64,000 nt of DNA from an uncultured Alphaproteobacteria bacterium (GTDB taxonomy: Bacteria; Pseudomonadota; Alphaproteobacteria; RF32; CAG-239): positions 1 through 64,000 of the forward strand of contig CALYBC010000018.1 of assembly GCA_944393725.1 (NCBI GenBank), in the 5' to 3' direction. The position numbers and the translations under genes are program-made. How positions within the stretch are numbered: the first letter of the stretch is position 1; every line of letters starts with the position of its first letter. The notes beneath the pieces were generated by a model. That model was not told where the DNA came from. It worked only from the letters and a program-made list of their open reading frames with translations, and made no database searches. Positions 1 to 64,000 of this stretch are shown here, in pieces.

Positions 1-384
1 TACTCATAAAGAATTTCTTATTACAGGTTCCTTTATTCATACTTCAGACTTTATCATGTTTTTTTACATACATAATACTGTCTGCGTATCCTTTTATATC
101 TCTTATTCACTATCTTTTTATAACCACTGACTTTTCAAAACTTGCTTTCGTTTATCAGCGTCAGCGAGAGGGTTTATATGACAACCAATCTGCAAAGTCA
201 ACACCTTTTTGCAAAAAAAATAAAAAAAATGCATAAAATATTTTATCCATTTGAAATTAAACGGAAATTTATATAAAAAACTTTATCCACAGCCCCAAAC
301 AGCCCCAAAAAATCGATTCTTTTCCTGTTCACTGGCAATCGATTCCAGAAAAACCATTACACTATTATATCTACATTCACTAAA
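1..384. other. Gene-free AT-rich region with DnaA-box-like words
   Basis: No open reading frame of convincing length lies here. Four same-strand words resemble the DnaA box TTATNCACA: 33-41 (one mismatch), 103-111 (one mismatch), 243-251 (two mismatches) and 283-291 (perfect TTATCCACA). A run of A/T lies at 218-245. The 9-base word AATCGATTC occurs twice, at 311-319 and 337-345, each holding a GANTC methylation site. This could be a regulatory or origin-like region, but a perfect box is expected by chance several times in an AT-rich window, so no function is claimed. Confidence 0.3.
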
Positions 385-420
385 ATAGCCCCGTGATTCT
401 CATCACGAGGCTATTAAAAA
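385..420 (-). terminator. Rho-independent terminator of the 390-aa gene
   Basis: Read on the minus strand, AATAGCCTCGTGA pairs with TCACGGGGCTATT around a short loop, followed by a weak T-rich tail. It starts 12 bases after the stop of the 390-aa gene. Confidence 0.6.
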
Positions 421-431
421 ATGTCAAAATA

Positions 432-1604
432 CTATTGTCGCCCTCCTTGAGATACCTGTCGTACCATATCTTTTGACATCTCACGCTTCACTACTGGCTT
501 AGAAGATAATTGTCCCAATCCCCGTAATTGCTCAAGCTTGCTTTGCAAAAGCCCTCTATCCTTCAGATATTTTCTAGCTTCATACCTTTCTTCAGTTTCT
601 TTCTTTTTTCCGGCATCATCTTTTGCTACATCAACATCTCTGAACTGACCATCGGAAATCTTATCCACCACTGCAGTTGCTTTTGCCAATTTCGCTTCTT
701 CTATTCTTTCTTGTCTTATTCCTTTTACCTCCGCAAATTCATCTTTATGTTGTTCATTAAAATCACGCACCACCGAATTTTTTACAGCTTCATACCTTTT
801 TGCTTCAAGATAATCCTTCAATCTTTTGTTAAAATCGATTGCGCTATATGCTCTTAGATCTTCAATAGAGTCTCCAACTTTTTCCAAATCACTAATTTGA
901 TTGATAGATCTCGATATGTATCCCAAGTCGATTCCCGAAAATAACTTTTCCACCTTGCCCGTGAATTCATCATACTGTTTCTGTATTTTTTTGTTATATT
1001 CTTCAACTTCGCTTTTTCCTGTAAAACGCTTTTTTACTTTATCCATAAACGACATTTTTTTCAACTTAGGTCTGGGAACTTCAATTTTCTTGTCATCTGA
1101 CATACTAGAATTATGCATAACCGCATTAAAAACACTGTCTTTATCAAATCCATATCTTTCAAAATTTTTGCCTTCTTTTTCTACCAAATAGGTAACACTC
1201 CCATTAATCTCAACAACATCTTTAATTAGTTGTTTTCTTTCCGCCAGCATATTATACTGACTTAAGGCAAAAAAATGCGAAGCTAATTCTTTTTCAAATG
1301 TGCTAAAATCTTGATTATTAGTTTTTAAGCCTAAATCCACTTTTTCAACATTATTATTGATGTCCAAATAATAATTTTTCTTATCCACCCATTCCTTTTC
1401 ACATTCTGTCAGAGCTCTTTCCTTAAACTTGTTTTCTTTGTTTACACTTACGCCAACATTTCCTCCTATTTCTCTGCTTATTCTATCCTCCAAACTCTTC
1501 TGCTCACCAAAATCTTTTATATTACCTGTAACGACGCCCGAACTACTAGTATCCAAACCTCTTATGAAACCAGTAAGACTCTCTAATTTTTCCTCCGTAA
1601 TCAT
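432..1604 (-). CDS. Hypothetical charged protein, 390 aa
   Basis: I do not recognise this protein. It is very rich in Lys, Glu and Asp, has a single cysteine and no signal peptide or membrane segment, so it is probably cytoplasmic. The C-terminal half (about residues 240-380) has long stretches of charged heptad-like sequence suggesting coiled coil, and the end is Gln/Gly/Arg-rich. The start is well set: AAGGAG sits 7 bases before the ATG. It is transcribed away from the small XRE regulator at 1734, and a promoter (TTGACT-N17-TATGCT) upstream of it overlaps a perfect palindrome, so XRE control is plausible. A terminator follows. Function unknown; the divergent arrangement only suggests a regulated accessory gene. 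Confidence 0.7.
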   Translation of the reverse strand: MITEEKLESLTGFIRGLDTSSSGVVTGNIKDFGEQKSLEDRISREIGGNVGVSVNKENKFKERALTECEKEWVDKKNYYLDINNNVEKVDLGLKTNNQDFSTFEKELASHFFALSQYNMLAERKQLIKDVVEINGSVTYLVEKEGKNFERYGFDKDSVFNAVMHNSSMSDDKKIEVPRPKLKKMSFMDKVKKRFTGKSEVEEYNKKIQKQYDEFTGKVEKLFSGIDLGYISRSINQISDLEKVGDSIEDLRAYSAIDFNKRLKDYLEAKRYEAVKNSVVRDFNEQHKDEFAEVKGIRQERIEEAKLAKATAVVDKISDGQFRDVDVAKDDAGKKKETEERYEARKYLKDRGLLQSKLEQLRGLGQLSSKPVVKREMSKDMVRQVSQGGRQ

Positions 1605-1642
1605 TTCATCGCTCCTTTGTCAAAATTTCGTCTATTTATTAA

Positions 1643-1671
1643 AGCATATCACATATGTTGACTATAGTCAA
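1643..1671 (-). promoter_or_regulatory. Candidate sigma-70 promoter of the 390-aa gene
   Basis: On the minus strand TTGACT (1671-1666) is followed after 17 bases by TATGCT (1648-1643). It would give a leader of about 32 bases before the ATG at 1604. The -35 half lies inside the palindrome at 1657-1672. Confidence 0.45.
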
Positions 1672-1672
1672 C
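1657..1672. promoter_or_regulatory. Perfect 16-bp palindrome, candidate XRE operator
   Basis: GTTGACTATAGTCAAC is its own reverse complement. It lies between the divergent 390-aa gene and the XRE gene and covers the -35 element of the minus-strand promoter. The GACT..AGTC core resembles operators of small XRE controller proteins. Binding by the neighbouring regulator is inference. Confidence 0.5.
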
Positions 1673-1733
1673 ACAATTTGAGCAAGACAAGCATAAACTT
1701 CCAAATAGTAAACAAACCTTAGGAGTGAATTTT

Positions 1734-1949
1734 TTGACAAACAGATTGCAAAATATCGGCAATAACATTCGCCAGATTCGCAAAAAACAAAACATACCTC
1801 AAATTGAGTTAGCTGTCGAAATTGGCATTGACAGAGCATATCTCTCCGAAATTGAAAACGGCAAGACCAATCCTACCATAAACACTTTATATGCCATTGC
1901 CGATGCTCTTAACACCGATATTTCCGAATTATTGAAAAAACACGAATAA
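1734..1949 (+). CDS. Small XRE-family transcriptional regulator
   Basis: A 71-residue protein that is essentially one helix-turn-helix domain: IGNNIRQIRKKQNIPQIELA, then GIDRAYLSEIENGKTNPTI, the classic XRE/Cro recognition region, and a short ISELL tail as in dimeric controller-type repressors. The start is chosen as TTG at 1734 because AGGAG at 1721-1725 sits 8 bases before it; the in-frame GTG at 1725 overlaps that ribosome site and is unlikely. The gene is divergent from the 390-aa gene and a perfect palindrome lies between them, so autoregulation and control of the neighbour are likely but unproven. No phage or restriction-modification gene is adjacent. Confidence 0.85.
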   Translation: MTNRLQNIGNNIRQIRKKQNIPQIELAVEIGIDRAYLSEIENGKTNPTINTLYAIADALNTDISELLKKHE

Positions 1950-1986
1950 TTTTGCTTTTTTCTTATATATTAACCAATTTTTTATC

Positions 1987-2014
1987 TTGAAAACTTATAT
2001 TTGTTTTGTATTAT
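1987..2014 (+). promoter_or_regulatory. Candidate infC promoter
   Basis: TTGAAA (1987-1992), a 16-base spacer and TATTAT (2009-2014) predict a start near 2021 and a leader of about 27 bases before the infC AUA codon. Confidence 0.5.
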
Positions 2015-2036
2015 GACTGCGGTTTAACAATTAAAT

Positions 2037-2050
2037 AGGAGGCTAAAATA
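2037..2050 (+). promoter_or_regulatory. Strong ribosome site with non-canonical AUA start (infC)
   Basis: AGGAGG at 2037-2042 is placed 5 bases before ATA. The upstream in-frame TAG overlaps the ribosome site, so translation cannot start further up. The arrangement matches the IF-3 feedback loop in which the factor discriminates against its own start codon. Confidence 0.75.
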
Positions 2051-2587
2051 GCAAAGGAATACACCAATGCGCCAGTACGCGATAGTGACGGACCACGCAT
2101 TAACGAAGAAATAACTGCAAAACAAGTAAGATTAATAGATGAAAACGGTGAAAACCGCGGAATTGTTTCGATATCTCAAGCTCTGCAAATGGCCGATGAC
2201 GCTGGGTATGACCTGATTGAAATATCTCCGCAAGCTAACCCTCCTGTTTGCAAAATTCTTGATTATGGTAAATATAAATACGAAGTTCAAAAACGCAAAG
2301 CCGAAGCTAAGAAAAATCAGAAAGTTGTTGAAATAAAAGAACTAAAACTTCGCCCAATGATTGATACTCATGACTACGAAGTTAAGGTAAAACAAGCCAA
2401 AAAGTTTTTGTCTGAAGGTAATAAGGTTAAGTTTACCATGCGCTACAAAGGCCGCGAAATGAGTGCCAACAACTTAGGCAAAGAAGTTTTAGACCGCTTG
2501 CTTGAAGACTTGGAAAATTTATGCAAAGTCGATTCTGCCCCCAAGTTAGAGGGCAAACAGATGATGATGATTGTATCGCCAATATAA
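2048..2587 (+). CDS. infC: Translation initiation factor IF-3, AUA start codon
   Basis: IF-3 binds the 30S subunit and proofreads initiator tRNA and start codon. The reading frame encodes 179 residues, the normal length. The N-terminal domain includes GPRINEEITAKQVRLID and a NPPVCKILDYGKYKYE linker; the C-terminal domain includes KELKLRPMIDTHDYEVK and KFTMRYKGREM. The first ATG (2189) would remove the conserved N-terminal 47 residues. In frame, a TAG stop lies at 2036-2038 and the only codon correctly spaced from the strong AGGAGG (2037-2042, 5 bases) is ATA at 2048. Non-canonical infC starts (AUU in E. coli) are the known basis of IF-3 autoregulation. Unusually, rpmI and rplT do not follow; a terminator does. 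Confidence 0.93.
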   Translation: MAKEYTNAPVRDSDGPRINEEITAKQVRLIDENGENRGIVSISQALQMADDAGYDLIEISPQANPPVCKILDYGKYKYEVQKRKAEAKKNQKVVEIKELKLRPMIDTHDYEVKVKQAKKFLSEGNKVKFTMRYKGREMSANNLGKEVLDRLLEDLENLCKVDSAPKLEGKQMMMIVSPI

Positions 2588-2610
2588 AACTGACCACTTC
2601 ATCAAACTAA

Positions 2611-2639
2611 AAGGGAGGTTATCAAAGACCTCCCTTTTT
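2611..2639 (+). terminator. Rho-independent terminator after infC
   Basis: AAGGGAGGTT pairs with GACCTCCCTT across a six-base loop and is followed by a T run. It separates infC from the convergent 157-aa gene and could serve both strands. Confidence 0.85.
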
Positions 2640-2644
2640 AATCG

Positions 2645-3118
2645 TTACAAAACAAAACCAACACTATCAGACGCGACAGCCCTAACCCAGTATGTACAAG
2701 ACAAACTAAGCCAAACCATCTCCTCTCTTGGTTTTCCGTCCTGCAAAATAATTCGATCTTCTTCATCACAAAGCACCACTTTGCTTAAAGAACATGCACC
2801 CAATAATCTCTTAGCTTCATCAAGTGAACTTGTTTTAGCTTTTTCAAACTTAGACTGTCGTACGACCGGTAAACTTTTATAAATACCTTTCACCGTCAAA
2901 ACTTGTACATACCCCGAAGTCCTGACCCAGGCACTACCGCTTGCTGCCATCCAGACGCGTTCTTTTTCTGTTTTACCGGAGGTTTCTTCATGTACCCTTA
3001 CCGCAGTTAAAGAACACTCGCCCAAACAATTACGAGCAGCATCCAACGACATACCTTTTTTCTTTCTAAACACGGTATCAGATACGGTGCTTAGACATAG
3101 TTCTTCATAATCTCTCAT
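2645..3118 (-). CDS. Hypothetical protein with two internal repeats, 157 aa
   Basis: I do not recognise the family. The protein consists of two related units: about residues 24-75 contain SLDAARNCLGECSLTAVRV and later RVWMAASGSAWVRTSG, and about residues 94-148 contain SLDEAKRLLGACSLSKVVL and later MVWLSLSCTYWVRAVA. Each repeat has the pattern SLD-A-LG-CSL, then VW and WVR. This points to an internal duplication of a 50-65 residue fold. There is no signal peptide. No Shine-Dalgarno site precedes the ATG; the upstream region is A/T-rich and ends ATACATTATG, like several other orphans here. It is convergent with infC. Confidence 0.65.
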   Translation of the reverse strand: MRDYEELCLSTVSDTVFRKKKGMSLDAARNCLGECSLTAVRVHEETSGKTEKERVWMAASGSAWVRTSGYVQVLTVKGIYKSLPVVRQSKFEKAKTSSLDEAKRLLGACSLSKVVLCDEEDRIILQDGKPREEMVWLSLSCTYWVRAVASDSVGFVL

Positions 3119-3207
3119 AATGTATAACTAATAAAATTTCGCCTACATTTATATTTACATATTTTCTCCATAACAAGTAAATCTTTCTGATAATCACCCG
3201 ATTTTTA

Positions 3208-3236
3208 CTGACAAGCCTTTCCAAAGAGCATATATA
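3208..3236 (+). promoter_or_regulatory. Candidate ligA promoter
   Basis: CTGACA (3208-3213), 17-base spacer, TATATA (3231-3236), about 34 bases before the ligA ATG. Confidence 0.5.
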
Positions 3237-3239
3237 TGA

Positions 3240-5345
<2,106 letters not shown>

Positions 5346-5374
5346 TTCTTTTATCATAAGCCATAAAATATCCG

Positions 5375-5403
5375 TTGACACAAAGGATTTTCACGCCTAT
5401 CTT
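5375..5403 (+). promoter_or_regulatory. Strong candidate sigma-70 promoter
   Basis: TTGACA (5375-5380), 17-base spacer, TATCTT (5398-5403). It drives the 180-aa orphan at 5442 and predicts a leader of about 32 bases made almost only of A and T. Confidence 0.65.
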
Positions 5404-5441
5404 ATGGTCACATTAATTAAAAATTTTAAAAATTATTATTT

Positions 5442-5984
5442 ATGAAAAAAGAAGTAAAAAAATTGCATCCGGTAAGCGAAGCTGAAAGATGTGCATTCTT
5501 TGAACAATTGTTCAAGAACCAAAAGATCGCTGCAGTAAACAGCAATTTTATGTGCCGAGTTGCTATGTGTAACGGTTTTTTTTACCGCAAGGACATCTCT
5601 AGAAGATTCCACAACTTGGAAATAACCGGATACCAGATTGGCAACGATATTATCATCTGGCAGTCCCGTAGCGATAAACTGTTGCTTCTGCAGCAAAACA
5701 ACGAAGCTATAGATTTGTTTGGATCAAAAAAAGGGTATAACTTTTTCATCCGAAGACTGTCTAAAGACGGTATTTTATATGAAAAATATACCTATGATCC
5801 CAAAGAAGAAGCTTATTCGGTTGAAATTTCCACAAGGGTTCCCACCGACTTTGACGAACACGCTGTTTCGGCAGGACACCCGCATTCATGGGTCAGGATG
5901 TTTCCCCATGAAGATGAAGAAACAAAATCAACCGATAACACCATATTCTACGGCTACATCCGTAAATATGGCTATCCGGAATGA
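5442..5984 (+). CDS. Hypothetical protein, 180 aa
   Basis: Not recognised. The sequence is soluble, without signal peptide or membrane helix. It has a lysine-rich N-terminus, a middle section with alternating hydrophobic residues (GYQIGNDIIIWQ, DKLLLLQQN) that looks like beta structure, and a C-terminal HPHSWVRMFPHEDEE segment. The start at ATG 5442 lacks any Shine-Dalgarno site; the bases before it read AATTATTATTT. A well-formed promoter lies upstream and a double hairpin terminator downstream, so it is an independently expressed single gene. Confidence 0.65.
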   Translation: MKKEVKKLHPVSEAERCAFFEQLFKNQKIAAVNSNFMCRVAMCNGFFYRKDISRRFHNLEITGYQIGNDIIIWQSRSDKLLLLQQNNEAIDLFGSKKGYNFFIRRLSKDGILYEKYTYDPKEEAYSVEISTRVPTDFDEHAVSAGHPHSWVRMFPHEDEETKSTDNTIFYGYIRKYGYPE

Positions 5985-5985
5985 A

Positions 5986-6007
5986 AAGACAGGAAAAGAC
6001 CTGTCTT
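5986..6007 (+). repeat. First hairpin of a tandem CCTGTC/GACAGG structure
   Basis: AAGACAGG and CCTGTCTT flank a short loop at 5987-6007. The same arms recur in the following terminator hairpin, so four copies of the arm word lie within 60 bases and can pair in alternative ways. Confidence 0.6.
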
Positions 6008-6015
6008 AACTCAAA

Positions 6016-6046
6016 AAGACAGGTCTTAAAACCTGTCTTTTTTTTA
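6016..6046 (+). terminator. Rho-independent terminator
   Basis: AAAGACAGGT pairs with ACCTGTCTTT and a run of T follows. It ends the 180-aa gene; the stop of the convergent membrane protein gene lies in the T run. Confidence 0.85.
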
Positions 6047-6766
6047 TTCCTTATCCAAAAAGAAAAATTCATATGCCTTAGCCGAAACCACATTAAAATA
6101 TATTACCATTGGTGCGACAAATAATAAAGTTATATAATCGTTGCCGCCAAGCTCAAACACCACCCAACGAACAAACATAATCGTCAAATTGGTCAAGACA
6201 GCTATAAGCAAAAATTCCCAATAATTTCCTTTTGTGCGGCTCCATGCAAAACGCAGTGAGCCCGAACGCCCGACCAAAGCCGAAATCCACGCTAAAAACG
6301 GCCTATAAGCCACAATCGGAGAAATCAAAAGAAAAAATACATCACTGAATACAATAAACATTTGCTGATCTTGAAAATCACCTTGCAACATTTTAGCATA
6401 TTCCGTCTTGAACTCCGGCGACAAATCCATAAACAACGGTAACAAAGGCAGCAATAACAGAATGCTGACAATAATGACCGAAAGCAACACTATCTTGGTT
6501 GACGGTACTAATGAATTAAACAGCATTTTATAATCAAAATACGGTCTTCTTTGTAAATAATAACGAAAATGTGCTCCCCACAAAACATACATCAAGAGCA
6601 AAACCGGCCAAAAAGCCAAACTTTTCCACGAAAACAATGCAACCACGCCAACAAAATACGCAACGGCTGAAAAAATCAAACTGTTTTTTTCGTCATTGCG
6701 ACAAAATTCCCATGCCTCAGCTAATATCTTATTTAACGGTAATTTTTTTACAAAAGGGGCATTCAT
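6044..6766 (-). CDS. Predicted multipass membrane protein, 240 aa
   Basis: Not assigned to a named family. About five to six hydrophobic segments are visible: near residues 30-50 (LIFSAVAYFVGVVALF), 53-68 (FWPVLLLMYVL), 92-112 (IVLLSVIIVSILLLLPLL), 140-160 (FIVFSDVFFLLIS), 185-205 (FLLIAVLTNLTIMFV) and 215-235 (ITLLFVAPMVIYFNVV). The overall layout resembles small inner-membrane proteins with a cytoplasmic N-terminus. The start is taken at ATG 6766, preceded by AGGTG, rather than the in-frame GTG at 6775. It is separated from rplL by a terminator and has no obvious partner. Confidence 0.7.
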   Translation of the reverse strand: MNAPFVKKLPLNKILAEAWEFCRNDEKNSLIFSAVAYFVGVVALFSWKSLAFWPVLLLMYVLWGAHFRYYLQRRPYFDYKMLFNSLVPSTKIVLLSVIIVSILLLLPLLPLFMDLSPEFKTEYAKMLQGDFQDQQMFIVFSDVFFLLISPIVAYRPFLAWISALVGRSGSLRFAWSRTKGNYWEFLLIAVLTNLTIMFVRWVVFELGGNDYITLLFVAPMVIYFNVVSAKAYEFFFLDKE

Positions 6767-6843
6767 ATCAAACACCTAAAACACAATAGACCAAACTTTC
6801 ATTTATGAGTATGACAATACTCCTAAATACTGTCATACTCAAG

Positions 6844-6880
6844 AAAAAAGCTCCCTCATCAACAGATAAAGGAGCTTTTT
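6844..6880 (-). terminator. Terminator after rplL
   Basis: On the minus strand AAAAAGCTCC pairs with GGAGCTTTTTT around a loop, with a T tail. It closes the ribosomal protein operon just after rplL, before any rpoB gene. Confidence 0.85.
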
Positions 6881-6905
6881 ATAAAAGCATCAAACTGAAA
6901 TAAAA

Positions 6906-7280
6906 TTACTTCAATTCAACTTTAGCGCCGGCTTCTTCCAATTTCTTCTTCATTTCTTCGGCTTCAGCTTTAGCAACGCCTTCTTTAATGGTCTTCGGAG
7001 CACCGTCTACCAAGTCTTTAGCTTCTTTCAAGCCCAAACCGGTGATAGCACGAACTTCTTTAATAACATTAATTTTTTTAGCACCAGCTTCTGCCAAGAT
7101 AACATCAAATTCATCTTTTTCTTCGGCAGCAGCGGCACCACCGGCAGCACCACCGGCAGCAACAGCAACAGCGGCAGCAGCAGAAACGCCCCATTTTTCT
7201 TCTAACATTTTTGACAAGTCAGCAGCTTCCATAACGGTCAAAGCTGACAATTCATCTACTAATTTGGCTAAATCGGCCAT
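6906..7280 (-). CDS. rplL: 50S ribosomal protein L7/L12
   Basis: Stalk protein that recruits translation GTPases to the ribosome. At 124 residues it has the family layout: N-terminal dimerisation helices ([21 protein letters not shown]), an alanine/glycine-rich flexible hinge (about residues 35-52) and a C-terminal globular domain with [32 protein letters not shown] lies 7 bases before the ATG. It is the last gene of the rplK-rplA-rplJ-rplL unit; a terminator follows and rpoBC are not downstream, which differs from the common bacterial order. Confidence 0.98.
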
Positions 7281-7337
7281 TTTTTTTCTCCAATTAAATA
7301 AATTAACAAATTAAACTAAAAACTTTAACCACAACAA

Positions 7338-7826
7338 TTAAGCTGCAGCTTGGTCTTTCTCTGAATAAGCTTTGGTAACACGAGCCAACTGAGCAGCAGG
7401 AGCCTGCAGCAATCCAATAATTTTGGCTCTGAGTTCGTCGAGTGAAGGCAAGGATGCCAAGCGTTTGATATCTTCAACAGACAAAACGCCGGCAGCATTA
7501 GCGCCACCGATAACAACCAACTTTTCGTTGGTTTTAGCAAATTCGACACAAGCTTTGCAAGCAGACAGAGGATCGTTTGCGAACGCAATAGCGGTCGGGC
7601 CGACGAACAAATCTGATAAAGCTTCAAATTTTGTGCCTTTAAGAGCAAGACGAGTAATCCGGTTTTTAGTAACTCTAAAGCCGGCACCTGCTTTTCTGAT
7701 ATTGTCACGCAACTGCGAAACTTCTTGAACTGTCAAACCCTTATAGTGAGAGATGACAACAGTTTCGGAATTGTTGAACAATTCATTAAGTTCAGCCAGC
7801 AATTGTGTTTTTTCTTCGCGGTTCAC
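7338..7826 (-). CDS. rplJ: 50S ribosomal protein L10, GTG start
   Basis: Anchors the L7/L12 dimers to 23S rRNA and, as the L10-L12 complex, represses its own mRNA. At 162 residues it shows the L10 motifs: NREEKTQLLAELNELF, VVISHYKGLTVQEVSQLR, FRVTKNRITRLAL and LFVGPTAIAFANDP. The start codon is GTG at 7826 with GGAG 8 bases upstream. A leader of about 317 bases separates it from rplA and folds into the L10-binding element, so this gene pair is probably translationally autoregulated. Confidence 0.97.
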   Translation of the reverse strand: MNREEKTQLLAELNELFNNSETVVISHYKGLTVQEVSQLRDNIRKAGAGFRVTKNRITRLALKGTKFEALSDLFVGPTAIAFANDPLSACKACVEFAKTNEKLVVIGGANAAGVLSVEDIKRLASLPSLDELRAKIIGLLQAPAAQLARVTKAYSEKDQAAA

Positions 7827-7980
7827 TTATTGTCTCCAATTTCAACATCTTTTCTTCAATCTAAAGCAAAGATGCAACCTTTTCACACACACCGCCCAAA
7901 CATACGCAAGGCAAGCCTTGCACTGTTACACGCGGCAACTCATCTGTCCAGGAGAAAAAAGGATTATAAAAAATCTTACT

Positions 7981-8060
7981 AACTCCGTCTATGTAGGATA
8001 TTTAAGATAGTTTATACAAGCGACCTGCTCTAAAACCACCACCTACAGTCTTGGACAGTT
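7981..8060 (-). ncRNA. L10 leader (ribosomal protein autoregulatory RNA)
   Basis: Within the 317-base gap between rplA and rplJ, the minus-strand transcript has arms AACTGTC (8060-8054) and TGTAGG (8047-8042) that pair with CCTACA (7997-7992) and GACGGAGTT (7989-7981). Between the two helices lie CAAGAC on one side and TA on the other, an asymmetric loop of the kind seen in the kink-turn of L10 leaders. The position directly ahead of rplJ is the expected one. The element is identified by pairing and position, not by a covariance model. Confidence 0.7.
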
Positions 8061-8061
8061 T

Positions 8062-8113
8062 CCTTCAAGATAAAATCTCTTGAAGGAGCGGGTGATGATA
8101 AGTTCACCACCCG
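8062..8113 (-). promoter_or_regulatory. Two hairpins at the start of the rplA-rplJ gap
   Basis: CCTTCAAGA (8062-8070) pairs with TCTTGAAGG (8078-8086), and CGGGTG (8089-8094) pairs with CACCCG (8108-8113). Neither is followed by a T run on the minus strand, so these are more likely RNA processing or leader structures than terminators. The rest of the gap (7827-7980) shows nothing further I can name. Confidence 0.5.
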
Positions 8114-8143
8114 AAACTTTTCAAGATAACTACCTCTATACAA

Positions 8144-8824
8144 TTAGAGAGCAGTCAAGTCGACTTTAACGCCGACACCCATGGTAGAGCTCAAAGATAT
8201 TCTCTTCATATAAGTACCTTTGGCGCCTTGGGGTTTAGCCTTAACGATAGCATCGATGAAAGCTTTGGTATTTTCATAGATTTGATCTTCAGAAAAACTA
8301 GCTTTACCGATACCGGCGTGAACGATACCGCTTTTTTCAACACGGTATTGAACTTCACCGGCTTTAGCTTTTTTAACGGCGTTTTCAACATCAACGGTAA
8401 CAGTACCCAACTTCGGGTTCGGCATCAAGCCTTTAGGACCCAAAACGCGAGCAACCTTACCGGCAATACCCATCATATCAGGGGTTGCGATCATTCTGTC
8501 GAAATCGATTTTTCCGGCCAGAATTGAATCAATAAGATTTTCAGCACCAACAATATCGGCACCAGCTGCTTTAGCTTGATCGGCTTTTTCACCTTGAGCC
8601 AAAACGGCAACTCTAACGGTTTTACCTGTACCATGCGGCAAAGAGCAAACGCCTCTTACCATCTGGTCGGCATATTTGGGGTCAACACCCAAGTTGATAG
8701 CAATATCAATAGTTTCGTCAAATTTTGCTTTAGCATTTTCTTTAACGATTTTAACAGCATCTTTCAAAGAATAAACTTGGTTCTTATCAAGATTTTTGTA
8801 AGCGTTTACGATTCTCTTTCCCAT
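8144..8824 (-). CDS. rplA: 50S ribosomal protein L1
   Basis: Binds 23S rRNA at the L1 stalk near the E site and represses the rplKA message. The 226-residue protein begins [20 protein letters not shown] and carries the family signature around [22 protein letters not shown], plus [25 protein letters not shown] is placed 7 bases before the ATG. The gene begins 4 bases after the rplK stop, so the two are translationally linked. Confidence 0.98.
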
Positions 8825-8828
8825 TTGA

Positions 8829-9266
8829 CTACTCCACTACTTTAATACCCATGGAAACAGCCTGACCTTTAACCATGTTCATGGCAGATTCAACTGTTGA
8901 GCAGTTCAAATCCGGCAATTTGGTTTCAGCAATTTCCTTAACTTGAGCCATAGTAACCTGACCGGCAACAACTTTACCCGGTTCTTTAGAAGCAGACTTA
9001 ACACCGGCAGCTTTTTTCAAATAATAAGCAACCGGAGGAAGTTTGGTTACAAATGTGAAAGATTTATCTTCATAAGCGGTAATCACAACCGGAACCGGAA
9101 TACCGGGTTCCAATTTTTGAGTAGCTGCGTTAAACGCTTTGCAGAATTCCATAATATTCAAGCCTTTTTTACCCAAAGCAGGTCCGACCGGAGGAGACGG
9201 ATTTGCTTTTCCTGCCGGTATCTGAAGCTTGATTAAACCTAAAATTTGTTTTTTAGACTTAGCCAT
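8829..9266 (-). CDS. rplK: 50S ribosomal protein L11
   Basis: Part of the GTPase-associated centre, needed for factor function and for stringent activation of Rel. The protein begins [43 protein letters not shown], the canonical L11 start, and is 145 residues long. A longer in-frame start at 9302 exists but would add 12 residues not found in L11 and would run through the leader hairpin; AAGGTG before the ATG at 9266 supports the short form. It heads the operon. secE and nusG, the usual upstream neighbours, are absent. Confidence 0.98.
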
Positions 9267-9287
9267 TTCATCACCTTTTTCACTAGG

Positions 9288-9326
9288 TTTCGTGGTCAAC
9301 AAGACGATGGCCGGTCTCCCACGAAA
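9288..9326 (-). promoter_or_regulatory. Leader hairpin before rplK, candidate L1 operator
   Basis: TTTCGTGG (9326-9319 on the minus strand) pairs perfectly with CCACGAAA (9295-9288). The loop includes GGAGACCGG. It lies 21 bases before the rplK ATG. L1-binding leader hairpins are known at this position in L11 operons; L1 binding here is inferred. Confidence 0.5.
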
Positions 9327-9389
9327 TTATTACATTTTCACTATTCAAAACCTTTTCTCAAGGTCTTACCTCCAGAAAAGATTCGCCTC

Positions 9390-9417
9390 TATATACCACA
9401 ACGATTTAATTTTGCAA
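9390..9417 (-). promoter_or_regulatory. Candidate promoter of the rplKAJL operon
   Basis: On the minus strand TTGCAA (9417-9412), a 16-base spacer and TATATA (9395-9390). The -10 is embedded in GTGGTATATAGA, identical over 12 bases to the greA promoter at 25007-25018. It predicts a leader of about 117 bases. Confidence 0.6.
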
Positions 9418-9428
9418 GCATTTTTTTA

Positions 9429-11033
9429 CTATTTTGTCATGGCTTTATACTGTTGCCACCCTCCGGCATAACTCAAAACTTTATCAAAACCGTTTTGCAA
9501 CAGAATTCTTGCTGCCACATAGCTGGTATATCCCTTAAAGCAATGTACCATGATGGTTTTATTTTTTGGCAGCTCGGCCAAACGATTGCGTAACTGTCCG
9601 GCCGGAATATTGATTGCACCATTGATATGTTCTTGATTATATACGGCTTCCGGACGCACATCAAGCACCACCATATCAGAAAAATCATTACTGAAATAAG
9701 GTTTAACCAAACCGTCTCGGGCATTACATATTGCCATACCAATCATATTAACCGGATCTTTGGCTCCCGAATACGGCGGTGCATAGCACAACTCCGCGTC
9801 TCTCAGGTCTTCAACCGTTCCGCCCAAACGCATTATGGTGGCAATTACATCAATTCTTTTATCCACCCCTTCGCTTCCTACTGCCTGAGCTCCCAGAATT
9901 TTTCCTTTTGCATCATACAAAACTTTTATGGTTAAAGCTTTCGCATCAGGATAATATCCGGCATGCGAATTTCCCCAAATCAGCATTTTTTCATACGAAA
10001 CACCTGATTTTTGCAATTGTTTTTCATTATTACCGGTAAATGCGGCTGTTAAGCCAAATACTTTAACGATCCCCGTTCCTTGAGTTGCATTATATGGATA
10101 CGGATTTTTACCGGCGATATGATCGGCAATCAACCTGCCCTGACGATTAGCCGGACCGGCCAGTGCAATCATAACCTCATTGCCCGAGACAAAATCTTTT
10201 ACCGCCACACTGTCACCGCAAGCATAAATATCGGCAATATTGGTCTGCATAAATTCATTGGTTTTTATTGAGCCTCTTTCCGTTAAAGCAATACTGGCTT
10301 CCTTTGCCAAATAAGTATTTGGTTTAACCCCTATGGCTAAAATCACCATTTCGGCATCAACTTTTGCTCCCGAATTAAGCACCACTTTTTGCGGCTCAAT
10401 TTTTTTCAAACCGTCGCCCAAATACAAATCAATACCTTTATTTTTCATCTCCGTATGAATTTGACAAACCATATCCTCATCTAAAGGCATTAAAACTTGC
10501 GAAGCCAATTCAATCAGCGATGTTTTCAAGCCCAAATGCACCAGATTTTCGGCTATTTCAACTCCGATAAAACCACCGCCGACAACCGCAGCCGACTTAA
10601 CATTATTTTGTTTGATAAAGGCTTTTATTTTATCGGCATCGGCAAGATGCTTAAGCACAAAATGCGGCATATTTTCAATGCCGTCAATCTGCGGCACAAA
10701 AGGCTCAGCCCCAAGTGACAGCACCAATTTGTCATATTCATATTTTTCCCCGCTAAAAGTCATAACCGCCTTATTTTCGGTATCGATTTTTACCACCTCG
10801 GCGTTCAGTTTAATATCAATATTAAACAAGTTTTTAAATAACGCCAGTTTGGCCACTTGCATATTTTCTCTGTCACTTATTACATCTCCGACGAAATATG
10901 GTAACCCGCAACTGGCAATCGATGTTTCATCGGTTTTTTCCAAGATTGTAATCTCGGCTTTATCATCAAGCCTACGCATTCTGGCCGCAAAACTGGCTCC
11001 GCCGGCACCACCACCCACAACAACTATCTTCAT
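9429..11033 (-). CDS. FAD-dependent CoA-disulfide-reductase-like protein with C-terminal rhodanese domain
   Basis: A pyridine nucleotide-disulfide oxidoreductase fused to a rhodanese domain, 534 residues. The N-terminus has the FAD-binding GGGAGGASFAARMRR; the single redox cysteine lies in SIASCGLPYFVGD (about residue 42), as in CoA-disulfide reductases and NADH oxidases. The NAD(P)H fold is GGGFIGVEIAENL (about residues 151-163) and the second FAD motif is IYACGDSVAVKD. The C-terminal rhodanese domain (about 440-534) has the catalytic loop VHCFKGYTSY, so it should be able to carry a persulfide. Likely roles are coenzyme A disulfide, polysulfide or persulfide reduction for thiol balance. AAGGG precedes the ATG. 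Substrate choice cannot be read from sequence. Confidence 0.9.
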   Translation of the reverse strand: MKIVVVGGGAGGASFAARMRRLDDKAEITILEKTDETSIASCGLPYFVGDVISDRENMQVAKLALFKNLFNIDIKLNAEVVKIDTENKAVMTFSGEKYEYDKLVLSLGAEPFVPQIDGIENMPHFVLKHLADADKIKAFIKQNNVKSAAVVGGGFIGVEIAENLVHLGLKTSLIELASQVLMPLDEDMVCQIHTEMKNKGIDLYLGDGLKKIEPQKVVLNSGAKVDAEMVILAIGVKPNTYLAKEASIALTERGSIKTNEFMQTNIADIYACGDSVAVKDFVSGNEVMIALAGPANRQGRLIADHIAGKNPYPYNATQGTGIVKVFGLTAAFTGNNEKQLQKSGVSYEKMLIWGNSHAGYYPDAKALTIKVLYDAKGKILGAQAVGSEGVDKRIDVIATIMRLGGTVEDLRDAELCYAPPYSGAKDPVNMIGMAICNARDGLVKPYFSNDFSDMVVLDVRPEAVYNQEHINGAINIPAGQLRNRLAELPKNKTIMVHCFKGYTSYVAARILLQNGFDKVLSYAGGWQQYKAMTK

Positions 11034-11057
11034 TATTTTCCCTTTCCAACAAAGTAC

Positions 11058-11963
11058 TTACAAATTACACTTATGACAATTTTTCTGATTTTCAATTTGA
11101 ATGTTGCAGTGCTCAATTGCAAATTTTTCTTCTATTGTTTCGGCAATATGATGTACCAAATTAATATCTTCGGCCACTACATGACACTCTAAAGAAACAT
11201 CTTCTTCATTAATGCACCAAACATGCAAGTGGTGTACATCTTTAACTCCGTCAACATTTTTTATAACTGCTTTAATTTCTTCTAAATCAAGCCCTTCCGG
11301 CACGGCGTTCATCAAAATGTTTACAATCTTTGGGAAGGACAAAACCGATTGATAAATCATATAAACGGCAATTAACAATGCCACAACTCCGTCGACCCAA
11401 AAGACATTGAAATAAATCACACACAAACCGGAAATGATAACACCTAAAGAGCCTAGGGCATCAGCCAAGTTATGCAAAAATACCATTCGCATATTGGTAT
11501 TGTGTCCGGCATCATGATGCGAAAGTTTAGCCGTTAAAGCATCAATTATCAAAGCCGCCACCGAAACCCAAACAATGATTGCTCCGTCAATTACCTCAGG
11601 AGTTATCAAACGCCCCACTCCTTCAACCAACAAATAGCAACCGGCAATAAAAAGCAAAATCAAATTTACAAAACCGCCGATAACCTCAGCTCTTCTAAAA
11701 CCGTATGTATACTTGTTATCAGCTTTTTTACGACCGATTTTAAACGCAATAACCGCAATCAAAATCGAAAACGCATCAGAAGTATTATGTAAAGCATCAC
11801 CGATTAAAGACACACTGCCCGATATTATGCCGCCCACAACTTCTACCACACTCAAAAGCATGTTGATGATAAATGATATAAACAAATATTTTACAGACTT
11901 TTCGCTTACCTCGTGATGATGGTGGTGATGCAACAAGCCTTCATGTTCATGTGTTTTAAGCAT
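11058..11963 (-). CDS. Cation diffusion facilitator metal exporter (CzcD/ZitB type)
   Basis: An inner-membrane metal/proton antiporter of 301 residues, probably for zinc. It has six predicted membrane segments. The transport site residues are visible in GDALHNTSDAFS (second segment, H and D) and HNLADALGSL (fifth segment, H and D). The N-terminus has a six-histidine run after HEHEGLL, and the C-terminal cytoplasmic domain ends in NCHKCNL, a CxxC that could bind metal. The cytoplasmic domain has the usual VDGVKDVHHLHVW. AAGGAG is 8 bases before the ATG. It sits 24 bases upstream of the flavoprotein gene and may be co-transcribed with it. Confidence 0.93.
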   Translation of the reverse strand: MLKTHEHEGLLHHHHHHEVSEKSVKYLFISFIINMLLSVVEVVGGIISGSVSLIGDALHNTSDAFSILIAVIAFKIGRKKADNKYTYGFRRAEVIGGFVNLILLFIAGCYLLVEGVGRLITPEVIDGAIIVWVSVAALIIDALTAKLSHHDAGHNTNMRMVFLHNLADALGSLGVIISGLCVIYFNVFWVDGVVALLIAVYMIYQSVLSFPKIVNILMNAVPEGLDLEEIKAVIKNVDGVKDVHHLHVWCINEEDVSLECHVVAEDINLVHHIAETIEEKFAIEHCNIQIENQKNCHKCNL

Positions 11964-12051
11964 TTTTACTCTCCTTTAATCAATCTCAATTTCTCAAATG
12001 TTAGCAAGAGAGTTTTTAAAATACAATAGCCTAAATAAATTATCGCACAAA

Positions 12052-12555
12052 TTAAATTAACTTAAAAAACGGATTATATGCCCACTGCAACAAAGCCTGT
12101 CTTTGCCTTTGCCTGCATTCAATATCATACATCATACAATTTTTAGTCACCTGTGCTTTATGCCTCTTAAACGACTTCCACCGTTTAATCTGTAAAGCAT
12201 CAATTTCCGGAATTCTGCGTCCCATATAGTAGCGGCAATACCACTGAAACCACCCCCTAGGATCGGGCATATATATCCATCCTTTCTGTCGCCAAATCGT
12301 AAGCGGCTGCCTTGCTTTAATCTTAAAGTAATTACATCCGACATCAGGACTCTTGTATGATAGTTTGGCATTAACAAACCAATCTTTCGGAAATTCTTCT
12401 TGGCAATCAGTCATATAATGCCCTTCAAACACACCCAATTCAAGCATTTCTTTAGGTGTTAGCTCCGGTCTAAAATCTTCGGCGAAATCACAACCTTCTT
12501 TTGCCACACAATCATAGGCATATCCGCTTTGCATCTTATCGTTCACCACAATCAT
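12052..12555 (-). CDS. Conserved hypothetical protein, 167 aa, Trp/Tyr/Arg-rich
   Basis: This looks like a widely spread bacterial protein of unknown function. It has a central FRPELTPKEMLELGVFEG motif followed by HYMTDCQEEFPKDWF, an IWRQKGWIYMPDPRGWFQWY segment and a basic C-terminal RRIPEIDALQIKRWKSFKRH region ending in RQRQALLQWAY. I recall the same motif string in hypothetical proteins of other bacteria but know no function. The start is placed at ATG 12555 because GGGGGAG lies 5 bases before it; the longer frame to 12627 lacks a ribosome site and adds a cysteine-rich non-conserved tail. Confidence 0.8.
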   Translation of the reverse strand: MIVVNDKMQSGYAYDCVAKEGCDFAEDFRPELTPKEMLELGVFEGHYMTDCQEEFPKDWFVNAKLSYKSPDVGCNYFKIKARQPLTIWRQKGWIYMPDPRGWFQWYCRYYMGRRIPEIDALQIKRWKSFKRHKAQVTKNCMMYDIECRQRQRQALLQWAYNPFFKLI

Positions 12556-12702
12556 ATCTTCTCCCCCATCCTTGATATAATAATGTTTATCAATAAAACA
12601 ACAACCGCAGAAAAAATAATATTGCAATAGCTCAAATTATATGTTAAACGCTCATTACCGAATTAAGCATATTATATTATTAATCATAAAAAAATCGAAA
12701 TT

Positions 12703-13161
12703 ATGAAAATTTTCAGTTTTAAAAAACCAGTCGAATTTATCGACGGCAACATGGTCGTTCATGATTTGGCTCGCAATCATCAATACCAAAAACACGGTAA
12801 TTATTTTTTTATTGAAGGTTTTGATGTCAAAACAGAAAGCCATTATCAGGTATTTTACAACCCCAAAGGAAAATTCACCAATGCAAAAATTGAAAGCTCG
12901 TTTTTCTCTATGGTTTTAGGTTTACGCCGCTATCACAAATTATCTGTCGAGAAAGGAATATTCAAAAGCAATGGACGAGCAATCTTTATTGCCGAAATGT
13001 ATGTCATTGAAAAAAATCTGACCAAAAAGCTGATTTACAGAAATTTCTTTTTCTACGACGGCGACATAGAACGCGGTAAGATAGAATTTTCTTTACAGGA
13101 GGGCAAATGGATTTCTTCCAGAACCATTTCCTTAAGCAATGTATTAAACTGGTTAAATTAA
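12703..13161 (+). CDS. Hypothetical protein, 152 aa
   Basis: Not recognised. A soluble-looking, aromatic-rich protein (HYQVFYNPKGKF, YRNFFFYDGDIERG) with alternating hydrophobic residues that suggest beta strands, and no cysteine. The ATG at 12703 has no Shine-Dalgarno site; the upstream run is A/T-rich and ends GAAATT. It stands alone between the divergent 167-aa gene and a terminator. Confidence 0.6.
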   Translation: MKIFSFKKPVEFIDGNMVVHDLARNHQYQKHGNYFFIEGFDVKTESHYQVFYNPKGKFTNAKIESSFFSMVLGLRRYHKLSVEKGIFKSNGRAIFIAEMYVIEKNLTKKLIYRNFFFYDGDIERGKIEFSLQEGKWISSRTISLSNVLNWLN

Positions 13162-13197
13162 CAAAACGGCTTCTGTAAAAACAGGAGCCGTTTTTTA
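13162..13197 (+). terminator. Rho-independent terminator
   Basis: AAAACGGCTtCTGT pairs with ACAGgAGCCGTTTT, followed by T residues. It ends the 152-aa gene. Confidence 0.85.
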
Positions 13198-13202
13198 TGG
13201 TA

Positions 13203-13230
13203 TTGACTTTTATTTTTCCGTTATTATTTC
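13203..13230 (+). promoter_or_regulatory. Candidate promoter of the GtrA-like gene
   Basis: TTGACT (13203-13208), 16-base spacer, TATTTC (13225-13230), immediately behind the preceding terminator. Confidence 0.4.
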
Positions 13231-13258
13231 TGATAAAAAGCAATTAACGGAGAGCATA

Positions 13259-13753
13259 ATGAGCATAATATCATCATTAAAAAATGTTTTTATTAAAGAA
13301 AAAAACATAATCGACCACTGGTATGATACCCCGGAGAGTATCCGTTTTACACTTCTGGCCTCGCTCAATATGGGACTTCGTTATGTACTTTTTATTGTAC
13401 TAAGCCTTTTATTTAGCAATTTGCATTATCAAGTAACTCTGTTTTTAATGTGGTTTATCTCCTCGTTCATAGCCTTCTATTCATATAAAAAACTGGTATT
13501 TAATACTCAAGGCAACCACCTCAAAGAATACCTCAAAAGTATTGCCATCTGGACACTAAGCTATATTATCAATGCCGGACTTTTAGTCGTCATGATAGAG
13601 CATATGCAGCTTAACTTATATTTTGCCCAAACCATAGCCATTGGTTTTCTTCTAATAACCAACTATTTACTGTTTAAGCATTTTGCTTTCCGCAAGCCGG
13701 CTCCTTTACGTTATTGGGAAAAGCTATTGGGAATATTTGATATTAATCGTTAG
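13259..13753 (+). CDS. GtrA-like membrane protein
   Basis: A 164-residue protein with four hydrophobic segments (about residues 33-55, 60-78, 97-118 and 125-145) and the GtrA family end LLITNYLLFKHFAFR. GtrA-type proteins are thought to move lipid-linked sugars, such as undecaprenyl-phosphate glucose, across the inner membrane for polysaccharide or O-antigen modification. The charged N-terminus is longer than in minimal members. CGGAG precedes the ATG. No glycosyltransferase is adjacent, so the substrate is open. Confidence 0.75.
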   Translation: MSIISSLKNVFIKEKNIIDHWYDTPESIRFTLLASLNMGLRYVLFIVLSLLFSNLHYQVTLFLMWFISSFIAFYSYKKLVFNTQGNHLKEYLKSIAIWTLSYIINAGLLVVMIEHMQLNLYFAQTIAIGFLLITNYLLFKHFAFRKPAPLRYWEKLLGIFDINR

Positions 13754-13759
13754 TAATTC

Positions 13760-15589
13760 CTATCTTGCAACCGCATGCCTTGTATAAGCGCCAAAAAACA
13801 CAACTTGTTTTTTCTTCACATTGGCATCGTTCTTGATTATATTGGCCAGCTTTTTATACATTACTGAGTTAGGTGCTAATATACGCGTAAAATCGCTTTT
13901 GTCTTCAAACTGCAACACACTATTTTTAACTCTTTGCTTTTGCTCAGACAACTCCTCATCACTCATCTGTTGCTTGGTAACAAAGCTATAAAAGCGATGT
14001 ACCGCTGCAGCATCAAAAGCATCTTTAGCCGGCAAATCTGCTACTTTATCGAGTAAATTGTCATCTATTTTTACACTTCCGTCAATTAAGCTACGATAAC
14101 TCAAAACATCTCCGTTATCTTTAACTCCCCACACCTGTGCCTGAGCCGTACGATAATCCAAATTTTCAATTACTTCCCATCGTTTGCTCATGTTTTCACC
14201 AACGAACCCCGGTTGGTTTTCTGCAACGGCAAATACTTTCGCTAATGCCTGCTTGATTTTATTAGCATAAACTATCTGTGAACTTCCTCCCTCTATTTTG
14301 GCACCGGTTTCCAATAACATCACGGCCAACATAAATGAAACTTTTGGCATCGCTTCACCTTTTCTAAGTAGCTCTGCCATTTGAAAGCGATTCATCTTTT
14401 CAGAATACTCATCTCCAACCACTTTTGCAAATGCCGGCATCTTATCATTATTTACCGCCACCAGCCTATCAAGCAATCCTTCATAAGTTTCACCCTCTTT
14501 GACGGTATGTATTTTTTTCATTTCCGTTTCAAAAACTTCTCTGGTTTTAGGATTATCATATATTTTTGCCGTCAAAGAGCCATCATCTTCCAATATATCT
14601 GCCATCAAGTTATATATTGGTTTTTCTGCCTCTATACTAACTTGCACCACCGAAGAATTTTTTAACAAATCATTTGCCTGCATTGCATGCAAAGATGCCA
14701 GTTGTATCGCCGCCAAATCCTCCTGCGGAGTATTGTTCCTCTGCATATATAACATTTGTTTATTCATCAGTCTGGTTATTTTTCTGAGCATGGTAACATC
14801 TTTTTGATACAACTCTTCCACTTGAGCTGAAAGTTCATTTAACATATCCTTGTTAAGTTCCGAAAGTTTCTTAACCGTATCTTCGCTCAAATCCTTAAAA
14901 CTCATATCATCCGGCATAAATTTTTTATTAATTAAAAAATGCCACCGTGCTTTTAATTCTTTAGCAACCAAAGCTTTTTGCGCCATCATGTCCTTTTTGA
15001 TTTCTTTTTCATGATTTTGCAATTGCGCTAACTTTTGCTGAGAATCAAACCCGGGCAAAGTCATGGCAACGACTTTGGGATAAGCTTTACTATACAAATA
15101 CAACGGAGCCCCAAAAACAAACGGATCACATATCTCGGCTCCGGTTTGATTATCGGTATTAACTCTTCCCGACATTAAAGACAGGTTAAATTTTTCACCA
15201 AGGCTTTTGGCTCGTGCGGCCTGATTAACAAACTTATAGCAAGAGTGAAACATATTATAATCATTTTCTTCTGCTTTTGCCGTAGCGCCGCGTTTGTCTC
15301 GCTGTCTCATTGGCCCCAAATGATCGGAAAAATCAAAACGAAAATCTCTTTTCAACTGTGCGACAAGTTCTTTTGTCAACAGCTCACAATTATCCTCATC
15401 AACAACTGCGGCATAGGTATCTTTTACTCTCTTTAATACCAGAGATAAAAATTCTTTCGCATACGGAAATACATCAGGATTATACGGGGTTTTATTCCCG
15501 TCGGTATAAGTTTCTCTTAAAGATTTTTCGGTTTCTAAATATGAAAATTCCGGTTTTTTTGCCACTACGGCTTGACTATATCTACTCAT
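13760..15589 (-). CDS. Hypothetical large soluble protein, 609 aa
   Basis: Not recognised. No signal peptide or membrane segments; largely alpha-helical by composition, with many Lys/Asp/Glu/Met residues and a coiled-coil-like stretch around residues 190-270 (QKLAQLQNHEKEIKKDMMAQ and following). The C-terminus ends in a basic VVFFGAYTRHAVAR. The start is taken at ATG 15589; an in-frame TTG eight codons upstream has no ribosome site, and only a weak GAGAA precedes the ATG. It converges with the GtrA-like gene with 6 bases between the stops. Function unknown; its size and style resemble an effector-like or structural accessory protein, which is only a guess. Confidence 0.65.
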   Translation of the reverse strand: MSRYSQAVVAKKPEFSYLETEKSLRETYTDGNKTPYNPDVFPYAKEFLSLVLKRVKDTYAAVVDEDNCELLTKELVAQLKRDFRFDFSDHLGPMRQRDKRGATAKAEENDYNMFHSCYKFVNQAARAKSLGEKFNLSLMSGRVNTDNQTGAEICDPFVFGAPLYLYSKAYPKVVAMTLPGFDSQQKLAQLQNHEKEIKKDMMAQKALVAKELKARWHFLINKKFMPDDMSFKDLSEDTVKKLSELNKDMLNELSAQVEELYQKDVTMLRKITRLMNKQMLYMQRNNTPQEDLAAIQLASLHAMQANDLLKNSSVVQVSIEAEKPIYNLMADILEDDGSLTAKIYDNPKTREVFETEMKKIHTVKEGETYEGLLDRLVAVNNDKMPAFAKVVGDEYSEKMNRFQMAELLRKGEAMPKVSFMLAVMLLETGAKIEGGSSQIVYANKIKQALAKVFAVAENQPGFVGENMSKRWEVIENLDYRTAQAQVWGVKDNGDVLSYRSLIDGSVKIDDNLLDKVADLPAKDAFDAAAVHRFYSFVTKQQMSDEELSEQKQRVKNSVLQFEDKSDFTRILAPNSVMYKKLANIIKNDANVKKKQVVFFGAYTRHAVAR

Positions 15590-15627
15590 TTTATTCAATT
15601 CTCGACTATTCAATTAACACATGCACA

Positions 15628-15674
15628 TAAAAAAATAGCTTGTCGGTTATTATCCTCCAAGCACCCAAGCTATC
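15628..15674 (-). terminator. Terminator after the 41-aa membrane ORF
   Basis: On the minus strand ATAGCTTG pairs with CAAGCTAT, followed by seven T residues. Confidence 0.75.
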
Positions 15675-15693
15675 TAAACCGTAATTGAAATGC

Positions 15694-15819
15694 TCAGAGG
15701 ACCATAATCAACAAAATCAAGTTGATAATCAAAATCTGAGTAGAAATCACAACAGAACCACCCTGATTTAACTTCAGGGTTGCAAACAAATCAAATCTAT
15801 TGCTCACAAAATGGTTCAT
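15694..15819 (-). CDS. Candidate 41-aa single-span membrane microprotein
   Basis: In the otherwise gene-free stretch 15590-15951 the minus strand has an ATG at 15819 preceded by AAAGGATTGAT (AAGGA 5 bases before it), a 41-codon frame and a terminator just behind it. The peptide starts MNHFVSNRFDLFATLKLNQG and ends in a hydrophobic tail (VVISTQILIINLILLIMVL) of membrane-spanning length. Ribosome site, hydrophobic tail and matching terminator together argue that it is real. It could be a small regulatory or toxin-like peptide; nothing in the sequence decides that. The remaining bases to 15951 show no other feature. Confidence 0.5.
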   Translation of the reverse strand: MNHFVSNRFDLFATLKLNQGGSVVISTQILIINLILLIMVL

Positions 15820-15951
15820 ATCAATCCTTTTAACTAATCACTTCGTAAAGTCTTATATAATTTATCAAGCGTGTCAATAATTTTTTTTGCATTATGAAAA
15901 AACCGCCACAATTTTCTTGCAGCGGCTCACCAAAGCAAAATAAATTATGTT

Positions 15952-17112
15952 TTATTTTCCGTTATATGCTTTTTCATAAACTTTTAAGACCAATTCTTTG
16001 GTGCAAGGACGAGGATTTCCGCCGGTACAAACATCAGCCATTGCAGCCTCGGCCAAAGCTTCCAAATCTTCTTTTTTAACACCGATTTCTTTCAAAGTTT
16101 TTGGAATACCGACATCTTTTGACAACTTTTTAACGGCCTTTATTGCCGCCTCACGATATTCGGCTTGTTTCATGTCATCAACATTTTTAACCCCCATGGC
16201 TCTGGCAATTTCCTTAAACTTTTTGCCGGTATTAGGTGCATTAAATTCCATCACATACGGCAATAAAACAGCATTTGCCACCCCATGAGGAGTATCATAA
16301 AATGCCGATAACGGATGCGCCATTCCATGCACCACACCCAAACCGACATTAGAAAAAGCCATACCGGTTACATATTGTCCCAAAGCCATACCTTCGCGAC
16401 CGTCAGGATCATTATCCACTGCTTTACGCAAATTTTTAGAAATCAATTCGATTGCTTTTAGGTTCAATGTATCAGCAAGTTCCCAAGCTCCCAAAGTTGT
16501 GTATCCCTCAATTGCATGAGTAAGAGCATCCATACCTGTTGCCGCAGTCAAACCTTTGGGCATTGAGGACATCATATCCGGATCAACTATTGCTACAACC
16601 GGAATATCATGAGGATCAACACAAACAAACTTTCTGCGTTTTTTCTCATCGGTAATAACATAGTTAATGGTTGTTTCGGCAGCAGTTCCGGCAGTTGTTG
16701 ACACTGCGATAACCGGCACGCTTTTATTTTTGGTCGGAGCCACCCCTTCTAATGATACCACATCATCAAACTCCGGATTATTGATAATGATACCGATTCC
16801 TTTTGCTGTATCTTGCGGTGAACCGCCTCCAATAGCAATCATATAATCAGCCTTAGCTTTTTTGAAAGCCTTAACACCGTTTTTGACCACATCAACACTC
16901 GGATTAGCCTTAACTTCATCAAAAACTTCATAAGGCATTTTGTTTTTATCCAAAAGATCGGTAACTTTTTTAACCACCTTGAATTTTACCAAATCTTTAT
17001 CGGTAACGATTAATGCCTTTTTAAATGCTCGATTTTTAATTTCGTTAACAATTTCATTAATGGCGCCATGCCCATGATAACTTGTTTCATTCAAAATAAA
17101 ACGATAAGCCAT
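15952..17112 (-). CDS. Iron-dependent alcohol dehydrogenase, lactaldehyde reductase (FucO) type
   Basis: A group III, NAD(P)-dependent alcohol dehydrogenase of 386 residues. The cofactor loop is GGGSPQDTAKGIGI (about residues 97-110). The metal ligands expected for FucO are seen in GMDALTHAIEGYTT (Asp and His) and in GMAHPLSAFYDTPHGVAN (two His). The best match from memory is FucO, which reduces L-lactaldehyde to 1,2-propanediol. Other short-chain aldehyde or diol substrates are possible, and no fucose or rhamnose genes are near. The start at ATG 17112 has AGGAGG 5 bases before it; the longer frame to 17268 overlaps the Nudix gene and is rejected. Confidence 0.9.
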   Translation of the reverse strand: MAYRFILNETSYHGHGAINEIVNEIKNRAFKKALIVTDKDLVKFKVVKKVTDLLDKNKMPYEVFDEVKANPSVDVVKNGVKAFKKAKADYMIAIGGGSPQDTAKGIGIIINNPEFDDVVSLEGVAPTKNKSVPVIAVSTTAGTAAETTINYVITDEKKRRKFVCVDPHDIPVVAIVDPDMMSSMPKGLTAATGMDALTHAIEGYTTLGAWELADTLNLKAIELISKNLRKAVDNDPDGREGMALGQYVTGMAFSNVGLGVVHGMAHPLSAFYDTPHGVANAVLLPYVMEFNAPNTGKKFKEIARAMGVKNVDDMKQAEYREAAIKAVKKLSKDVGIPKTLKEIGVKKEDLEALAEAAMADVCTGGNPRPCTKELVLKVYEKAYNGK

Positions 17113-17194
17113 GCTAACCTCCTTTTTTACAATATTAAAAAAAACAACTGGATGATATATTAAGCCCCTAATATTTAAGCTTTGGTAAAAAAAC

Positions 17195-17220
17195 AAAAAG
17201 CAGCTTATCAAAAGCTGCCT
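17195..17220 (-). terminator. Terminator between the Nudix and alcohol dehydrogenase genes
   Basis: On the minus strand GCAGCTT pairs with AAGCTGC, followed by a T-rich tail. It ends the Nudix transcript, so the dehydrogenase probably has its own promoter. Confidence 0.7.
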
Positions 17221-17230
17221 TCCCAAAGTA

Positions 17231-17692
17231 TTACAAATCATTAATCCCAATAACATGAAAATCATCATCGTAAATAAACTGCCTTTTTACATATTTTCCG
17301 GCAATTATTTCCGGTAAGAAATTTCTATCAGCCTCGCGCATTTTATCATAGGGTATTTTGTCTTCATCAATCCAAAACACCTCTGCCTCAGCCTTATTCT
17401 CATGAATTGAGCCGCTGAATTTTGTACTTTTAAACACATGAACATAAAAATTCTTAGTTGGAAACTCTATATATCCAACTTCAACCGGATTCTCGATTTT
17501 CAAGCCGGTTTCTTCAAAAGTTTCTCTGACGACGCATTCTTCCATAGTTTCGTTTGGCTCTTTTTTTCCACCCGGAAAATTAACACAGCCTTGATTAATG
17601 CCTCTTTGATGTTTAATCATCAAAAATTTGCGATTAACTTTATCTTCCACAATGGACAACGACGCTTCTTTTTTCATTTGTTTTTCTTTCAT
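17231..17692 (-). CDS. Nudix hydrolase (MutT-like)
   Basis: Hydrolyses a nucleoside diphosphate linked to another group, likely an oxidised or non-canonical nucleotide. The 153-residue protein has a complete Nudix box: GKKEPNETMEECVVRETFEETGL fits Gx5Ex7REUxEExGU (broken here only for description: G, E, RE, EE and G all present at about residues 42-64). NFPGG just before it is typical of 8-oxo-dGTP-type members. The start could be ATG 17692 or the in-frame ATG five codons later; neither has a strong ribosome site. It is separated from the alcohol dehydrogenase by a terminator. Confidence 0.88.
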   Translation of the reverse strand: MKEKQMKKEASLSIVEDKVNRKFLMIKHQRGINQGCVNFPGGKKEPNETMEECVVRETFEETGLKIENPVEVGYIEFPTKNFYVHVFKSTKFSGSIHENKAEAEVFWIDEDKIPYDKMREADRNFLPEIIAGKYVKRQFIYDDDFHVIGINDL

Positions 17693-17788
17693 AATAAAAT
17701 CAGATGTTTATTTAATTTGTGCAATAATTAAGATTTTGCTCACTATGCTAATCTTATTTTTCAATATTTTCAAGGTAATTTTACCAAT

Positions 17789-17820
17789 AAAAAAGCTCTC
17801 CGCAAGGGAGAGCTTTTTTA
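17789..17820 (-). terminator. Terminator after tRNA-Ile2
   Basis: AAAAAAGCTCTCC pairs with GGAGAGCTTTTTT around CTTGC. It starts two bases after the encoded CCA end of the tRNA. Confidence 0.9.
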
Positions 17821-17821
17821 T

Positions 17822-17898
17822 TGGTGGGCCCTGATGGACTCGAACCAACGACCAGACCGTTATGAGCGGCCTGCTCTAACCAACTGAGCTAAGGGCCC
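17822..17898 (-). tRNA. ileX: tRNA-Ile2 with CAU anticodon (lysidine type)
   Basis: The cloverleaf is complete over 77 bases: acceptor GGGCCCT/AGGGCCC, D arm GCTCAGTTGGTTAGAGC, anticodon stem GGCCG/CGGTC with loop CTCATAA, T loop TTCGAGT, and an encoded CCA end. CAT could mean methionine or isoleucine. The GGnCCCTTAGCTCAGT start and the overall sequence follow tRNA-Ile2, whose C34 is converted to lysidine by TilS to read AUA. The T stem GTTGG/CCATC has one T-T mismatch. A promoter and a terminator flank it, so it is a single-gene unit. Confidence 0.88.
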
Positions 17899-17915
17899 GC
17901 CAGTTGACAGAGAAG

Positions 17916-17944
17916 AAAATATGCTATTCGGTAATGATAGTCAA
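17916..17944 (-). promoter_or_regulatory. Candidate promoter of tRNA-Ile2
   Basis: On the minus strand TTGACT (17944-17939), 17-base spacer, TATTTT (17921-17916), placing transcription start about 10 bases before the mature tRNA end. Confidence 0.55.
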
Positions 17945-17965
17945 GAATTTATTTTCACAAGACAC

Positions 17966-17998
17966 AAAAAACTCCGATTTTATAAAATCGGAGTTTTC
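17966..17998 (-). terminator. Terminator after rpoD
   Basis: AAAACTCCGATTT pairs with AAATCGGAGTTTT around a TATA loop, with T residues on both strands. Confidence 0.85.
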
Positions 17999-18002
17999 TT
18001 CA

Positions 18003-20084
18003 TTAATTATCCAAGAATGAACGCAGCTTCCGCGACCTACTTGGATGTTTAAGTTTTCTCAAAGCCTTAGCCTCAATCTGACGAATACGTTCACGCGTAA
18101 CATTAAATTGCTGGCCTACTTCTTCCAAAGTATGATCAGTGTTCATACCGATTCCGAATCTCATACGCAAAACTCTTTCTTCACGTGGGGTCAAAGAAGA
18201 CAATATCCGCGTGCAAGTCTCTTTCAAATTAGAATGTATAGCCGAATCCAACGGTTGCAAAGCACTCTCATCGGCAATAAAATCCCCCAGAGAAGAATCT
18301 TCCTCGTCACCGACCGGCGATTCCAAGGAAACCGGTTCTTTAGCAATTTTCATAACTTTACGAACCTTTTCCAAGGGCATCGACAATCGCTTAGCCAATT
18401 CCTCCGGCACGGGTTCTCTACCCATCTCTGCCAACATTTGTCTTGATGTCCTAACCAACTTATTGATGGTTTCAATCATATGAACCGGAATACGAATTGT
18501 TCTGGCCTGATCAGCAATAGAACGAGTAATTGCCTGCCTTATCCACCAAGTCGCATAAGTCGAGAACTTATATCCGCGGCGATACTCAAATTTATCTACC
18601 GCCTTCATCAAACCAATATTACCTTCCTGAATTAAATCCAGAAATTGCAAGCCACGGTTAGTATATTTTTTGGCAATAGATATAACCAAACGCAAGTTTG
18701 CCTCAATCATCTCTTTTTTAGCTCTTTCGGCTTCTCGCTCACCTTTTTTGACAGTATCTACCATGCGTCGATATTCGCTGATTGGCAGACCGCACTCCTG
18801 AGCCATTTGGGCGATACTATCTCTCAACTCGGTAATTTCAACACCATATCTGGTTACAAAATCTTGCCAATGTTTATCTTTGATTTTAGCAATTTCCTCT
18901 AGCCATTTCGGATCGAGTTCGGCTTTTTGATACATACTAAGAAAATCATCGCGTTTTACTTTACAACTCATGGCATAACGCATTAATTTTCCTTCAAAAC
19001 CCATAAGCCGCTTATTGAGTTCATTCAACTGTTCCACCAACTGCTCTACTCTGCTGGCATTGAGATGAATTGAACTCATCAACTCGACCAAATCTTTTTT
19101 AACTTCCAAATATCTTTTTTCGACATTTGCCGAAACTTTTTTTCCGGCAATAATTGCAGCCACACGCTGATTTTGGATTTTTTTCAGTTCATCATAATAA
19201 CCGGCAATTTTATTTAAAATATCCAATACCGGTTCTTTAAGAGCTTCTTCCATAGCTGCGATAGATGCTGAAGATCTTCCTGCGCCACCATCTTCATCTT
19301 CGTCACTATCGCCGTTTTCGCCATCCTCTCCGTCACTGTTCAAATCATCGGCGCTATCTTCTTCCTCATCTTCGTCTACCGGCCCTTCGATTTCCATATC
19401 ATCATCAAGATCATCATCGATATCCCCGAGGCTTTCTTTTTCATCCAGCTCCTGAGCAACTTTATCCAAATCTTCAGTAGCATTTGCATTAGGATCATCT
19501 TCTTCCAAAGCCATAGCCTCGACATCATCGCCATACATCATTTCCAAATCGACGATATCACGCAGTTGCATTGCACCGTTTAAGAGTTCATCTCGCCAAC
19601 CGGCGATTGCTTTAATGGTCATCGGGCTCTCGCACAATCCATCTATCATTACGGTTTTACCGGCCTCAATTCTTTTTGCGATTGCAATTTCGCCTTCACG
19701 CGAGAGCAGTTCGACCGACCCCATTTCTTTCAAATACATTCTGACGGGGTCATCGCTTCTTCCTAATTCTTTTTCATCAAAATTACCGCCTTCATCATCG
19801 TCTTCTTCGTAATTATCCTCTTCAACGGCGTCAGTGTCAAAACCTTCGGCATCACTTTCCGAGATTATGCTAATTCCCATATCGGATATTGATGTCATAA
19901 TATCTTCAATATGTTCCGACGACTCCCTCTCCGACGGAAGAGCTTTATTAAGTTCTTCCATGGTAATAAAGCCTCTGGCTCGTCCTTTGTCGATTAATCT
20001 TTTGACGGCACTTCCCAAAGAATCAATTAACGGTGCATCTGCAGATGCACCCTCATACAAATCAGAATTTTCTATGTCCGACAT
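18003..20084 (-). CDS. rpoD: RNA polymerase primary sigma factor RpoD
   Basis: Directs RNA polymerase to housekeeping promoters. The 693-residue protein has region 1.1 at the N-terminus, the [25 protein letters not shown] region 1.2, and region 2 with [23 protein letters not shown] and [20 protein letters not shown]. Region 4 has [24 protein letters not shown] near the end. Between regions 1.2 and 2 lies an unusually acidic stretch (about residues 170-270, mostly Asp/Glu), and a second acidic run lies near residues 75-105. AGGAAAA precedes the ATG. It is the last gene of yqeY-dnaG-rpoD, the macromolecular synthesis arrangement, and a terminator follows. Confidence 0.98.
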
Positions 20085-20216
20085 TAATTTTCCTAAAAAA
20101 AAAATCGATTTTCATTCAAGCTTAAACTAACCTAAGTTAGTAATAATTTTTACTCTTTTTGTCAAGTATTAATATTTCGATTCGCACCTAAAAAAACCAC
20201 GGCTTACCCAAAACAA

Positions 20217-22010
20217 TCAAAAGCTGTCCGTTTCAACTAAGAGTTGATTAAATTCTTTTTTCAAGCTCTCAAACCTCACATAATCATCATCCGTAAAATT
20301 TCCGCTGTCAATCACACTCTTAGCCTCACGCATATCCGTTTCTATCCTTTTAAGCTGCACCTCAACAATTCTTTCTTCCAAGTGCTTACGCATTTTTATA
20401 ATATCCGGACACTGTTTTTTCAAGATATGCAAATCAACTTGTTTTTTCCATTCAGTCCCCAAAGCATCATCAAGCGAATCGACAAGTTTCTTCTCTTCGG
20501 TGACTTCAGCTTCATTATGGACAATTTCTAAAATTTTTTCATACAAATTTTTCAATTTGCCGTCTTTGATTGCAAAATTAACCAATCTTTCTTCATATTC
20601 ATCAACCAATTTAGGATACAAAACAAAAGCCGAAACAATGTATCTGGCGACCAAATCGTCCAAATCGGTTTTTACTTTTTTTATTTGTGATATTTTGTCT
20701 TTACGCACCGCATTGTGAGAATAAAAAGAATTAGCGGCGTGTTGCGGTATAAATTCGGACTTTATTTTATTCTTCATTTCTTGAACATAGTAACCCCGCA
20801 CGGTTTCATCGGTAATTTTGGCGATTTCCGCTTTAATTTCTTTTTCAATACCTGCCTTCTGCTCCGGAGTTTGCAACTGCTTATTTTCTGTTGTTTTGCG
20901 CCATAGTAAATCTTTAAGCGGCATCGTGTCGGTAACGATTTTCAAGAACTCATCAGCACCTTTTGCTTTTAAGAACTCATCAGGATCTTGTTTATCAGGT
21001 AGAAAAGCATATTGCAAAGAATATGCCGGCCTTAGTATCGGCAACACTCTGTCTACCGAACGCACGGCAGCTCTTATACCGGCCAAATCTCCGTCAAAGC
21101 AGCATATAGGCTCATTAACCACCTTCCAAGCCTCTTGAATTTGCTCTTCGGTTAAAGCAGTTCCTAAAGGAGCCACGGCATAGCCGATACCGTACTTATC
21201 CATGGCAATCACATCCATATAACCTTCGCAAATAATCAACCTTTTAGCCTCATAGCCTTTCTCTCGGGCATTGTTAAGGTTATATAATATTCGCCTTTTG
21301 TTAAAGACCGGCGTTTCCGGAGAGTTAAGATATTTAGGCTGACTTTTATCCATAACTCTGCCGCCGAAGGCAATAACCTTTCCCCGCTTATCCATAATCG
21401 GAATCATAACTCTGTTTCTAAAGAAATCATGCGGTCGATTATTTTCCGGTATGGTCAGAAGCCCCAATTCGACCATCTCCGCGTCGGTTATACCATGTGA
21501 AGATAATTGTGCTTTTAACCCGTTATTATTTGGTGCAAATCCTAAGCGAAATTTTGTAATTATGCCATCATCAAATCCTCTGGCATACAAATAATCCAAG
21601 CCTTCTCGTCCCACGGGCAGTCGCAAACACTTTTCAAAAAAGCGAGCTGCCATTTCCATAATATCATAGGCCGAGGCTCTTTTTTCTGCCTGTTCTTTGC
21701 TTTCCGGCGTCAATTTAGGTAACTGCATTCCGACTTTATGAGCCAGTTTTTCCACCGCCTCAATAAAAGTTAAGCCGTTTGCCTCCATCTCAAATTTAAT
21801 AATGTCGCCGTGAGCTCCACAACCGAAACAATGATAAAAACCTTTGGCTTCATTAACCGTAAACGACGGAGTTTTTTCACTGTGAAACGGGCAGCAAGCC
21901 TGATACTCTCTGCCTTTACGCACCAGTTTTATCTTAGAGGCCACCACATCAACGATTGATATTTTGGCTCTAAGTTCGTCACAAAATCTCTGTAGATCGG
22001 TTGAAGTCAT
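20217..22010 (-). CDS. dnaG: DNA primase DnaG
   Basis: Makes RNA primers for replication. The 597-residue protein has the N-terminal zinc finger CCPFHSEKTPSF ... YHCFGCGAHGD (about residues 38-66), the catalytic core with RFRLGFAP-like sequence and PKYLNSPETPVFNKRRILYN, and the TOPRIM motif LIICEGYMDVIAMDKYG with the second acidic cluster in CCFDGDLAGIRAA. The C-terminal DnaB-binding part is helical and diverged. It lies between yqeY and rpoD on the same strand, 15 bases from yqeY. Confidence 0.97.
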   Translation of the reverse strand: MTSTDLQRFCDELRAKISIVDVVASKIKLVRKGREYQACCPFHSEKTPSFTVNEAKGFYHCFGCGAHGDIIKFEMEANGLTFIEAVEKLAHKVGMQLPKLTPESKEQAEKRASAYDIMEMAARFFEKCLRLPVGREGLDYLYARGFDDGIITKFRLGFAPNNNGLKAQLSSHGITDAEMVELGLLTIPENNRPHDFFRNRVMIPIMDKRGKVIAFGGRVMDKSQPKYLNSPETPVFNKRRILYNLNNAREKGYEAKRLIICEGYMDVIAMDKYGIGYAVAPLGTALTEEQIQEAWKVVNEPICCFDGDLAGIRAAVRSVDRVLPILRPAYSLQYAFLPDKQDPDEFLKAKGADEFLKIVTDTMPLKDLLWRKTTENKQLQTPEQKAGIEKEIKAEIAKITDETVRGYYVQEMKNKIKSEFIPQHAANSFYSHNAVRKDKISQIKKVKTDLDDLVARYIVSAFVLYPKLVDEYEERLVNFAIKDGKLKNLYEKILEIVHNEAEVTEEKKLVDSLDDALGTEWKKQVDLHILKKQCPDIIKMRKHLEERIVEVQLKRIETDMREAKSVIDSGNFTDDDYVRFESLKKEFNQLLVETDSF

Positions 22011-22025
22011 AGGTCATAATCTACC

Positions 22026-22478
22026 CTAAGACAGCAAGCCTTTTATTATGGCATTGGCCTTTCCCATATCCATTTGGCCGATATATTTTGCTTTTAATGA
22101 CCCCATAACCTTGCCCATATCTTTCATTGATGCCGCACCGGTTTCGGCAATAATTGCTTTTATTGCCGCTTCGGCCTCAGCCTCAGACATTTGTTTGGGC
22201 AAAAATTTCTCTATGACTGCAATTTCGGCTTTTTCTTTTTCGGCCAACTCCGGACGCTTTCCCTCAATAAACATTTTGATTGAGTCATTTCGTTGTTTAA
22301 TCATGCCTTGCATCATAGCCATCAACTCGGCATCGGTAGCTTTTTCCTGTCCTTTACCTCTGGCTTCCACATCTTTTTCCTTTTGTCCGGCAATAATCAT
22401 TCTGATAGCACTGGTTGTTGCCGCATCTTTAGCGAGCATCGCTTCTTTTAGAGCTTTTTGCAAATCTTCTCTCAACAT
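22026..22478 (-). CDS. yqeY: GatB/YqeY domain protein
   Basis: A 150-residue protein of the YqeY family, whose fold matches the tail domain of GatB that binds tRNA in amidotransferases; the free-standing protein has no settled role. Visible features are an N-terminal LREDLQKALKEAMLAKD helix, RMIIAGQKEKDVEARG, and VIEKFLPKQMSEAEAEAAIKAI near residue 95. The start is ATG 22478 (AAGGAA 8 bases before it); the in-frame codons upstream overlap that site. The yqeY-dnaG-rpoD order is common in alphaproteobacteria. Confidence 0.93.
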   Translation of the reverse strand: MLREDLQKALKEAMLAKDAATTSAIRMIIAGQKEKDVEARGKGQEKATDAELMAMMQGMIKQRNDSIKMFIEGKRPELAEKEKAEIAVIEKFLPKQMSEAEAEAAIKAIIAETGAASMKDMGKVMGSLKAKYIGQMDMGKANAIIKGLLS

Positions 22479-22554
22479 ATTTAATTCCTTTCGCATCAAA
22501 AAACTGCCTCAAGCATAAACACCTTGCCTCAAAAAATCAACAAGTTTATCAAGC

Positions 22555-24348
22555 CTAAAAATAATACCGCAAACCGAGTGAAAATTCTTCCGTATCATCG
22601 CCATAATTATTTTCGGCAAGCACATTTCCACCAATTGCCCAGTTGGTATCAAGCACATAATTAGCCTCAACCTTATAGGTTATCTTTTGTCCCAATTTCT
22701 GACTTGCCCACTGTGGTTCAATCTCTGCCAATACCTTCCACCTTGCAAAATCGGCAAAAATTCCGGAATTTGCACTCATGGCCAACCACGAATTATGCGG
22801 TAAACCTCCGCCATATGTAATTTTGCTATTAATGATAATAAATCCCCACAACCAATCACTAAAAGCATAAGTGCCGCCGGAACCGACACTTAAGTTACCC
22901 AAATATCCGAATTTTTCATCTCTCGGATTCTGCCATCTTTCGACATTTGCTTTTATTTGAAAAGAAATTGGCTTAAACATTTTATCAATCGGCGAGATTG
23001 AACGAATGGTCAACAAATCAAAATTTTGCAACACCAAATTATCTTGATTATCATAGTGCCGCAATTTGGTTTCCAAAAAATTTATCTCTGCCCCCTTAGG
23101 CAAGCCAAAACTATTATCGGTCAAGGATTGGTATGCCGGACGATAAGCAAACTCTTGGAAAGCTTCACCGTTTCTCACTCCCGCCCCCGCAACGACACGC
23201 ATTGATTCGTGTGCTTCCAACGGCGAATTTCCTTCTTCAAGCTCGGCAATACTTCCCTTTTCCCTCAAAGCATTTCGGTTCCTCAACGCATCAAAACTTT
23301 GTTTTCGATATTCTTTTAACTCCAGTTTTCCGGCAATATATTGATACTGCACATATTGATAAGCCGTCTCATACACATCAACCTTTTGTGTTTTGCTTAA
23401 ATTATTTTCCGCATCAAAATTTCCGCTGTCCAAAAACTGATTATATGCTTTTTTCTGCCCATCATTCATAAGCTTATATCGGTGTTTTATTTTATTTTGC
23501 CGTGACGGGCGATAATTAATTCCCTTAACCAAATTATCGGCTCGATATGCCGCCTTAAAAGTATCCAACGGAATGGCATGAACCGGAAATTGTTCGGCCA
23601 GCTTTAACGATGGCCTGACGGCATCAAGCATTTCCATCAGCATATACGAGCAATTACGCGACAAAAAATAATATTTTGATTGAGTTTGGCCAATTTCCCA
23701 CAAATGAGCCACAAAAAAATCCAACTCCTGCGAAGTTAAGTCCAAATTAAGTTCCCAGATATCACGATTTTCAATATTATTATAGGTATTGATAATGTCA
23801 TAATACGGTTTAACGGTAAACCCGCCGTAATAGCCACCGGTTAAGCCCAATATGGCATATAACGCTCCCGGATTTTCACCGGTAAAGGCACCATAATTTG
23901 CCCCATGAGCAAGCATTTGTGTCCCTTTTCGTTTAGTATCGATTCTAAGTAAAGTATGACCAAACATCGATGATGGATTATTCATATAAGCATCGGTAAA
24001 CAACAATGTAACACCCGCCGGTTGTAAATCCTGCCTAAATTTATCATATTCCGCACAATCAGGAAAATCTGTTTTAATTAATCCGTTTTTTTTAAGCAAA
24101 ATATAACGTGACGGAAACAAACATTTTTTTTCATTATCGTCAGAATTAAACAATTCGATTGTCGCTTTAAGTTCCGCTTCCGGATTTGTTTTTCCGTCTT
24201 TAGCCAAAAAGAAATTTGCGGAATCAATGGAGCTTTCGTTGTCATGATAATGCCCAATTGCCAACCATGCATCACTCGAGGCAAACTCGTCGCTTGCCGC
24301 TGCCTCACTCACCATAAACAATGATATTGCCAATAAGCTCCACCGCAT
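22555..24348 (-). CDS. DUF4105 (Lnb-type N-terminal periplasmic domain) outer-envelope protein
   Basis: A 597-residue exported protein. A signal peptide ends near SEAAASDEF. The DUF4105 domain covers roughly residues 20-330, with conserved SSMFGHTLLRI (His) and SRNCSYMLMEML (Cys), which look like a Cys-His catalytic pair; related Bdellovibrio Lnb is described as a lipoprotein N-acyltransferase. The C-terminal 200 residues alternate hydrophobic and polar residues and end in EEFSLGLRYYF, the aromatic end of an outer-membrane beta barrel. So an enzyme domain appears fused to a barrel. AGAGG precedes the ATG. It lies directly after the DUF3015 gene and probably acts with it. Confidence 0.82.
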   Translation of the reverse strand: MRWSLLAISLFMVSEAAASDEFASSDAWLAIGHYHDNESSIDSANFFLAKDGKTNPEAELKATIELFNSDDNEKKCLFPSRYILLKKNGLIKTDFPDCAEYDKFRQDLQPAGVTLLFTDAYMNNPSSMFGHTLLRIDTKRKGTQMLAHGANYGAFTGENPGALYAILGLTGGYYGGFTVKPYYDIINTYNNIENRDIWELNLDLTSQELDFFVAHLWEIGQTQSKYYFLSRNCSYMLMEMLDAVRPSLKLAEQFPVHAIPLDTFKAAYRADNLVKGINYRPSRQNKIKHRYKLMNDGQKKAYNQFLDSGNFDAENNLSKTQKVDVYETAYQYVQYQYIAGKLELKEYRKQSFDALRNRNALREKGSIAELEEGNSPLEAHESMRVVAGAGVRNGEAFQEFAYRPAYQSLTDNSFGLPKGAEINFLETKLRHYDNQDNLVLQNFDLLTIRSISPIDKMFKPISFQIKANVERWQNPRDEKFGYLGNLSVGSGGTYAFSDWLWGFIIINSKITYGGGLPHNSWLAMSANSGIFADFARWKVLAEIEPQWASQKLGQKITYKVEANYVLDTNWAIGGNVLAENNYGDDTEEFSLGLRYYF

Positions 24349-24368
24349 AAAATACCTCTAATTAAACA

Positions 24369-24413
24369 AATGAGGAAAATATCATCTTCAAAGACAATAT
24401 TTTCCTCATTAAA
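24369..24413 (-). terminator. Long hairpin between the DUF3015 and DUF4105 genes
   Basis: AATGAGGAAAATAT pairs with ATATTTTCCTCATT. The following T tract is broken, so this could be a leaky terminator that makes the small DUF3015 protein more abundant than the downstream DUF4105 protein. Confidence 0.55.
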
Positions 24414-24428
24414 GGCAGCCCGTAAAAA

Positions 24429-24887
24429 CTATGCTTTTGCCAACTGCATAACTGACAAAGTCAAATCGACGGCATCCACATCGTTACTGGCAAACAAAGT
24501 ACCGAAATTGTTTTGTACTTTAGCCGAGAACTCACCTTCATCAACATTCAAAATACCGGCAACGGTGGTCAAAGTCTCACCCTGACCTGCGGCGGCATCC
24601 ATAGCAAACTGCTCCATATTGTTTTCCAAAAAGGCCAAAAGCATTCTGCCGGTTCCGCCGGTAACTCTTCCGTTAGGATCACAGCCGGAAGTACCGGTAG
24701 AGATACCGAAAGTCTGGGTTCCGAAGATACCGTTTGTGGTAACAGCCAAAACCTGCGGCACAATACCGGACTGTCCTCTCCAAGCCATAGAACCCAAGCC
24801 GCAACCTGTAGAATCATAAGCATTTGCATTTGATGATAGAGCCAAGGCACCGGCAACAACCGCCGACAAAAGATACAATTTTTTCAT
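24429..24887 (-). CDS. DUF3015 family exported protein
   Basis: A 152-residue periplasmic or surface protein. The signal peptide is clear (MKKLYLLSAVVAGALALSSNANA), giving a mature protein that begins YDSTGCGLGSMAWRGQSG, the family hallmark, followed by VLAVTTNGIFGTQTFGISTGTSGC. Two cysteines in the mature part probably form a disulfide. The function is unknown. GGAG is 8 bases before the ATG. The DUF4105 gene follows on the same strand behind a hairpin, and the pair is likely a functional unit of the envelope. Confidence 0.85.
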   Translation of the reverse strand: MKKLYLLSAVVAGALALSSNANAYDSTGCGLGSMAWRGQSGIVPQVLAVTTNGIFGTQTFGISTGTSGCDPNGRVTGGTGRMLLAFLENNMEQFAMDAAAGQGETLTTVAGILNVDEGEFSAKVQNNFGTLFASNDVDAVDLTLSVMQLAKA

Positions 24888-24988
24888 CTGTTATCTCCAC
24901 AATAGTTTTACATAAGTCATTTTACGATAACACAAAATTTTCACTTGTATAGCAAATTAGCCGAGTTTTCCCCCACAAAGAAAAAAGC

Positions 24989-25016
24989 TTGATTTATTTT
25001 TTAGCAGTGGTATATA
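24989..25016 (+). promoter_or_regulatory. Candidate greA promoter
   Basis: TTGATT (24989-24994), 16-base spacer, TATATA (25011-25016). The -10 lies in GTGGTATATAGA, shared exactly with the rplK promoter. The leader to the greA ATG is about 85 bases. Confidence 0.55.
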
Positions 25017-25107
25017 GAAAACATACAAAGTTTCAAATCTCGTTCTGTGAAGGAGTTTTCTCCCTCGCAGTTCTTTTTTTCTAATGTTTTTTAAGGATGG
25101 TGAAGAA

Positions 25108-25581
25108 ATGGAAAAATTTCCTTTGACTAAAGTCGGCTATACTGCATTAGAAGCCGAATTAAAAAATTTAAAAGCGGTAGAACGCCCTAACATTATCGCC
25201 GCCATATCAGAGGCACGTGCCCAAGGTGACCTTTCGGAAAATGCCGAATACTCTGCCGCCAAAGAAAAACAAAGCTTTATTGAAGGCCGTATTCAAGATT
25301 TGGAAGCCGTCTTAAGCCGTGCTCAAGTAATTGATGTTCCGACAATCAAAAGCGATGTCATTCGTTTTGGTGCTACCGTAATTGTCGCCGACGAAGATGA
25401 TGATAAAGAACGTTCATACCAAATTGTCGGTGATTATGAAGCCGACATTGAAAAAAACAAGATTTCGTTATCGTCACCTTTGGCTAAAGCCCTAATCGGC
25501 AAAGAAGTCGGAGATATCGCAGAGTTTAGCGCTCCCTCCGGCCGTAAATCTTTTGAAATTATTGATATAAAATATATTTAA
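25108..25581 (+). CDS. greA: Transcript cleavage factor GreA
   Basis: Rescues backtracked RNA polymerase by stimulating RNA cleavage. The 157-residue protein begins MEKFPLTKVGYTALEAELKNL and contains ISEARAQGDLSENAEYSAAKEKQ, whose Asp and Glu at the coiled-coil tip are the catalytic acidic pair. The C-terminal globular domain ends SSPLAKALIGKEVGDIAEFSAPSGRKSFEIIDI. The start is ATG 25108; an upstream in-frame ATG at 25084 would add eight non-conserved residues. The gene is divergent from DUF3015 and has its own promoter. Confidence 0.97.
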   Translation: MEKFPLTKVGYTALEAELKNLKAVERPNIIAAISEARAQGDLSENAEYSAAKEKQSFIEGRIQDLEAVLSRAQVIDVPTIKSDVIRFGATVIVADEDDDKERSYQIVGDYEADIEKNKISLSSPLAKALIGKEVGDIAEFSAPSGRKSFEIIDIKYI

Positions 25582-25604
25582 AATTGCAAAATAAATATTA
25601 TAAT
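25577..25604 (+). promoter_or_regulatory. Possible promoter of the CxC-rich gene
   Basis: A perfect TATAAT (25599-25604) follows TTTAAA (25577-25582) at 16 bases. Transcription would start near 25611, inside the left arm of the greA terminator, which would prevent that hairpin from forming in the new transcript. The -35 is weak. Confidence 0.3.
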
Positions 25605-25640
25605 CAGACTGTCACTAATTATAGTGGCAGTCTTTTTTTT
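25605..25640 (+). terminator. Terminator after greA
   Basis: AGACTGTCACTA pairs with TAGTGGCAGTCT, with one internal mismatch, and runs directly into eight T. The ribosome site of the next gene begins at the base after the T run. Confidence 0.8.
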
Positions 25641-25651
25641 AGGAGAAACTT

Positions 25652-25855
25652 ATGAATAGCCAATATGACGAAGTAGCAGATGTCAACTCTTGCGATTGCG
25701 ATGAAGACAACTCTTGCGGTTGCAGCTACCCCAACAACATGCAAGGCAACGCTTGCAACTGCACCCCCGAACATAACTGCGGCTGCATCAAATATGATGA
25801 AGCAACCAAACAATACTATCACGACGAAAGTGTTTGCACCTGCAACAAAAAATAA
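25652..25855 (+). CDS. Small CxC-repeat cysteine-rich protein, metallothionein-like
   Basis: A 67-residue protein with ten cysteines, all in five CxC pairs: CDC, CGC, CNC, CGC and CTC, spaced by acidic and asparagine-rich linkers. There is no signal peptide, so the cysteines would be reduced in the cytoplasm and could bind metal such as zinc or copper. It does not match a metallothionein family that I know, so the metal role is inference from composition. The AGGAG site 6 bases before the ATG makes it a convincing gene despite its size. It sits just behind the greA terminator and ahead of its own terminator. Confidence 0.72.
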   Translation: MNSQYDEVADVNSCDCDEDNSCGCSYPNNMQGNACNCTPEHNCGCIKYDEATKQYYHDESVCTCNKK

Positions 25856-25857
25856 GT

Positions 25858-25893
25858 ATTAAAAAGCCCTCACTAATCATGCGAGGGCTTTTT
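25858..25893 (+). terminator. Bidirectional terminator
   Basis: AAAAAGCCCTC pairs with GAGGGCTTTTT. It closes the CxC gene on the plus strand and the ABC permease gene on the minus strand. Confidence 0.85.
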
Positions 25894-27123
25894 CTACTCA
25901 TACCTCAAAGCATTAATCGGATTTAAAAGTGACGCTTTATAGGCCGGATAAAATCCGAAGAATAACCCGACCATCCCCGAAAAAGAAAATGGTAACAAGA
26001 CATAGAGCAAAGAAACTTTGGTCGGCAAAGAACTAAATACACCTACCAAATAAGAACCGAGCAAGCCAATTACAACTCCGACCAACCCGCCGATTAATGA
26101 TAACACCAATGATTCGGTCAAGAACTGCCATCTGATATCCCAAGCCTTTGCCCCGATTGCCATTCTGATTCCGATTTCTCTGGTTCGCTCGGTAACCGAA
26201 ACCAACATTATATTCATAATACCGATACCGCCGACCAACAAAGATATAGAAGCGATTGAACCCAACAAAATAGTCATAACTTTGGTAGAGCTTTCCATCA
26301 TCTCCATCATTTGGGTTAAATTACGAATCACAAAATCATCCTCTTTATTTACGCCCAGATTATGCCTTTGCCGTAACAATTCTCTGATTTCTTCTTGCGC
26401 GGTATAAGTACTTTGTGAATCGATTGCCTGTAACATAATCATCTTCACCTGATCGGGAAAAGAAATACCCATAACTTTTTTCTGTGCGGTTGTAATCGGA
26501 ATATACACCACATCATCTTGGTCCATTCCGTTACCGGACTGTCCTCTGGGAATCAACACACCTATTACCTGAAACGGGATTCCCTTAATTCTGATGGTTT
26601 TGCCTAAAGGATCAACATCACCGAACAATTCATTTACTACGGTCTGTCCCAAGATTGCAACTTTTGCCGCACTTCTGATATCGGTAGAAGAAAACATTCT
26701 GCCGTAAGACAGATTCCATTCTTTGATCTCAAACATTCTGCGGTCGGTACCTGTAACTCCGGTTGACCAGTTGGCATTACCATATACGATTTGAGTAGTT
26801 TCTTCCAAAACCGGTGCGGCAAGTTTAATTGCCTCAATTTTTTCCTGAATGGCATCCCCATCGCTTTTCTTCATGGTTGGCTTAGAACCATGTCCGCTTC
26901 TTGCACCGGAAGATGTTGCCACTCCGGAACGAATTATAATTAAATTCGAGCCCATTGTTTTCATCTCGTTTTGAATAGATGTCTGTGCCCCGTGTCCCAC
27001 TGAGAGCATGACAATCACTGCCGCCACCCCGATAATAATACCGAGCGATGTCAATATCGAACGCATTTTATTTGCTTTAATTGCACGAGTTGCGATAGAA
27101 AAAATTGTCCTTGCATCAATCAT
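25894..27123 (-). CDS. MacB-type ABC transporter permease
   Basis: A 409-residue FtsX-fold permease. The N-terminal membrane segment (MRSILTSLGIIIGVAAVIVMLSVG) is followed by a large periplasmic domain with the MacB-type GSNLIIIRSG and DVVYIPITTAQKKVMG. Three C-terminal membrane segments follow, including LVGGIGIMNIMLVSVTERTREIGIRMAIGA, the family signature. It differs from classical MacB because the ATPase is a separate gene. The start overlaps the ATPase stop by four bases, so the two are translationally coupled. With the ATPase and the adaptor it should form a tripartite exporter for a peptide, lipid or drug; the substrate is unknown. Confidence 0.93.
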   Translation of the reverse strand: MIDARTIFSIATRAIKANKMRSILTSLGIIIGVAAVIVMLSVGHGAQTSIQNEMKTMGSNLIIIRSGVATSSGARSGHGSKPTMKKSDGDAIQEKIEAIKLAAPVLEETTQIVYGNANWSTGVTGTDRRMFEIKEWNLSYGRMFSSTDIRSAAKVAILGQTVVNELFGDVDPLGKTIRIKGIPFQVIGVLIPRGQSGNGMDQDDVVYIPITTAQKKVMGISFPDQVKMIMLQAIDSQSTYTAQEEIRELLRQRHNLGVNKEDDFVIRNLTQMMEMMESSTKVMTILLGSIASISLLVGGIGIMNIMLVSVTERTREIGIRMAIGAKAWDIRWQFLTESLVLSLIGGLVGVVIGLLGSYLVGVFSSLPTKVSLLYVLLPFSFSGMVGLFFGFYPAYKASLLNPINALRYE

Positions 27124-27809
27124 TTCTCGTTCTTCTCGTCCGAATGGATTTCGCCATCTACAATTCGAATAATTCGCTTGGCGTAATGTGCAATATCATC
27201 TTCGTGGGTTACCAAAATTATTGTTCGTCCCAAATCTTCGTTTAACTTGGTAAACAGATTCATAATCTCCACACTCATTTTAGTGTCAAGATTTCCCGTC
27301 GGCTCATCGGCAAAAATAATCGGAGCCTCGTTAACCACTGCTCTGGCTATTGCCACTCGTTGTTGTTGCCCTCCGGAGAGTTGATTGGGCATATGATACA
27401 TTCTTTCTCTCAAGCCCACTTTAGTCAAAGCCTTTTTAGCCCGTTCTTCTCTTTGAGCGGCCGGCACATTGGCATAAACCATCGGCAACTCTACATTTTC
27501 CAAAGCCGAAGTTCTGGAAAGCAGATTAAATCCCTGAAAAACAAATCCGATTTTTCTGTTTCTGATATCGGCCAACTCGTCAGCCGATAAATTTTCAACT
27601 CTCTGTCCGTCCAAGACATAAGTTCCGGAAGTTGGCTTATCCAAACACCCCAAAATATTCATCAAGGTCGATTTTCCGGAACCGGAAGGCCCCATAATTG
27701 CCACGAAATCACCTTTTTCGATATTAAGATTAATCCCTTTTAAGATTTTAAGTTGTGTATCTTCCAGCGGATAAGATTTGGTAATATGTTTAAGCTCAAT
27801 CAGGCTCAT
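27120..27809 (-). CDS. MacB/LolD-type ABC transporter ATPase
   Basis: A 229-residue ATP-binding subunit with Walker A GPSGSGKST, Q loop GFVFQGFNLL, signature LSGGQQQRVAIARA, Walker B IIFADEPTGNLD and the H loop in ILVTHEDDIAHYA. The subfamily is the one that drives FtsX-like permeases (MacB, LolCDE). It starts inside the short space after the adaptor gene with GGAGAA upstream, and ends overlapping the permease gene. It powers the exporter encoded by this three-gene operon. Confidence 0.95.
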   Translation of the reverse strand: MSLIELKHITKSYPLEDTQLKILKGINLNIEKGDFVAIMGPSGSGKSTLMNILGCLDKPTSGTYVLDGQRVENLSADELADIRNRKIGFVFQGFNLLSRTSALENVELPMVYANVPAAQREERAKKALTKVGLRERMYHMPNQLSGGQQQRVAIARAVVNEAPIIFADEPTGNLDTKMSVEIMNLFTKLNEDLGRTIILVTHEDDIAHYAKRIIRIVDGEIHSDEKNEK

Positions 27810-27810
27810 A

Positions 27811-28965
27811 TTATCTTCTCCGCAATCTTAGTTGTTCGGCTCTTTTGGCGGTTTCTTTCTTATCCTCCAAAATCACCTCATCACCTTCTTTGATTTGTTC
27901 GGAGATAATTTCGGTTTTATCATCATCGGCCAAACCATCAATGATATTAAATCTTTGTGGCTTTCCGTCTTTTAGAATCCATAATCCCTTATCCTGATAT
28001 CTTTTGATATTGCCGTTTTCATCGGTAACATAGAATCTTAATGCCTTATTAGGCACTAAAAGGACATCTTTCTTTTCGGCAGTAACAATGCTTACGTTAG
28101 CGGTCATACCTGGCTTTAGGCGCAAATCTTTATTATCGATGCTGATAATCACTTCATAGGTTACGACATTTGAAGTTGTAATCGGATTATTACGCACTTG
28201 CGTTACCACCCCCTCAAACACTTCATCGGGAAAACTATCGACCATAAATTCGACTTTTTGCTCTTCTTTCACTTTGGCAATATCGGCCTCCACCACAGAT
28301 GCTTCAATTTGCATTTTGGTTAAGTCTTCGGCAACATTAAACAGGGTTGGAGTATTAAAGCTTGCCGCCACGGTTTGACCAACCTCTACCTCACGAGATA
28401 TTACCACTCCATCAACCGAAGAAATAATTCTGGTATATTCCAAATCGATTTGAGCTTGTTTAAGAGCCGCCTCGGCTTGTTTTATTTCAGCTTCTTTAAG
28501 AGCTTTTTGTGCCACGGCATTACTGTAATCCCTCTGTGCCGACTCGAGCTCTTTATCGGTAGAATATTTAGAGCGATTAAGTTTTTTGGTTCTATCTAAA
28601 TGTTTTTTATAATAGATTATATCATTTTTGGTAACTTCCAACTCGGCCTTAGCAATATCAAGGGCTGCTTGTTTTTGGTCCACAGTAGCTTCAAAAGTCT
28701 GCGGGTCAACCAAAGCCAACAACTGTCCTTTATCAACCTTAGAGTTATAATCTACATAGATTTCGGCGATAATACCGGAGATTTGGGTACCGATATTAAC
28801 GGTAGAAATCGGATTGATAATACCTGTTGCGGTAATTTTTTCGACAATATCGCCTTTAACCACCTTAGCCGTAACAAAATTATCGTCATTTCCACATCCG
28901 CTCAAGGATGCTGCAACAATACCGGCCACAATTGCCAAGCTAGAAATTTTCCAAAGTTTTTGCAT
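27811..28965 (-). CDS. MacA-type periplasmic adaptor lipoprotein
   Basis: A 384-residue membrane fusion protein. The signal sequence ends in the lipobox LSGC (Cys at about residue 24), so it is a lipoprotein. The barrel-sandwich half-motifs GIISTVNIGTQISGIIAEI-like (about residues 50-75) and YTRIISSVDGVVISREVEVGQTV (about 175-200) flank an alpha-helical hairpin rich in Lys, Glu and Gln. The beta-barrel domain contains RLKPGMTANVSIVT. It would link the inner-membrane permease to a TolC-like channel; no TolC gene is nearby. AAGGA precedes the ATG. It is the first gene of the adaptor-ATPase-permease operon. Confidence 0.92.
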   Translation of the reverse strand: MQKLWKISSLAIVAGIVAASLSGCGNDDNFVTAKVVKGDIVEKITATGIINPISTVNIGTQISGIIAEIYVDYNSKVDKGQLLALVDPQTFEATVDQKQAALDIAKAELEVTKNDIIYYKKHLDRTKKLNRSKYSTDKELESAQRDYSNAVAQKALKEAEIKQAEAALKQAQIDLEYTRIISSVDGVVISREVEVGQTVAASFNTPTLFNVAEDLTKMQIEASVVEADIAKVKEEQKVEFMVDSFPDEVFEGVVTQVRNNPITTSNVVTYEVIISIDNKDLRLKPGMTANVSIVTAEKKDVLLVPNKALRFYVTDENGNIKRYQDKGLWILKDGKPQRFNIIDGLADDDKTEIISEQIKEGDEVILEDKKETAKRAEQLRLRRR

Positions 28966-29036
28966 GTTTTTATCCTTATGCCAATATATCTAATATATAA
29001 TAACCGTAAAACCTTAAAAAAAGTTTTAAAAAAATC

Positions 29037-29064
29037 TTGCTTCCGCATTTTTTTTGTCTATAAT
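29037..29064 (+). promoter_or_regulatory. Candidate promoter of the 92-aa/261-aa orphan pair
   Basis: TTGCTT (29037-29042), 16-base spacer, perfect TATAAT (29059-29064). The leader to the ATG at 29167 would be about 95 bases. Confidence 0.55.
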
Positions 29065-29166
29065 CGACAATGCATATTCTTATTAATTTAAATAATATTA
29101 TTAAATCGTCGAACTTTCCCGCACCCGAATATGCATGCGGCAAATATTAGACACAAAAAAAATCAT

Positions 29167-29445
29167 ATGGAAAAAAAATTAAATTGCTGTGAGAATTCAG
29201 AAAAACTAGTAATCATGAAAAAAATCCAAGCTTTGCTGCCGGATGGATTGTGTACCATCAACAAGCACCCGGTACAGAAAGAAATCAGAAGGAAAAACTC
29301 TTTTGACTCTTTCACCGCCTGGACATGCTGGGTCAAAAATGCCGGGAACCAAACCTTCTTGGCTATTTTAAACCATAGCGAGGTAAAGCTCATTTCCGAG
29401 CAAGACATGAAAGCTAAATTTCAATCTCGCAGCATAAATTCCTAA
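29167..29445 (+). CDS. Hypothetical protein, 92 aa
   Basis: Not recognised. A small basic protein with a CC pair near the N-terminus (KLNCCENSEKL) and single cysteines at GLC and WTC. The tryptophan-containing FDSFTAWTCWVKNAGNQTFLAIL in the second half recalls a short beta-rich fold. The start is taken at ATG 29167; an in-frame ATG at 29131 is possible. Neither has a ribosome site. It ends 14 bases before the 261-aa gene, and the two probably share the promoter at 29037. Confidence 0.55.
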   Translation: MEKKLNCCENSEKLVIMKKIQALLPDGLCTINKHPVQKEIRRKNSFDSFTAWTCWVKNAGNQTFLAILNHSEVKLISEQDMKAKFQSRSINS

Positions 29446-29459
29446 AAAAATTATTATGT

Positions 29460-30245
29460 ATGGCAAAAAAAGAAAAATTGAAATTGACCAAAGACCAGTA
29501 CCTACAACTGCAAGGACTGGATTTGCAGCAAAAACTTGATTTGTTGCATGAATGGAAAAAAAGCGGAGAAGTAAGCGTTCAACAGTTCAATTACTTTTCG
29601 AATCTTTGGATCAGCCGAGAGACGAAACGAGTTATGGACATCAAAAATCCTTTGCGTAAAAGCAAAGATGAAGACCGTCCGAGCTGTATGCGAACCGTGA
29701 TTGAAGGCGACATAGAATTGTTCTACAACCGCCTTCAAGGTAAGCTCAACTACTATCTGGCCAACCGGACAGCGATAGGGTTGAGTGAACGCGAGCTAGA
29801 GCTTTTCAAAAGCTACACCAACAAACACCGACAATATAAAAGTTTGGTGAATAATCTGTTGGTAATTGGCTTGAGATTCCCTGATAAATCTCTCAACCAA
29901 TATTGCGAGGAATTTATCCGAAAAACCAAAATGTTTAACGGCTATAATGATGCACACTTTTGGTCTTCTCTCTGGGCTGACAGCAATTTGGTCCCTATGG
30001 ATGCCATACGCTTGATGCTCACAAAGTCAGACGACGGATACCAAATAAATCCGGTGTTTGATAAAGGACTAATCGGATTGTTGGTTCCGATGTTTGAGGT
30101 ACAAAGGGACAAAGAAGTCCAACGTCTCAAATGGGCTCAAGCTCTGGAGAGTGATTCGGAACGGGAGAAAGAGCTTGCCCGCAAGACCAGAAGGCTCAAT
30201 GCCTTTAACATTTTGCTCCAAGCGGCTCAAGACTACATCAAGTAA
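29460..30245 (+). CDS. Hypothetical protein, 261 aa
   Basis: Not recognised. Soluble, Lys/Gln/Leu-rich and helical, with DQYLQLQGLDLQQKLDLLHEW near the start and a charged helical end (ESDSEREKELARKTRRLNAF). No signal peptide or membrane segment. The start is ATG 29460; the bases before it (CCTAAAAAAATTATTATGT) contain no Shine-Dalgarno site, and an overlapping out-of-frame ATG lies four bases upstream. It follows the 92-aa orphan closely and is ended by a strong terminator. Confidence 0.65.
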   Translation: MAKKEKLKLTKDQYLQLQGLDLQQKLDLLHEWKKSGEVSVQQFNYFSNLWISRETKRVMDIKNPLRKSKDEDRPSCMRTVIEGDIELFYNRLQGKLNYYLANRTAIGLSERELELFKSYTNKHRQYKSLVNNLLVIGLRFPDKSLNQYCEEFIRKTKMFNGYNDAHFWSSLWADSNLVPMDAIRLMLTKSDDGYQINPVFDKGLIGLLVPMFEVQRDKEVQRLKWAQALESDSEREKELARKTRRLNAFNILLQAAQDYIK

Positions 30246-30253
30246 AAAAGAAT

Positions 30254-30292
30254 AAAAAACCGAAAGCTTTTCACCAAGCTTTCGGTTTTTTG
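30254..30292 (+). terminator. Rho-independent terminator
   Basis: AAAACCGAAAGCTT pairs with AAGCTTTCGGTTTT, followed by T. It ends the 92-aa/261-aa pair. Confidence 0.9.
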
Positions 30293-30304
30293 TCTAAAAA
30301 CACC

Positions 30305-30333
30305 TTGCCAATAATTGTTTTTTAATGTATCCT
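30305..30333 (+). promoter_or_regulatory. Candidate promoter of the 308-aa orphan
   Basis: TTGCCA (30305-30310), 17-base spacer, TATCCT (30328-30333), predicting a leader of about 25 bases. Confidence 0.45.
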
Positions 30334-30365
30334 TACAAATTGGTTAATATATAAAACAAATAATT

Positions 30366-31292
30366 ATGAACAAAAATGAAATTTTAAAATCGGCCCGCCC
30401 GATTACCAGAAAATGGCTTTATGCCAAGTTGCAAAATGCTGAACTCACCCCAGAGATACAAAAGGCCTTTTTTTATCTCAACACGGTTGAAGGCAACATT
30501 ATCAGCAAATGGCATCAAAATGTTCTTCGCCGTATGGTTGCTGTCAAACTACATGCTTACGAGCCTGAGTTGTTTGAGTATATTTCCAAACCTGAAGTTA
30601 CGGTGGTTCAAGCTCTGGCCAAGGCACGCAAAAGCTACGCCAAAGCCACCAGCAAACAGCACCAAAAGCAAATAGCCAAAATTATTGCTATCTTGCAACA
30701 GCTGTTTGACAGTGAGAAAGAGCTTTATGACAAAGCCGGAGAACAACTGTCTCTCGGTAATGTCGAAAATGTTCTGGAGGACATTGCCGCAAAAATTGAG
30801 GCAAAAGACGAAGTCAGTGCCGAATACTTGCTATATACCAAGCAAAGTATCAAGCACTACAACCGCTTGCGAAAACTCAATATTGCCCCGAGCATTCACG
30901 AGTTATATCAAGCTCTTGACCCTCGTTTTGCCGGAGACCCCGACATCTATGCCAAACAGATAAGTGTTGTCTTATCAACTTATCGCGAAGGTGAAGATGT
31001 TGACAAAGCTGTGAAAGACATTTGCTTTGATTTTATCAAAGACAGTATTAAATACTGCGGATATATCCATGTAAGTTTGATGGAATATATCTTCAAAAAC
31101 GATGAAATCAGCGAACGCGCCTATCAGCTTTTCTGCGATGCCGAAAAGCAAATCAGAGCCAAAGGTATGTCGGTTTTGCCGGCGGCATTTGCCGAACGTT
31201 TGGCCAAGAAAAAAGGGCTTTATGAGAAGCCCCAAAATGATTTTAAGGATGCCGAAATTCGCATCCTTAAAATCAAAGAGATGTTCTCTTAA
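30366..31292 (+). CDS. Hypothetical protein, 308 aa
   Basis: Not recognised. A soluble, lysine- and alanine-rich helical protein with repeated KAxxxYAKATSKQHQKQ-like stretches around residues 90-130. It has four cysteines and no export signal. The ATG at 30366 is preceded by ACAAATAATT without a ribosome site. It has its own promoter and a strong terminator, so it is a single-gene unit. The style matches the neighbouring 261-aa orphan, but I see no clear sequence repeat between them. Confidence 0.65.
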   Translation: MNKNEILKSARPITRKWLYAKLQNAELTPEIQKAFFYLNTVEGNIISKWHQNVLRRMVAVKLHAYEPELFEYISKPEVTVVQALAKARKSYAKATSKQHQKQIAKIIAILQQLFDSEKELYDKAGEQLSLGNVENVLEDIAAKIEAKDEVSAEYLLYTKQSIKHYNRLRKLNIAPSIHELYQALDPRFAGDPDIYAKQISVVLSTYREGEDVDKAVKDICFDFIKDSIKYCGYIHVSLMEYIFKNDEISERAYQLFCDAEKQIRAKGMSVLPAAFAERLAKKKGLYEKPQNDFKDAEIRILKIKEMFS

Positions 31293-31341
31293 AAAAACAC
31301 CCAAGCAGGATTTTTCAAACTCTGCTTGGGTGTTTTTTTTT
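31293..31341 (+). terminator. Strong terminator, usable on both strands
   Basis: AAACACCCAAGCAG pairs with CTGCTTGGGTGTTT, flanked by A and T runs. It separates the 308-aa orphan from the convergent fmt gene. Confidence 0.9.
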
Positions 31342-31351
31342 CATCTTCCGC

Positions 31352-32251
31352 TTAATTAAAAGAATATCCTCTGAGCAATTCTTCTGCCGTCATGGCTTTT
31401 TTACCTTGTCTTTGTATCTGCAAAACCTGCAAACACCCATCTTCACATCCGATAAACAACTTATCTTTTTCTGCTCTGATTTCTCCGGCTTTCAAGCCAT
31501 AAATATTCTCAACCACAGCACATTTTAACAACTTAAATCTTTCGCCGTTATGCTCAAAAAATGTTGCCGGATACGGGTTAAATGCTCTGATTTTGCGTTC
31601 TAACACCTCGGCAGGTTGCAAAAAGTCCAAACGGCTCTCTTCTTTATCAATTTTAGCAGCATAAGTTACCAAGCTCTCGTCTTGTTTTTCCGGCACTATC
31701 TTATCTAAATCAGCTAAGACCTCAATGATGAGTTTTGCCCCCAACTCAGCCATTTTATCGTGCAAAATTCCAACCGTCATATCCTTATCAATAACAATTT
31801 CGCCCTTTTTATACATTGCACCGGCATCCAGTGCTTCTACTACCTGCATAATGGTAATACCGGTTTTATCATCTCCGGCCTCAATAGCTCTTTGCATCGG
31901 AGCGGCTCCACGCCACCTCGGCAACAAAGACCCATGCACATTCAAACATTTTTTAGGGCATGCCTCAATAATTTCTTTGGGCAAGATAAGTCCGTATGCC
32001 GCCACGATTGATATATCGGCATTAAGCGCAGCAAATTTGGCTTGTTCTTCGGCATTTCGCAAAGTTTTGGGAGTTCTGACCTCAATCCCGTGATTTTCTG
32101 CCCAAATATGCACCGGAGATTTTTGCAATTCTTTACCGCGACCGGCCTCTTTCGGAGCTCTGGTATAAACACAAACCACTTCATGATTTTTATACAAAGC
32201 TTCCAAAGTCGGCACCGCAAATTCCGGCGTTCCTAAAAACACTACTTTCAT
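31352..32251 (-). CDS. fmt: Methionyl-tRNA formyltransferase
   Basis: Formylates initiator Met-tRNA using 10-formyltetrahydrofolate. The 299-residue protein begins MKVVFLGTPEFAVPTLEAL and carries the catalytic NVHGSLLPRWRGAAPMQRAI (Asn and His) and VEALDAGAMYKKGEI (Asp). The C-terminal domain includes AFNPYPATFF and ends near EELLRGYSFN. GAGGG precedes the ATG. It lies 23 bases after era on the same strand, where alphaproteobacteria commonly have recO, and no def gene is adjacent. Confidence 0.97.
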   Translation of the reverse strand: MKVVFLGTPEFAVPTLEALYKNHEVVCVYTRAPKEAGRGKELQKSPVHIWAENHGIEVRTPKTLRNAEEQAKFAALNADISIVAAYGLILPKEIIEACPKKCLNVHGSLLPRWRGAAPMQRAIEAGDDKTGITIMQVVEALDAGAMYKKGEIVIDKDMTVGILHDKMAELGAKLIIEVLADLDKIVPEKQDESLVTYAAKIDKEESRLDFLQPAEVLERKIRAFNPYPATFFEHNGERFKLLKCAVVENIYGLKAGEIRAEKDKLFIGCEDGCLQVLQIQRQGKKAMTAEELLRGYSFN

Positions 32252-32274
32252 AATTACCCTCTTTTATTTACAAA

Positions 32275-33177
32275 TTATGCTCTGAAATCCAAGCCCCAAA
32301 CATTATAACGACCGGCATCTTCCTGCCAGTTTTCTCTAACCTTTACAAACAAGAACAAATGCACTTTATCTTCAAACAAATCTTCAATTTCGCGTCGAGC
32401 CGCCTGACCTATTTTTTTAATCATGGCTCCGCCCTTACCCAAAACAATAACCTTCTGGCTGTCGCGTTCGACATAAATGGTCATTTCCGCTCTGATTGAA
32501 CCGTCATCCCTTCTTTCCCAAAGCTCTGGTTCAACGGTTGTTGCATAGGGAATTTCATGTTGCAAATACAAAAACATTTTTTCTCGGACAATTTCTGCTG
32601 CCAGTAGTTTAAGCGGCATGTCAGACATCTGTTCTTCGGGATAATACCAGGGGCTTTCCGGCAAATTATCAGCCAAATACTTATAAAACTCTTCAAGATT
32701 TTTTCCGTTTGTTGCCGAAACAAAAAAAGTCTCTTCAAACTTATAAAAATCATTAAGCTCTTTACTCAAAGACAACAAGTCTTTTTCTTTAACCAAATCA
32801 ACCTTATTGATGAGCAGAACCGCTTTAGTGCTTTTCTTTTTCAAACCACTGATAATAGCTTTGGTTTCTTCATCAAAACCTTTTTTTGCATCTACCACCA
32901 ACACCACGATATCGGCGTCTTTTGAGCCATCCCAAGCCGAAGCCACCATAGCCCTGTCGAGCCTTCTTTTAGGTTTAAAAATCCCCGGTGTATCCAAAAA
33001 AATTATTTGGGTATTTTCAAATATTCCAATACCTTTGACGGTTGTTCTGGTTGTTTGGACTTTTGGCGAAACGATAGAAACTTTAGAGCCGACAAAATTG
33101 TTGGTAATGGTAGACTTTCCGGCATTCGGCGCTCCGATAAGAGCTACAAACCCGCATCTGGTTGCATTTTCATTCAT
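32275..33177 (-). CDS. era: GTPase Era
   Basis: Ribosome biogenesis GTPase that binds 16S rRNA near its 3' end. The 300-residue protein has the G1 loop GAPNAGKST, G3 DTPGI, G4 NKVD, and a C-terminal KH domain with IYVERDSQKVIVLGKGGAMIKKIGQAARREIE. Its ATG overlaps the rnc stop by one base (TAATG), a tight translational coupling that matches the conserved rnc-era pair. Confidence 0.97.
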   Translation of the reverse strand: MNENATRCGFVALIGAPNAGKSTITNNFVGSKVSIVSPKVQTTRTTVKGIGIFENTQIIFLDTPGIFKPKRRLDRAMVASAWDGSKDADIVVLVVDAKKGFDEETKAIISGLKKKSTKAVLLINKVDLVKEKDLLSLSKELNDFYKFEETFFVSATNGKNLEEFYKYLADNLPESPWYYPEEQMSDMPLKLLAAEIVREKMFLYLQHEIPYATTVEPELWERRDDGSIRAEMTIYVERDSQKVIVLGKGGAMIKKIGQAARREIEDLFEDKVHLFLFVKVRENWQEDAGRYNVWGLDFRA

Positions 33178-33824
33178 TATTTTAACATCTCCAACATAGC
33201 CGTAGCTGCTGCAAACTCGGCAGCCTTTTTGCTGGTTCCGCTACCCGATGCTTTTTTACCGTTTTCCAAAACGACTTCCATTTCAAACATCGGCTTATGC
33301 TCACTACCCGAACGCGACAATAATTCATATCTCGGGGTTCCCAATTTCAAGTGATGTGATAACTCCTGCAGTTCGGTTTTACTGTCCTTGGGCGGTGCCA
33401 CATTTCTATCAATCAACTCCCGCCAGTGATTGTTAACAAATTCGATTGCGGCATCAATTCCGGCATCAATATAAATAGCTCCGATAATGGCTTCCGTCAC
33501 ATCACACAACACATTTTCGTTTTTGCGCAAATCATCTGACGCCACATTCATATATCTGTCGAGTTCCAATTTCCGTGCCACATCCGCCACGGTTTCTTTA
33601 CACACCAAACCGACAAACCTTTGCGACAAATTGCCTTCCGGCTCTTTAGGAAACAAATTATACAGCAAAAAAGCAACCGCCACGCCCAAGACTCTATCGC
33701 CCAAAAACTCCAATCTTTCGTAGTTATTTGCCACATCGGCATCAATACTGCCGTGCGTAATGGCTTTCTTGAGCAGTTTTTCGTCATTAAAATTATATTT
33801 AAGCACCTGTTGCAAAGTTTGCAT
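33177..33824 (-). CDS. rnc: Ribonuclease III
   Basis: Cleaves double-stranded RNA in rRNA and mRNA processing. The 215-residue protein has the signature NNYERLEFLGDRVLG with catalytic acidic residues, the second acidic site in CDVTEAIIGAIYIDAG, and a C-terminal dsRNA-binding domain (about residues 145-215) with TELQELSHHLKLGTPRYELLSRSG and GKKASGSGTSKKAAEFAAA. The start is ATG 33824 with AGGTGA upstream; a TTG one codon earlier is possible. It lies between lepB and era. Confidence 0.96.
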   Translation of the reverse strand: MQTLQQVLKYNFNDEKLLKKAITHGSIDADVANNYERLEFLGDRVLGVAVAFLLYNLFPKEPEGNLSQRFVGLVCKETVADVARKLELDRYMNVASDDLRKNENVLCDVTEAIIGAIYIDAGIDAAIEFVNNHWRELIDRNVAPPKDSKTELQELSHHLKLGTPRYELLSRSGSEHKPMFEMEVVLENGKKASGSGTSKKAAEFAAATAMLEMLK

Positions 33825-33832
33825 CAAATCAC

Positions 33833-34561
33833 CTATTCAATACCGTTAAACAAACGCGACCATCTTATTTTTTTAGGCCAAGTCCAAGGCATATACCAAG
33901 CATCTTTGTCATTATGCGAAAAGAACAAAAAACGAGCTTTACCAACCAAATTTTCTTCCGGCACGAAACCGACATTCACTCTGCTGTCGTCAGAACGATC
34001 GCGGTTATCCCCCATCATAAAGAACATACCCTCCGGCACGGTAACTTCTTCAAAATTATCATTATCTTCCTGATCAGACACTTCCAAAATAAAGTGTTCC
34101 TTACCCTCGGGCAATACCTCAACATATTTGCGATATCTTTCGGCACTTCCGAAACGGCTGCGGATAACAAATTCTTCTTCGTTCTTGCGCTCCAACATTT
34201 TGCCGTTAATAAATAAACGACCGTTTTCCAATTTTATTTTATCCCCAGGTAAGCCGATAACTCGCTTAATATAGTCTGTCGAATTATCTCTGGGATTTTT
34301 AAATACCACTACATCACCCCTTTGCGGTTCATCATACCAAATTCTGCCTTCAAACAACGGCAGACTGAACGGAAAAGAATGTTTTGAATAACCATATGTA
34401 TATTTAGAAACGAACAAATAATCCCCCACATAAAGCGTCGGGTACATTGAACCGGAAGGTATTTTAAACGGTTCAAACCACAAACTTCTGATGACCACGG
34501 CAATTAATATGGCATAGATAATGGTTTTTATGGTATCAACAAAACTCTCTTCTTTTTCCAT
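33833..34561 (-). CDS. lepB: Signal peptidase I
   Basis: Inner-membrane protease that removes signal peptides from exported proteins. A single N-terminal membrane segment (TIIYAILIAVVIRSLWF) precedes the catalytic serine in KIPSGSMYPTL (about residue 35) and the general-base lysine in YIKRVIGLPGDKI (about residue 100); MMGDNRDRSDDSR forms the conserved box near the end. Only one membrane segment is present, as usual in alphaproteobacteria. The start is ATG 34561; the ORF can extend six codons to a GTG but without a better ribosome site. Confidence 0.96.
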   Translation of the reverse strand: MEKEESFVDTIKTIIYAILIAVVIRSLWFEPFKIPSGSMYPTLYVGDYLFVSKYTYGYSKHSFPFSLPLFEGRIWYDEPQRGDVVVFKNPRDNSTDYIKRVIGLPGDKIKLENGRLFINGKMLERKNEEEFVIRSRFGSAERYRKYVEVLPEGKEHFILEVSDQEDNDNFEEVTVPEGMFFMMGDNRDRSDDSRVNVGFVPEENLVGKARFLFFSHNDKDAWYMPWTWPKKIRWSRLFNGIE

Positions 34562-34623
34562 TTTAACCCCAAACAACACTATAATTTTGCAAAATCTAAG
34601 CCATCATACAGCATATTTTGAAA

Positions 34624-35022
34624 TTAACAACTACATTTTTCAATAATAACAACCGCTTGAGCATAACCATCATCATCACTGATAGAAACCAAAACATTTA
34701 TATCATCTTTTTTCGTCTGATTATGCAAAATTTCAAAAGCCTTACCATAAAACTCAACCATTGGCTTTCCGTTTTCATTGTGGATTAATTCTATATCCTT
34801 AAACCTTATCCCCTTAGCAAAACCGACGCCCAAAGCCTTAACCGCCGCCTCTTTGACTGCCCATATTTTAGCTATTTGCTTTGCCTGATTTTTATTTTGT
34901 CCGTTGATATATTTTTTTTCTTCCTCGGTACAAATTTTTTCCACAAAATCATCACCGCATTTCTTAAGTAGAGCGGAAATTCTTTTGACAGCCACGACAT
35001 CACAACCAAGACCTGTTATCAT
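34624..35022 (-). CDS. acpS: Holo-[acyl-carrier-protein] synthase
   Basis: Transfers 4'-phosphopantetheine from CoA to acyl carrier protein. The 132-residue protein begins MITGLGCDVVAVKRI and has the second motif IWAVKEAAVKALGVGF. AAGGAA is 7 bases before ATG 35022, which excludes the longer in-frame start. It begins 10 bases after the rsh stop. In many alphaproteobacteria pdxJ lies between these two genes; it is missing here. Confidence 0.96.
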   Translation of the reverse strand: MITGLGCDVVAVKRISALLKKCGDDFVEKICTEEEKKYINGQNKNQAKQIAKIWAVKEAAVKALGVGFAKGIRFKDIELIHNENGKPMVEFYGKAFEILHNQTKKDDINVLVSISDDDGYAQAVVIIEKCSC

Positions 35023-35032
35023 ATCAATTTCC

Positions 35033-37177
35033 TTATTGATTTGCTCTGGCCACATAAGATACTGATTTTGAAGCTCTTAGTGTCGTTATAATATCGGTCA
35101 GATGTTTCAAATCCCTAACCTCAATATCGACAATAAGTTCAAAATAAGTCATTGTTCTGTTGGTTATATTTAGATTTGCAATATTTCCTTCACAACGAGC
35201 AATCATATTCGATAAATCCCCCAAGGTTCCGGGTTCATTAAGCAAAATAACCTTTAATCTGCCGATATGCGATCCTTCTGTTGCCCCGTCGCCCCAAGAA
35301 ATATCAAGCCATCTTTCAGGCTCTGAAGCATATCTTTCTAGTGCCTTACAATCAATTGAGTGTACGGCTACACCTTTTCCGGTTGTAACGATACCGACAA
35401 TTCTATCTCCCGGCAGCGGGTGACAACATCCGGCAAAATGCACGGCCATCCCCGGAATAAGCCCTTTAATTTGCACCGGATCGGATTTTGTTTTTTTATC
35501 AGATTTTCCAAAACCTCTGACCTTAAATGATTTCACGACTTTTCCGAGTTTAGATTGCTTATAGCTTGGATATACGGCCTTCATCACATCCCAAGCGCTA
35601 ACCAATCCCTCACCGACTTTTGCATAAATATCTTCAACCGATTCGGCTTCAAAATTCGGCAATACTCCGACCAATCCTTTTTCGCTAAATTCTAAGTTTT
35701 CACCCTTAAAAGTTCGTTCAAGCATCTGCTCGCCCAAAGCAACAAATTGCTCGCGTTTATTAGCTCTGACATAGCGTCTGATAGCCGCTTTTGCCTTACC
35801 TGTGACCACAAATCTGTCCCACTCCGGCGACGGATGTTGTGCTTTGGAGGTCAAAATTTCGACCTGATCACCATTTTGCAATACCGTTCGCAAAGGCTTT
35901 ATTTCGCCGTTAATTTTAGCACCCACGCAAGTATTTCCAACCTTTGAATGCACGGCATAAGCAAAATCTACCGGAGTTGAATTAATCGGCAAACCTATCA
36001 AATCGCCTTTTGGTGTAAAGCAAAACACCTGATCGTTATACATCTCAAGCTTGGTATTTTCCAAAAACTCTTCAGGATTTGAGGCTTCTTCCAAAATCTC
36101 CAACAGCTCTTGTATCCAGCGGAAATTTTTACCGACCACTTTCTCGCCTTGTTTATATGCCCAGTGAGCAGCCACACCTTTTTCATTAACCTCGTGCATT
36201 TCCTGAGTTCTGATTTGAATCTCAATACGAGTATTTTCAGGCCCGATAACACCGGTATGAATTGATTTATAACCATTGGGTTTTGGGGTTGAAATGTAGT
36301 CCTTAAATCTTCTCGGAACCATGTGATACTTGCTGTGAACAATACCCAAAGCCTGATAGCAAGCCGCCACATCATCAACAATAATTCTAAAGGCCATGAT
36401 ATCAGAGAGTTGCTCAAACGAGGCATTTTTCTTCTGCATCTTACGCCAAATCGAATAAGGCGATTTCTCTCTTCCCGAAATTGTAGCTTTAACCCCGCCT
36501 TCTTCCATATCTTTTTCAAGTTGTTTGATAATGGCAGGAACCAAATTGCTACCTTGTTCACGCAAAAAGTTCAATCTTGCGGTAATAGATTCATAGGCCT
36601 CCTTGTGCAACTCTTTAAATGCAATTTCTTCCAATTCGGTCTTAATTTCCTGCATACCGATTCTTTCGGCCAAAGGGGCATAAATATCCAAGGTTTCTTT
36701 GGCAATTCGCATTCTTTTTTCGGGAGCACAAAAATGCAAGGTACGCATATTGTGCAATCTATCGGCCAATTTAATCAGCAACACTCTGATATCTTCAGAC
36801 ATAGCAAGCAGGAGTTTTCTAAAATTCTCGGCTTGTTTGGTATCTTTTGACTTAAGCTCAATCATCGCAAGCTTTGTCAGTCCGTCAACGAGTTGCGCCA
36901 CTTGTGGTCCGAACAATTCTCTGATTTCATCGATTGTTGCATCGGTATCTTCCACTGTATCATGTAGCAAACCGGCAATAATTGAGGTTGAATCGAGTTT
37001 AAATTTTGTAAGAATACCGGCCACTTCCACCGGATGAGAATAATACGGATCTCCCGATGTTCTTAATTGAGCGCCGTGCTTTTTCATGGCATATACATAT
37101 GCCCTGTTCAATGCATCTTCATCAGCATCGGGATCATAAGATTTAACCAGATCAACAAGTTCGTACTGTCTTAACAT
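35033..37177 (-). CDS. spoT: Bifunctional (p)ppGpp synthetase/hydrolase (RSH)
   Basis: Makes and degrades the alarmone (p)ppGpp. The 714-residue protein has an intact HD hydrolase domain (YYSHPVEVAGIL and LLHDTVEDTD near residues 45-80), a synthetase domain (GREKSPYSIWRKMQKK, then SDIMAFRIIVDD), a TGS domain (FCFTPKGDLIGLPINSTPVDFAYAVH) and a C-terminal ACT domain (LLNEPGTLGDLSNMIARCEGNI). Both activities look complete, which fits the single Rsh of alphaproteobacteria. The start is placed at ATG 37177, five codons inside a TTG alternative. It follows rpoZ across a large hairpin. Confidence 0.96.
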   Translation of the reverse strand: MLRQYELVDLVKSYDPDADEDALNRAYVYAMKKHGAQLRTSGDPYYSHPVEVAGILTKFKLDSTSIIAGLLHDTVEDTDATIDEIRELFGPQVAQLVDGLTKLAMIELKSKDTKQAENFRKLLLAMSEDIRVLLIKLADRLHNMRTLHFCAPEKRMRIAKETLDIYAPLAERIGMQEIKTELEEIAFKELHKEAYESITARLNFLREQGSNLVPAIIKQLEKDMEEGGVKATISGREKSPYSIWRKMQKKNASFEQLSDIMAFRIIVDDVAACYQALGIVHSKYHMVPRRFKDYISTPKPNGYKSIHTGVIGPENTRIEIQIRTQEMHEVNEKGVAAHWAYKQGEKVVGKNFRWIQELLEILEEASNPEEFLENTKLEMYNDQVFCFTPKGDLIGLPINSTPVDFAYAVHSKVGNTCVGAKINGEIKPLRTVLQNGDQVEILTSKAQHPSPEWDRFVVTGKAKAAIRRYVRANKREQFVALGEQMLERTFKGENLEFSEKGLVGVLPNFEAESVEDIYAKVGEGLVSAWDVMKAVYPSYKQSKLGKVVKSFKVRGFGKSDKKTKSDPVQIKGLIPGMAVHFAGCCHPLPGDRIVGIVTTGKGVAVHSIDCKALERYASEPERWLDISWGDGATEGSHIGRLKVILLNEPGTLGDLSNMIARCEGNIANLNITNRTMTYFELIVDIEVRDLKHLTDIITTLRASKSVSYVARANQ

Positions 37178-37193
37178 TTTCTGCTTCACCAAA

Positions 37194-37265
37194 TAAAAAA
37201 ATCAGCTATTTTTTAAACTTATACCACAGATTACTTAAATTAAGTTTAAATAGCTGATTTTTTTC
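37194..37265 (-). terminator. Large hairpin between rpoZ and the RSH gene
   Basis: AAAAAATCAGCTATTTAAACTT (as paired arms of 37240-37264 and 37195-37221) forms a long stem with a T tail on both strands. It would end the rpoZ transcript or reduce readthrough into the RSH gene. Confidence 0.7.
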
Positions 37266-37292
37266 TTGCAAGATTTTTTTTACAATCTACGC

Positions 37293-37775
37293 TTATTCAT
37301 CAAAGTCATCGGCATTATCAAAACCATCATCAGCCGACACATCATCCAATCCTTCGTCGTCCAAGTCACCGGACAGGTCATCACCTTCTGCATCGGCGTC
37401 CATATCCAGATTGTCATCTTCGCCATGTATTTGCATTGAATCCTTCAACTCATCTTGAGAGATGAGACCAGAGAATTGCTCATCCAGATCGGCCAACTCT
37501 CTTTCGGCAGCCATAATTTCCAATTCTTCCTCTTCCGGCTCTTCAACCTCGACATACTTCTGCAAGCCCATGACCAAAGAACGTTGCAACTCTTCAATAC
37601 TGACGGTTTCCGCAGCGATTTCACGCAAAGCTACCACCGAATTTTTATCATTATCTCTATCAACGGTTAAAGGAGCACCTGCGGCAATATCTTTAGCTCT
37701 CTGAGCAGCCACCATCAATAATTCATAACGATTAGGAATTTTATCAATACAATCTTCCACCGTAACACGAGCCAT
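37293..37775 (-). CDS. rpoZ: RNA polymerase omega subunit with long acidic tail
   Basis: Helps fold the beta-prime subunit of RNA polymerase. The first 70 residues are canonical: [33 protein letters not shown], then [10 protein letters not shown]. The protein is 160 residues, longer than the usual 90-130, because of an extremely acidic C-terminal tail (about residues 120-160, almost all Asp, Glu and Gly). The ATG at 37775 is favoured because omega normally begins MARVTVEDC. Position ahead of the RSH gene matches the common rpoZ-spoT pairing. Confidence 0.94.
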
Positions 37776-37893
37776 TTTATCCAATCCTCATAAAAACAAT
37801 TAACAAAAAAACGCGATTCGCCAATGGTATAAACACTTCATTTACAAAAAGCAACAAAAAAATTATTTTTCCATTAAAAAACAGATAGTTATT

Positions 37894-39141
37894 CTAATAT
37901 CTCACAATTGGATAGCCAAACAGATTATAATTATGCTTTTGCAACATTTCTTTAATCTGTTGCCGATTCTTTTTTACCTCCATAACATCTGACAGCGGTG
38001 CCTTATGAGCCTGAATAATCGACTGCATGGTTGCAAGACGCACATTTTGCGTATATTCGCTCAACATACTCAATTTTTTATCATACACGCCGCTTCTATA
38101 TTCCCTGATTGCTCTGACCACTCCGCTTCTTATATTTGCCAAACGGTAGGCTTTTAAGGTTTTATCGCAGGTATAAGCCCACTCATTTAGGGTAAATCCT
38201 TCCTCTGCCACAATCATTGCCAATTCACGCTCTTTATTTAATATTCGGGCTTTTTGCACTAATCTTGCACAAGGATTAACCATATCTTTCAATCCCGACG
38301 GGACATATTTACCAATCCCTTGTTCTTTTTCATACATCATCCACATTATGCCGATTCGCGTAAGTAAAAATTCATTTTGCGGCTCTTTGGTCCATTCATC
38401 TACGGCGTCAATGGTTGCGACAAAGGATTTTATATCGGCAGATGTCAACAAAGTGTTTTTATCGGGATTAAGTGTCCGCAAATCGCTTTTCGAAACTTTT
38501 TCTTTTTCCTTGTACCCCGGCATATATTTTTCCGGCTTTACCAATTTTTTTATAGCGGCATAGAACTCAGGATTATATTTTACTTTGGGGTAATAAGGCG
38601 TTATCTGTGGTTGCTCGATATTCATGTCATACCCCGGCCAAGCTTCCGGCATCAGTAAGAAGTACAATGACGGCGACATAAATTCCAAATTTTCTACATC
38701 TTTGAGTTGCTCGGCAACTCTTATCGGAAACTTATTTTTTGTTTCTTTAATCCCCGGCAGATTCAAAATTTTTTCTGACATATTCGGCACTTCAAAAAGC
38801 ATCGGCCCCAGATATTGATAATATTTTTTGGGAATCATGGAAAGAAATTCAAGATAAAGATCTTCGTTTTCACCCTTAATCCTTTTTTCTTTAGTACCGT
38901 AAGTAGCTATTTTAACATAAAATTCTCTGTCAAAATCGCCGAGAAGATCATAAAAATTACTGTATTTTTTGTTATAATTATTATACTTTGCCAAAGACTT
39001 TTCCAAATCTTCCACACTGGGCAACTTATCCGTTTCGATATCAATATCAAAAAAATCGGCAAAATCAGCCACTCCCAGAGCCGATACACTACCACTCCAC
39101 ATAATCATACATCCGACTGCCAATATTTTTAATAACTTCAT
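37894..39141 (-). CDS. Hypothetical exported protein, 415 aa
   Basis: Not recognised. A signal peptide (MKLLKILAVGCMIMWSGSVSA) is clear, so the mature protein of about 394 residues is periplasmic or secreted. It is rich in Tyr, Pro, Lys and Glu, with YYPKVKYNPEFYAAIKKL near the middle and two cysteines (NPCARLV and AYTCDKT) that may form a disulfide. The last third is helical and basic. No transmembrane or lipobox sequence. A weak GGAG site lies 11 bases before the ATG. It is divergent from gcrA. Confidence 0.65.
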   Translation of the reverse strand: MKLLKILAVGCMIMWSGSVSALGVADFADFFDIDIETDKLPSVEDLEKSLAKYNNYNKKYSNFYDLLGDFDREFYVKIATYGTKEKRIKGENEDLYLEFLSMIPKKYYQYLGPMLFEVPNMSEKILNLPGIKETKNKFPIRVAEQLKDVENLEFMSPSLYFLLMPEAWPGYDMNIEQPQITPYYPKVKYNPEFYAAIKKLVKPEKYMPGYKEKEKVSKSDLRTLNPDKNTLLTSADIKSFVATIDAVDEWTKEPQNEFLLTRIGIMWMMYEKEQGIGKYVPSGLKDMVNPCARLVQKARILNKERELAMIVAEEGFTLNEWAYTCDKTLKAYRLANIRSGVVRAIREYRSGVYDKKLSMLSEYTQNVRLATMQSIIQAHKAPLSDVMEVKKNRQQIKEMLQKHNYNLFGYPIVRY

Positions 39142-39232
39142 TTTACTTCAACTCCGCACTCTCATTTAGATAAAACTAGCACGACAAACTCTAAAAAATT
39201 ATAAACAAACCAAAAATAAAAAAAATATGCTA

Positions 39233-39248
39233 GACTCTGATTTATAAT
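39233..39248 (+). promoter_or_regulatory. Candidate gcrA -10 element with GANTC site
   Basis: A perfect TATAAT (39243-39248) lies 51 bases before the gcrA ATG. A GACTC site (39233-39237), the target of the CcrM methylase, sits six bases upstream of it, in the spacer. No -35 match is visible, as is typical of GcrA-dependent promoters. Confidence 0.45.
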
Positions 39249-39299
39249 TACCCTATTATGCGGACATAGATTGAATTTAATGTTTTAAGGAGATATCAC

Positions 39300-39902
39300 A
39301 TGCCCTGGACAGATGAAATGGTTGAAGAATTAAAGAGATTGTGGGCCGAAGGTGTCACCACCGGTGAGATCGGCCGCCGTCTTAACATATCCAAGAATTC
39401 CATTGTCGGCAAGGTTCACCGCTTAGGACTTTCCGGTCGCCCTTCTCCGATAAAAAGAAAAAATGAAACCGATGACAGCAAAACGTCTACCAAGAAAGAT
39501 GCTACGCCTAAAGAGAAACAGTGCTGCAAACAAAAAGAAACACCCAAGAGAGAGCCCAAGGCCGAAGAAAAAACAGCACCCAAGGCACCAAAACCTGAAG
39601 CTCCCAACAAACCGGAAGTTAAGGCCTCAGAAGCTCCGATGAAGAAATCTGCTCCTGCAAGAGCCACAATTTCTCAAGATGATGAAGACATAAAATTAGC
39701 CAAGAGCATGAACATCACCTCAGATGCTCCGGTTCACAAAGGCCATTTTTCATTAACTGATTTAGATAATCACACCTGCCGCTGGCCGATAGGCGACCCC
39801 AAAGATGAGAACTTTCATTTTTGCGGCAAAAAAGTTCGTATCGGACAGACCTATTGTGAAGAACATGCGGCATTAGCTTATGTAAGAAACAATAAGAAAT
39901 AA
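39300..39902 (+). CDS. gcrA: GcrA-type cell-cycle regulator
   Basis: A sigma-70-interacting transcription activator that acts at CcrM-methylated promoters in alphaproteobacteria. The N-terminal DNA-binding domain is canonical: MPWTDEMVEELKRLWAEGVT, then GEIGRRLNISKNSIVGKVHRLGLSGRPSPIK. The middle (about residues 60-130) is a low-complexity Lys/Pro/Glu/Ala linker. The conserved C-terminal part is HTCRWPIGDP, FHFCGKKVRIGQTYCEEHAALAY, with three cysteines and histidine. At 200 residues the length is normal. AAGGAG is 7 bases before the ATG. A terminator follows. Confidence 0.95.
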   Translation: MPWTDEMVEELKRLWAEGVTTGEIGRRLNISKNSIVGKVHRLGLSGRPSPIKRKNETDDSKTSTKKDATPKEKQCCKQKETPKREPKAEEKTAPKAPKPEAPNKPEVKASEAPMKKSAPARATISQDDEDIKLAKSMNITSDAPVHKGHFSLTDLDNHTCRWPIGDPKDENFHFCGKKVRIGQTYCEEHAALAYVRNNKK

Positions 39903-39911
39903 AAAAAGCAA

Positions 39912-39945
39912 AAAGGCGAAATCAAAAATGATTTCGCCTTTATTT
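39912..39945 (+). terminator. Terminator after gcrA
   Basis: AAAGGCGAAATCA pairs with TGATTTCGCCTTT and is followed by ATTTTT. The convergent 111-aa gene ends just behind it. Confidence 0.85.
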
Positions 39946-40281
39946 TTATTCCCAAATTATGGCTACCTCGCCTTTATGGATTGTGATTTTACCGGTGCGT
40001 CCACAATCATTTACCAGCACTTTTTTTCTGCCCTTTTCCGGAACAACCGTCCTCCAAGGAAACTTCACCGGACATACATAGGCATGACGAGAAACCGCTT
40101 CCAATATGAAGCATATTTCTTCTTTCCTCTTTTTTCCGATTACTACCCATATAGGACCTTCCGTAACTTCATCGGTTTCCACCAACTCTGCTTGAGAAGC
40201 AAATTCAACACCTTGCCAATCATTCTCAAAACATGACTTTAACATCAAAGCCACGCTAGTTTGGGTCTCAATTTTTTTCAT
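39946..40281 (-). CDS. Hypothetical protein, 111 aa
   Basis: Not recognised. A small soluble protein with beta-strand-like segments (GPIWVVIGKKRKEEICFILEAV, KVLVNDCGRTGKITIHKGEVAIIW) and four cysteines. The second half could be an SH3-like or OB-like fold, which is only an impression. No Shine-Dalgarno site: the ATG is preceded by AAATTTTATTATT. It is convergent with gcrA. Confidence 0.6.
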   Translation of the reverse strand: MKKIETQTSVALMLKSCFENDWQGVEFASQAELVETDEVTEGPIWVVIGKKRKEEICFILEAVSRHAYVCPVKFPWRTVVPEKGRKKVLVNDCGRTGKITIHKGEVAIIWE

Positions 40282-40441
40282 AATAATAAAATTTTAGAAA
40301 TTTAACAAAATATAGATTATCTAAACAACTAAATAGCACATTTTAGACAAAAGTAAACAATATTTTTACCTTCAAGGGTTTAAATAATATTGTTTGCAAA
40401 TATATATCCAAACATAAATCAACCATAGAAGGAAAAATAAA

Positions 40442-41671
40442 ATGAAAACATATTCTATTATTACTGTTTTTTCTATGTTTTTATGTACAGGTATCGCGCA
40501 CGCATCTGATGATGGCAGCAATGCCCTACCCCACCAAGAAACAGCCGAGGGAAGAGTTTTATTATCGGAATATTACCGACACCTAAAATTAGATAACATC
40601 GGGCAAGACTATTCCGATTTCAAAGATTACCTACAAAACAAATATGGCATTGGCTATTCTCTGACCACATCATTCACGGCTCAGTACGGTGCTCCGAGCG
40701 GACACAATACGGCTTTGCAAACGATTTTATATCCGGCAATCACTTGGGAGATGATGGATAATGAATACGGTAGCGCCACCTTAAATTTTGCCTATAACAT
40801 TGTCCAATACAGTGGTGCAAATTCCGGAACTATTGACGATAATATAGGAGTTGTCACCCCCATCAACGACTACAACAATCAGCAAAACGAATTTCCGGAA
40901 CTCTACATTAGTTATCAACTTCCCGGAAAATATGATTGGCTAACGGTTGGTTTGGGACAATACCCGATATATAATTTTGACGGCACTACCTATGATGCCA
41001 ACCAACAAGAAAACTTTATCAATTGGACCATATCACAAAACGCCTCATCCACATATCCCACGGCAGGCGTAGGTTCATATTTTCAAATAGATGCCACGCA
41101 AGAATGGACATTTGCTGCCGGTTTTCAAGATGCCACCAATGTTTCCGGAGACAGCATATCTACATCACATTTAGATGAAGAGCACTATACGACATTTGGC
41201 TATATTTCCTATAACCCAACCATTAAAGGACTTGGACTGGGGCAATATTCATTTTTATTTTACAACCAGCCATGGGTTGCGGCTCAACCCGAAACTACCA
41301 ATGGTTGGTCATTTAACATTTCGCAAAACCTAAACGAAAAATGGGCAATTTTTGCCAGAGCCAACGGGGTCAGCGGTGATCAAGCCGAAGTCGATAACTC
41401 CTACCTCTTAGGTATGGTCGTGAACAACCCTTTCAATCGCAATCCTCTTGATCAAATAGGTTTTGCCGGAGCGATAAACCACATTAATGAAGATGCCGTT
41501 GGTTCCCCGCTTGAGCACAACTACGAAAAGATTTTAGAAAGTTATGTTACTTTAGGCATTTCAAAATGGATGGCAATTACACCCGATATCCAAATTTATT
41601 TTGATCCGGCACTTAACCCGAAATCAGATACGGCTTTTGCCTTTTCGCTAAGAGCGACTTTGTTTTTCTGA
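40442..41671 (+). CDS. OprB-like carbohydrate-selective porin
   Basis: An outer-membrane protein of 409 residues. The signal peptide ends near GIAHA. The remainder alternates hydrophobic and polar residues like a large beta barrel. The ending follows the OprB family: NYEKILESYVTLGISKWMAITPDIQIYFDPALNP, and the last residues ATLFF give the terminal aromatic of a barrel. OprB-type porins pass sugars. AGAAGGAAA lies upstream of the ATG. It lies directly ahead of the three-gene protease/transglutaminase/ATP-grasp module, with 125 bases between. Confidence 0.78.
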   Translation: MKTYSIITVFSMFLCTGIAHASDDGSNALPHQETAEGRVLLSEYYRHLKLDNIGQDYSDFKDYLQNKYGIGYSLTTSFTAQYGAPSGHNTALQTILYPAITWEMMDNEYGSATLNFAYNIVQYSGANSGTIDDNIGVVTPINDYNNQQNEFPELYISYQLPGKYDWLTVGLGQYPIYNFDGTTYDANQQENFINWTISQNASSTYPTAGVGSYFQIDATQEWTFAAGFQDATNVSGDSISTSHLDEEHYTTFGYISYNPTIKGLGLGQYSFLFYNQPWVAAQPETTNGWSFNISQNLNEKWAIFARANGVSGDQAEVDNSYLLGMVVNNPFNRNPLDQIGFAGAINHINEDAVGSPLEHNYEKILESYVTLGISKWMAITPDIQIYFDPALNPKSDTAFAFSLRATLFF

Positions 41672-41796
41672 TAGATGGTGAAATAACACGACAAAATCTT
41701 GTATAAAAATGAGAATTTTTTAAAAGTTTAACTTTACAAAAAGCTCATTGATGGGCTAAATTATGCCCATCTGTTAAGCAAAAAATAAGGTTAAAC

Positions 41797-42318
41797 ATGA
41801 AAAAGATTCTCATTTTTATTGCAATGCTGATTATCAGCTCTTGCCAAAGCAAGATTGAGGAGCCCCCGATGGTAACTACACCCGCCCCTAAACCACAAAT
41901 AACCTTTAACGAGCTAAAAATAATCGGCGGAGTCGAAACTTTGTATGTCTTACCCATAAAGATGCCGTTTCAAGCTCGCATTGATACCGGAGCCGAAACA
42001 TCTTCCATAGATGTGCAAAATATGCGTCCTTTTGAACGCGACGGCGACAAATGGGTTTCTTTTGACATCATCAATCGCAAAAACGGCGAAAAGCACCATT
42101 ACGAGAAGCCCATAGTTCGCCGCACCAACATCGTCCGTATAGAAGACAAAGAACATCGTTATGTTGTAGAAATGAGTATCAAAATGGGAGATGAGATCAT
42201 CAGCACCGAATTTACTTTGGCCGAACGCGAAAAATTTACTTATCAGGTTCTAATCGGCCGCAACATACTAAGTGGTCGTTTTATTGTTGATCCTTCCCAA
42301 CAAAACACTTTGCACTAA
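41797..42318 (+). CDS. RimB-like retropepsin-fold zinc/aspartic protease lipoprotein
   Basis: A 173-residue protein with an N-terminal lipobox (IISSC, Cys at about residue 17), so it is probably a lipoprotein. The COG4067-type domain has VLPIKMPFQARIDTGAETSSID, where DTGAETS matches the retropepsin active-site motif, and RNILSGRFIVDPS near the end. Such proteins are annotated as ATP-dependent zinc proteases because they occur with RimK-like ligases. AAGG precedes the ATG. It is the first gene of the module with the 7TM and ATP-grasp genes. Confidence 0.85.
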   Translation: MKKILIFIAMLIISSCQSKIEEPPMVTTPAPKPQITFNELKIIGGVETLYVLPIKMPFQARIDTGAETSSIDVQNMRPFERDGDKWVSFDIINRKNGEKHHYEKPIVRRTNIVRIEDKEHRYVVEMSIKMGDEIISTEFTLAEREKFTYQVLIGRNILSGRFIVDPSQQNTLH

Positions 42319-42332
42319 AGGTCTTTAGACAC

Positions 42333-43862
42333 ATGAAAAAACTCATATCCGTCCGTTTACTCTTATCAATCGGCTTGGTCTTATCAATGATTTTTGCCGG
42401 CTATAGTATTTACTACAAAGTCAAATATTGGGGTTTCAGCATATCACCCAAACAAAATGCCAATGTCTGGGCAATTGAGGCCAACATTAACTTTATTGCC
42501 GATGGCTCTCCCATCAAAGTAAGCTTGAGCATTCCGACCAAAAACAAAGGCTTTAAGATATTGGAAGAAAATATTATTGCCAATGGCTACAAGACCCAAA
42601 AACATGCCGACAAAATAGTTTTTTCAGCCCACAATATGATTGGCGAACAAAATCTTTACTACAAAATTATAGTTTTTGACAATATCAACACCAAAGACAA
42701 ATTAAAAGACAAATCCCCCCAAGCACCGAAGAAACCTCCGTTTGATGAGCAAAAGATGGCACAGGCTCAACAAATATTAGATATTGTCGCCAAGACGGAA
42801 GGTACTGACAAGGTAGAAAAATTAATTAAGCTGTTCAACGAAGAACCCTTAAATCCTGCTCTCAAATCTTATATTCCGGTCCAAAACACCACCAAAAGCA
42901 AAATAAACCAAATGCGTGAACTCTTGGCCATTGAAGGGATTTCCACCCGCATTGCCCGCGGCCTAAAATTGGAAGAAGGGCAAAAAGTCACCCCCGATAT
43001 GATGCTTGAAGCATACAATAACGGTGCCTGGAGAATATATGATGTAACAACCGGCAAAATTGGCTTGCCCGATAACTTCTTATTATTCCAACGCGGCGGC
43101 GATTCTTTACTTGATGTTGAAGGCGGCACGGATTCATCGGTTAAATTTTCGATTGCCAAATCTATCACTTCGACCATGAATCTGGCCAGCCAACGTGCCA
43201 AGCAAGCCGAGAAAGCCGGTTGGTTTGACCACTCGATTTACAACTTACCTTTAGCACAACAAAACACCCTAAAATGGTTATCGGTATTTCCGATAGGCAT
43301 TTTGCTGGTTGTCCTCATGCGCAACATTGTCGGTGTACAAACCATGGGTACCTTTACCCCGATGTTAATATCCATGTCTTTGGTCAAGACCGGATTTATC
43401 ACCGGACTGGTTTGCTTTTTAGCCATAATTCTGCTCGGATTGGGTATCCGCTTTATTATGTCAAAACTCAACCTTTTATTGGTTCCGAGAATTTCGGCCG
43501 TGGTAATTTTTGTAATATTGATAATCCACGGCCTAACCTTTGTCGGTTATAACTTTGACATCAAGATAGCTCAAGCCTCGGTATTTTTCCCGATAATCAT
43601 CACCGCTTGGGTTATAGAGAGAGCCTCCATTACTTGGGAAGAAGACGGACCGCTTAATGCCGGAACCGAACTGTTAAACAGTTTGCTGGTAGGTATTATT
43701 GTATACTTTGTAATTGCCAACGACTATGTTCGCCACATAATGTTTGTATTCAACGAACTCAACATCGTAATCTTGTTTATAGTTATGTTGCTTGGTACCT
43801 ATACCGGCTATCGTTTAACCGAGTTAAGAAGATTTGCGCCGTTAGTAAAAAAGGTAAAATAG
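42333..43862 (+). CDS. Inactive-transglutaminase fused to seven membrane segments
   Basis: A 509-residue inner-membrane protein. One membrane segment near residues 8-27 is followed by a long periplasmic part to about residue 305, which corresponds to the inactive-transglutaminase domain (GISTRIARGLKLEEGQKVTPDMMLEAY and GAWRIYDVTTGKIGLPDNFLLFQRGGD). The last 200 residues hold about seven membrane helices, for example LSVFPIGILLVVLMRNIVG and GLVCFLAIILLGLGIRFIM. It follows the protease gene by 14 bases and precedes the ATP-grasp gene by 3. The three form a recurring bacterial module thought to make and degrade a small peptide. Confidence 0.87.
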   Translation: MKKLISVRLLLSIGLVLSMIFAGYSIYYKVKYWGFSISPKQNANVWAIEANINFIADGSPIKVSLSIPTKNKGFKILEENIIANGYKTQKHADKIVFSAHNMIGEQNLYYKIIVFDNINTKDKLKDKSPQAPKKPPFDEQKMAQAQQILDIVAKTEGTDKVEKLIKLFNEEPLNPALKSYIPVQNTTKSKINQMRELLAIEGISTRIARGLKLEEGQKVTPDMMLEAYNNGAWRIYDVTTGKIGLPDNFLLFQRGGDSLLDVEGGTDSSVKFSIAKSITSTMNLASQRAKQAEKAGWFDHSIYNLPLAQQNTLKWLSVFPIGILLVVLMRNIVGVQTMGTFTPMLISMSLVKTGFITGLVCFLAIILLGLGIRFIMSKLNLLLVPRISAVVIFVILIIHGLTFVGYNFDIKIAQASVFFPIIITAWVIERASITWEEDGPLNAGTELLNSLLVGIIVYFVIANDYVRHIMFVFNELNIVILFIVMLLGTYTGYRLTELRRFAPLVKKVK

Positions 43863-43865
43863 ACA

Positions 43866-44813
43866 ATGTTTGATTGGTTCAAAAAATTTACCTCACCCAA
43901 GCTGTTACGAGCCAAAGGCGTACTAGGTATGAATGCCCGCAACTTTCATATAATCAGCCGGTATAATCCTCGCCGATTATATCCTCTGGTTGATGACAAA
44001 GTCCAAACCAAAGCCTTGGCTCTGCAATACGGAGTAAATACCCCCAATTTGATAGGTGTAATCGAGCACCAATTTCAAGTCAAAAACATCTTAAAGATGG
44101 TCGAAAATCATAGCGAGTTTGTAGTTAAACCCTCACATGGCTCCGGCGGCAAAGGAGTATTGGTAATTAAGGGCTACGCAGAAAATTCTTTTACCCTGCC
44201 CTCCGGCAAAACTATGACTTATAACGAGCTATATCAGCATATATCCAATATTTTGAGCGGCTTGTATTCACTCGGCGGCCGCTACGACAGTGCTTTGGTC
44301 GAAGAAGTCGTCCATTTTTCCGACATTTTTAAGGACTATAGTTATCAAGGCGTTCCCGATGTCAGAGTTATTGTCTACAAAGGCTATCCGATAATGGCGA
44401 TGAGCCGTCTGTCAACTGCCGAATCCGGCGGTCGAGCCAACCTGCACCAAGGTGCCGTAGGAGTAGGATTGGATATCAAAACCGGCAAGACCAAAAAAGC
44501 GGTGCAACACAATATGCCCATAACCTACCACCCTGACACCAAAGCCGATTTAAGAAAAATTGTCGTGCCTCTGTGGCGCGAACATTTGCTGATAGCCGCC
44601 AAAGCTTACGAAATGACCGGACTGGGATATTTCGGAGCCGATATTGTGCTTGACGCCCAAAAAGGTCCAATGATGTTAGAACTCAACGCCCGCCCCGGCT
44701 TAGCCATTCAAATTGCCAACGGCTTAGGACTAAAAAAGGCAATTAAGCGGGTTGATAAAAAATATCCTTCCGGATTAACCGCTGAGCAACGCGTTGATTA
44801 TGTATTGGCTTAA
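43866..44813 (+). CDS. RimK-like ATP-grasp alpha-L-glutamate ligase homologue
   Basis: A 315-residue ATP-grasp enzyme. Visible motifs are the nucleotide-binding FVVKPSHGSGGKGVLVI (about residues 92-108), PDVRVIVYKGYPIMAMSRL and the metal-binding LGYFGADIVLDAQKGPMMLELNARPGLAIQIANG. Family members join glutamate-like residues to a carrier or make peptides; the true acceptor here is unknown. It is the last gene of the porin-linked module and is translated three bases after the 7TM gene, so it is co-translated with it. Confidence 0.88.
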   Translation: MFDWFKKFTSPKLLRAKGVLGMNARNFHIISRYNPRRLYPLVDDKVQTKALALQYGVNTPNLIGVIEHQFQVKNILKMVENHSEFVVKPSHGSGGKGVLVIKGYAENSFTLPSGKTMTYNELYQHISNILSGLYSLGGRYDSALVEEVVHFSDIFKDYSYQGVPDVRVIVYKGYPIMAMSRLSTAESGGRANLHQGAVGVGLDIKTGKTKKAVQHNMPITYHPDTKADLRKIVVPLWREHLLIAAKAYEMTGLGYFGADIVLDAQKGPMMLELNARPGLAIQIANGLGLKKAIKRVDKKYPSGLTAEQRVDYVLA

Positions 44814-44817
44814 AAAT

Positions 44818-44846
44818 TTGCATTTAGGCTTTTGGATACCTATATA
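44818..44846 (+). promoter_or_regulatory. Candidate promoter of the cyclophilin gene
   Basis: TTGCAT (44818-44823), 17-base spacer, TATATA (44841-44846), starting just behind the ATP-grasp stop codon. Confidence 0.55.
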
Positions 44847-44882
44847 TAATATCAGACAGAATAATAAAATTAGGAGGCAAAT

Positions 44883-45494
44883 ATGTCAGAAGTAAAACAA
44901 ATCAAAAATTCCGAAGCCAAGAAAATAAGCGATAAAAAGACCAAGAGTTTAGCCGAAGGCAATACCAAAAAACTCACTCAAAGCAAGACCAGATCCAAAA
45001 AGATAAAACATTCCTACAAAGTCAAAGATGCCGAAAACTCTCTGGTTCTAAAACTAAAAGACGGCGATGTCGTTATTGAAATGTACCCTGATGCCGCTCC
45101 CAACCATGTTGCCAGAATTAAAGAGCTGGTTCGCCAAGGATTTTATAACGGCTTAAAATTTCACCGTGTTATAGACGGCTTTATGGCTCAAACCGGATGC
45201 CCCTACGGTACCGGCACCGGTGGTTCGGGCAAAAAATTAAAAGCCGAATTCAACCGCAATCCGCACAAACGCGGCACGGTTTCGATGGCTCGTTCCATGA
45301 TGCCCGATTCTGCCGACAGTCAATTTTTTATCTGCTTTGCCGACTGTCCGTGGCTTGACGGACAATACACCGTTTGGGGCGAAGTCACTTCGGGTATGGA
45401 ATATGTTGATATGATCAAAAAAGGTGACGGAGCCAACGGCGAAGTCAAAAACCCCGATGAGATTATATCAATGGTAATAGTTGCCGATATTTAA
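44883..45494 (+). CDS. Cyclophilin-type peptidyl-prolyl isomerase with basic extension
   Basis: Catalyses proline isomerisation. The cyclophilin domain covers about residues 55-203: LKFHRVIDGFMAQTGCP, GTGTGGSG, KRGTVSMARSMMPDSADSQFFICFADCPWLDGQYTVWGEV. The first 55 residues are Lys/Ser-rich with no signal peptide, so this is a cytoplasmic form with an unusual basic tail that might bind nucleic acid or ribosomes. AGGAGG is placed before the ATG. A promoter and terminator make it monocistronic. Confidence 0.94.
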   Translation: MSEVKQIKNSEAKKISDKKTKSLAEGNTKKLTQSKTRSKKIKHSYKVKDAENSLVLKLKDGDVVIEMYPDAAPNHVARIKELVRQGFYNGLKFHRVIDGFMAQTGCPYGTGTGGSGKKLKAEFNRNPHKRGTVSMARSMMPDSADSQFFICFADCPWLDGQYTVWGEVTSGMEYVDMIKKGDGANGEVKNPDEIISMVIVADI

Positions 45495-45516
45495 AATATT
45501 AAATACCCCAACACCA

Positions 45517-45567
45517 AAAAGACCGCTTTTTAAGATTTTGCAATCTCAAAAAGCGGCCTTTCTTTAT
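45517..45567 (+). terminator. Terminator after the cyclophilin gene
   Basis: AAAGACCGCTTTTTAAGATT pairs, with two mismatches, with AATCTCAAAAAGCGGCCTTT. T-rich sequence follows. Confidence 0.8.
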
Positions 45568-45953
45568 TCTTTGGTTTCCGCATTAAACGGCATGCAGAAA
45601 CCAAATATGACTGCTGGGATCAACTGCCACCAAAAAGGGTCAAAGCCAAAAAAATCGGCAATGACCACCTTTGCTAAAATAAGTATGGACAAAGCCGTAC
45701 TCATTATAAGGTGGACGGGGGTCCCAATTTTTTCACTTTTGTGGTGCGGTATATCTCTGCCGGAACACATTAGAACCGACAATAGAATAAACCCAAACCT
45801 CCACCATCCGCTTTCGGCTGATATGCAAAACATACCAACAATAAAGACGGCGATGGCCAAAATTTTATTGACGATATCGCCTTTAATAAAAAAGGTGACA
45901 ACGGCTGCAATAAGCAATAACGCATACGGCAGCAAAAGTAATATATTATCCAT
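45564..45953 (-). CDS. Hypothetical membrane protein, 129 aa
   Basis: Not recognised. Four hydrophobic segments are visible (about residues 3-23, 28-44, 50-65 and 85-102), followed by a polar end. Acidic/basic loops are short. No Shine-Dalgarno site; the ATG follows AAAAATTATAATT. A promoter with a consensus -10 lies upstream, so expression as a single small membrane protein is likely. It converges with the cyclophilin gene. Confidence 0.62.
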   Translation of the reverse strand: MDNILLLLPYALLLIAAVVTFFIKGDIVNKILAIAVFIVGMFCISAESGWWRFGFILLSVLMCSGRDIPHHKSEKIGTPVHLIMSTALSILILAKVVIADFFGFDPFWWQLIPAVIFGFCMPFNAETKE

Positions 45954-45974
45954 AATTATAATTTTTAGAATTTC

Positions 45975-46003
45975 ATTATATCACAAATTTAGCCCATAAG
46001 CAA
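45975..46003 (-). promoter_or_regulatory. Candidate promoter of the 129-aa membrane protein
   Basis: On the minus strand TTGCTT (46003-45998), 17-base spacer, perfect TATAAT (45980-45975). The leader would be about 15-20 bases of A/T. Confidence 0.6.
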
Positions 46004-46013
46004 AACAAAAAAC

Positions 46014-47759
46014 TTACTCTTCTCTTTCAATCACCGGCCATTTACCATCGGCAATCTGCTCCAAAGTTTTGTTAGGCTTGCCAAACCGCAAATTATAAAT
46101 CCAATAATTTGCCATCACTCTTTCGATATAAATTCTGGTTTCTGCCGCCGGTATTACCTCAATAAACAATAGCGGATCACCGCCATACTTAGCATTTTTT
46201 TGCCATTTTACCAAATTTGTCGGTCCACCGTTATAAGCCGTCAGCATATAAAACAAATTTCCCTCAATAAACGGCTTGTTTAACAAATAGTCCACATACA
46301 TCTGCCCCAGCTGCAAATTATATTCCGGATTAAGCAATTTATCCTTATTTTGTTTTACCGACTTATCACCACTGACATGATATGCCGTATTCGGCATCAG
46401 CTGCATCAATCCTCGTGCTCCGGCTCTGCTGGTTGCATTGTCCTTAAATGCCGATTCCTGCCTGATTAAAGCCAACACCAAAGCCTCATCGACTTTTAGG
46501 TCTTGCTCTTCATACCACTTTGGCAACGGATAAAGCTCTTTATCATATTTTCCGGCCGGCAACGCCTCCCTCTTACTTCTGGCAATGGCAATCACCAATG
46601 AATGCATTCCTTCTTGCGTTGCAATAAGAATCACCGCTTCTTTTTGCTTATCGCTCAAGCTTTCATACACATTCCAAATTTCTTTTTCAGCCAATTCTTT
46701 CTGCTCAATTTCAATCAAAAGCAAAAATCTGACCATCGCTTCCGATTGTGTAATTTCATCAATATAGTCATAAGTATCAAAGTCATTAATATAGCTGTCA
46801 TCATCAAAAGCAAAATCCAAATTACCGCTCAATTTATAAGCCGCCAATATTCCGTAAAAAGTATATTTGTATTTAACCGCCTGTTTTAACATTTCTTGTG
46901 CTTTAAGGCTATTTCCCGTTTTTTCATAAGCTCTTGCCGCCCAAAAAGCACCGGCCGCCACCAACCACTCATCGGAATTTTTAGAATTTCCCAATCTGGC
47001 AAAATAACTCGCCGCCTTTTTATAATTTTTCAACTTCCACGAAGCCAAACCGGCCACCCAAGTAGCTGTTCCCGAATTATGTCTTTTTGAAGCTTTAATC
47101 CCCCATTCCAAAGCCTTTTTATCATAATTGTCTACCAGATATTTCAATGCCAGTGTCGCGGCCAATCCATCCCAATAAGGCTTTGGCGCCAATTTTTGAA
47201 ACCTTTTATTTTCCAAAATTTGCCTTGCCGGCAAAGTTTTTCCTTTGGCAATATAAGAACGAAATTTTTTACTCTGTTTAACCAAAAAGTTTCTGTCACC
47301 GGCATTCAATTTTTCCAAATATTTCAACGATATTTTTTTAGTTTCATCAACCTCTGATTCAAGATTTTTTTCACTTTGTATATATGCGCATTTTTTGCGT
47401 TTGCTCAAACGATAAAGCCTTTTTGCTTGCGGAAAATCTTCATAACTGAGCAACCAATCCACCAATTCCTCACAAGAAGTTTTATACTTGGCATGCAAAT
47501 ATTTTTCGGCCAGCACATGTCCCAGCAAAATTTGATTATCAAGTTTGGAAATTAATTTATCAACTTTTTCAAAATCGGCTTTTTCAATATAACCAAACAG
47601 TTGTTTGTACTTTTTTATATTTCTATTTGACAAATCAAATTGTTCGGTAATTTTATCATATACCTCCGGTGTCAGCACATTTACAGCGGCATCCCCCTCA
47701 TTTGCCGAGCACAAGCAAAATAAAAACTGAATAAGGATAAAAAAATTAAAGTGTTTCAT
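46014..47759 (-). CDS. Soluble lytic murein transglycosylase
   Basis: Cleaves peptidoglycan with formation of 1,6-anhydro ends. A signal peptide (KHFNFFILIQFLFCLCSANEGDA) leads into a long helical solenoid (about residues 40-420) as in Slt70. The catalytic SLT domain has ALIRQESAFKDNATSRAGARGLMQLMPNTA (Glu in RQES is the catalytic acid) and YNGGPTNLVKWQKN near the end. The 581-residue length fits. The start is ATG 47759, four bases after the stop of the upstream paralogue gene, with no ribosome site of its own, so translation probably depends on coupling. It is last in the three-gene unit. Confidence 0.94.
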   Translation of the reverse strand: MKHFNFFILIQFLFCLCSANEGDAAVNVLTPEVYDKITEQFDLSNRNIKKYKQLFGYIEKADFEKVDKLISKLDNQILLGHVLAEKYLHAKYKTSCEELVDWLLSYEDFPQAKRLYRLSKRKKCAYIQSEKNLESEVDETKKISLKYLEKLNAGDRNFLVKQSKKFRSYIAKGKTLPARQILENKRFQKLAPKPYWDGLAATLALKYLVDNYDKKALEWGIKASKRHNSGTATWVAGLASWKLKNYKKAASYFARLGNSKNSDEWLVAAGAFWAARAYEKTGNSLKAQEMLKQAVKYKYTFYGILAAYKLSGNLDFAFDDDSYINDFDTYDYIDEITQSEAMVRFLLLIEIEQKELAEKEIWNVYESLSDKQKEAVILIATQEGMHSLVIAIARSKREALPAGKYDKELYPLPKWYEEQDLKVDEALVLALIRQESAFKDNATSRAGARGLMQLMPNTAYHVSGDKSVKQNKDKLLNPEYNLQLGQMYVDYLLNKPFIEGNLFYMLTAYNGGPTNLVKWQKNAKYGGDPLLFIEVIPAAETRIYIERVMANYWIYNLRFGKPNKTLEQIADGKWPVIEREE

Positions 47760-47763
47760 TAAT

Positions 47764-48534
47764 CTATTTAGACAACCAAACAATTTTATTTGCACATTCA
47801 ACTGCAGTCATTCCCTTAACCCGACAACGATTTACTATAATATTCGGAGCCTTATCCATATTATAGCAACCATCACCGATTAAGGCATAATTATAATAGG
47901 TCTGAGTATTTGGCATAACATCAGAAAAAGAAAGGGTTGTTGTCATATCCGGCCACACCAGTTTTACATCTAAGCTGGTAATCTTTTGATCCAAATTTGA
48001 GAGTATATTAAACCTAACATTACAACCGGCCGCAGATGATATATAATTAGTTATTTCAAATTGATCATAAAACAAAAAGATATTCGAAGCCTTTTTCATT
48101 CGCCCCTTTTCATCGACCTCGACAAAGGCCTGACCGCCTCTTTGCGAACCATCAATCGTCGGTGTATTCAATCGATAAAGCTCACCTTCGGGAATAAAAA
48201 CATCTTCTGCGGTATTTTCTTCTTGCACCGCTTTCTGCCTAGGCGGTTCAACATTTCCAAGCCGCATTTTGGCATTAAACAAATCTTCGGGATTAACTCT
48301 TTCCGTATCGCCATTCACAAACGCATTTTGCACATCTAAAGCGGTTCCCTCTAATGTTTCCGATTGATTTTCTTTTTTAGGCTCGGAGGTTGGAAATTTT
48401 ACTGCCGGAGCTACTTTTTGCAAAGCCGGCAACGACCCCGAAGAAAAAGTCTGAGCCCAAGCCCAAGATGTGGCCAAACAACCGATAACAGCCGCGGTTC
48501 CGTACAAGAAATATGACTTAAACGGCTTTTTCAA
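47764..48534 (-). CDS. Periplasmic cysteine-rich protein, paralogue of its neighbour (TTG start)
   Basis: Not recognised as a family. A signal-like N-terminus (about residues 8-28, ending near AWAQ) suggests export. The C-terminal half carries CNVRFNILSNLDQKITSLDVKLVWPD and then CYNM, NRCRVKG and ECANKI. The same pattern of one C-N site, a W-D/E site and three later cysteines occurs in the adjacent 255-aa protein, so the two share a domain of about 120 residues. The start is TTG at 48534, directly behind the neighbour's stop codon and 8 bases after GAGG. It ends four bases before the transglycosylase ATG. Confidence 0.7.
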   Translation of the reverse strand: MKKPFKSYFLYGTAAVIGCLATSWAWAQTFSSGSLPALQKVAPAVKFPTSEPKKENQSETLEGTALDVQNAFVNGDTERVNPEDLFNAKMRLGNVEPPRQKAVQEENTAEDVFIPEGELYRLNTPTIDGSQRGGQAFVEVDEKGRMKKASNIFLFYDQFEITNYISSAAGCNVRFNILSNLDQKITSLDVKLVWPDMTTTLSFSDVMPNTQTYYNYALIGDGCYNMDKAPNIIVNRCRVKGMTAVECANKIVWLSK

Positions 48535-49302
48535 CTATTTTCCCTCATTTTCAGGAGTTTCAGAATTTTCAGCTTTACCCTCGACTGCTTCACTTTTATT
48601 TTCTTTAGTTGTAATACTTTCAATAGTAGCGGAAGCATCGGCAATCATTTTATCAACTTCTTTTCGCATATTAGCCATTTCTTCATCTTCGATAATGATT
48701 TGTTTATCATAAGAAGTTTCCTTAAATTCGGTATAATACTCCGGCATTTTCGGGCTTACATATTGGAAAATATTTGCACACTGATCTTTACCGGCTTTTC
48801 CGCTCACTGCCAGAGTCCCGCAATTATTTACCGTAACTTCCATATCATTGAGCAACAAAAAGCATCTGTCGGTATCGACTTGAGTTTTCATAGATATTTG
48901 TTGCATTGATTTAATCGGCGGCAGTTTAACATTAAGATCGATTGTTTTAGAGTTAAAGCTGGCGGTAGAATATCTGGACCGCGCGGCCCTCGGAGCGACT
49001 CTTCTTTTTTCTTTATCTTCTCTTTCTTCCAAATCAATCATATCCGACACGACTTCGTCTTCCCAACGCAAAGTAATTGACATATTTGCAATATCTACAT
49101 TGGTACGATTAAAAAAGGTCGCACCGATATTACAATGCAAAACTTTTCCGTCGGCATTTTTTTCAGGAATGACATCATGAATTTTAAACAAAATCTCTCC
49201 GACACCGGCATCTTCCTCATCTGCAGCCAAAACCGGATTAACCATAAACAAGGCGGCAGACACGCCCAACATTTTCACAAAAGCATCAAACCCTTTAATC
49301 AT
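48535..49302 (-). CDS. Periplasmic cysteine-rich protein, paralogue of its neighbour
   Basis: Not recognised as a family. Signal peptide MIKGFDAFVKMLGVSAALFMVNPVLA. The domain around residues 55-200 has CNIGATFFNRTNVDIANMSITLRWED, then DRCFLLLND, NNCGTL and DQCANIF, matching the cysteine layout of the downstream protein. The end (about residues 205-255) is a charged tail. It is the first gene of a three-gene unit whose last gene is a lytic transglycosylase, so a cell-wall or envelope-assembly role is possible. The ribosome site (GAGGAG) is 14 bases from the ATG, further than usual. Confidence 0.7.
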   Translation of the reverse strand: MIKGFDAFVKMLGVSAALFMVNPVLAADEEDAGVGEILFKIHDVIPEKNADGKVLHCNIGATFFNRTNVDIANMSITLRWEDEVVSDMIDLEEREDKEKRRVAPRAARSRYSTASFNSKTIDLNVKLPPIKSMQQISMKTQVDTDRCFLLLNDMEVTVNNCGTLAVSGKAGKDQCANIFQYVSPKMPEYYTEFKETSYDKQIIIEDEEMANMRKEVDKMIADASATIESITTKENKSEAVEGKAENSETPENEGK

Positions 49303-49399
49303 ATTTGTGTCAACTCCTCAAACTATAAAAGACCCATTACCATCATAATATAAGAAAAAATCTAAAAAACCATTAAATATTCAAAAAAATGCTATCTTG

Positions 49400-50170
49400 T
49401 TAATTGTTTTTATCAATTTCGTTTTTAAGCCGCAACACATCTGCCCACATTTTAGCCTTTTGTGCGGGAGTCCTCAGCAGGTAGGCAGGGTGATATCCCA
49501 CCATTACCTTGATATTTCTGCCATCTCCAGAAATATATTCCATCCATTTTCCTCTGAGCTTAGAAACCGTTTCCGACATTTCCAACAAAGAATTAGCGGC
49601 AACCGCCCCCAAAGTAAAAATATAATCCGGCTTGACAATCTCAATTTGCTTTTTCAAAAACGGCAAACATATTGCAATTTCAGCATCGGAAGGAGCTCTG
49701 TTTCCAGGAGGACGCCAAGGCAATATGTTGCATATGTAGCAATGATCTCTATCCAAACCTATGGCCGCCAAGATTTTATTCAACAGTTGACCGCTTTTAC
49801 CCACAAAAGCTTTTCCTATCATATCCTCTTCGGCTCCGGGAGCTTCGCCGATAAACATAATTTTTGCCTTTGGATTACCATCGCCGATAACCGTATTTTT
49901 AGCATTGTATTTCAATGCACATCCGTCAAAATTTTCGACAATTTTTTTAAGTTCATCAATAGATGATATATTTTGGCATAATGCAGCAGCATTTTTAACC
50001 GATTCGATACCGGCCACCGCAGAATAAGGAATTTTATTTTTCGTAAGCTCATTTTTTTCTTCTGACACTGGTTTCAAACAAGCATACGGCTCATCACCGC
50101 AAGTTTCATCAACTCCGGACAAAATATAAAAATCCAAACAATCTTTCAAATTCAAGATATTCTCACTCAT
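49400..50170 (-). CDS. Uracil-DNA glycosylase, family-4-like
   Basis: Removes uracil from DNA. The 256-residue protein has the [27 protein letters not shown] core, [24 protein letters not shown] and the [12 protein letters not shown] end motif. Classical family-4 enzymes hold an iron-sulfur cluster with four cysteines (CxxC near GCAL, a KC before RPP, and AC ahead of the last helix). Here only two of those positions keep cysteine (GCAL and ICLPF); the others are Phe and Trp, so a cluster looks absent. Such variants seem common in alphaproteobacteria. No ribosome site precedes the ATG. Confidence 0.85.
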
Positions 50171-50323
50171 GCGTTAAATTTAGGGCAAATATAAGCCATA
50201 AGCAAGAATAAACATTTATTTGCACAAATTTAATGATATATTTATAAAGGTATTGTATGATTGCAAAACATTTGTAATAATACACGATGGTAGATAATCA
50301 GAGAATAACGAGAAAATTTGGCA

Positions 50324-52126
50324 ATGAGCAAAATAAGTTTTTTATCAATTTTAATGGTTTCCACGGCTCTTTTCATATCATGTTCACCGATTGTAAGCGA
50401 GCATAACTCTACTGCACCCACTACCCAAAGCAGCGCACCACAGCAAGCCTCCAATTCGTACGGGGCCTATTTATCCGGTATGGTTGCCCAAATTCGCAAA
50501 GACTATGACGGTGCGGCCGACTATTACAAAATTGCCAGTGATAAAGATCCCAACAACATAGAATTGATAAACCGCCTCTATATTTTACTAACTTCAAAAG
50601 GACGCATTGAAGAGGCTTCGGTTTATGCCGATAAGGCCATAGCCTTAAATACGGACAATAATTTTGCCTATATTCTGGTTGCGACCAAACAGCTCCATGA
50701 CAGCAACTATAAAGCATCTCTGGCTACTACCGCAAAGATTAAAGAACCTACCTACAGTGCGCTAATGGTATCTGTTCTAAATGCATGGAACTATGCCGGT
50801 CTTGGAGAAGAAAACAAAGCCTTTACCGAGCTTAAAAAGCTAAAAAAAGACAAAGACTTCCTTCATCTTTATAACCAACAACGTGCCATGCTTTTAGACT
50901 ACTTCAATCAAACCGCCGAAGCCGAAAAAGCCTATGAAAAAATGTTGCAAGACAAAAACGGCGAAATCTCGGTCCGGATGCTTGAATTAGTAACCAATTT
51001 TTATATCCGCAACAACCAAAAAGACAAAGCCGTTGTCATGATGAACACAATGGTTAACGGACAATATCTCGACAATCTCCTTGGTGCACTTAAAAACAAA
51101 GTAACCCAAGCCGAACCGGAAAACACCAAACCCATATTAAGCAGTGCACAAATTGGTGCTGCCGAAGCTCTGTTTGCCATTGCCTCCTCTTTCTACCAAG
51201 ATGAATCTCTTGATGTCGCACATCTATACACCGCCCTTACCATATACATGAATCCCAATTATCACACTGCCAAAATTTTAATGGCTGACATTTATGAAAC
51301 AAGGGAGATGTACGAAGATGCCAATAAAATATACGACAGCATTAACTCCGATGACATCGCATATTATCCGGCTCAACTCAAAAAAGCCCGCAATATGATT
51401 AAGCAAGACGATTATAAAGGTGCGGAAATTTTGCTTGAGAGCCTGAGCGAGGACTACAACGACATTAATATATATATGGAACTGGGAGATGTTTTAAGGT
51501 TGAACAACCGTCATGCCGAGGCCATAGAATATTATGACAAAGCCATAAGTATGGCCGATAACAATGTTACCCTATGGGTTTTATATTATGCCAAGGGCAT
51601 CTCGCTGGAAAGACTCGGTAAGATGGATGAAGCGGAAGAATATCTACTCAAAGCCTACAACATTAACCGCCACTTTTTGGTACTAAACCACATTGGCTAC
51701 AGTTGGATTAAACAAGGCAAAAAAGTAAACGAGGCTTTCGAAATGATTGTTTCGGCATACAACCAAGCTCCTTTTGACCCCAACATAAACGACAGTCTCG
51801 GCTTTGCCTTATACAATTTGGGGTACTACAATATGTCGTTAAAATATCTGGAAAAAGCGGCTGATATATATCCCTCCTCGGCGGTAATCAACTCGCACTT
51901 AGGTGACGCCTATTGGTTAGCCGGTCGCAAAAATGAAGCCAGATTTCAGTGGCAACATGCTCTTCAATTAAAAGATGACACCGGAGAGTTAAACCCCAAA
52001 GAAATTAAAGCCAAACTCCGCCAAGGTATGAAAAAAGCTCCGGAATTGAATTATGACAAAGAAGAGATAGAACAAACCATAAAAAAGATTCGCAAAACCG
52101 GCAAACAATCATCCGTAAAATTATAG
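50324..52126 (+). CDS. TPR-repeat lipoprotein
   Basis: A 600-residue protein with a lipobox (FISC, Cys about residue 20) and a long array of tetratricopeptide repeats. Examples are AAAYYKIASDKDPNNIELINRLYILL, EASVYADKAIALNTDNNFAYILVA, AIEYYDKAISMADNNVTLWVLYYAKG and LKYLEKAADIYPSSAVINSHLGDAYW. The gap between the second and later repeats is partly irregular. It should be an outer-membrane-linked scaffold for protein interactions, as in YfgC- or BamD-like assembly helpers, but the partner is unknown. The start is ATG 50324 rather than the TTG two codons upstream. A terminator follows. Confidence 0.85.
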   Translation: MSKISFLSILMVSTALFISCSPIVSEHNSTAPTTQSSAPQQASNSYGAYLSGMVAQIRKDYDGAADYYKIASDKDPNNIELINRLYILLTSKGRIEEASVYADKAIALNTDNNFAYILVATKQLHDSNYKASLATTAKIKEPTYSALMVSVLNAWNYAGLGEENKAFTELKKLKKDKDFLHLYNQQRAMLLDYFNQTAEAEKAYEKMLQDKNGEISVRMLELVTNFYIRNNQKDKAVVMMNTMVNGQYLDNLLGALKNKVTQAEPENTKPILSSAQIGAAEALFAIASSFYQDESLDVAHLYTALTIYMNPNYHTAKILMADIYETREMYEDANKIYDSINSDDIAYYPAQLKKARNMIKQDDYKGAEILLESLSEDYNDINIYMELGDVLRLNNRHAEAIEYYDKAISMADNNVTLWVLYYAKGISLERLGKMDEAEEYLLKAYNINRHFLVLNHIGYSWIKQGKKVNEAFEMIVSAYNQAPFDPNINDSLGFALYNLGYYNMSLKYLEKAADIYPSSAVINSHLGDAYWLAGRKNEARFQWQHALQLKDDTGELNPKEIKAKLRQGMKKAPELNYDKEEIEQTIKKIRKTGKQSSVKL

Positions 52127-52146
52127 CAATGCCAATACCCCCACAG

Positions 52147-52194
52147 CAAAAAATCGTATGGACTCCTCATCCATACGATTTAGTTTTTTTAGCT
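52147..52194 (+). terminator. Terminator after the TPR gene
   Basis: AAATCGTATGGA pairs with TCCATACGATTT and T-rich sequence follows. It lies between the convergent TPR and ybgC genes. Confidence 0.85.
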
Positions 52195-52211
52195 AAAAAA
52201 ATAAATTATTT

Positions 52212-52652
52212 TTATCCCATTTTTGCCATCAAATCTTTAGGTATTCGAACCGGCTTTTTGGTAACAAGCGACAAATGTGCCGCTTTAACATCAACACTAA
52301 CCAAAAGCTCATTATTTCTGGTAATCTCTTGATGCATAATCACCGTAACACCACCTATATTTGTAATCTTACAACTAACCAACAACTCATCATCCAGCAC
52401 TGCAGGTTTCAAGTAATCTACTTCGCAATGTCTGACTACCCAACCGGTTTTTTCTTCTTGTTGCAAATCTTCTTGTTGTTTAGCCCCCAAATAACGCAAA
52501 TATTCCGATCTTGCCCTCTCTGCAAATTTCAGATAATTGGCATAATATACGATTCCGCCGGCGTCGGTATCTTCATAATATACCCTCACCGGAAACAAAA
52601 AAACTCCGTCAACCAATTCGCCGGTAGCCGGCACAAGCGGTTTTACTATCAT
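52212..52652 (-). CDS. ybgC: YbgC-type acyl-CoA thioesterase
   Basis: A hot-dog-fold thioesterase, 146 residues. The signature VYYEDTDAGGIVYYANYLKFAERARSEYL holds the catalytic aspartate and the Y-A-N-Y motif of the 4-hydroxybenzoyl-CoA thioesterase family. In many proteobacteria it precedes the tol-pal genes; here it ends the ruv cluster, and tolQ does not follow. AAGG lies before the ATG and the gene begins four bases after ruvB. Confidence 0.93.
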   Translation of the reverse strand: MIVKPLVPATGELVDGVFLFPVRVYYEDTDAGGIVYYANYLKFAERARSEYLRYLGAKQQEDLQQEEKTGWVVRHCEVDYLKPAVLDDELLVSCKITNIGGVTVIMHQEITRNNELLVSVDVKAAHLSLVTKKPVRIPKDLMAKMG

Positions 52653-52656
52653 ATCG

Positions 52657-53706
52657 CTAACCTTCCAACAAATCTAACTGTGGTGAATATTTTTCTTTTT
52701 TCATCTTCGGCGCCCCCAAATATTGGCACCCCAAATCCGAAATAACTCTGCCGCGAGGTGTTCTTTGCAAGAAACCAAGCTTTAACAAAAACGGCTCAAT
52801 AACCTCTTCAATGGTATCTCTTTCCTCAGATAATGCTGCTGCCAGAGTATCAGCTCCTACCGGCCCGCCGCCGTAATTTTGCAAAATACAATTCAGATAT
52901 CGTCGGTCAAAAGCATCCAAACCATAATCATCAACATCAAGCCGCTTCAATGCATTATCGGCAATTTTATTGTCAATTTCTTTGGCCCCGCATACTGCCC
53001 CGAAATCGCGTACTCTTCTGAGCAAACGACCTGCCACGCGTGGTGTTCCTCTGGATCTTTTGGCAATTTCCAAAGCTCCTATATCCGAAAGCGGCATATT
53101 TAGAAGTCTTGCTCCGCGTAATACGATTTTTTGCAAATCTTCCGGCGAATAAAAATCCAATCGCAAAGGAATTCCGAATCTTTCCCGTAATGGTGTCGAC
53201 AACATTCCCGAACGCGTTGTTGCTCCAACTAAAGTAAAAGGTTGCAAATCGATTCTCACCGAACGAGCCGACGGCCCTTCTCCGATAATTAAATCGAGTT
53301 GAAAATCTTCCATTGCCGAATACAACACTTCTTCAATTGCCGGATTAAGTCTGTGTATCTCGTCAATAAACAACACATCATTGCGTTCCAGATTTGTCAA
53401 AATTGCCGCCAAATCGCCGGATTTTGAAATCATCGGAGCCGAAGTTGCTCTAAACCCTACCCCCAGCTCCTTGGCAATAATTGAAGCTAAAGTAGTTTTG
53501 CCCAACCCTGGAGGACCAAACAACAAAACATGATCCAAAGCTTCTCCGCGTTCTCTGGCCGCATCTATAAACACTTTCAGGTTTTCGCAAGTTGTTCTTT
53601 GCCCGACGAAATCGCTCAAAGAGTTAGGGCGCAAGCTCACCGGATTAGCACTGCCTTGCTCGTCTTCGGTTTGTTTTTTAGGGCTCACAATTCTTTCATC
53701 AATCAT
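52657..53706 (-). CDS. ruvB: Holliday junction branch-migration ATPase RuvB
   Basis: Motor of Holliday junction branch migration. The 349-residue protein has Walker [13 protein letters not shown], Walker [13 protein letters not shown], sensor [19 protein letters not shown] and the C-terminal winged helix ([41 protein letters not shown]). It follows ruvA by 6 bases and precedes ybgC. Confidence 0.98.
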
Positions 53707-53712
53707 TTTATT

Positions 53713-54384
53713 TTAGTTCCTCGCCGCAAATTCCTTTAATGCCAGCCTGATAAGTTCGCTCATATCGGCATCCGGAGCTTTAATCAAAGCCTGATTAACC
53801 GCCTTATAAGCTTCCAATCTTTGATACCCCAAATTAACCAGAGCCGAAATTGCATCTTCAATCTTGGTCGGGTCATCATCACGAGCTGTTAAATTATCTT
53901 CATAAGCTTCAGTTTCTTCGGCTGCTTGTAGTCCGTTATCGTCTAATGCCATATTAATATCCTTTGCTACTTCAACGATTGGTACGGTAACGATTTTATT
54001 TTTAAGTTCGGTAACGATACGAGCCGCCAGCTTTGGTCCCACACCATTAGCTCTGGTAAAAGAGTTTTGATCTTGTGCGGTAATGGCTTGCGAAAGTTGC
54101 ATCGGGGTCAAAGCAGACAATATACTCAAACAAACCTTAGCTCCCACTCCCTGCACTTTGGTTAAAGTAATAAACCATTCTTTTTCCAACGCATCGGCAA
54201 AACCAAACAAAGTAATACTGTCTTCTCTGACCACGGTTTCAATCAGCAATGACGCCGGAGATTTCAGCGTAAGTCTGCCTAAGGTTTTTGCCGAAGCAAA
54301 CACCAAATATCCTACTCCGTTAACATCTATAATGCAGTAATCTTCGCCTATTGTATCGATTATACCTTTTAATTTTGCAATCAT
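53713..54384 (-). CDS. ruvA: Holliday junction DNA helicase RuvA
   Basis: Binds Holliday junctions and loads RuvB. The 223-residue protein begins MIAKLKGIIDTIGEDYCIIDVNGVGYLVFAS, has two helix-hairpin-helix regions (FITLTKVQGVGAKVCLSIL and RANGVGPKLAARIVTEL) and a C-terminal RuvB-binding domain (AISALVNLGYQRLEAYKAVNQAL). The start is ATG 54384; the longer frame adds 27 residues not seen in RuvA. It lies 94 bases after the HD gene. Confidence 0.97.
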   Translation of the reverse strand: MIAKLKGIIDTIGEDYCIIDVNGVGYLVFASAKTLGRLTLKSPASLLIETVVREDSITLFGFADALEKEWFITLTKVQGVGAKVCLSILSALTPMQLSQAITAQDQNSFTRANGVGPKLAARIVTELKNKIVTVPIVEVAKDINMALDDNGLQAAEETEAYEDNLTARDDDPTKIEDAISALVNLGYQRLEAYKAVNQALIKAPDADMSELIRLALKEFAARN

Positions 54385-54478
54385 CTTATCTATCCGCTGT
54401 TTTTTTGTTTTTAAATTATACAATAAAGCACTTGCTTTCAAGCTTATTTTTGCACTTTCGGACAATAATAAACTTATC

Positions 54479-55186
54479 TTATTTTACCGCACCGCTCAAA
54501 AACCTATGCAAAAATTCCAACCAATCCTCGGCATCATTTTCGGCAAAAAAATCTTCCAAAAACTCAACCATTCTGTTATGACGCACCAAGGCCTCTTTTT
54601 TTCCGGTTTCGGTCAACATCAAATCTTTTAGCAACAGAGTTTTTTCAAAAAAATGATTAATACAGTTATCGGCCTTACGCCCTTTTCTCTTATAGTCTTC
54701 TGCCGACAGATTAAGCTCCGGCCAAACCTCTTTATCAAAAATTTTAATTCCGTATTTTTGTTCTCTGAAAAATGCATAATTCAGGGTTCTCACAATTCCG
54801 TTAACCCCGAGAGCATCAAGCATATCGGCATCGGAAACGATTTTTCCTTCCCAATATTTTGGTCTTACACCGGCCAACAATTTAGAATATCCCATATTTG
54901 CAATGATATCGCAAACTGCGTTTTGCACCTCAAGCACAACATTGCAATCTGCCATTATTCGTTTGGCATTGGTCAAATTGTCTGCTACCTCTTGGCCGTA
55001 TATCTTATAATCATCAACATCGTGCAACAACGCACTTAAAGCAACAATTTCCTTATCTCCGCCTTCTTGCTCGGCAATTTTTTCGGCCATTTTTCTTACT
55101 CGGCACGCATGGTCGAATCCATGTCCGGAACAATCATGGTGTAAAAACTCTTCCACCTTTAAGGCAACATTATCAGCTATAGTCAT
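54479..55186 (-). CDS. HD-domain phosphohydrolase inserted in the ruv cluster
   Basis: A metal-dependent phosphohydrolase of 235 residues. The HD motif is seen as GHGFDHACRVRKMAE (His) and LSALLHDVDDYK (His-Asp), with SDADMLDALGVNGIVRTL later as the last metal site. HD proteins of this type cleave nucleotides or signalling molecules; which substrate is unclear. It is translated overlapping the ruvC end by four bases (ATGA), so it is co-translated with ruvC. Its place between ruvC and ruvA is unusual. Confidence 0.87.
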   Translation of the reverse strand: MTIADNVALKVEEFLHHDCSGHGFDHACRVRKMAEKIAEQEGGDKEIVALSALLHDVDDYKIYGQEVADNLTNAKRIMADCNVVLEVQNAVCDIIANMGYSKLLAGVRPKYWEGKIVSDADMLDALGVNGIVRTLNYAFFREQKYGIKIFDKEVWPELNLSAEDYKRKGRKADNCINHFFEKTLLLKDLMLTETGKKEALVRHNRMVEFLEDFFAENDAEDWLEFLHRFLSGAVK

Positions 55187-55671
55187 TTATATTTTACTCC
55201 GTAAGCACCACGATATTGAAAATGACACAATGCAATCGCCAACGCATCGGAAGCATCATTATTTTTAGGTTTACATCCTGGCAGCAAAATTTTCACCATG
55301 GTTTCTACCTGATTTTTCTCAGCCTTACCCACCCCGACCACGGCTTTTTTAACTTTATTGGGTTCATACTCGGTCACGCTTATGCCATACATTGCCGGAG
55401 CCATTATTACTACGCCTCTTGCCATACCTAGTTTAATGGTTGAGGTTGGGTTAGAGTTCAAAAACACTTGCTCAATTGCCGCCTCATCAGGATTATAAGT
55501 TTCAATTACCTCACTCAATGTTTTATTTATCATAGCCAACCTCTCGGCAATCGGAGCTTTGGTATCGGTCGGAATAAAACCATCAGCCACATATCTTACT
55601 TTGTTATTTTCTACTTCAATCACACCCCATCCGGTAGAAGACAAACTCGGATCCAAACCCAAAATTCGCAT
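55183..55671 (-). CDS. ruvC: Holliday junction resolvase RuvC
   Basis: Endonuclease that resolves Holliday junctions. The 162-residue protein begins MRILGLDPSLSSTGWGVIEV (first catalytic Asp), with YNPDEAAIEQVFLNSNPTS (second acidic site) and NNDASDALAIALCHFQ (last acidic residues). The start is ATG 55671 with GAGGG 7 bases before it; the ORF can extend 22 codons further, but that would run through a terminator hairpin. It heads the ruvC-HD-ruvA-ruvB-ybgC unit. Confidence 0.97.
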   Translation of the reverse strand: MRILGLDPSLSSTGWGVIEVENNKVRYVADGFIPTDTKAPIAERLAMINKTLSEVIETYNPDEAAIEQVFLNSNPTSTIKLGMARGVVIMAPAMYGISVTEYEPNKVKKAVVGVGKAEKNQVETMVKILLPGCKPKNNDASDALAIALCHFQYRGAYGVKYK

Positions 55672-55689
55672 ATTATTCCCTCGTATAGC

Positions 55690-55722
55690 AAAAAATCTCC
55701 GTTTATTATAAAACGGAGATTT
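55690..55722 (-). terminator. Hairpin terminator between yebC and ruvC
   Basis: On the minus strand AAATCTCCGTTT pairs with AAACGGAGATTT followed by T6. It lies directly before the ruvC ribosome site, so ruvC expression would rely on readthrough or an own promoter. Confidence 0.7.
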
Positions 55723-55745
55723 TAATTTACAAGCCATCTGGCAAA

Positions 55746-56501
55746 CTATTCACCTTCCAAAGCTTTCAATACCTCGGCAGAAAATTCGGCATTGTGATAA
55801 ACTTTTTGCACATCGTCATCATCTTCCAAAGCATCAATAAAATCCAAGAATTTCTGTGCAGTTTCCAAATCCGTGATATCGGTTTTAACCATCGGTTTCC
55901 AATCCAAACGCGAAGCCGAAGGAGTCCCGTACTTAGCTTCCAAAGCTTCGGTAACTGTATTCAAATCATCTGGTAAGGTCTCAATATCATGATGTTCTTC
56001 ATCACTAATCACATCATTGGCGCCGGCTTCCAAAGCCGCCTCAAACATGGCATCCGCCTCTGCGGTTGCCAACGGATATTGAATAAAGCCGATTCTCTCA
56101 AAATTAAATGCGACCGAACCGCTTTCGCCCATAGCTCCGCCGCGTTTACCAAAAATAGTTCTGACATTGCCGGCTGTACGATTTTTATTATCGGTTAAGC
56201 ACTCAACAATGACTGCTACCTTTCCGGGACCAAAACCCTCATAACGAGTTGAAGTATAATCGTCACCACCGGCAACCTGCGTTGCTTTGGCGATAGCTCT
56301 TTCAATATTATCTTTCGGCATACTCTCAGCTCTGGCGGCAGCTATAGCCAAGCGCAGACGAGGATTTTTATCAGGATCGGGTAAACCGGACTTTGCTGCT
56401 ATGGTTATATCTCTGGCCAACTTTGCAAAGACCTTAGCTTTTTTTGCATCTTGAGCACCTTTACGGTACATAATATTTTTAAATTGGGAATGTCCTGACA
56501 T
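55746..56501 (-). CDS. yebC: YebC/PmpR-family regulator (TACO1-like)
   Basis: A conserved protein described both as a transcription regulator and as a translation factor that relieves ribosome stalling at proline stretches. The 251-residue length is normal. It begins MSGHSQFKNIMYRKGAQDAKKAKVFAKLARDITIAAKSG and has ESMPKDNIERAIAKA and YEGFGPGKVAVIVECLTDNKNRT, the family markers. AAGGAG precedes the ATG. It lies upstream of ruvC, the usual proteobacterial arrangement. Confidence 0.95.
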   Translation of the reverse strand: MSGHSQFKNIMYRKGAQDAKKAKVFAKLARDITIAAKSGLPDPDKNPRLRLAIAAARAESMPKDNIERAIAKATQVAGGDDYTSTRYEGFGPGKVAVIVECLTDNKNRTAGNVRTIFGKRGGAMGESGSVAFNFERIGFIQYPLATAEADAMFEAALEAGANDVISDEEHHDIETLPDDLNTVTEALEAKYGTPSASRLDWKPMVKTDITDLETAQKFLDFIDALEDDDDVQKVYHNAEFSAEVLKALEGE

Positions 56502-56598
56502 TTGTAAAAACTCCTTACAATATTAAATCTTATCAAAAATTTTTTAAGGTCTTATACAACAATGCCATCACTTGTGCAAGATTTTTTTTACAGCTCTG

Positions 56599-59202
56599 CT
56601 ACATCTCAATTAAATTTTTAAAATCATTAATATTAACCTTGTCTGACAAAGCAATTCCATTGGGATATTCTGGCGAAAACAAAATATAAAGCGGTAATGA
56701 CTTTTTCATAAAAGTTTTTTGTAATTCTTTTGCCAAATTGCTATTTGCCTTAATATTGTATTCTCGCACCTGATTTTTCTGCATTCTTTCTTTAATATCG
56801 GTATCATCAAAAACCATCACATCATTATACATACAGACCACACACCAATCGCTATCTATTTTCACCAAAACCTTATTTTTTAATCGCACCTCATTTTCTA
56901 TATTATTCATGGTCGCCGATATTTCTTTCTGAGCAAACCTTTCATTTGATAATTGACCGTTTCTAAATACAGCATAAAGTGCAACTGTTCCCACCAAAAC
57001 AATAACGCAAATCTTTGCTCGATTTACATATGTATTCGATTTTTCACGACCACAAGATTTTCTGATTTCTTGCTTAAATATCTTATAAATATATAAAACC
57101 AACCACACTAAGCCAAAATATCCAAGCCACGCCGCCTTTACGCCGTAATTAAGCACTCTTCCCAAGATTGATACCGTCAAAATGATATCCACGACAAGTA
57201 TAATGACGGCCGCATTTTTAAACATCACATGCCACTTCTCAGGATCAGCAAAACACGATGATACTTTTTTATATCTAAACACAATAAAATATGGTGTTGC
57301 CGCGCATATGCCAAGCAAAGCCAAAACAAAAGGCATCATCCATGGTTGTCGGTTCACCGTGGCAACAATATTTTCCATATAAGGAGGTGTGTAAATAAAA
57401 GCCAAAATTGCCATTAAGAAGCCACTTAAGACAGCTGCCGTTTTTTTGTATTTCTGCTTTAATGAAGTCAAATCAAATAATTTCCAAAAGCTAAGTAACA
57501 TAAAAATTTCGATCCAAATTATTACTGTCAGAAAATAAGGATTCTCAAGATGTTCACCCCATTCAAAGCTATATCCGCCAAGTTTCAACAAACTTAACAA
57601 TAAAATTGCCGCCCCAAAAGATCCCAGCACACCCAAAGCGGTATAACCAAATTCGTATTTTATATTTTTTATACCGCCAAACTCTGATAATTTCATCATT
57701 TTTGCTGCGGTTATAGGTAATGCCCCCGGCATAATAAACAAGGTCAGCCCACAAACAACAACCATCAGCACAAGACCAACCGCATTATCGGTCTCAGCCA
57801 TAACATCACTACCGGCAACAACAGTTTTCTCCACGATGCACTGATTAATACCGCTGTCACCGACCCACATTTTAATTGTCTTTCCTAAAGGATTAAATGA
57901 TTTATTTTTTAGCTCAAAGCTAGCCGTAACGGTATCTCCGTCAATCTGTAATTTGGGGCGTGAAAAATTATTTGCTTCGTCACCGTAAATAAATATCTTA
58001 AACTGTGATGCTCTGCTACTTTTAGCCCTCAGTGACAACAGGGCATTTTTTTCATCAAATTCTAATTCACTGAAGTCAAAATTTTTAATATTTTTATTTT
58101 GCGGTACATTTCCCCTCACCAATGCCACATGGGCCGCAAAAGTTGTTTCGTATACATTATCGGTTACCGGAACTTCAGTCGCCAGGTTCAATTTTTTTTC
58201 ACCGCACATATAATCCCGACAAACATTGAGCTGTATTTTGCAATCTAACTTTAATGGCTTTGTTATATCATCAACTTCGGCTTCAAAATAAACAGGAAAA
58301 CTATCAGCGTACCCCAACAACAAAGTACCGTCTTTGGTTTTAATCATAAGCGGAGCCGTAAATTTTACTTCTGCTTTTTTCAAATTTTCCGAAGCCGAAA
58401 AATCGATTTTTATACCTTTATAATTTTTATATTTCTGCAACAAGACCAAGGTCTTTTTTTTAGGATATACTTCAATGGTTCCGGTAAATTTTCCATCTTT
58501 TCTGACACCGGTATATTCTGACAAAATTACAGCTTTAACATTTTCATTTTCATCGTCGACAGCCAGTTCTTTTCCTCTAAACCTATCAGGCAAAAGATCT
58601 CGCCAATCAAAATTAAAAACTTTTGCCCAATCTTTGTTTATAAAAGCTTTTTTAAGTTTAGCCATTGTCTCTGACGGTCTTTCGGAATTACTGTCGATAG
58701 CCAACTTTTCCTTTATTGCCAGTTTGTCTTTCGGTGAATTTGAATAAGAAACTACTTTCTTAAAATCTTGAATAACAAGTGGGCTATCTGTTGGAATATA
58801 TTCCTCACTTTCTCCCATTTCATACTGGCTATCATCAAAACGCAGCGGCATTTCCACACTCGCTACCCAATCAACGACCTTTTTCTTAACCTTTTCATAC
58901 CACGCATAAACTTCTGCGCCGTTTTTCAAATATCCCTGCCATTTTTCTGCGTGTTCTCTATCAAAATACGGATATTTATCCATCAGCTCTTCTGTAATAT
59001 CCGTTTCACTGTTTTCATCAAAAGTTTTAATGTATTTTTTCAAATCATTAACATAATTGGCCCCGGTTTCCAATACACCTACATTTTCCGGATAATAAAC
59101 ATCATCGTTTTCGACATTCAAAATCACCCGCCCTTGTGCCTTTGCGACAACTGGTGAGCAAACAAGAAGAAACCAAATTAAAAAATGAACATACTTTTTC
59201 AT
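56599..59202 (-). CDS. DsbD/ScsB-like protein lacking membrane redox cysteines
   Basis: An 867-residue membrane protein with the layout of the DsbD/ScsB family. A signal peptide is followed by a long extra N-terminal periplasmic region, an alpha-type domain with KIQLNVCRDYMC (cysteines about residues 327 and 332), a membrane domain from about residue 475, and a C-terminal thioredoxin-like domain with DWCVVC (about residue 787). DsbD relays electrons through two membrane cysteines in MPCxLP and TPCT motifs. Here the matching sites read FIMPGALPIT (about 490) and YTPPYMEN (about 605), with Gly and Pro in place of Cys. Electron relay by the known route therefore looks impossible. No ribosome site is present and the start is chosen at ATG 59202. 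Confidence 0.8.
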   Translation of the reverse strand: MKKYVHFLIWFLLVCSPVVAKAQGRVILNVENDDVYYPENVGVLETGANYVNDLKKYIKTFDENSETDITEELMDKYPYFDREHAEKWQGYLKNGAEVYAWYEKVKKKVVDWVASVEMPLRFDDSQYEMGESEEYIPTDSPLVIQDFKKVVSYSNSPKDKLAIKEKLAIDSNSERPSETMAKLKKAFINKDWAKVFNFDWRDLLPDRFRGKELAVDDENENVKAVILSEYTGVRKDGKFTGTIEVYPKKKTLVLLQKYKNYKGIKIDFSASENLKKAEVKFTAPLMIKTKDGTLLLGYADSFPVYFEAEVDDITKPLKLDCKIQLNVCRDYMCGEKKLNLATEVPVTDNVYETTFAAHVALVRGNVPQNKNIKNFDFSELEFDEKNALLSLRAKSSRASQFKIFIYGDEANNFSRPKLQIDGDTVTASFELKNKSFNPLGKTIKMWVGDSGINQCIVEKTVVAGSDVMAETDNAVGLVLMVVVCGLTLFIMPGALPITAAKMMKLSEFGGIKNIKYEFGYTALGVLGSFGAAILLLSLLKLGGYSFEWGEHLENPYFLTVIIWIEIFMLLSFWKLFDLTSLKQKYKKTAAVLSGFLMAILAFIYTPPYMENIVATVNRQPWMMPFVLALLGICAATPYFIVFRYKKVSSCFADPEKWHVMFKNAAVIILVVDIILTVSILGRVLNYGVKAAWLGYFGLVWLVLYIYKIFKQEIRKSCGREKSNTYVNRAKICVIVLVGTVALYAVFRNGQLSNERFAQKEISATMNNIENEVRLKNKVLVKIDSDWCVVCMYNDVMVFDDTDIKERMQKNQVREYNIKANSNLAKELQKTFMKKSLPLYILFSPEYPNGIALSDKVNINDFKNLIEM

Positions 59203-59222
59203 AAGCAAAATACAAAAGCAAA

Positions 59223-59251
59223 TTGATTTTAAGGCTAATATATCCTATATT
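59223..59251 (+). promoter_or_regulatory. Candidate yqgE promoter
   Basis: TTGATT (59223-59228), 17-base spacer, TATATT (59246-59251), about 45 bases before the yqgE ATG. Confidence 0.55.
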
Positions 59252-59296
59252 ATAATATAGATATTGTATACATAAAGTTAAAACGAAGCAGGGACT

Positions 59297-59863
59297 ATGG
59301 ATAAAATTGATATAAAAAATCTTACCGGCAAATGCCTAATCTCACTAACCGATTTTAGTGATGAATTTACAGATGCCTTGATATATGTTTGTGCTCACAA
59401 TTCCGATGGAGCCATGGGATTTGTTATTAATAAAAGAATCAAAGATTTTATGCCGTCAGATTTAATTGCCGATTTAAACTTTAATCTGCCCAATCTTTCG
59501 CTTCCGGTTGGGTTATATAACGGCGGCCCATTAGAAAAAGCCAAGGGTTTTATTATTCACTCTAATGAATACCATCGCCATGACAGCATTGACAACGGCG
59601 GCGGTATAGCCATATCCTCATCATTGGAAGTTTTGCAAGACATCTTTACCGGCCAAGGCCCACAAGAAAAGATGATTGCGCTTGGCTATGCCGGCTGGGC
59701 TCCCCTGCAACTAGAAAAAGAGATTGCCGAAAACCGTTGGCTGGTCACCGAAGCCACGCCGGAGCTGATTTTTGCTCATGACGACGCCGCCAAACGCAAC
59801 CTCGCACTGTCATATCTGGGCATTGATTACGAAAACTTCACTCCGACCATCGGCCGAGCTTAA
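59297..59863 (+). CDS. yqgE: YqgE/AlgH family protein
   Basis: A conserved 188-residue protein of unknown mechanism (DUF179). Typical motifs are LTGKCLISLTDFSDEFTDALIYVCAHNSDGAMGFVINK at the N-terminus, LYNGGPLEKAKGFIIH in the middle and ALGYAGWAPLQLEKEIAENRWL near the end. AGGG lies before the ATG. It converges with cysS, with 6 bases between stops. Confidence 0.93.
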   Translation: MDKIDIKNLTGKCLISLTDFSDEFTDALIYVCAHNSDGAMGFVINKRIKDFMPSDLIADLNFNLPNLSLPVGLYNGGPLEKAKGFIIHSNEYHRHDSIDNGGGIAISSSLEVLQDIFTGQGPQEKMIALGYAGWAPLQLEKEIAENRWLVTEATPELIFAHDDAAKRNLALSYLGIDYENFTPTIGRA

Positions 59864-59869
59864 TACAAA

Positions 59870-61237
59870 TCAGATTTTTTTCCAAGTTGTACCTTGCGGA
59901 GAATCTTCAAGGATAATACCTTTTTCTTTCAAATCATTTCTGATTTTATCAGCCAAGGCATAATCTTTATTTTTCTTCGCTTCGGCTCTTTGGAGTATAA
60001 GTTTTTCAATTTCCTGAGCCTCATCACCGACTGAACCCTTAAACCATTCTTCCGGATCTTGCCACAATATTCCCAACAGCTCTGCTGACTTCAACAAAGT
60101 AGTTTTAGCTTTTGCCTTATCAGCATTGCTTTCGGCCTTATTAAGAGCATTAACCAACTCATGAACATAGCTCAATGCCAAGGGAGTATTGATATCATCT
60201 TCCAGAGCATTAACGATTCGCTCATCGGCCAAAGAGTAATCACATTCAACATCTTTTACTCTAAGCAAAGCATTATAGAACTTATCCAAAGTTTGTTTGG
60301 CTGCTTCTAATCCTTCAAAAGTAAAGTTAAACGGCTGATGATAATGGGTTGTCAAAAACAACAAACGCAAAGCCTCTGCCGGAGCTTTTTCCAGCACTTG
60401 GTCTATGGTATAAAAATTGCCCAAAGACTTAGACATTTTCACCCCGTCGACCATCAGCATACCGCCATGTACCCAATAGTTGGCAAATTTCTCTCCCGGA
60501 TGAGCGCAAAGTGACTGTGCACATTCGTTTTCATGGTGCGGAAAGATTAAATCAGAGCCACCGCCGTGAATATCAAATGAGTTACCCAAGAGTTTTGAGC
60601 TCATTGCCGAGCATTCCAAATGCCACCCCGGACGCCCGTATCCCCAAGGACTGTTCCACCCCGGTTGGTCGGCATCAGAAGGTTTCCACAAAACAAAATC
60701 CGCCGGATTTTTCTTATAATCGGCCACTTCGATTCTGGCCCCGGCAATCATTTCTTTCATGCTGCGACCTGATAAAAAGCCGTAGTTAGGCATTGAGTCC
60801 ACATCAAACAAAACATGACCTTGAGCCTCGTACGCGTGGCCCTCTTTCAAAAGTAATTCGACCAACTCTATCATTTCGTTGATATACTCGGTTGCTCTGG
60901 GCCGATAGTTTGGAGCAAGCACATTAAGTTTAGCCATATCATCAACATACCACTGATATGTCTGCTCGGTAATTTCTCTGATAGACTTGCCTGTTTCTTT
61001 GTGTTTATTTAAGATTTTATCATCAACATCGGTGATATTCGACACATAAGTAACATGCTCTTTTCCGTATTTATTACACAATACTCTAAACAACACATCA
61101 AACACCACCGGTGTTTTGGCATTCCCCAGATGAGCTCTGTCATAAACCGTAGGTCCGCAAACATACATTCTGACATTATTCTCATCAATCGGAACAAATT
61201 CTTCTTTGCGTCGTTTCAGGGTATTAAACAAATACAT
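59870..61237 (-). CDS. cysS: Cysteinyl-tRNA synthetase
   Basis: Charges tRNA-Cys. The 455-residue protein has the zinc-binding, HIGH-type sequence VCGPTVYDRAHLGNAKT, WHLECSAMSSKLLGNSFDIHGGGSDLIFPHHENE with the other zinc ligands, and the KMSKSLGN loop. GGAG precedes the ATG. It follows gltX by 14 bases, so cysteine and glutamate charging are probably co-transcribed, a frequent pairing. Confidence 0.98.
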   Translation of the reverse strand: MYLFNTLKRRKEEFVPIDENNVRMYVCGPTVYDRAHLGNAKTPVVFDVLFRVLCNKYGKEHVTYVSNITDVDDKILNKHKETGKSIREITEQTYQWYVDDMAKLNVLAPNYRPRATEYINEMIELVELLLKEGHAYEAQGHVLFDVDSMPNYGFLSGRSMKEMIAGARIEVADYKKNPADFVLWKPSDADQPGWNSPWGYGRPGWHLECSAMSSKLLGNSFDIHGGGSDLIFPHHENECAQSLCAHPGEKFANYWVHGGMLMVDGVKMSKSLGNFYTIDQVLEKAPAEALRLLFLTTHYHQPFNFTFEGLEAAKQTLDKFYNALLRVKDVECDYSLADERIVNALEDDINTPLALSYVHELVNALNKAESNADKAKAKTTLLKSAELLGILWQDPEEWFKGSVGDEAQEIEKLILQRAEAKKNKDYALADKIRNDLKEKGIILEDSPQGTTWKKI

Positions 61238-61251
61238 TTTAATTTTCTCCG

Positions 61252-62574
61252 TTAAGCGGTTATTCCCATAAGGCGATTATATGCTTTACTGCGTCCGATT
61301 AAAGGCAACAACAATTTTAATTCCGGCCCGTTTTCTTGTGCTGTCAAAGCTTTACGCAACGGATGAAAAAGCTCTTTACCTTTTTTACCGCTGATATTTT
61401 TAACTTCATTAACCCACTGACTATAGGTATTTTCATCCCACGGTTCCGGCGGTAATAATTCGGCAGCCTTTTTGGTTAGGTCTGCATCTTCAATCAGCGG
61501 AGTAATTTCTTGGCGGCAAATTTTTTCCCACTCATGCACTTCATCAACGGTATTTAAGTTGCCTCTGACAGCATTCCAAAAACTTTCGTCAACATCGACT
61601 CTTGATTTTACCTTTTCATAAGGCATCTGTCTGACAAATTTATGATTAAAGAGCTTGAGTTCTTCTTCATCAAACTTTGGCTGAGCTCTGCCGATTTTTG
61701 CAAAATCTAGCGATTCGGCAAGAGTTTGCAAATCATAAAATGGCTCAATGGCTTCCGATGTACCGAGCTTTGCCAAAAATGAGCAAATAGCCATAGCTTC
61801 CACACCCTCGGCTCTCAGTTCACGAACGCCGAGCGAACCCAATCTTTTAGAAAGTTTTCCTTCCTTACCGGTCAACAGCGGCAGGTGTGCAAACTGCGGC
61901 GCTTTTCCGCCCAAAGCCTCAAACATTTGAATCTGAGTTGCCGTATTGGTCACATGGTCTTCGCCCCTGATAATATGAGTAATCTTAAAATCAAAATCAT
62001 CAATCACCGACGGCAAGTGGTAAAGATAGCTGCCGTCTTCTCTGATGATTACGGGGTCGGCCAAATTAGCGGCATCATAATGGATTTTGCCTCTGACCAA
62101 ATCATCCCATTCAATAACCCCCGGATTAAGCTTAAAGCGGTAGTGAGGTTTACGACCTTCGGCTTCATATTTTTTAATATCCTCTGCCGTAAGTTTCAAA
62201 GCTCCTCTATCGTATATTGGCGGTCTGCCCTGAGCCATTAATTTCTTACGCATTACCTCAAGTTCTTCGGCTGTTTCATAACAAGCATAAACTCTGCCCT
62301 CAGCCTTAAGCTTGGCCACCACTTCGTCATATCTGGCAATTCTTGCAGACTGTCTGGCTTCTTCATCCCATTTAAGGCCAAGCCAAACCAAGATATCAAG
62401 AATAGCATCTTCATATTCTTTTTTCGAACGCAAAACATCGGTATCATCAATTCTCAACAAGAATTTTCCGCCCAACTTCTGAGCCAACAACCAGTTAAAC
62501 ACGGCAGTACGGGTATTACCGATATGCATAAAGCCCGTAGGGCTCGGAGCAAATCTGACTTTCACATCACTCAT
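61252..62574 (-). CDS. gltX: Glutamyl-tRNA synthetase
   Basis: Charges tRNA-Glu. The 440-residue protein has the HIGH-type SPTGFMHIGNTRTAVFNWL, DTDVLRSKKEYEDAI and the KMSKS-type KEGKLSKRLGSLGVRELRAEGVEAMA. It is shorter than the usual 470 residues. Many alphaproteobacteria have two GltX forms with different tRNA range, and this one has the SLGVREL type seen in one of them; whether it charges tRNA-Glu or tRNA-Gln cannot be decided from sequence. It is upstream of cysS. Confidence 0.95.
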   Translation of the reverse strand: MSDVKVRFAPSPTGFMHIGNTRTAVFNWLLAQKLGGKFLLRIDDTDVLRSKKEYEDAILDILVWLGLKWDEEARQSARIARYDEVVAKLKAEGRVYACYETAEELEVMRKKLMAQGRPPIYDRGALKLTAEDIKKYEAEGRKPHYRFKLNPGVIEWDDLVRGKIHYDAANLADPVIIREDGSYLYHLPSVIDDFDFKITHIIRGEDHVTNTATQIQMFEALGGKAPQFAHLPLLTGKEGKLSKRLGSLGVRELRAEGVEAMAICSFLAKLGTSEAIEPFYDLQTLAESLDFAKIGRAQPKFDEEELKLFNHKFVRQMPYEKVKSRVDVDESFWNAVRGNLNTVDEVHEWEKICRQEITPLIEDADLTKKAAELLPPEPWDENTYSQWVNEVKNISGKKGKELFHPLRKALTAQENGPELKLLLPLIGRSKAYNRLMGITA

Positions 62575-62629
62575 CTAGAAACAACCTCTGTAAAAAATAT
62601 AAAACAAACTTCTGATGAGAGTAGCTTTT

Positions 62630-63301
62630 TTAGTTTTGAATTTCAAGGGATTTTTGTTGATTAACAGCTTTTTCCCGCAAATTTAATTCCATTGAGGCGG
62701 TTATATCGCCCAAATCCTCTAAAAACCAGTCAATTTCACCATCATCCTGAGCAATCATTTCATAAAATTTTCCTCTGTAAGCTAAAAGCAAGCTGCTTTC
62801 TGCTACTTTCACATCCACCGCCTTTATTTTGCCATCAACTTTGTGCAGCCTAAACACCAAAGTAATCACTTGCTTTTCTTCGCCCAAATTTACTTTTACA
62901 TTAGTTACGACATTGGTAAAATTACCATCGACTTCGGCATTTTTGATTTCATATTTCACATGTCTGGCATAATCAAGCGGCAAGGTCTTATAATAAGCCA
63001 GTCCGTAACGCAGAAACAACTTTTGATAAGCTTGTTTTTGTTCTTCATTCATCTGCCGCCAATATTTTCCCATTACAAAACGGCTCACATAATCCACATC
63101 AATATAAGTTACAAAAAGCTCATCAAGTTTTTGAAAACGCAAGTTCAAATCCGGCTCCTGAAAAGCCATGAGCAATTCTTCGCCTTTGGTTGCAGCAAAA
63201 TTTAAGGCCTCATCTTGGCTCAAAATTTCCGCAGAATAAGCATTCGTCGAAAAAATCAAAAACAGGGCTGTGATAACTTGCAAAATTTTGTTACTTTTCA
63301 T
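62630..63301 (-). CDS. mlaC: MlaC-like phospholipid-binding protein
   Basis: A periplasmic lipid carrier of 223 residues that shuttles phospholipid between the outer membrane and the MlaFEDB complex. Signal peptide MKSNKILQVITALFLIFSTNAYSA. The family markers are FVTYIDVDYVSRFVMGKYWRQMNEEQKQAYQKLFLRYGLAYYK and the KVAESSLLLAYRGKFYEMIAQDDGEIDWFLEDL end. AGGAAAG precedes the ATG. No other mla gene is adjacent. It is divergent from the solute-binding protein gene with 47 bases between them. Confidence 0.92.
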   Translation of the reverse strand: MKSNKILQVITALFLIFSTNAYSAEILSQDEALNFAATKGEELLMAFQEPDLNLRFQKLDELFVTYIDVDYVSRFVMGKYWRQMNEEQKQAYQKLFLRYGLAYYKTLPLDYARHVKYEIKNAEVDGNFTNVVTNVKVNLGEEKQVITLVFRLHKVDGKIKAVDVKVAESSLLLAYRGKFYEMIAQDDGEIDWFLEDLGDITASMELNLREKAVNQQKSLEIQN

Positions 63302-63348
63302 AAAAAACTTTCCTATAATCCAAATATCTTTTTTTATGGTATATACAA

Positions 63349-64000
63349 ATGGTTAAAAAAATGACTCTAAAGTCTTTGTTTTTTATTTTTTGCGGAGTTC
63401 TGCTCAGCGGTCAAGCTTTCGGAGCTCAAGCTTTCTCACAAATTAAAGAACGGCAATATGTTGCCTGTGGCACCAGTCGCGATTATCAGGCTCTTGCCTA
63501 CATCAAGGACAAAGAGCTAAAAGGCTTTGACGCCGATTTATGTCGAGCTTTTGCCGCCGCCTTTTTGGGCGACCCTAACAAATTTAAGCTCATTCCCGTT
63601 GCCAAATCAAATATAGGTCAGGCTCTAAACTCCGGCAAAATAGATATTATGCTAGGCCACAGTTCTCTCAGTTCATCAGAGGAAGCCAAACAATTTGTAA
63701 TCCCTGTCGACACCCTGTTTTTTGACCGTCAAATTTTTGCCTCCAGAACCGCTAAAGATGCAACCTCAATGCGTGATTTTGCCGATACCAAAGTCTGTGT
63801 TTTACGCAATTCCGAAGCCAAAACCTTTTTAAGTGAATATAATCAGAAATATGCTCTTGGGCTAAATATCATAGAATTTCCCAATCTCACCAAATTAAAA
63901 GAAGCTTTTTACTTAAAAAGATGCGATTTAATCACCGGCGATGAAATATTTGTCAAAAACATAGTTTCATCTCTCAAAGCCAAAGAACCGGCACAAGTAT
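63349..64000 (+). CDS. Amino-acid-type ABC transporter solute-binding protein, partial
   Basis: The reading frame is open to the window edge (217 codons) and is cut there. A signal peptide covers about the first 25 residues, ending near FGAQA. The mature part shows the SBP_bac_3 family pattern: IKERQYVACGTSRDYQALAYI, LKGFDADLCRAFAAAFLGD, NIGQALNSGKIDIMLGHSSL and later VCVLRNSEAKTF. This fits the general L-amino acid binding proteins (AapJ type). The start is ATG 63349; a second in-frame ATG at 63361 is possible, and neither has a strong ribosome site. Confidence 0.88.
   Translation, partial: MVKKMTLKSLFFIFCGVLLSGQAFGAQAFSQIKERQYVACGTSRDYQALAYIKDKELKGFDADLCRAFAAAFLGDPNKFKLIPVAKSNIGQALNSGKIDIMLGHSSLSSSEEAKQFVIPVDTLFFDRQIFASRTAKDATSMRDFADTKVCVLRNSEAKTFLSEYNQKYALGLNIIEFPNLTKLKEAFYLKRCDLITGDEIFVKNIVSSLKAKEPAQV

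Follow-up and report, generated by a model that had tools for sequence, protein, structure and literature searches.

An ScsB-like protein without its two membrane relay cysteines, and repeated relay loss in an alphaproteobacterial family

Both cysteines that normally relay electrons through the membrane are replaced in an ScsB-like protein encoded in the window, i.e., the whole analysed stretch of 64,000 nucleotides from an uncultured alphaproteobacterium (contig CALYBC010000018.1, positions 1 to 64,000). The soluble redox sites of the protein are kept, and the reading that we favour, regarded here as evenly balanced between right and wrong, is that the relay has become redundant and that what stays in use is a periplasmic thiol module, anchored in the membrane and probably supplied with electrons in trans. 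DsbD and ScsB are usually described as single machines with indispensable membrane cysteines, and DsbD/ScsB proteins without the relay were not reported in any of the open-licence papers searched. The notable aspect of the relay-less ScsB-like proteins is their repeated origin. About twelve independent relay losses, in proteins whose soluble redox sites are mostly maintained by selection, suggest that the outer domains are useful in themselves.

Gene, domains, and fold

The gene is one open frame on the minus strand, with the ATG at 59202 and the TAG at 56599-56601. The features referred to in the text are the following:

56599..59202, minus strand: ScsB-like gene, whole, 867 aa (open reading frame, translation, structure model, and fold matches)
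59137..59202, minus strand: signal peptide, residues 1-22, called by eye on the sequence MKKYVHFLIWFLLVCSPVVAKA
58573..59133, minus strand: family-specific periplasmic region, mostly helical, residues 24-210 (models and genome scan)
58744..58767, minus strand: conserved DFKKVVSY, residues 146-153, inside the helical N-terminal region (family alignment)
57805..58572, minus strand: alpha domain (two beta domains) with the ScsB periplasmic fold, residues 211-466 (match to 6c29)
58204..58221, minus strand: alpha cysteine pair, Cys328 and Cys333 (kept in 114 of 114 orthologues)
56923..57783, minus strand: membrane domain without relay cysteines, residues 474-760 (model, hydropathy, and rates)
57724..57726, minus strand: Gly493 (GGG) at the position of the TM1 relay cysteine (orthologue alignment)
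57391..57393, minus strand: Tyr604 (TAC) at the position of the TM4 relay cysteine (orthologue alignment)
56602..56919, minus strand: gamma domain with a thioredoxin fold, residues 762-867 (1vrs_D, Z 11.1)
56833..56844, minus strand: gamma CVVC, Cys787 and Cys790 (orthologue alignment)
59297..59863, plus strand: divergent neighbour, presumably a yqgE-like gene going by recognition of its sequence (adjacent in 32 of the 35 genus genomes and, in the other three, not seen within the stretch examined)

The AlphaFold2 model of the protein, built on 28 orthologues and with a mean pLDDT of 78, is laid out as signal peptide, helical region, two beta domains, helical membrane domain, and thioredoxin fold. 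Residues 211-464 superpose on the N-terminal periplasmic domain of Proteus mirabilis ScsB (6c29) with a Z of 19.8 and an rmsd of 3.0 over 235 of 247 residues, and residues 762-867 match the gamma domain of DsbD. The first-pass annotation, made from the sequence of the window, had called the protein DsbD-like, but its closer kinship is with ScsB: the score against the DsbD model NF001419 is 33.9 bits, far under the curated cut-off of 330, and the DsbD membrane-domain model PF02683 gives no match to the protein, which, on its modelled fold, is ScsB-like and not E. coli DsbD-like. The NCBIfam model TsoB (a rhodanese/DsbD fusion-like selenoprotein) is matched by 22 of the 28 aligned orthologues. 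These matches, with a best E of 1.4e-25, presumably reflect the DsbD part that model and orthologues have in common.

The extra N-terminal stretch that the annotation had described is present, but it is shorter than the 250 residues proposed, amounting to about 185 (residues 24-210) relative to ScsB, since the ScsB periplasmic domain itself takes up residues 211-464. It is, moreover, a family-wide trait: the helical region is common to orthologues across the bacterial family of the window and, among 385 scanned genomes of the class, is seen solely in that family. No useful match to it was found among Pfam families or solved structures, which does not imply a new fold. The DFKKVVSY stretch is conserved across the family (K148 at 98%, Y153 at 99%) and lies in a low-confidence, probably flexible part of the model.

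Replacement of the relay cysteines

The alpha pair (Cys328/Cys333, in CRDYMC) and the gamma pair (Cys787/Cys790, in WCVVC) are present as first described, and the two relay columns are indeed occupied by other residues. Specifically, the TM1 relay cysteine, which lies in MPC in relatives, is replaced by Gly493, and the TM4 relay cysteine, which lies in STPCTAPY in relatives, is replaced by Tyr604 in the aligned AFIYTPPY. Thus, the glycine named at the first site stands, while the proline of TPPY named at the second does not: the alignment of TPPY on TPCT was out of register and was dropped, as the cysteine column falls on Tyr604. With both relay cysteines gone, a DsbD-style electron relay within the molecule cannot work, as had been anticipated.

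The same Gly and Tyr are found at the same positions in the orthologue of a sister species, read from a separate genome (G011, also L054; contig CASFRM010000005.1). The change is fixed in this sister species, and since this gene shares 81% identity with that of the genome of the window (G000) at a dS of 0.68, a read error is excluded. Two further membrane-domain cysteines, Cys484 and Cys633, occur in both genomes, lie off the catalytic columns, and are absent from the other relay-less clades; no other membrane cysteine stands on a catalytic column in the alignment, so the possibility that such residues align with the catalytic sites, named at the outset as a refutation, is not borne out.

Relay losses across the genus and the family

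An orthologue was found in all 35 genomes of the genus, and nine of them lack both relay cysteines while none lacks just one; the replacing residue pairs are G/Y, L/L, F/L, A/F, G/F, S/F, I/M, and A/Y. On the genus tree, derived from RelA and neighbouring housekeeping proteins, five changes are needed, at least four of them on well supported branches. The GltX that G008 contributes to this marker set is a paralogue (32% identity) that lengthens the branch at its tip, but the count of losses does not depend on it because G008 also pairs with G022 in trees of the long protein.

The survey was extended to the family by scanning 136 genomes and fetching the long gene from other genera. Among the 114 orthologues in which both relay positions are readable, 82 have both cysteines, 28 have neither, and four have one; the statement that a single cysteine is never lost, true of the 35 genus genomes, was dropped on account of these four. 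A tree built from the N-terminal and alpha regions alone requires 12 changes between intact and not intact, at least 11 of which are forced by well supported branches, and the 12 groups comprise ten double and two single losses. On these trees, relay loss has occurred in about 12 independent events, and the gene of the window, first regarded as a single odd case, is one among them. One clade alone holds 12 relay-less proteins across three genera.

The soluble sites behave differently from one another. The alpha pair is intact in 114 of 114 sequences that cover the region, whereas the gamma CxxC is absent from four of the 28 relay-less proteins vs none of 81 intact ones (Fisher p 0.004), with the gamma cis-Pro837 and Asn793 conserved at 100%. 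The distribution suggests an order of loss in which the relay goes first, gamma sometimes follows, and alpha, in the sequences read, never does.

Outside these orthologues, genomes of the genus g280 (e.g., G421, G433, and G443) give one DsbD-type match, with an E of about 1e-40 and the size of a short DsbD. The long ScsB-like gene is seemingly absent from this genus and was not found in some other genomes of the family; as it is missing from some genera, it is not essential to all.

Evolutionary rates and selection

Rates were compared by fitting branch lengths for each region on a fixed tree, which for the genus sets five relay-less groups against 13 intact ones. In the membrane domain, all five relay-less groups are faster than all 13 intact groups (median per RelA 38 vs 10, p 0.0002), and gamma is moderately faster in the relay-less groups (19 vs 7.5, p 0.01), while the per-region branch lengths show no speed-up of alpha or of the N-terminal region. 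The family gives the same picture relative to alpha, with a TM/alpha ratio of 2.43 in relay-less vs 0.72 in intact proteins (p 3e-7), a gamma/alpha ratio of 1.40 vs 0.57 (p 1e-6), and no difference in the N/alpha ratio; these p-values are all approximate, as the intact tips share ancestry and the groups were chosen by the trait. Expressed relative to alpha, the membrane domain of the relay-less lineages evolves about three times faster and gamma about 2.5 times faster.

Purifying selection nevertheless persists. Between G000 and G011, dN/dS is 0.155 overall, 0.094 for residues 24-262, 0.251 for the membrane domain, and 0.075 for gamma; in other relay-less pairs it is 0.13-0.14, vs 0.06-0.09 in the intact pairs compared alongside. 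The number of membrane segments and their hydropathy are unchanged in the relay-less proteins. From these rates, the protein looks like one that is in use and whose membrane domain has turned mainly into an anchor.

Other thiol-redox genes

A look for a separate CcdA or DsbD, recommended at the outset, led to a complete canonical short DsbD elsewhere in the same genome (515 aa, all six cysteines; G000:C9:210781-212325). The six cysteines of the short DsbD are intact in every fully readable copy of the genus, including those of eight of the nine relay-less genomes; in the ninth, G022 (88% complete), neither the short DsbD nor its usual upstream neighbour was found. In the complete genome G002 (L007, L088), the short DsbD has been lost together with its upstream neighbour, a CDP-alcohol-phosphatidyltransferase-like gene, and G002 keeps both relay cysteines of the long protein, being the sole keeper in its group with G010 and G023. 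This pattern is what redundancy predicts, yet it is a single case.

Proteins of PF13462 (ScsC/DsbA-like) are encoded in every genome of the genus, two in nearly all, with the CxxC intact where it was read; their presence throughout rules out partner loss as the cause of relay loss. DsbB (PF02600) was not found in any of the 35 genus genomes. The ScsB-like gene itself lies between yebC-like and yqgE-like genes, with no adjoining scsC; the genes for the PF13462 proteins are at other loci. Within the window, positions 9429-11033 hold another thiol-redox gene, which by eye we take to code for a pyridine-nucleotide disulfide oxidoreductase with a rhodanese-like C-terminus.

Possible roles of the relay-less protein

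The gamma domain of DsbD receives its electrons from the membrane domain and passes them to alpha through transient, weak complexes (PMC3961690), and ScsC is held reduced by ScsB (PMC8900818). As the membrane cysteines are missing, the step from membrane to gamma cannot take its known course inside the molecule, while the transient, weak nature of the complexes between DsbD domains makes exchange between molecules plausible. In the favoured reading, the canonical DsbD would provide the periplasmic reducing power and render the relay of the long protein redundant. The relay-less protein would stay as a membrane-anchored unit for thiol exchange and docking, in which the canonical DsbD may reduce gamma and alpha in trans. 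From these two domains, electrons may go on to clients with a thioredoxin fold in the periplasm, the ScsC/DsbA-like proteins being an example; in some lineages, gamma too could be bypassed and alpha alone left. We infer the transfer in trans, which is not given by any sequence result.

The favoured reading is consistent with the roughly 12 independent losses, the invariant alpha pair and the gamma CxxC of 24 of the 28 relay-less proteins, the relaxed membrane domain beside an unaccelerated alpha and N-terminal region, the low dN/dS, and the retained membrane segments, as well as with the short DsbD in eight of nine relay-less genus genomes, the G002 pattern, and the PF13462 proteins throughout. 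Conversely, the relay-less G022, in which no canonical DsbD was found, speaks against it, as does the absence of the long protein from some genera, and the four relay-less proteins that also lack the gamma CxxC imply that gamma is not always needed. Moreover, redundancy alone cannot explain which lineages lose the relay, since lineages with an intact relay have the canonical DsbD just as well. The orthologue pairs of intact and relay-less type, G004 with G013 and G002 with G010/G023, offer ready-made material on feeding between DsbD-type proteins.

Another electron donor and a scaffold, both put forward in the first-pass annotation, are the live options. The chief rival, possible though on the unlikely side, is a non-redox scaffold, i.e., an adaptor, anchored in the membrane, that binds partners by its helical N-terminal region and alpha, with Cys328-Cys333 as a structural disulfide and gamma as a mere fold or binding module. 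It would account for the normal constraint on the N-terminal region and alpha beside a relaxed relay and gamma, for the conserved DFKKVxxY in a probably flexible segment, and for a gamma CxxC lost four times, in relay-less proteins only, around an invariant cis-Pro837 and Asn793; however, the CxxC that most relay-less proteins keep and the low gamma dN/dS of the G000/G011 pair fit continued redox use better. A further reading, held to be unlikely, is that an ScsB-type reductase was converted about twelve times in parallel to a relay-less, anchored receptor or redox-sensing adaptor, whose helical domain would bind a client or an envelope partner and whose alpha and gamma pairs would signal or relay onward the periplasmic redox state that the canonical DsbD maintains; if so, the protein would be an adaptor or regulator and not an electron carrier.

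Slow decay, in which the relay is lost first, gamma next, and the gene last, is quite improbable. The acceleration of the membrane and gamma domains, the existence of single-loss intermediates, and the failure to find the gene in g280 and some other genomes agree with it, but simple decay is made less likely by the persistence of purifying selection, with dN/dS of about 0.13-0.16 and no frame damage in the relay-less pairs, by the alpha pair kept in every sequence and the unaccelerated N-terminal region, and by the gene's retention in the clade of 12 relay-less proteins over three genera. It is far less probable still that electrons cross the protein by another route, e.g., with the help of a bound cofactor or of further membrane cysteines. 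The membrane domain region of each relay-less protein does contain three to six additional cysteines, yet no pair of them is common to the relay-less clades of the genus, intact proteins carry extras too, and the domain is relaxed and not remodelled under constraint. The new membrane mechanism once envisaged is likewise unsupported, the domain evolving like one released from constraint. Lastly, sequencing or assembly error at both codons, conceivable in draft assemblies, has a negligible probability, given that an independent sister genome carries the same two residues in a gene with numerous silent changes and that 32 of the 114 orthologues show relay losses.

Comparison with known systems

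The protein resembles ScsB of Proteus mirabilis, Salmonella, and Caulobacter crescentus in its tandem beta-domain periplasmic alpha with a cysteine pair, its DsbD-like membrane domain, and its C-terminal thioredoxin-fold gamma with a CxxC, here WCVVC (PMC8900818). Unlike ScsB, it has no relay cysteines, although 82 of the 114 orthologues have both, and it has the family-specific helical region in front and no scsC beside it. With DsbD of E. coli and Neisseria, and with the short DsbD of its own genome, it shares the gamma fold, the WCxxC, and a distant homology of the membrane domain, whereas the alpha part of DsbD is a single beta-domain and its two relay cysteines are in place; the short copy retains all six cysteines. 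CcdA is homologous to its membrane domain, with a weak profile match to 5vkv, but consists of the relay alone, which is the part lost here. Like pseudoenzymes, it is a conserved protein without the residues for the ancestral reaction; unlike pseudoenzymes in general, it has lost the relay module alone, and the other two redox sites are usually kept.
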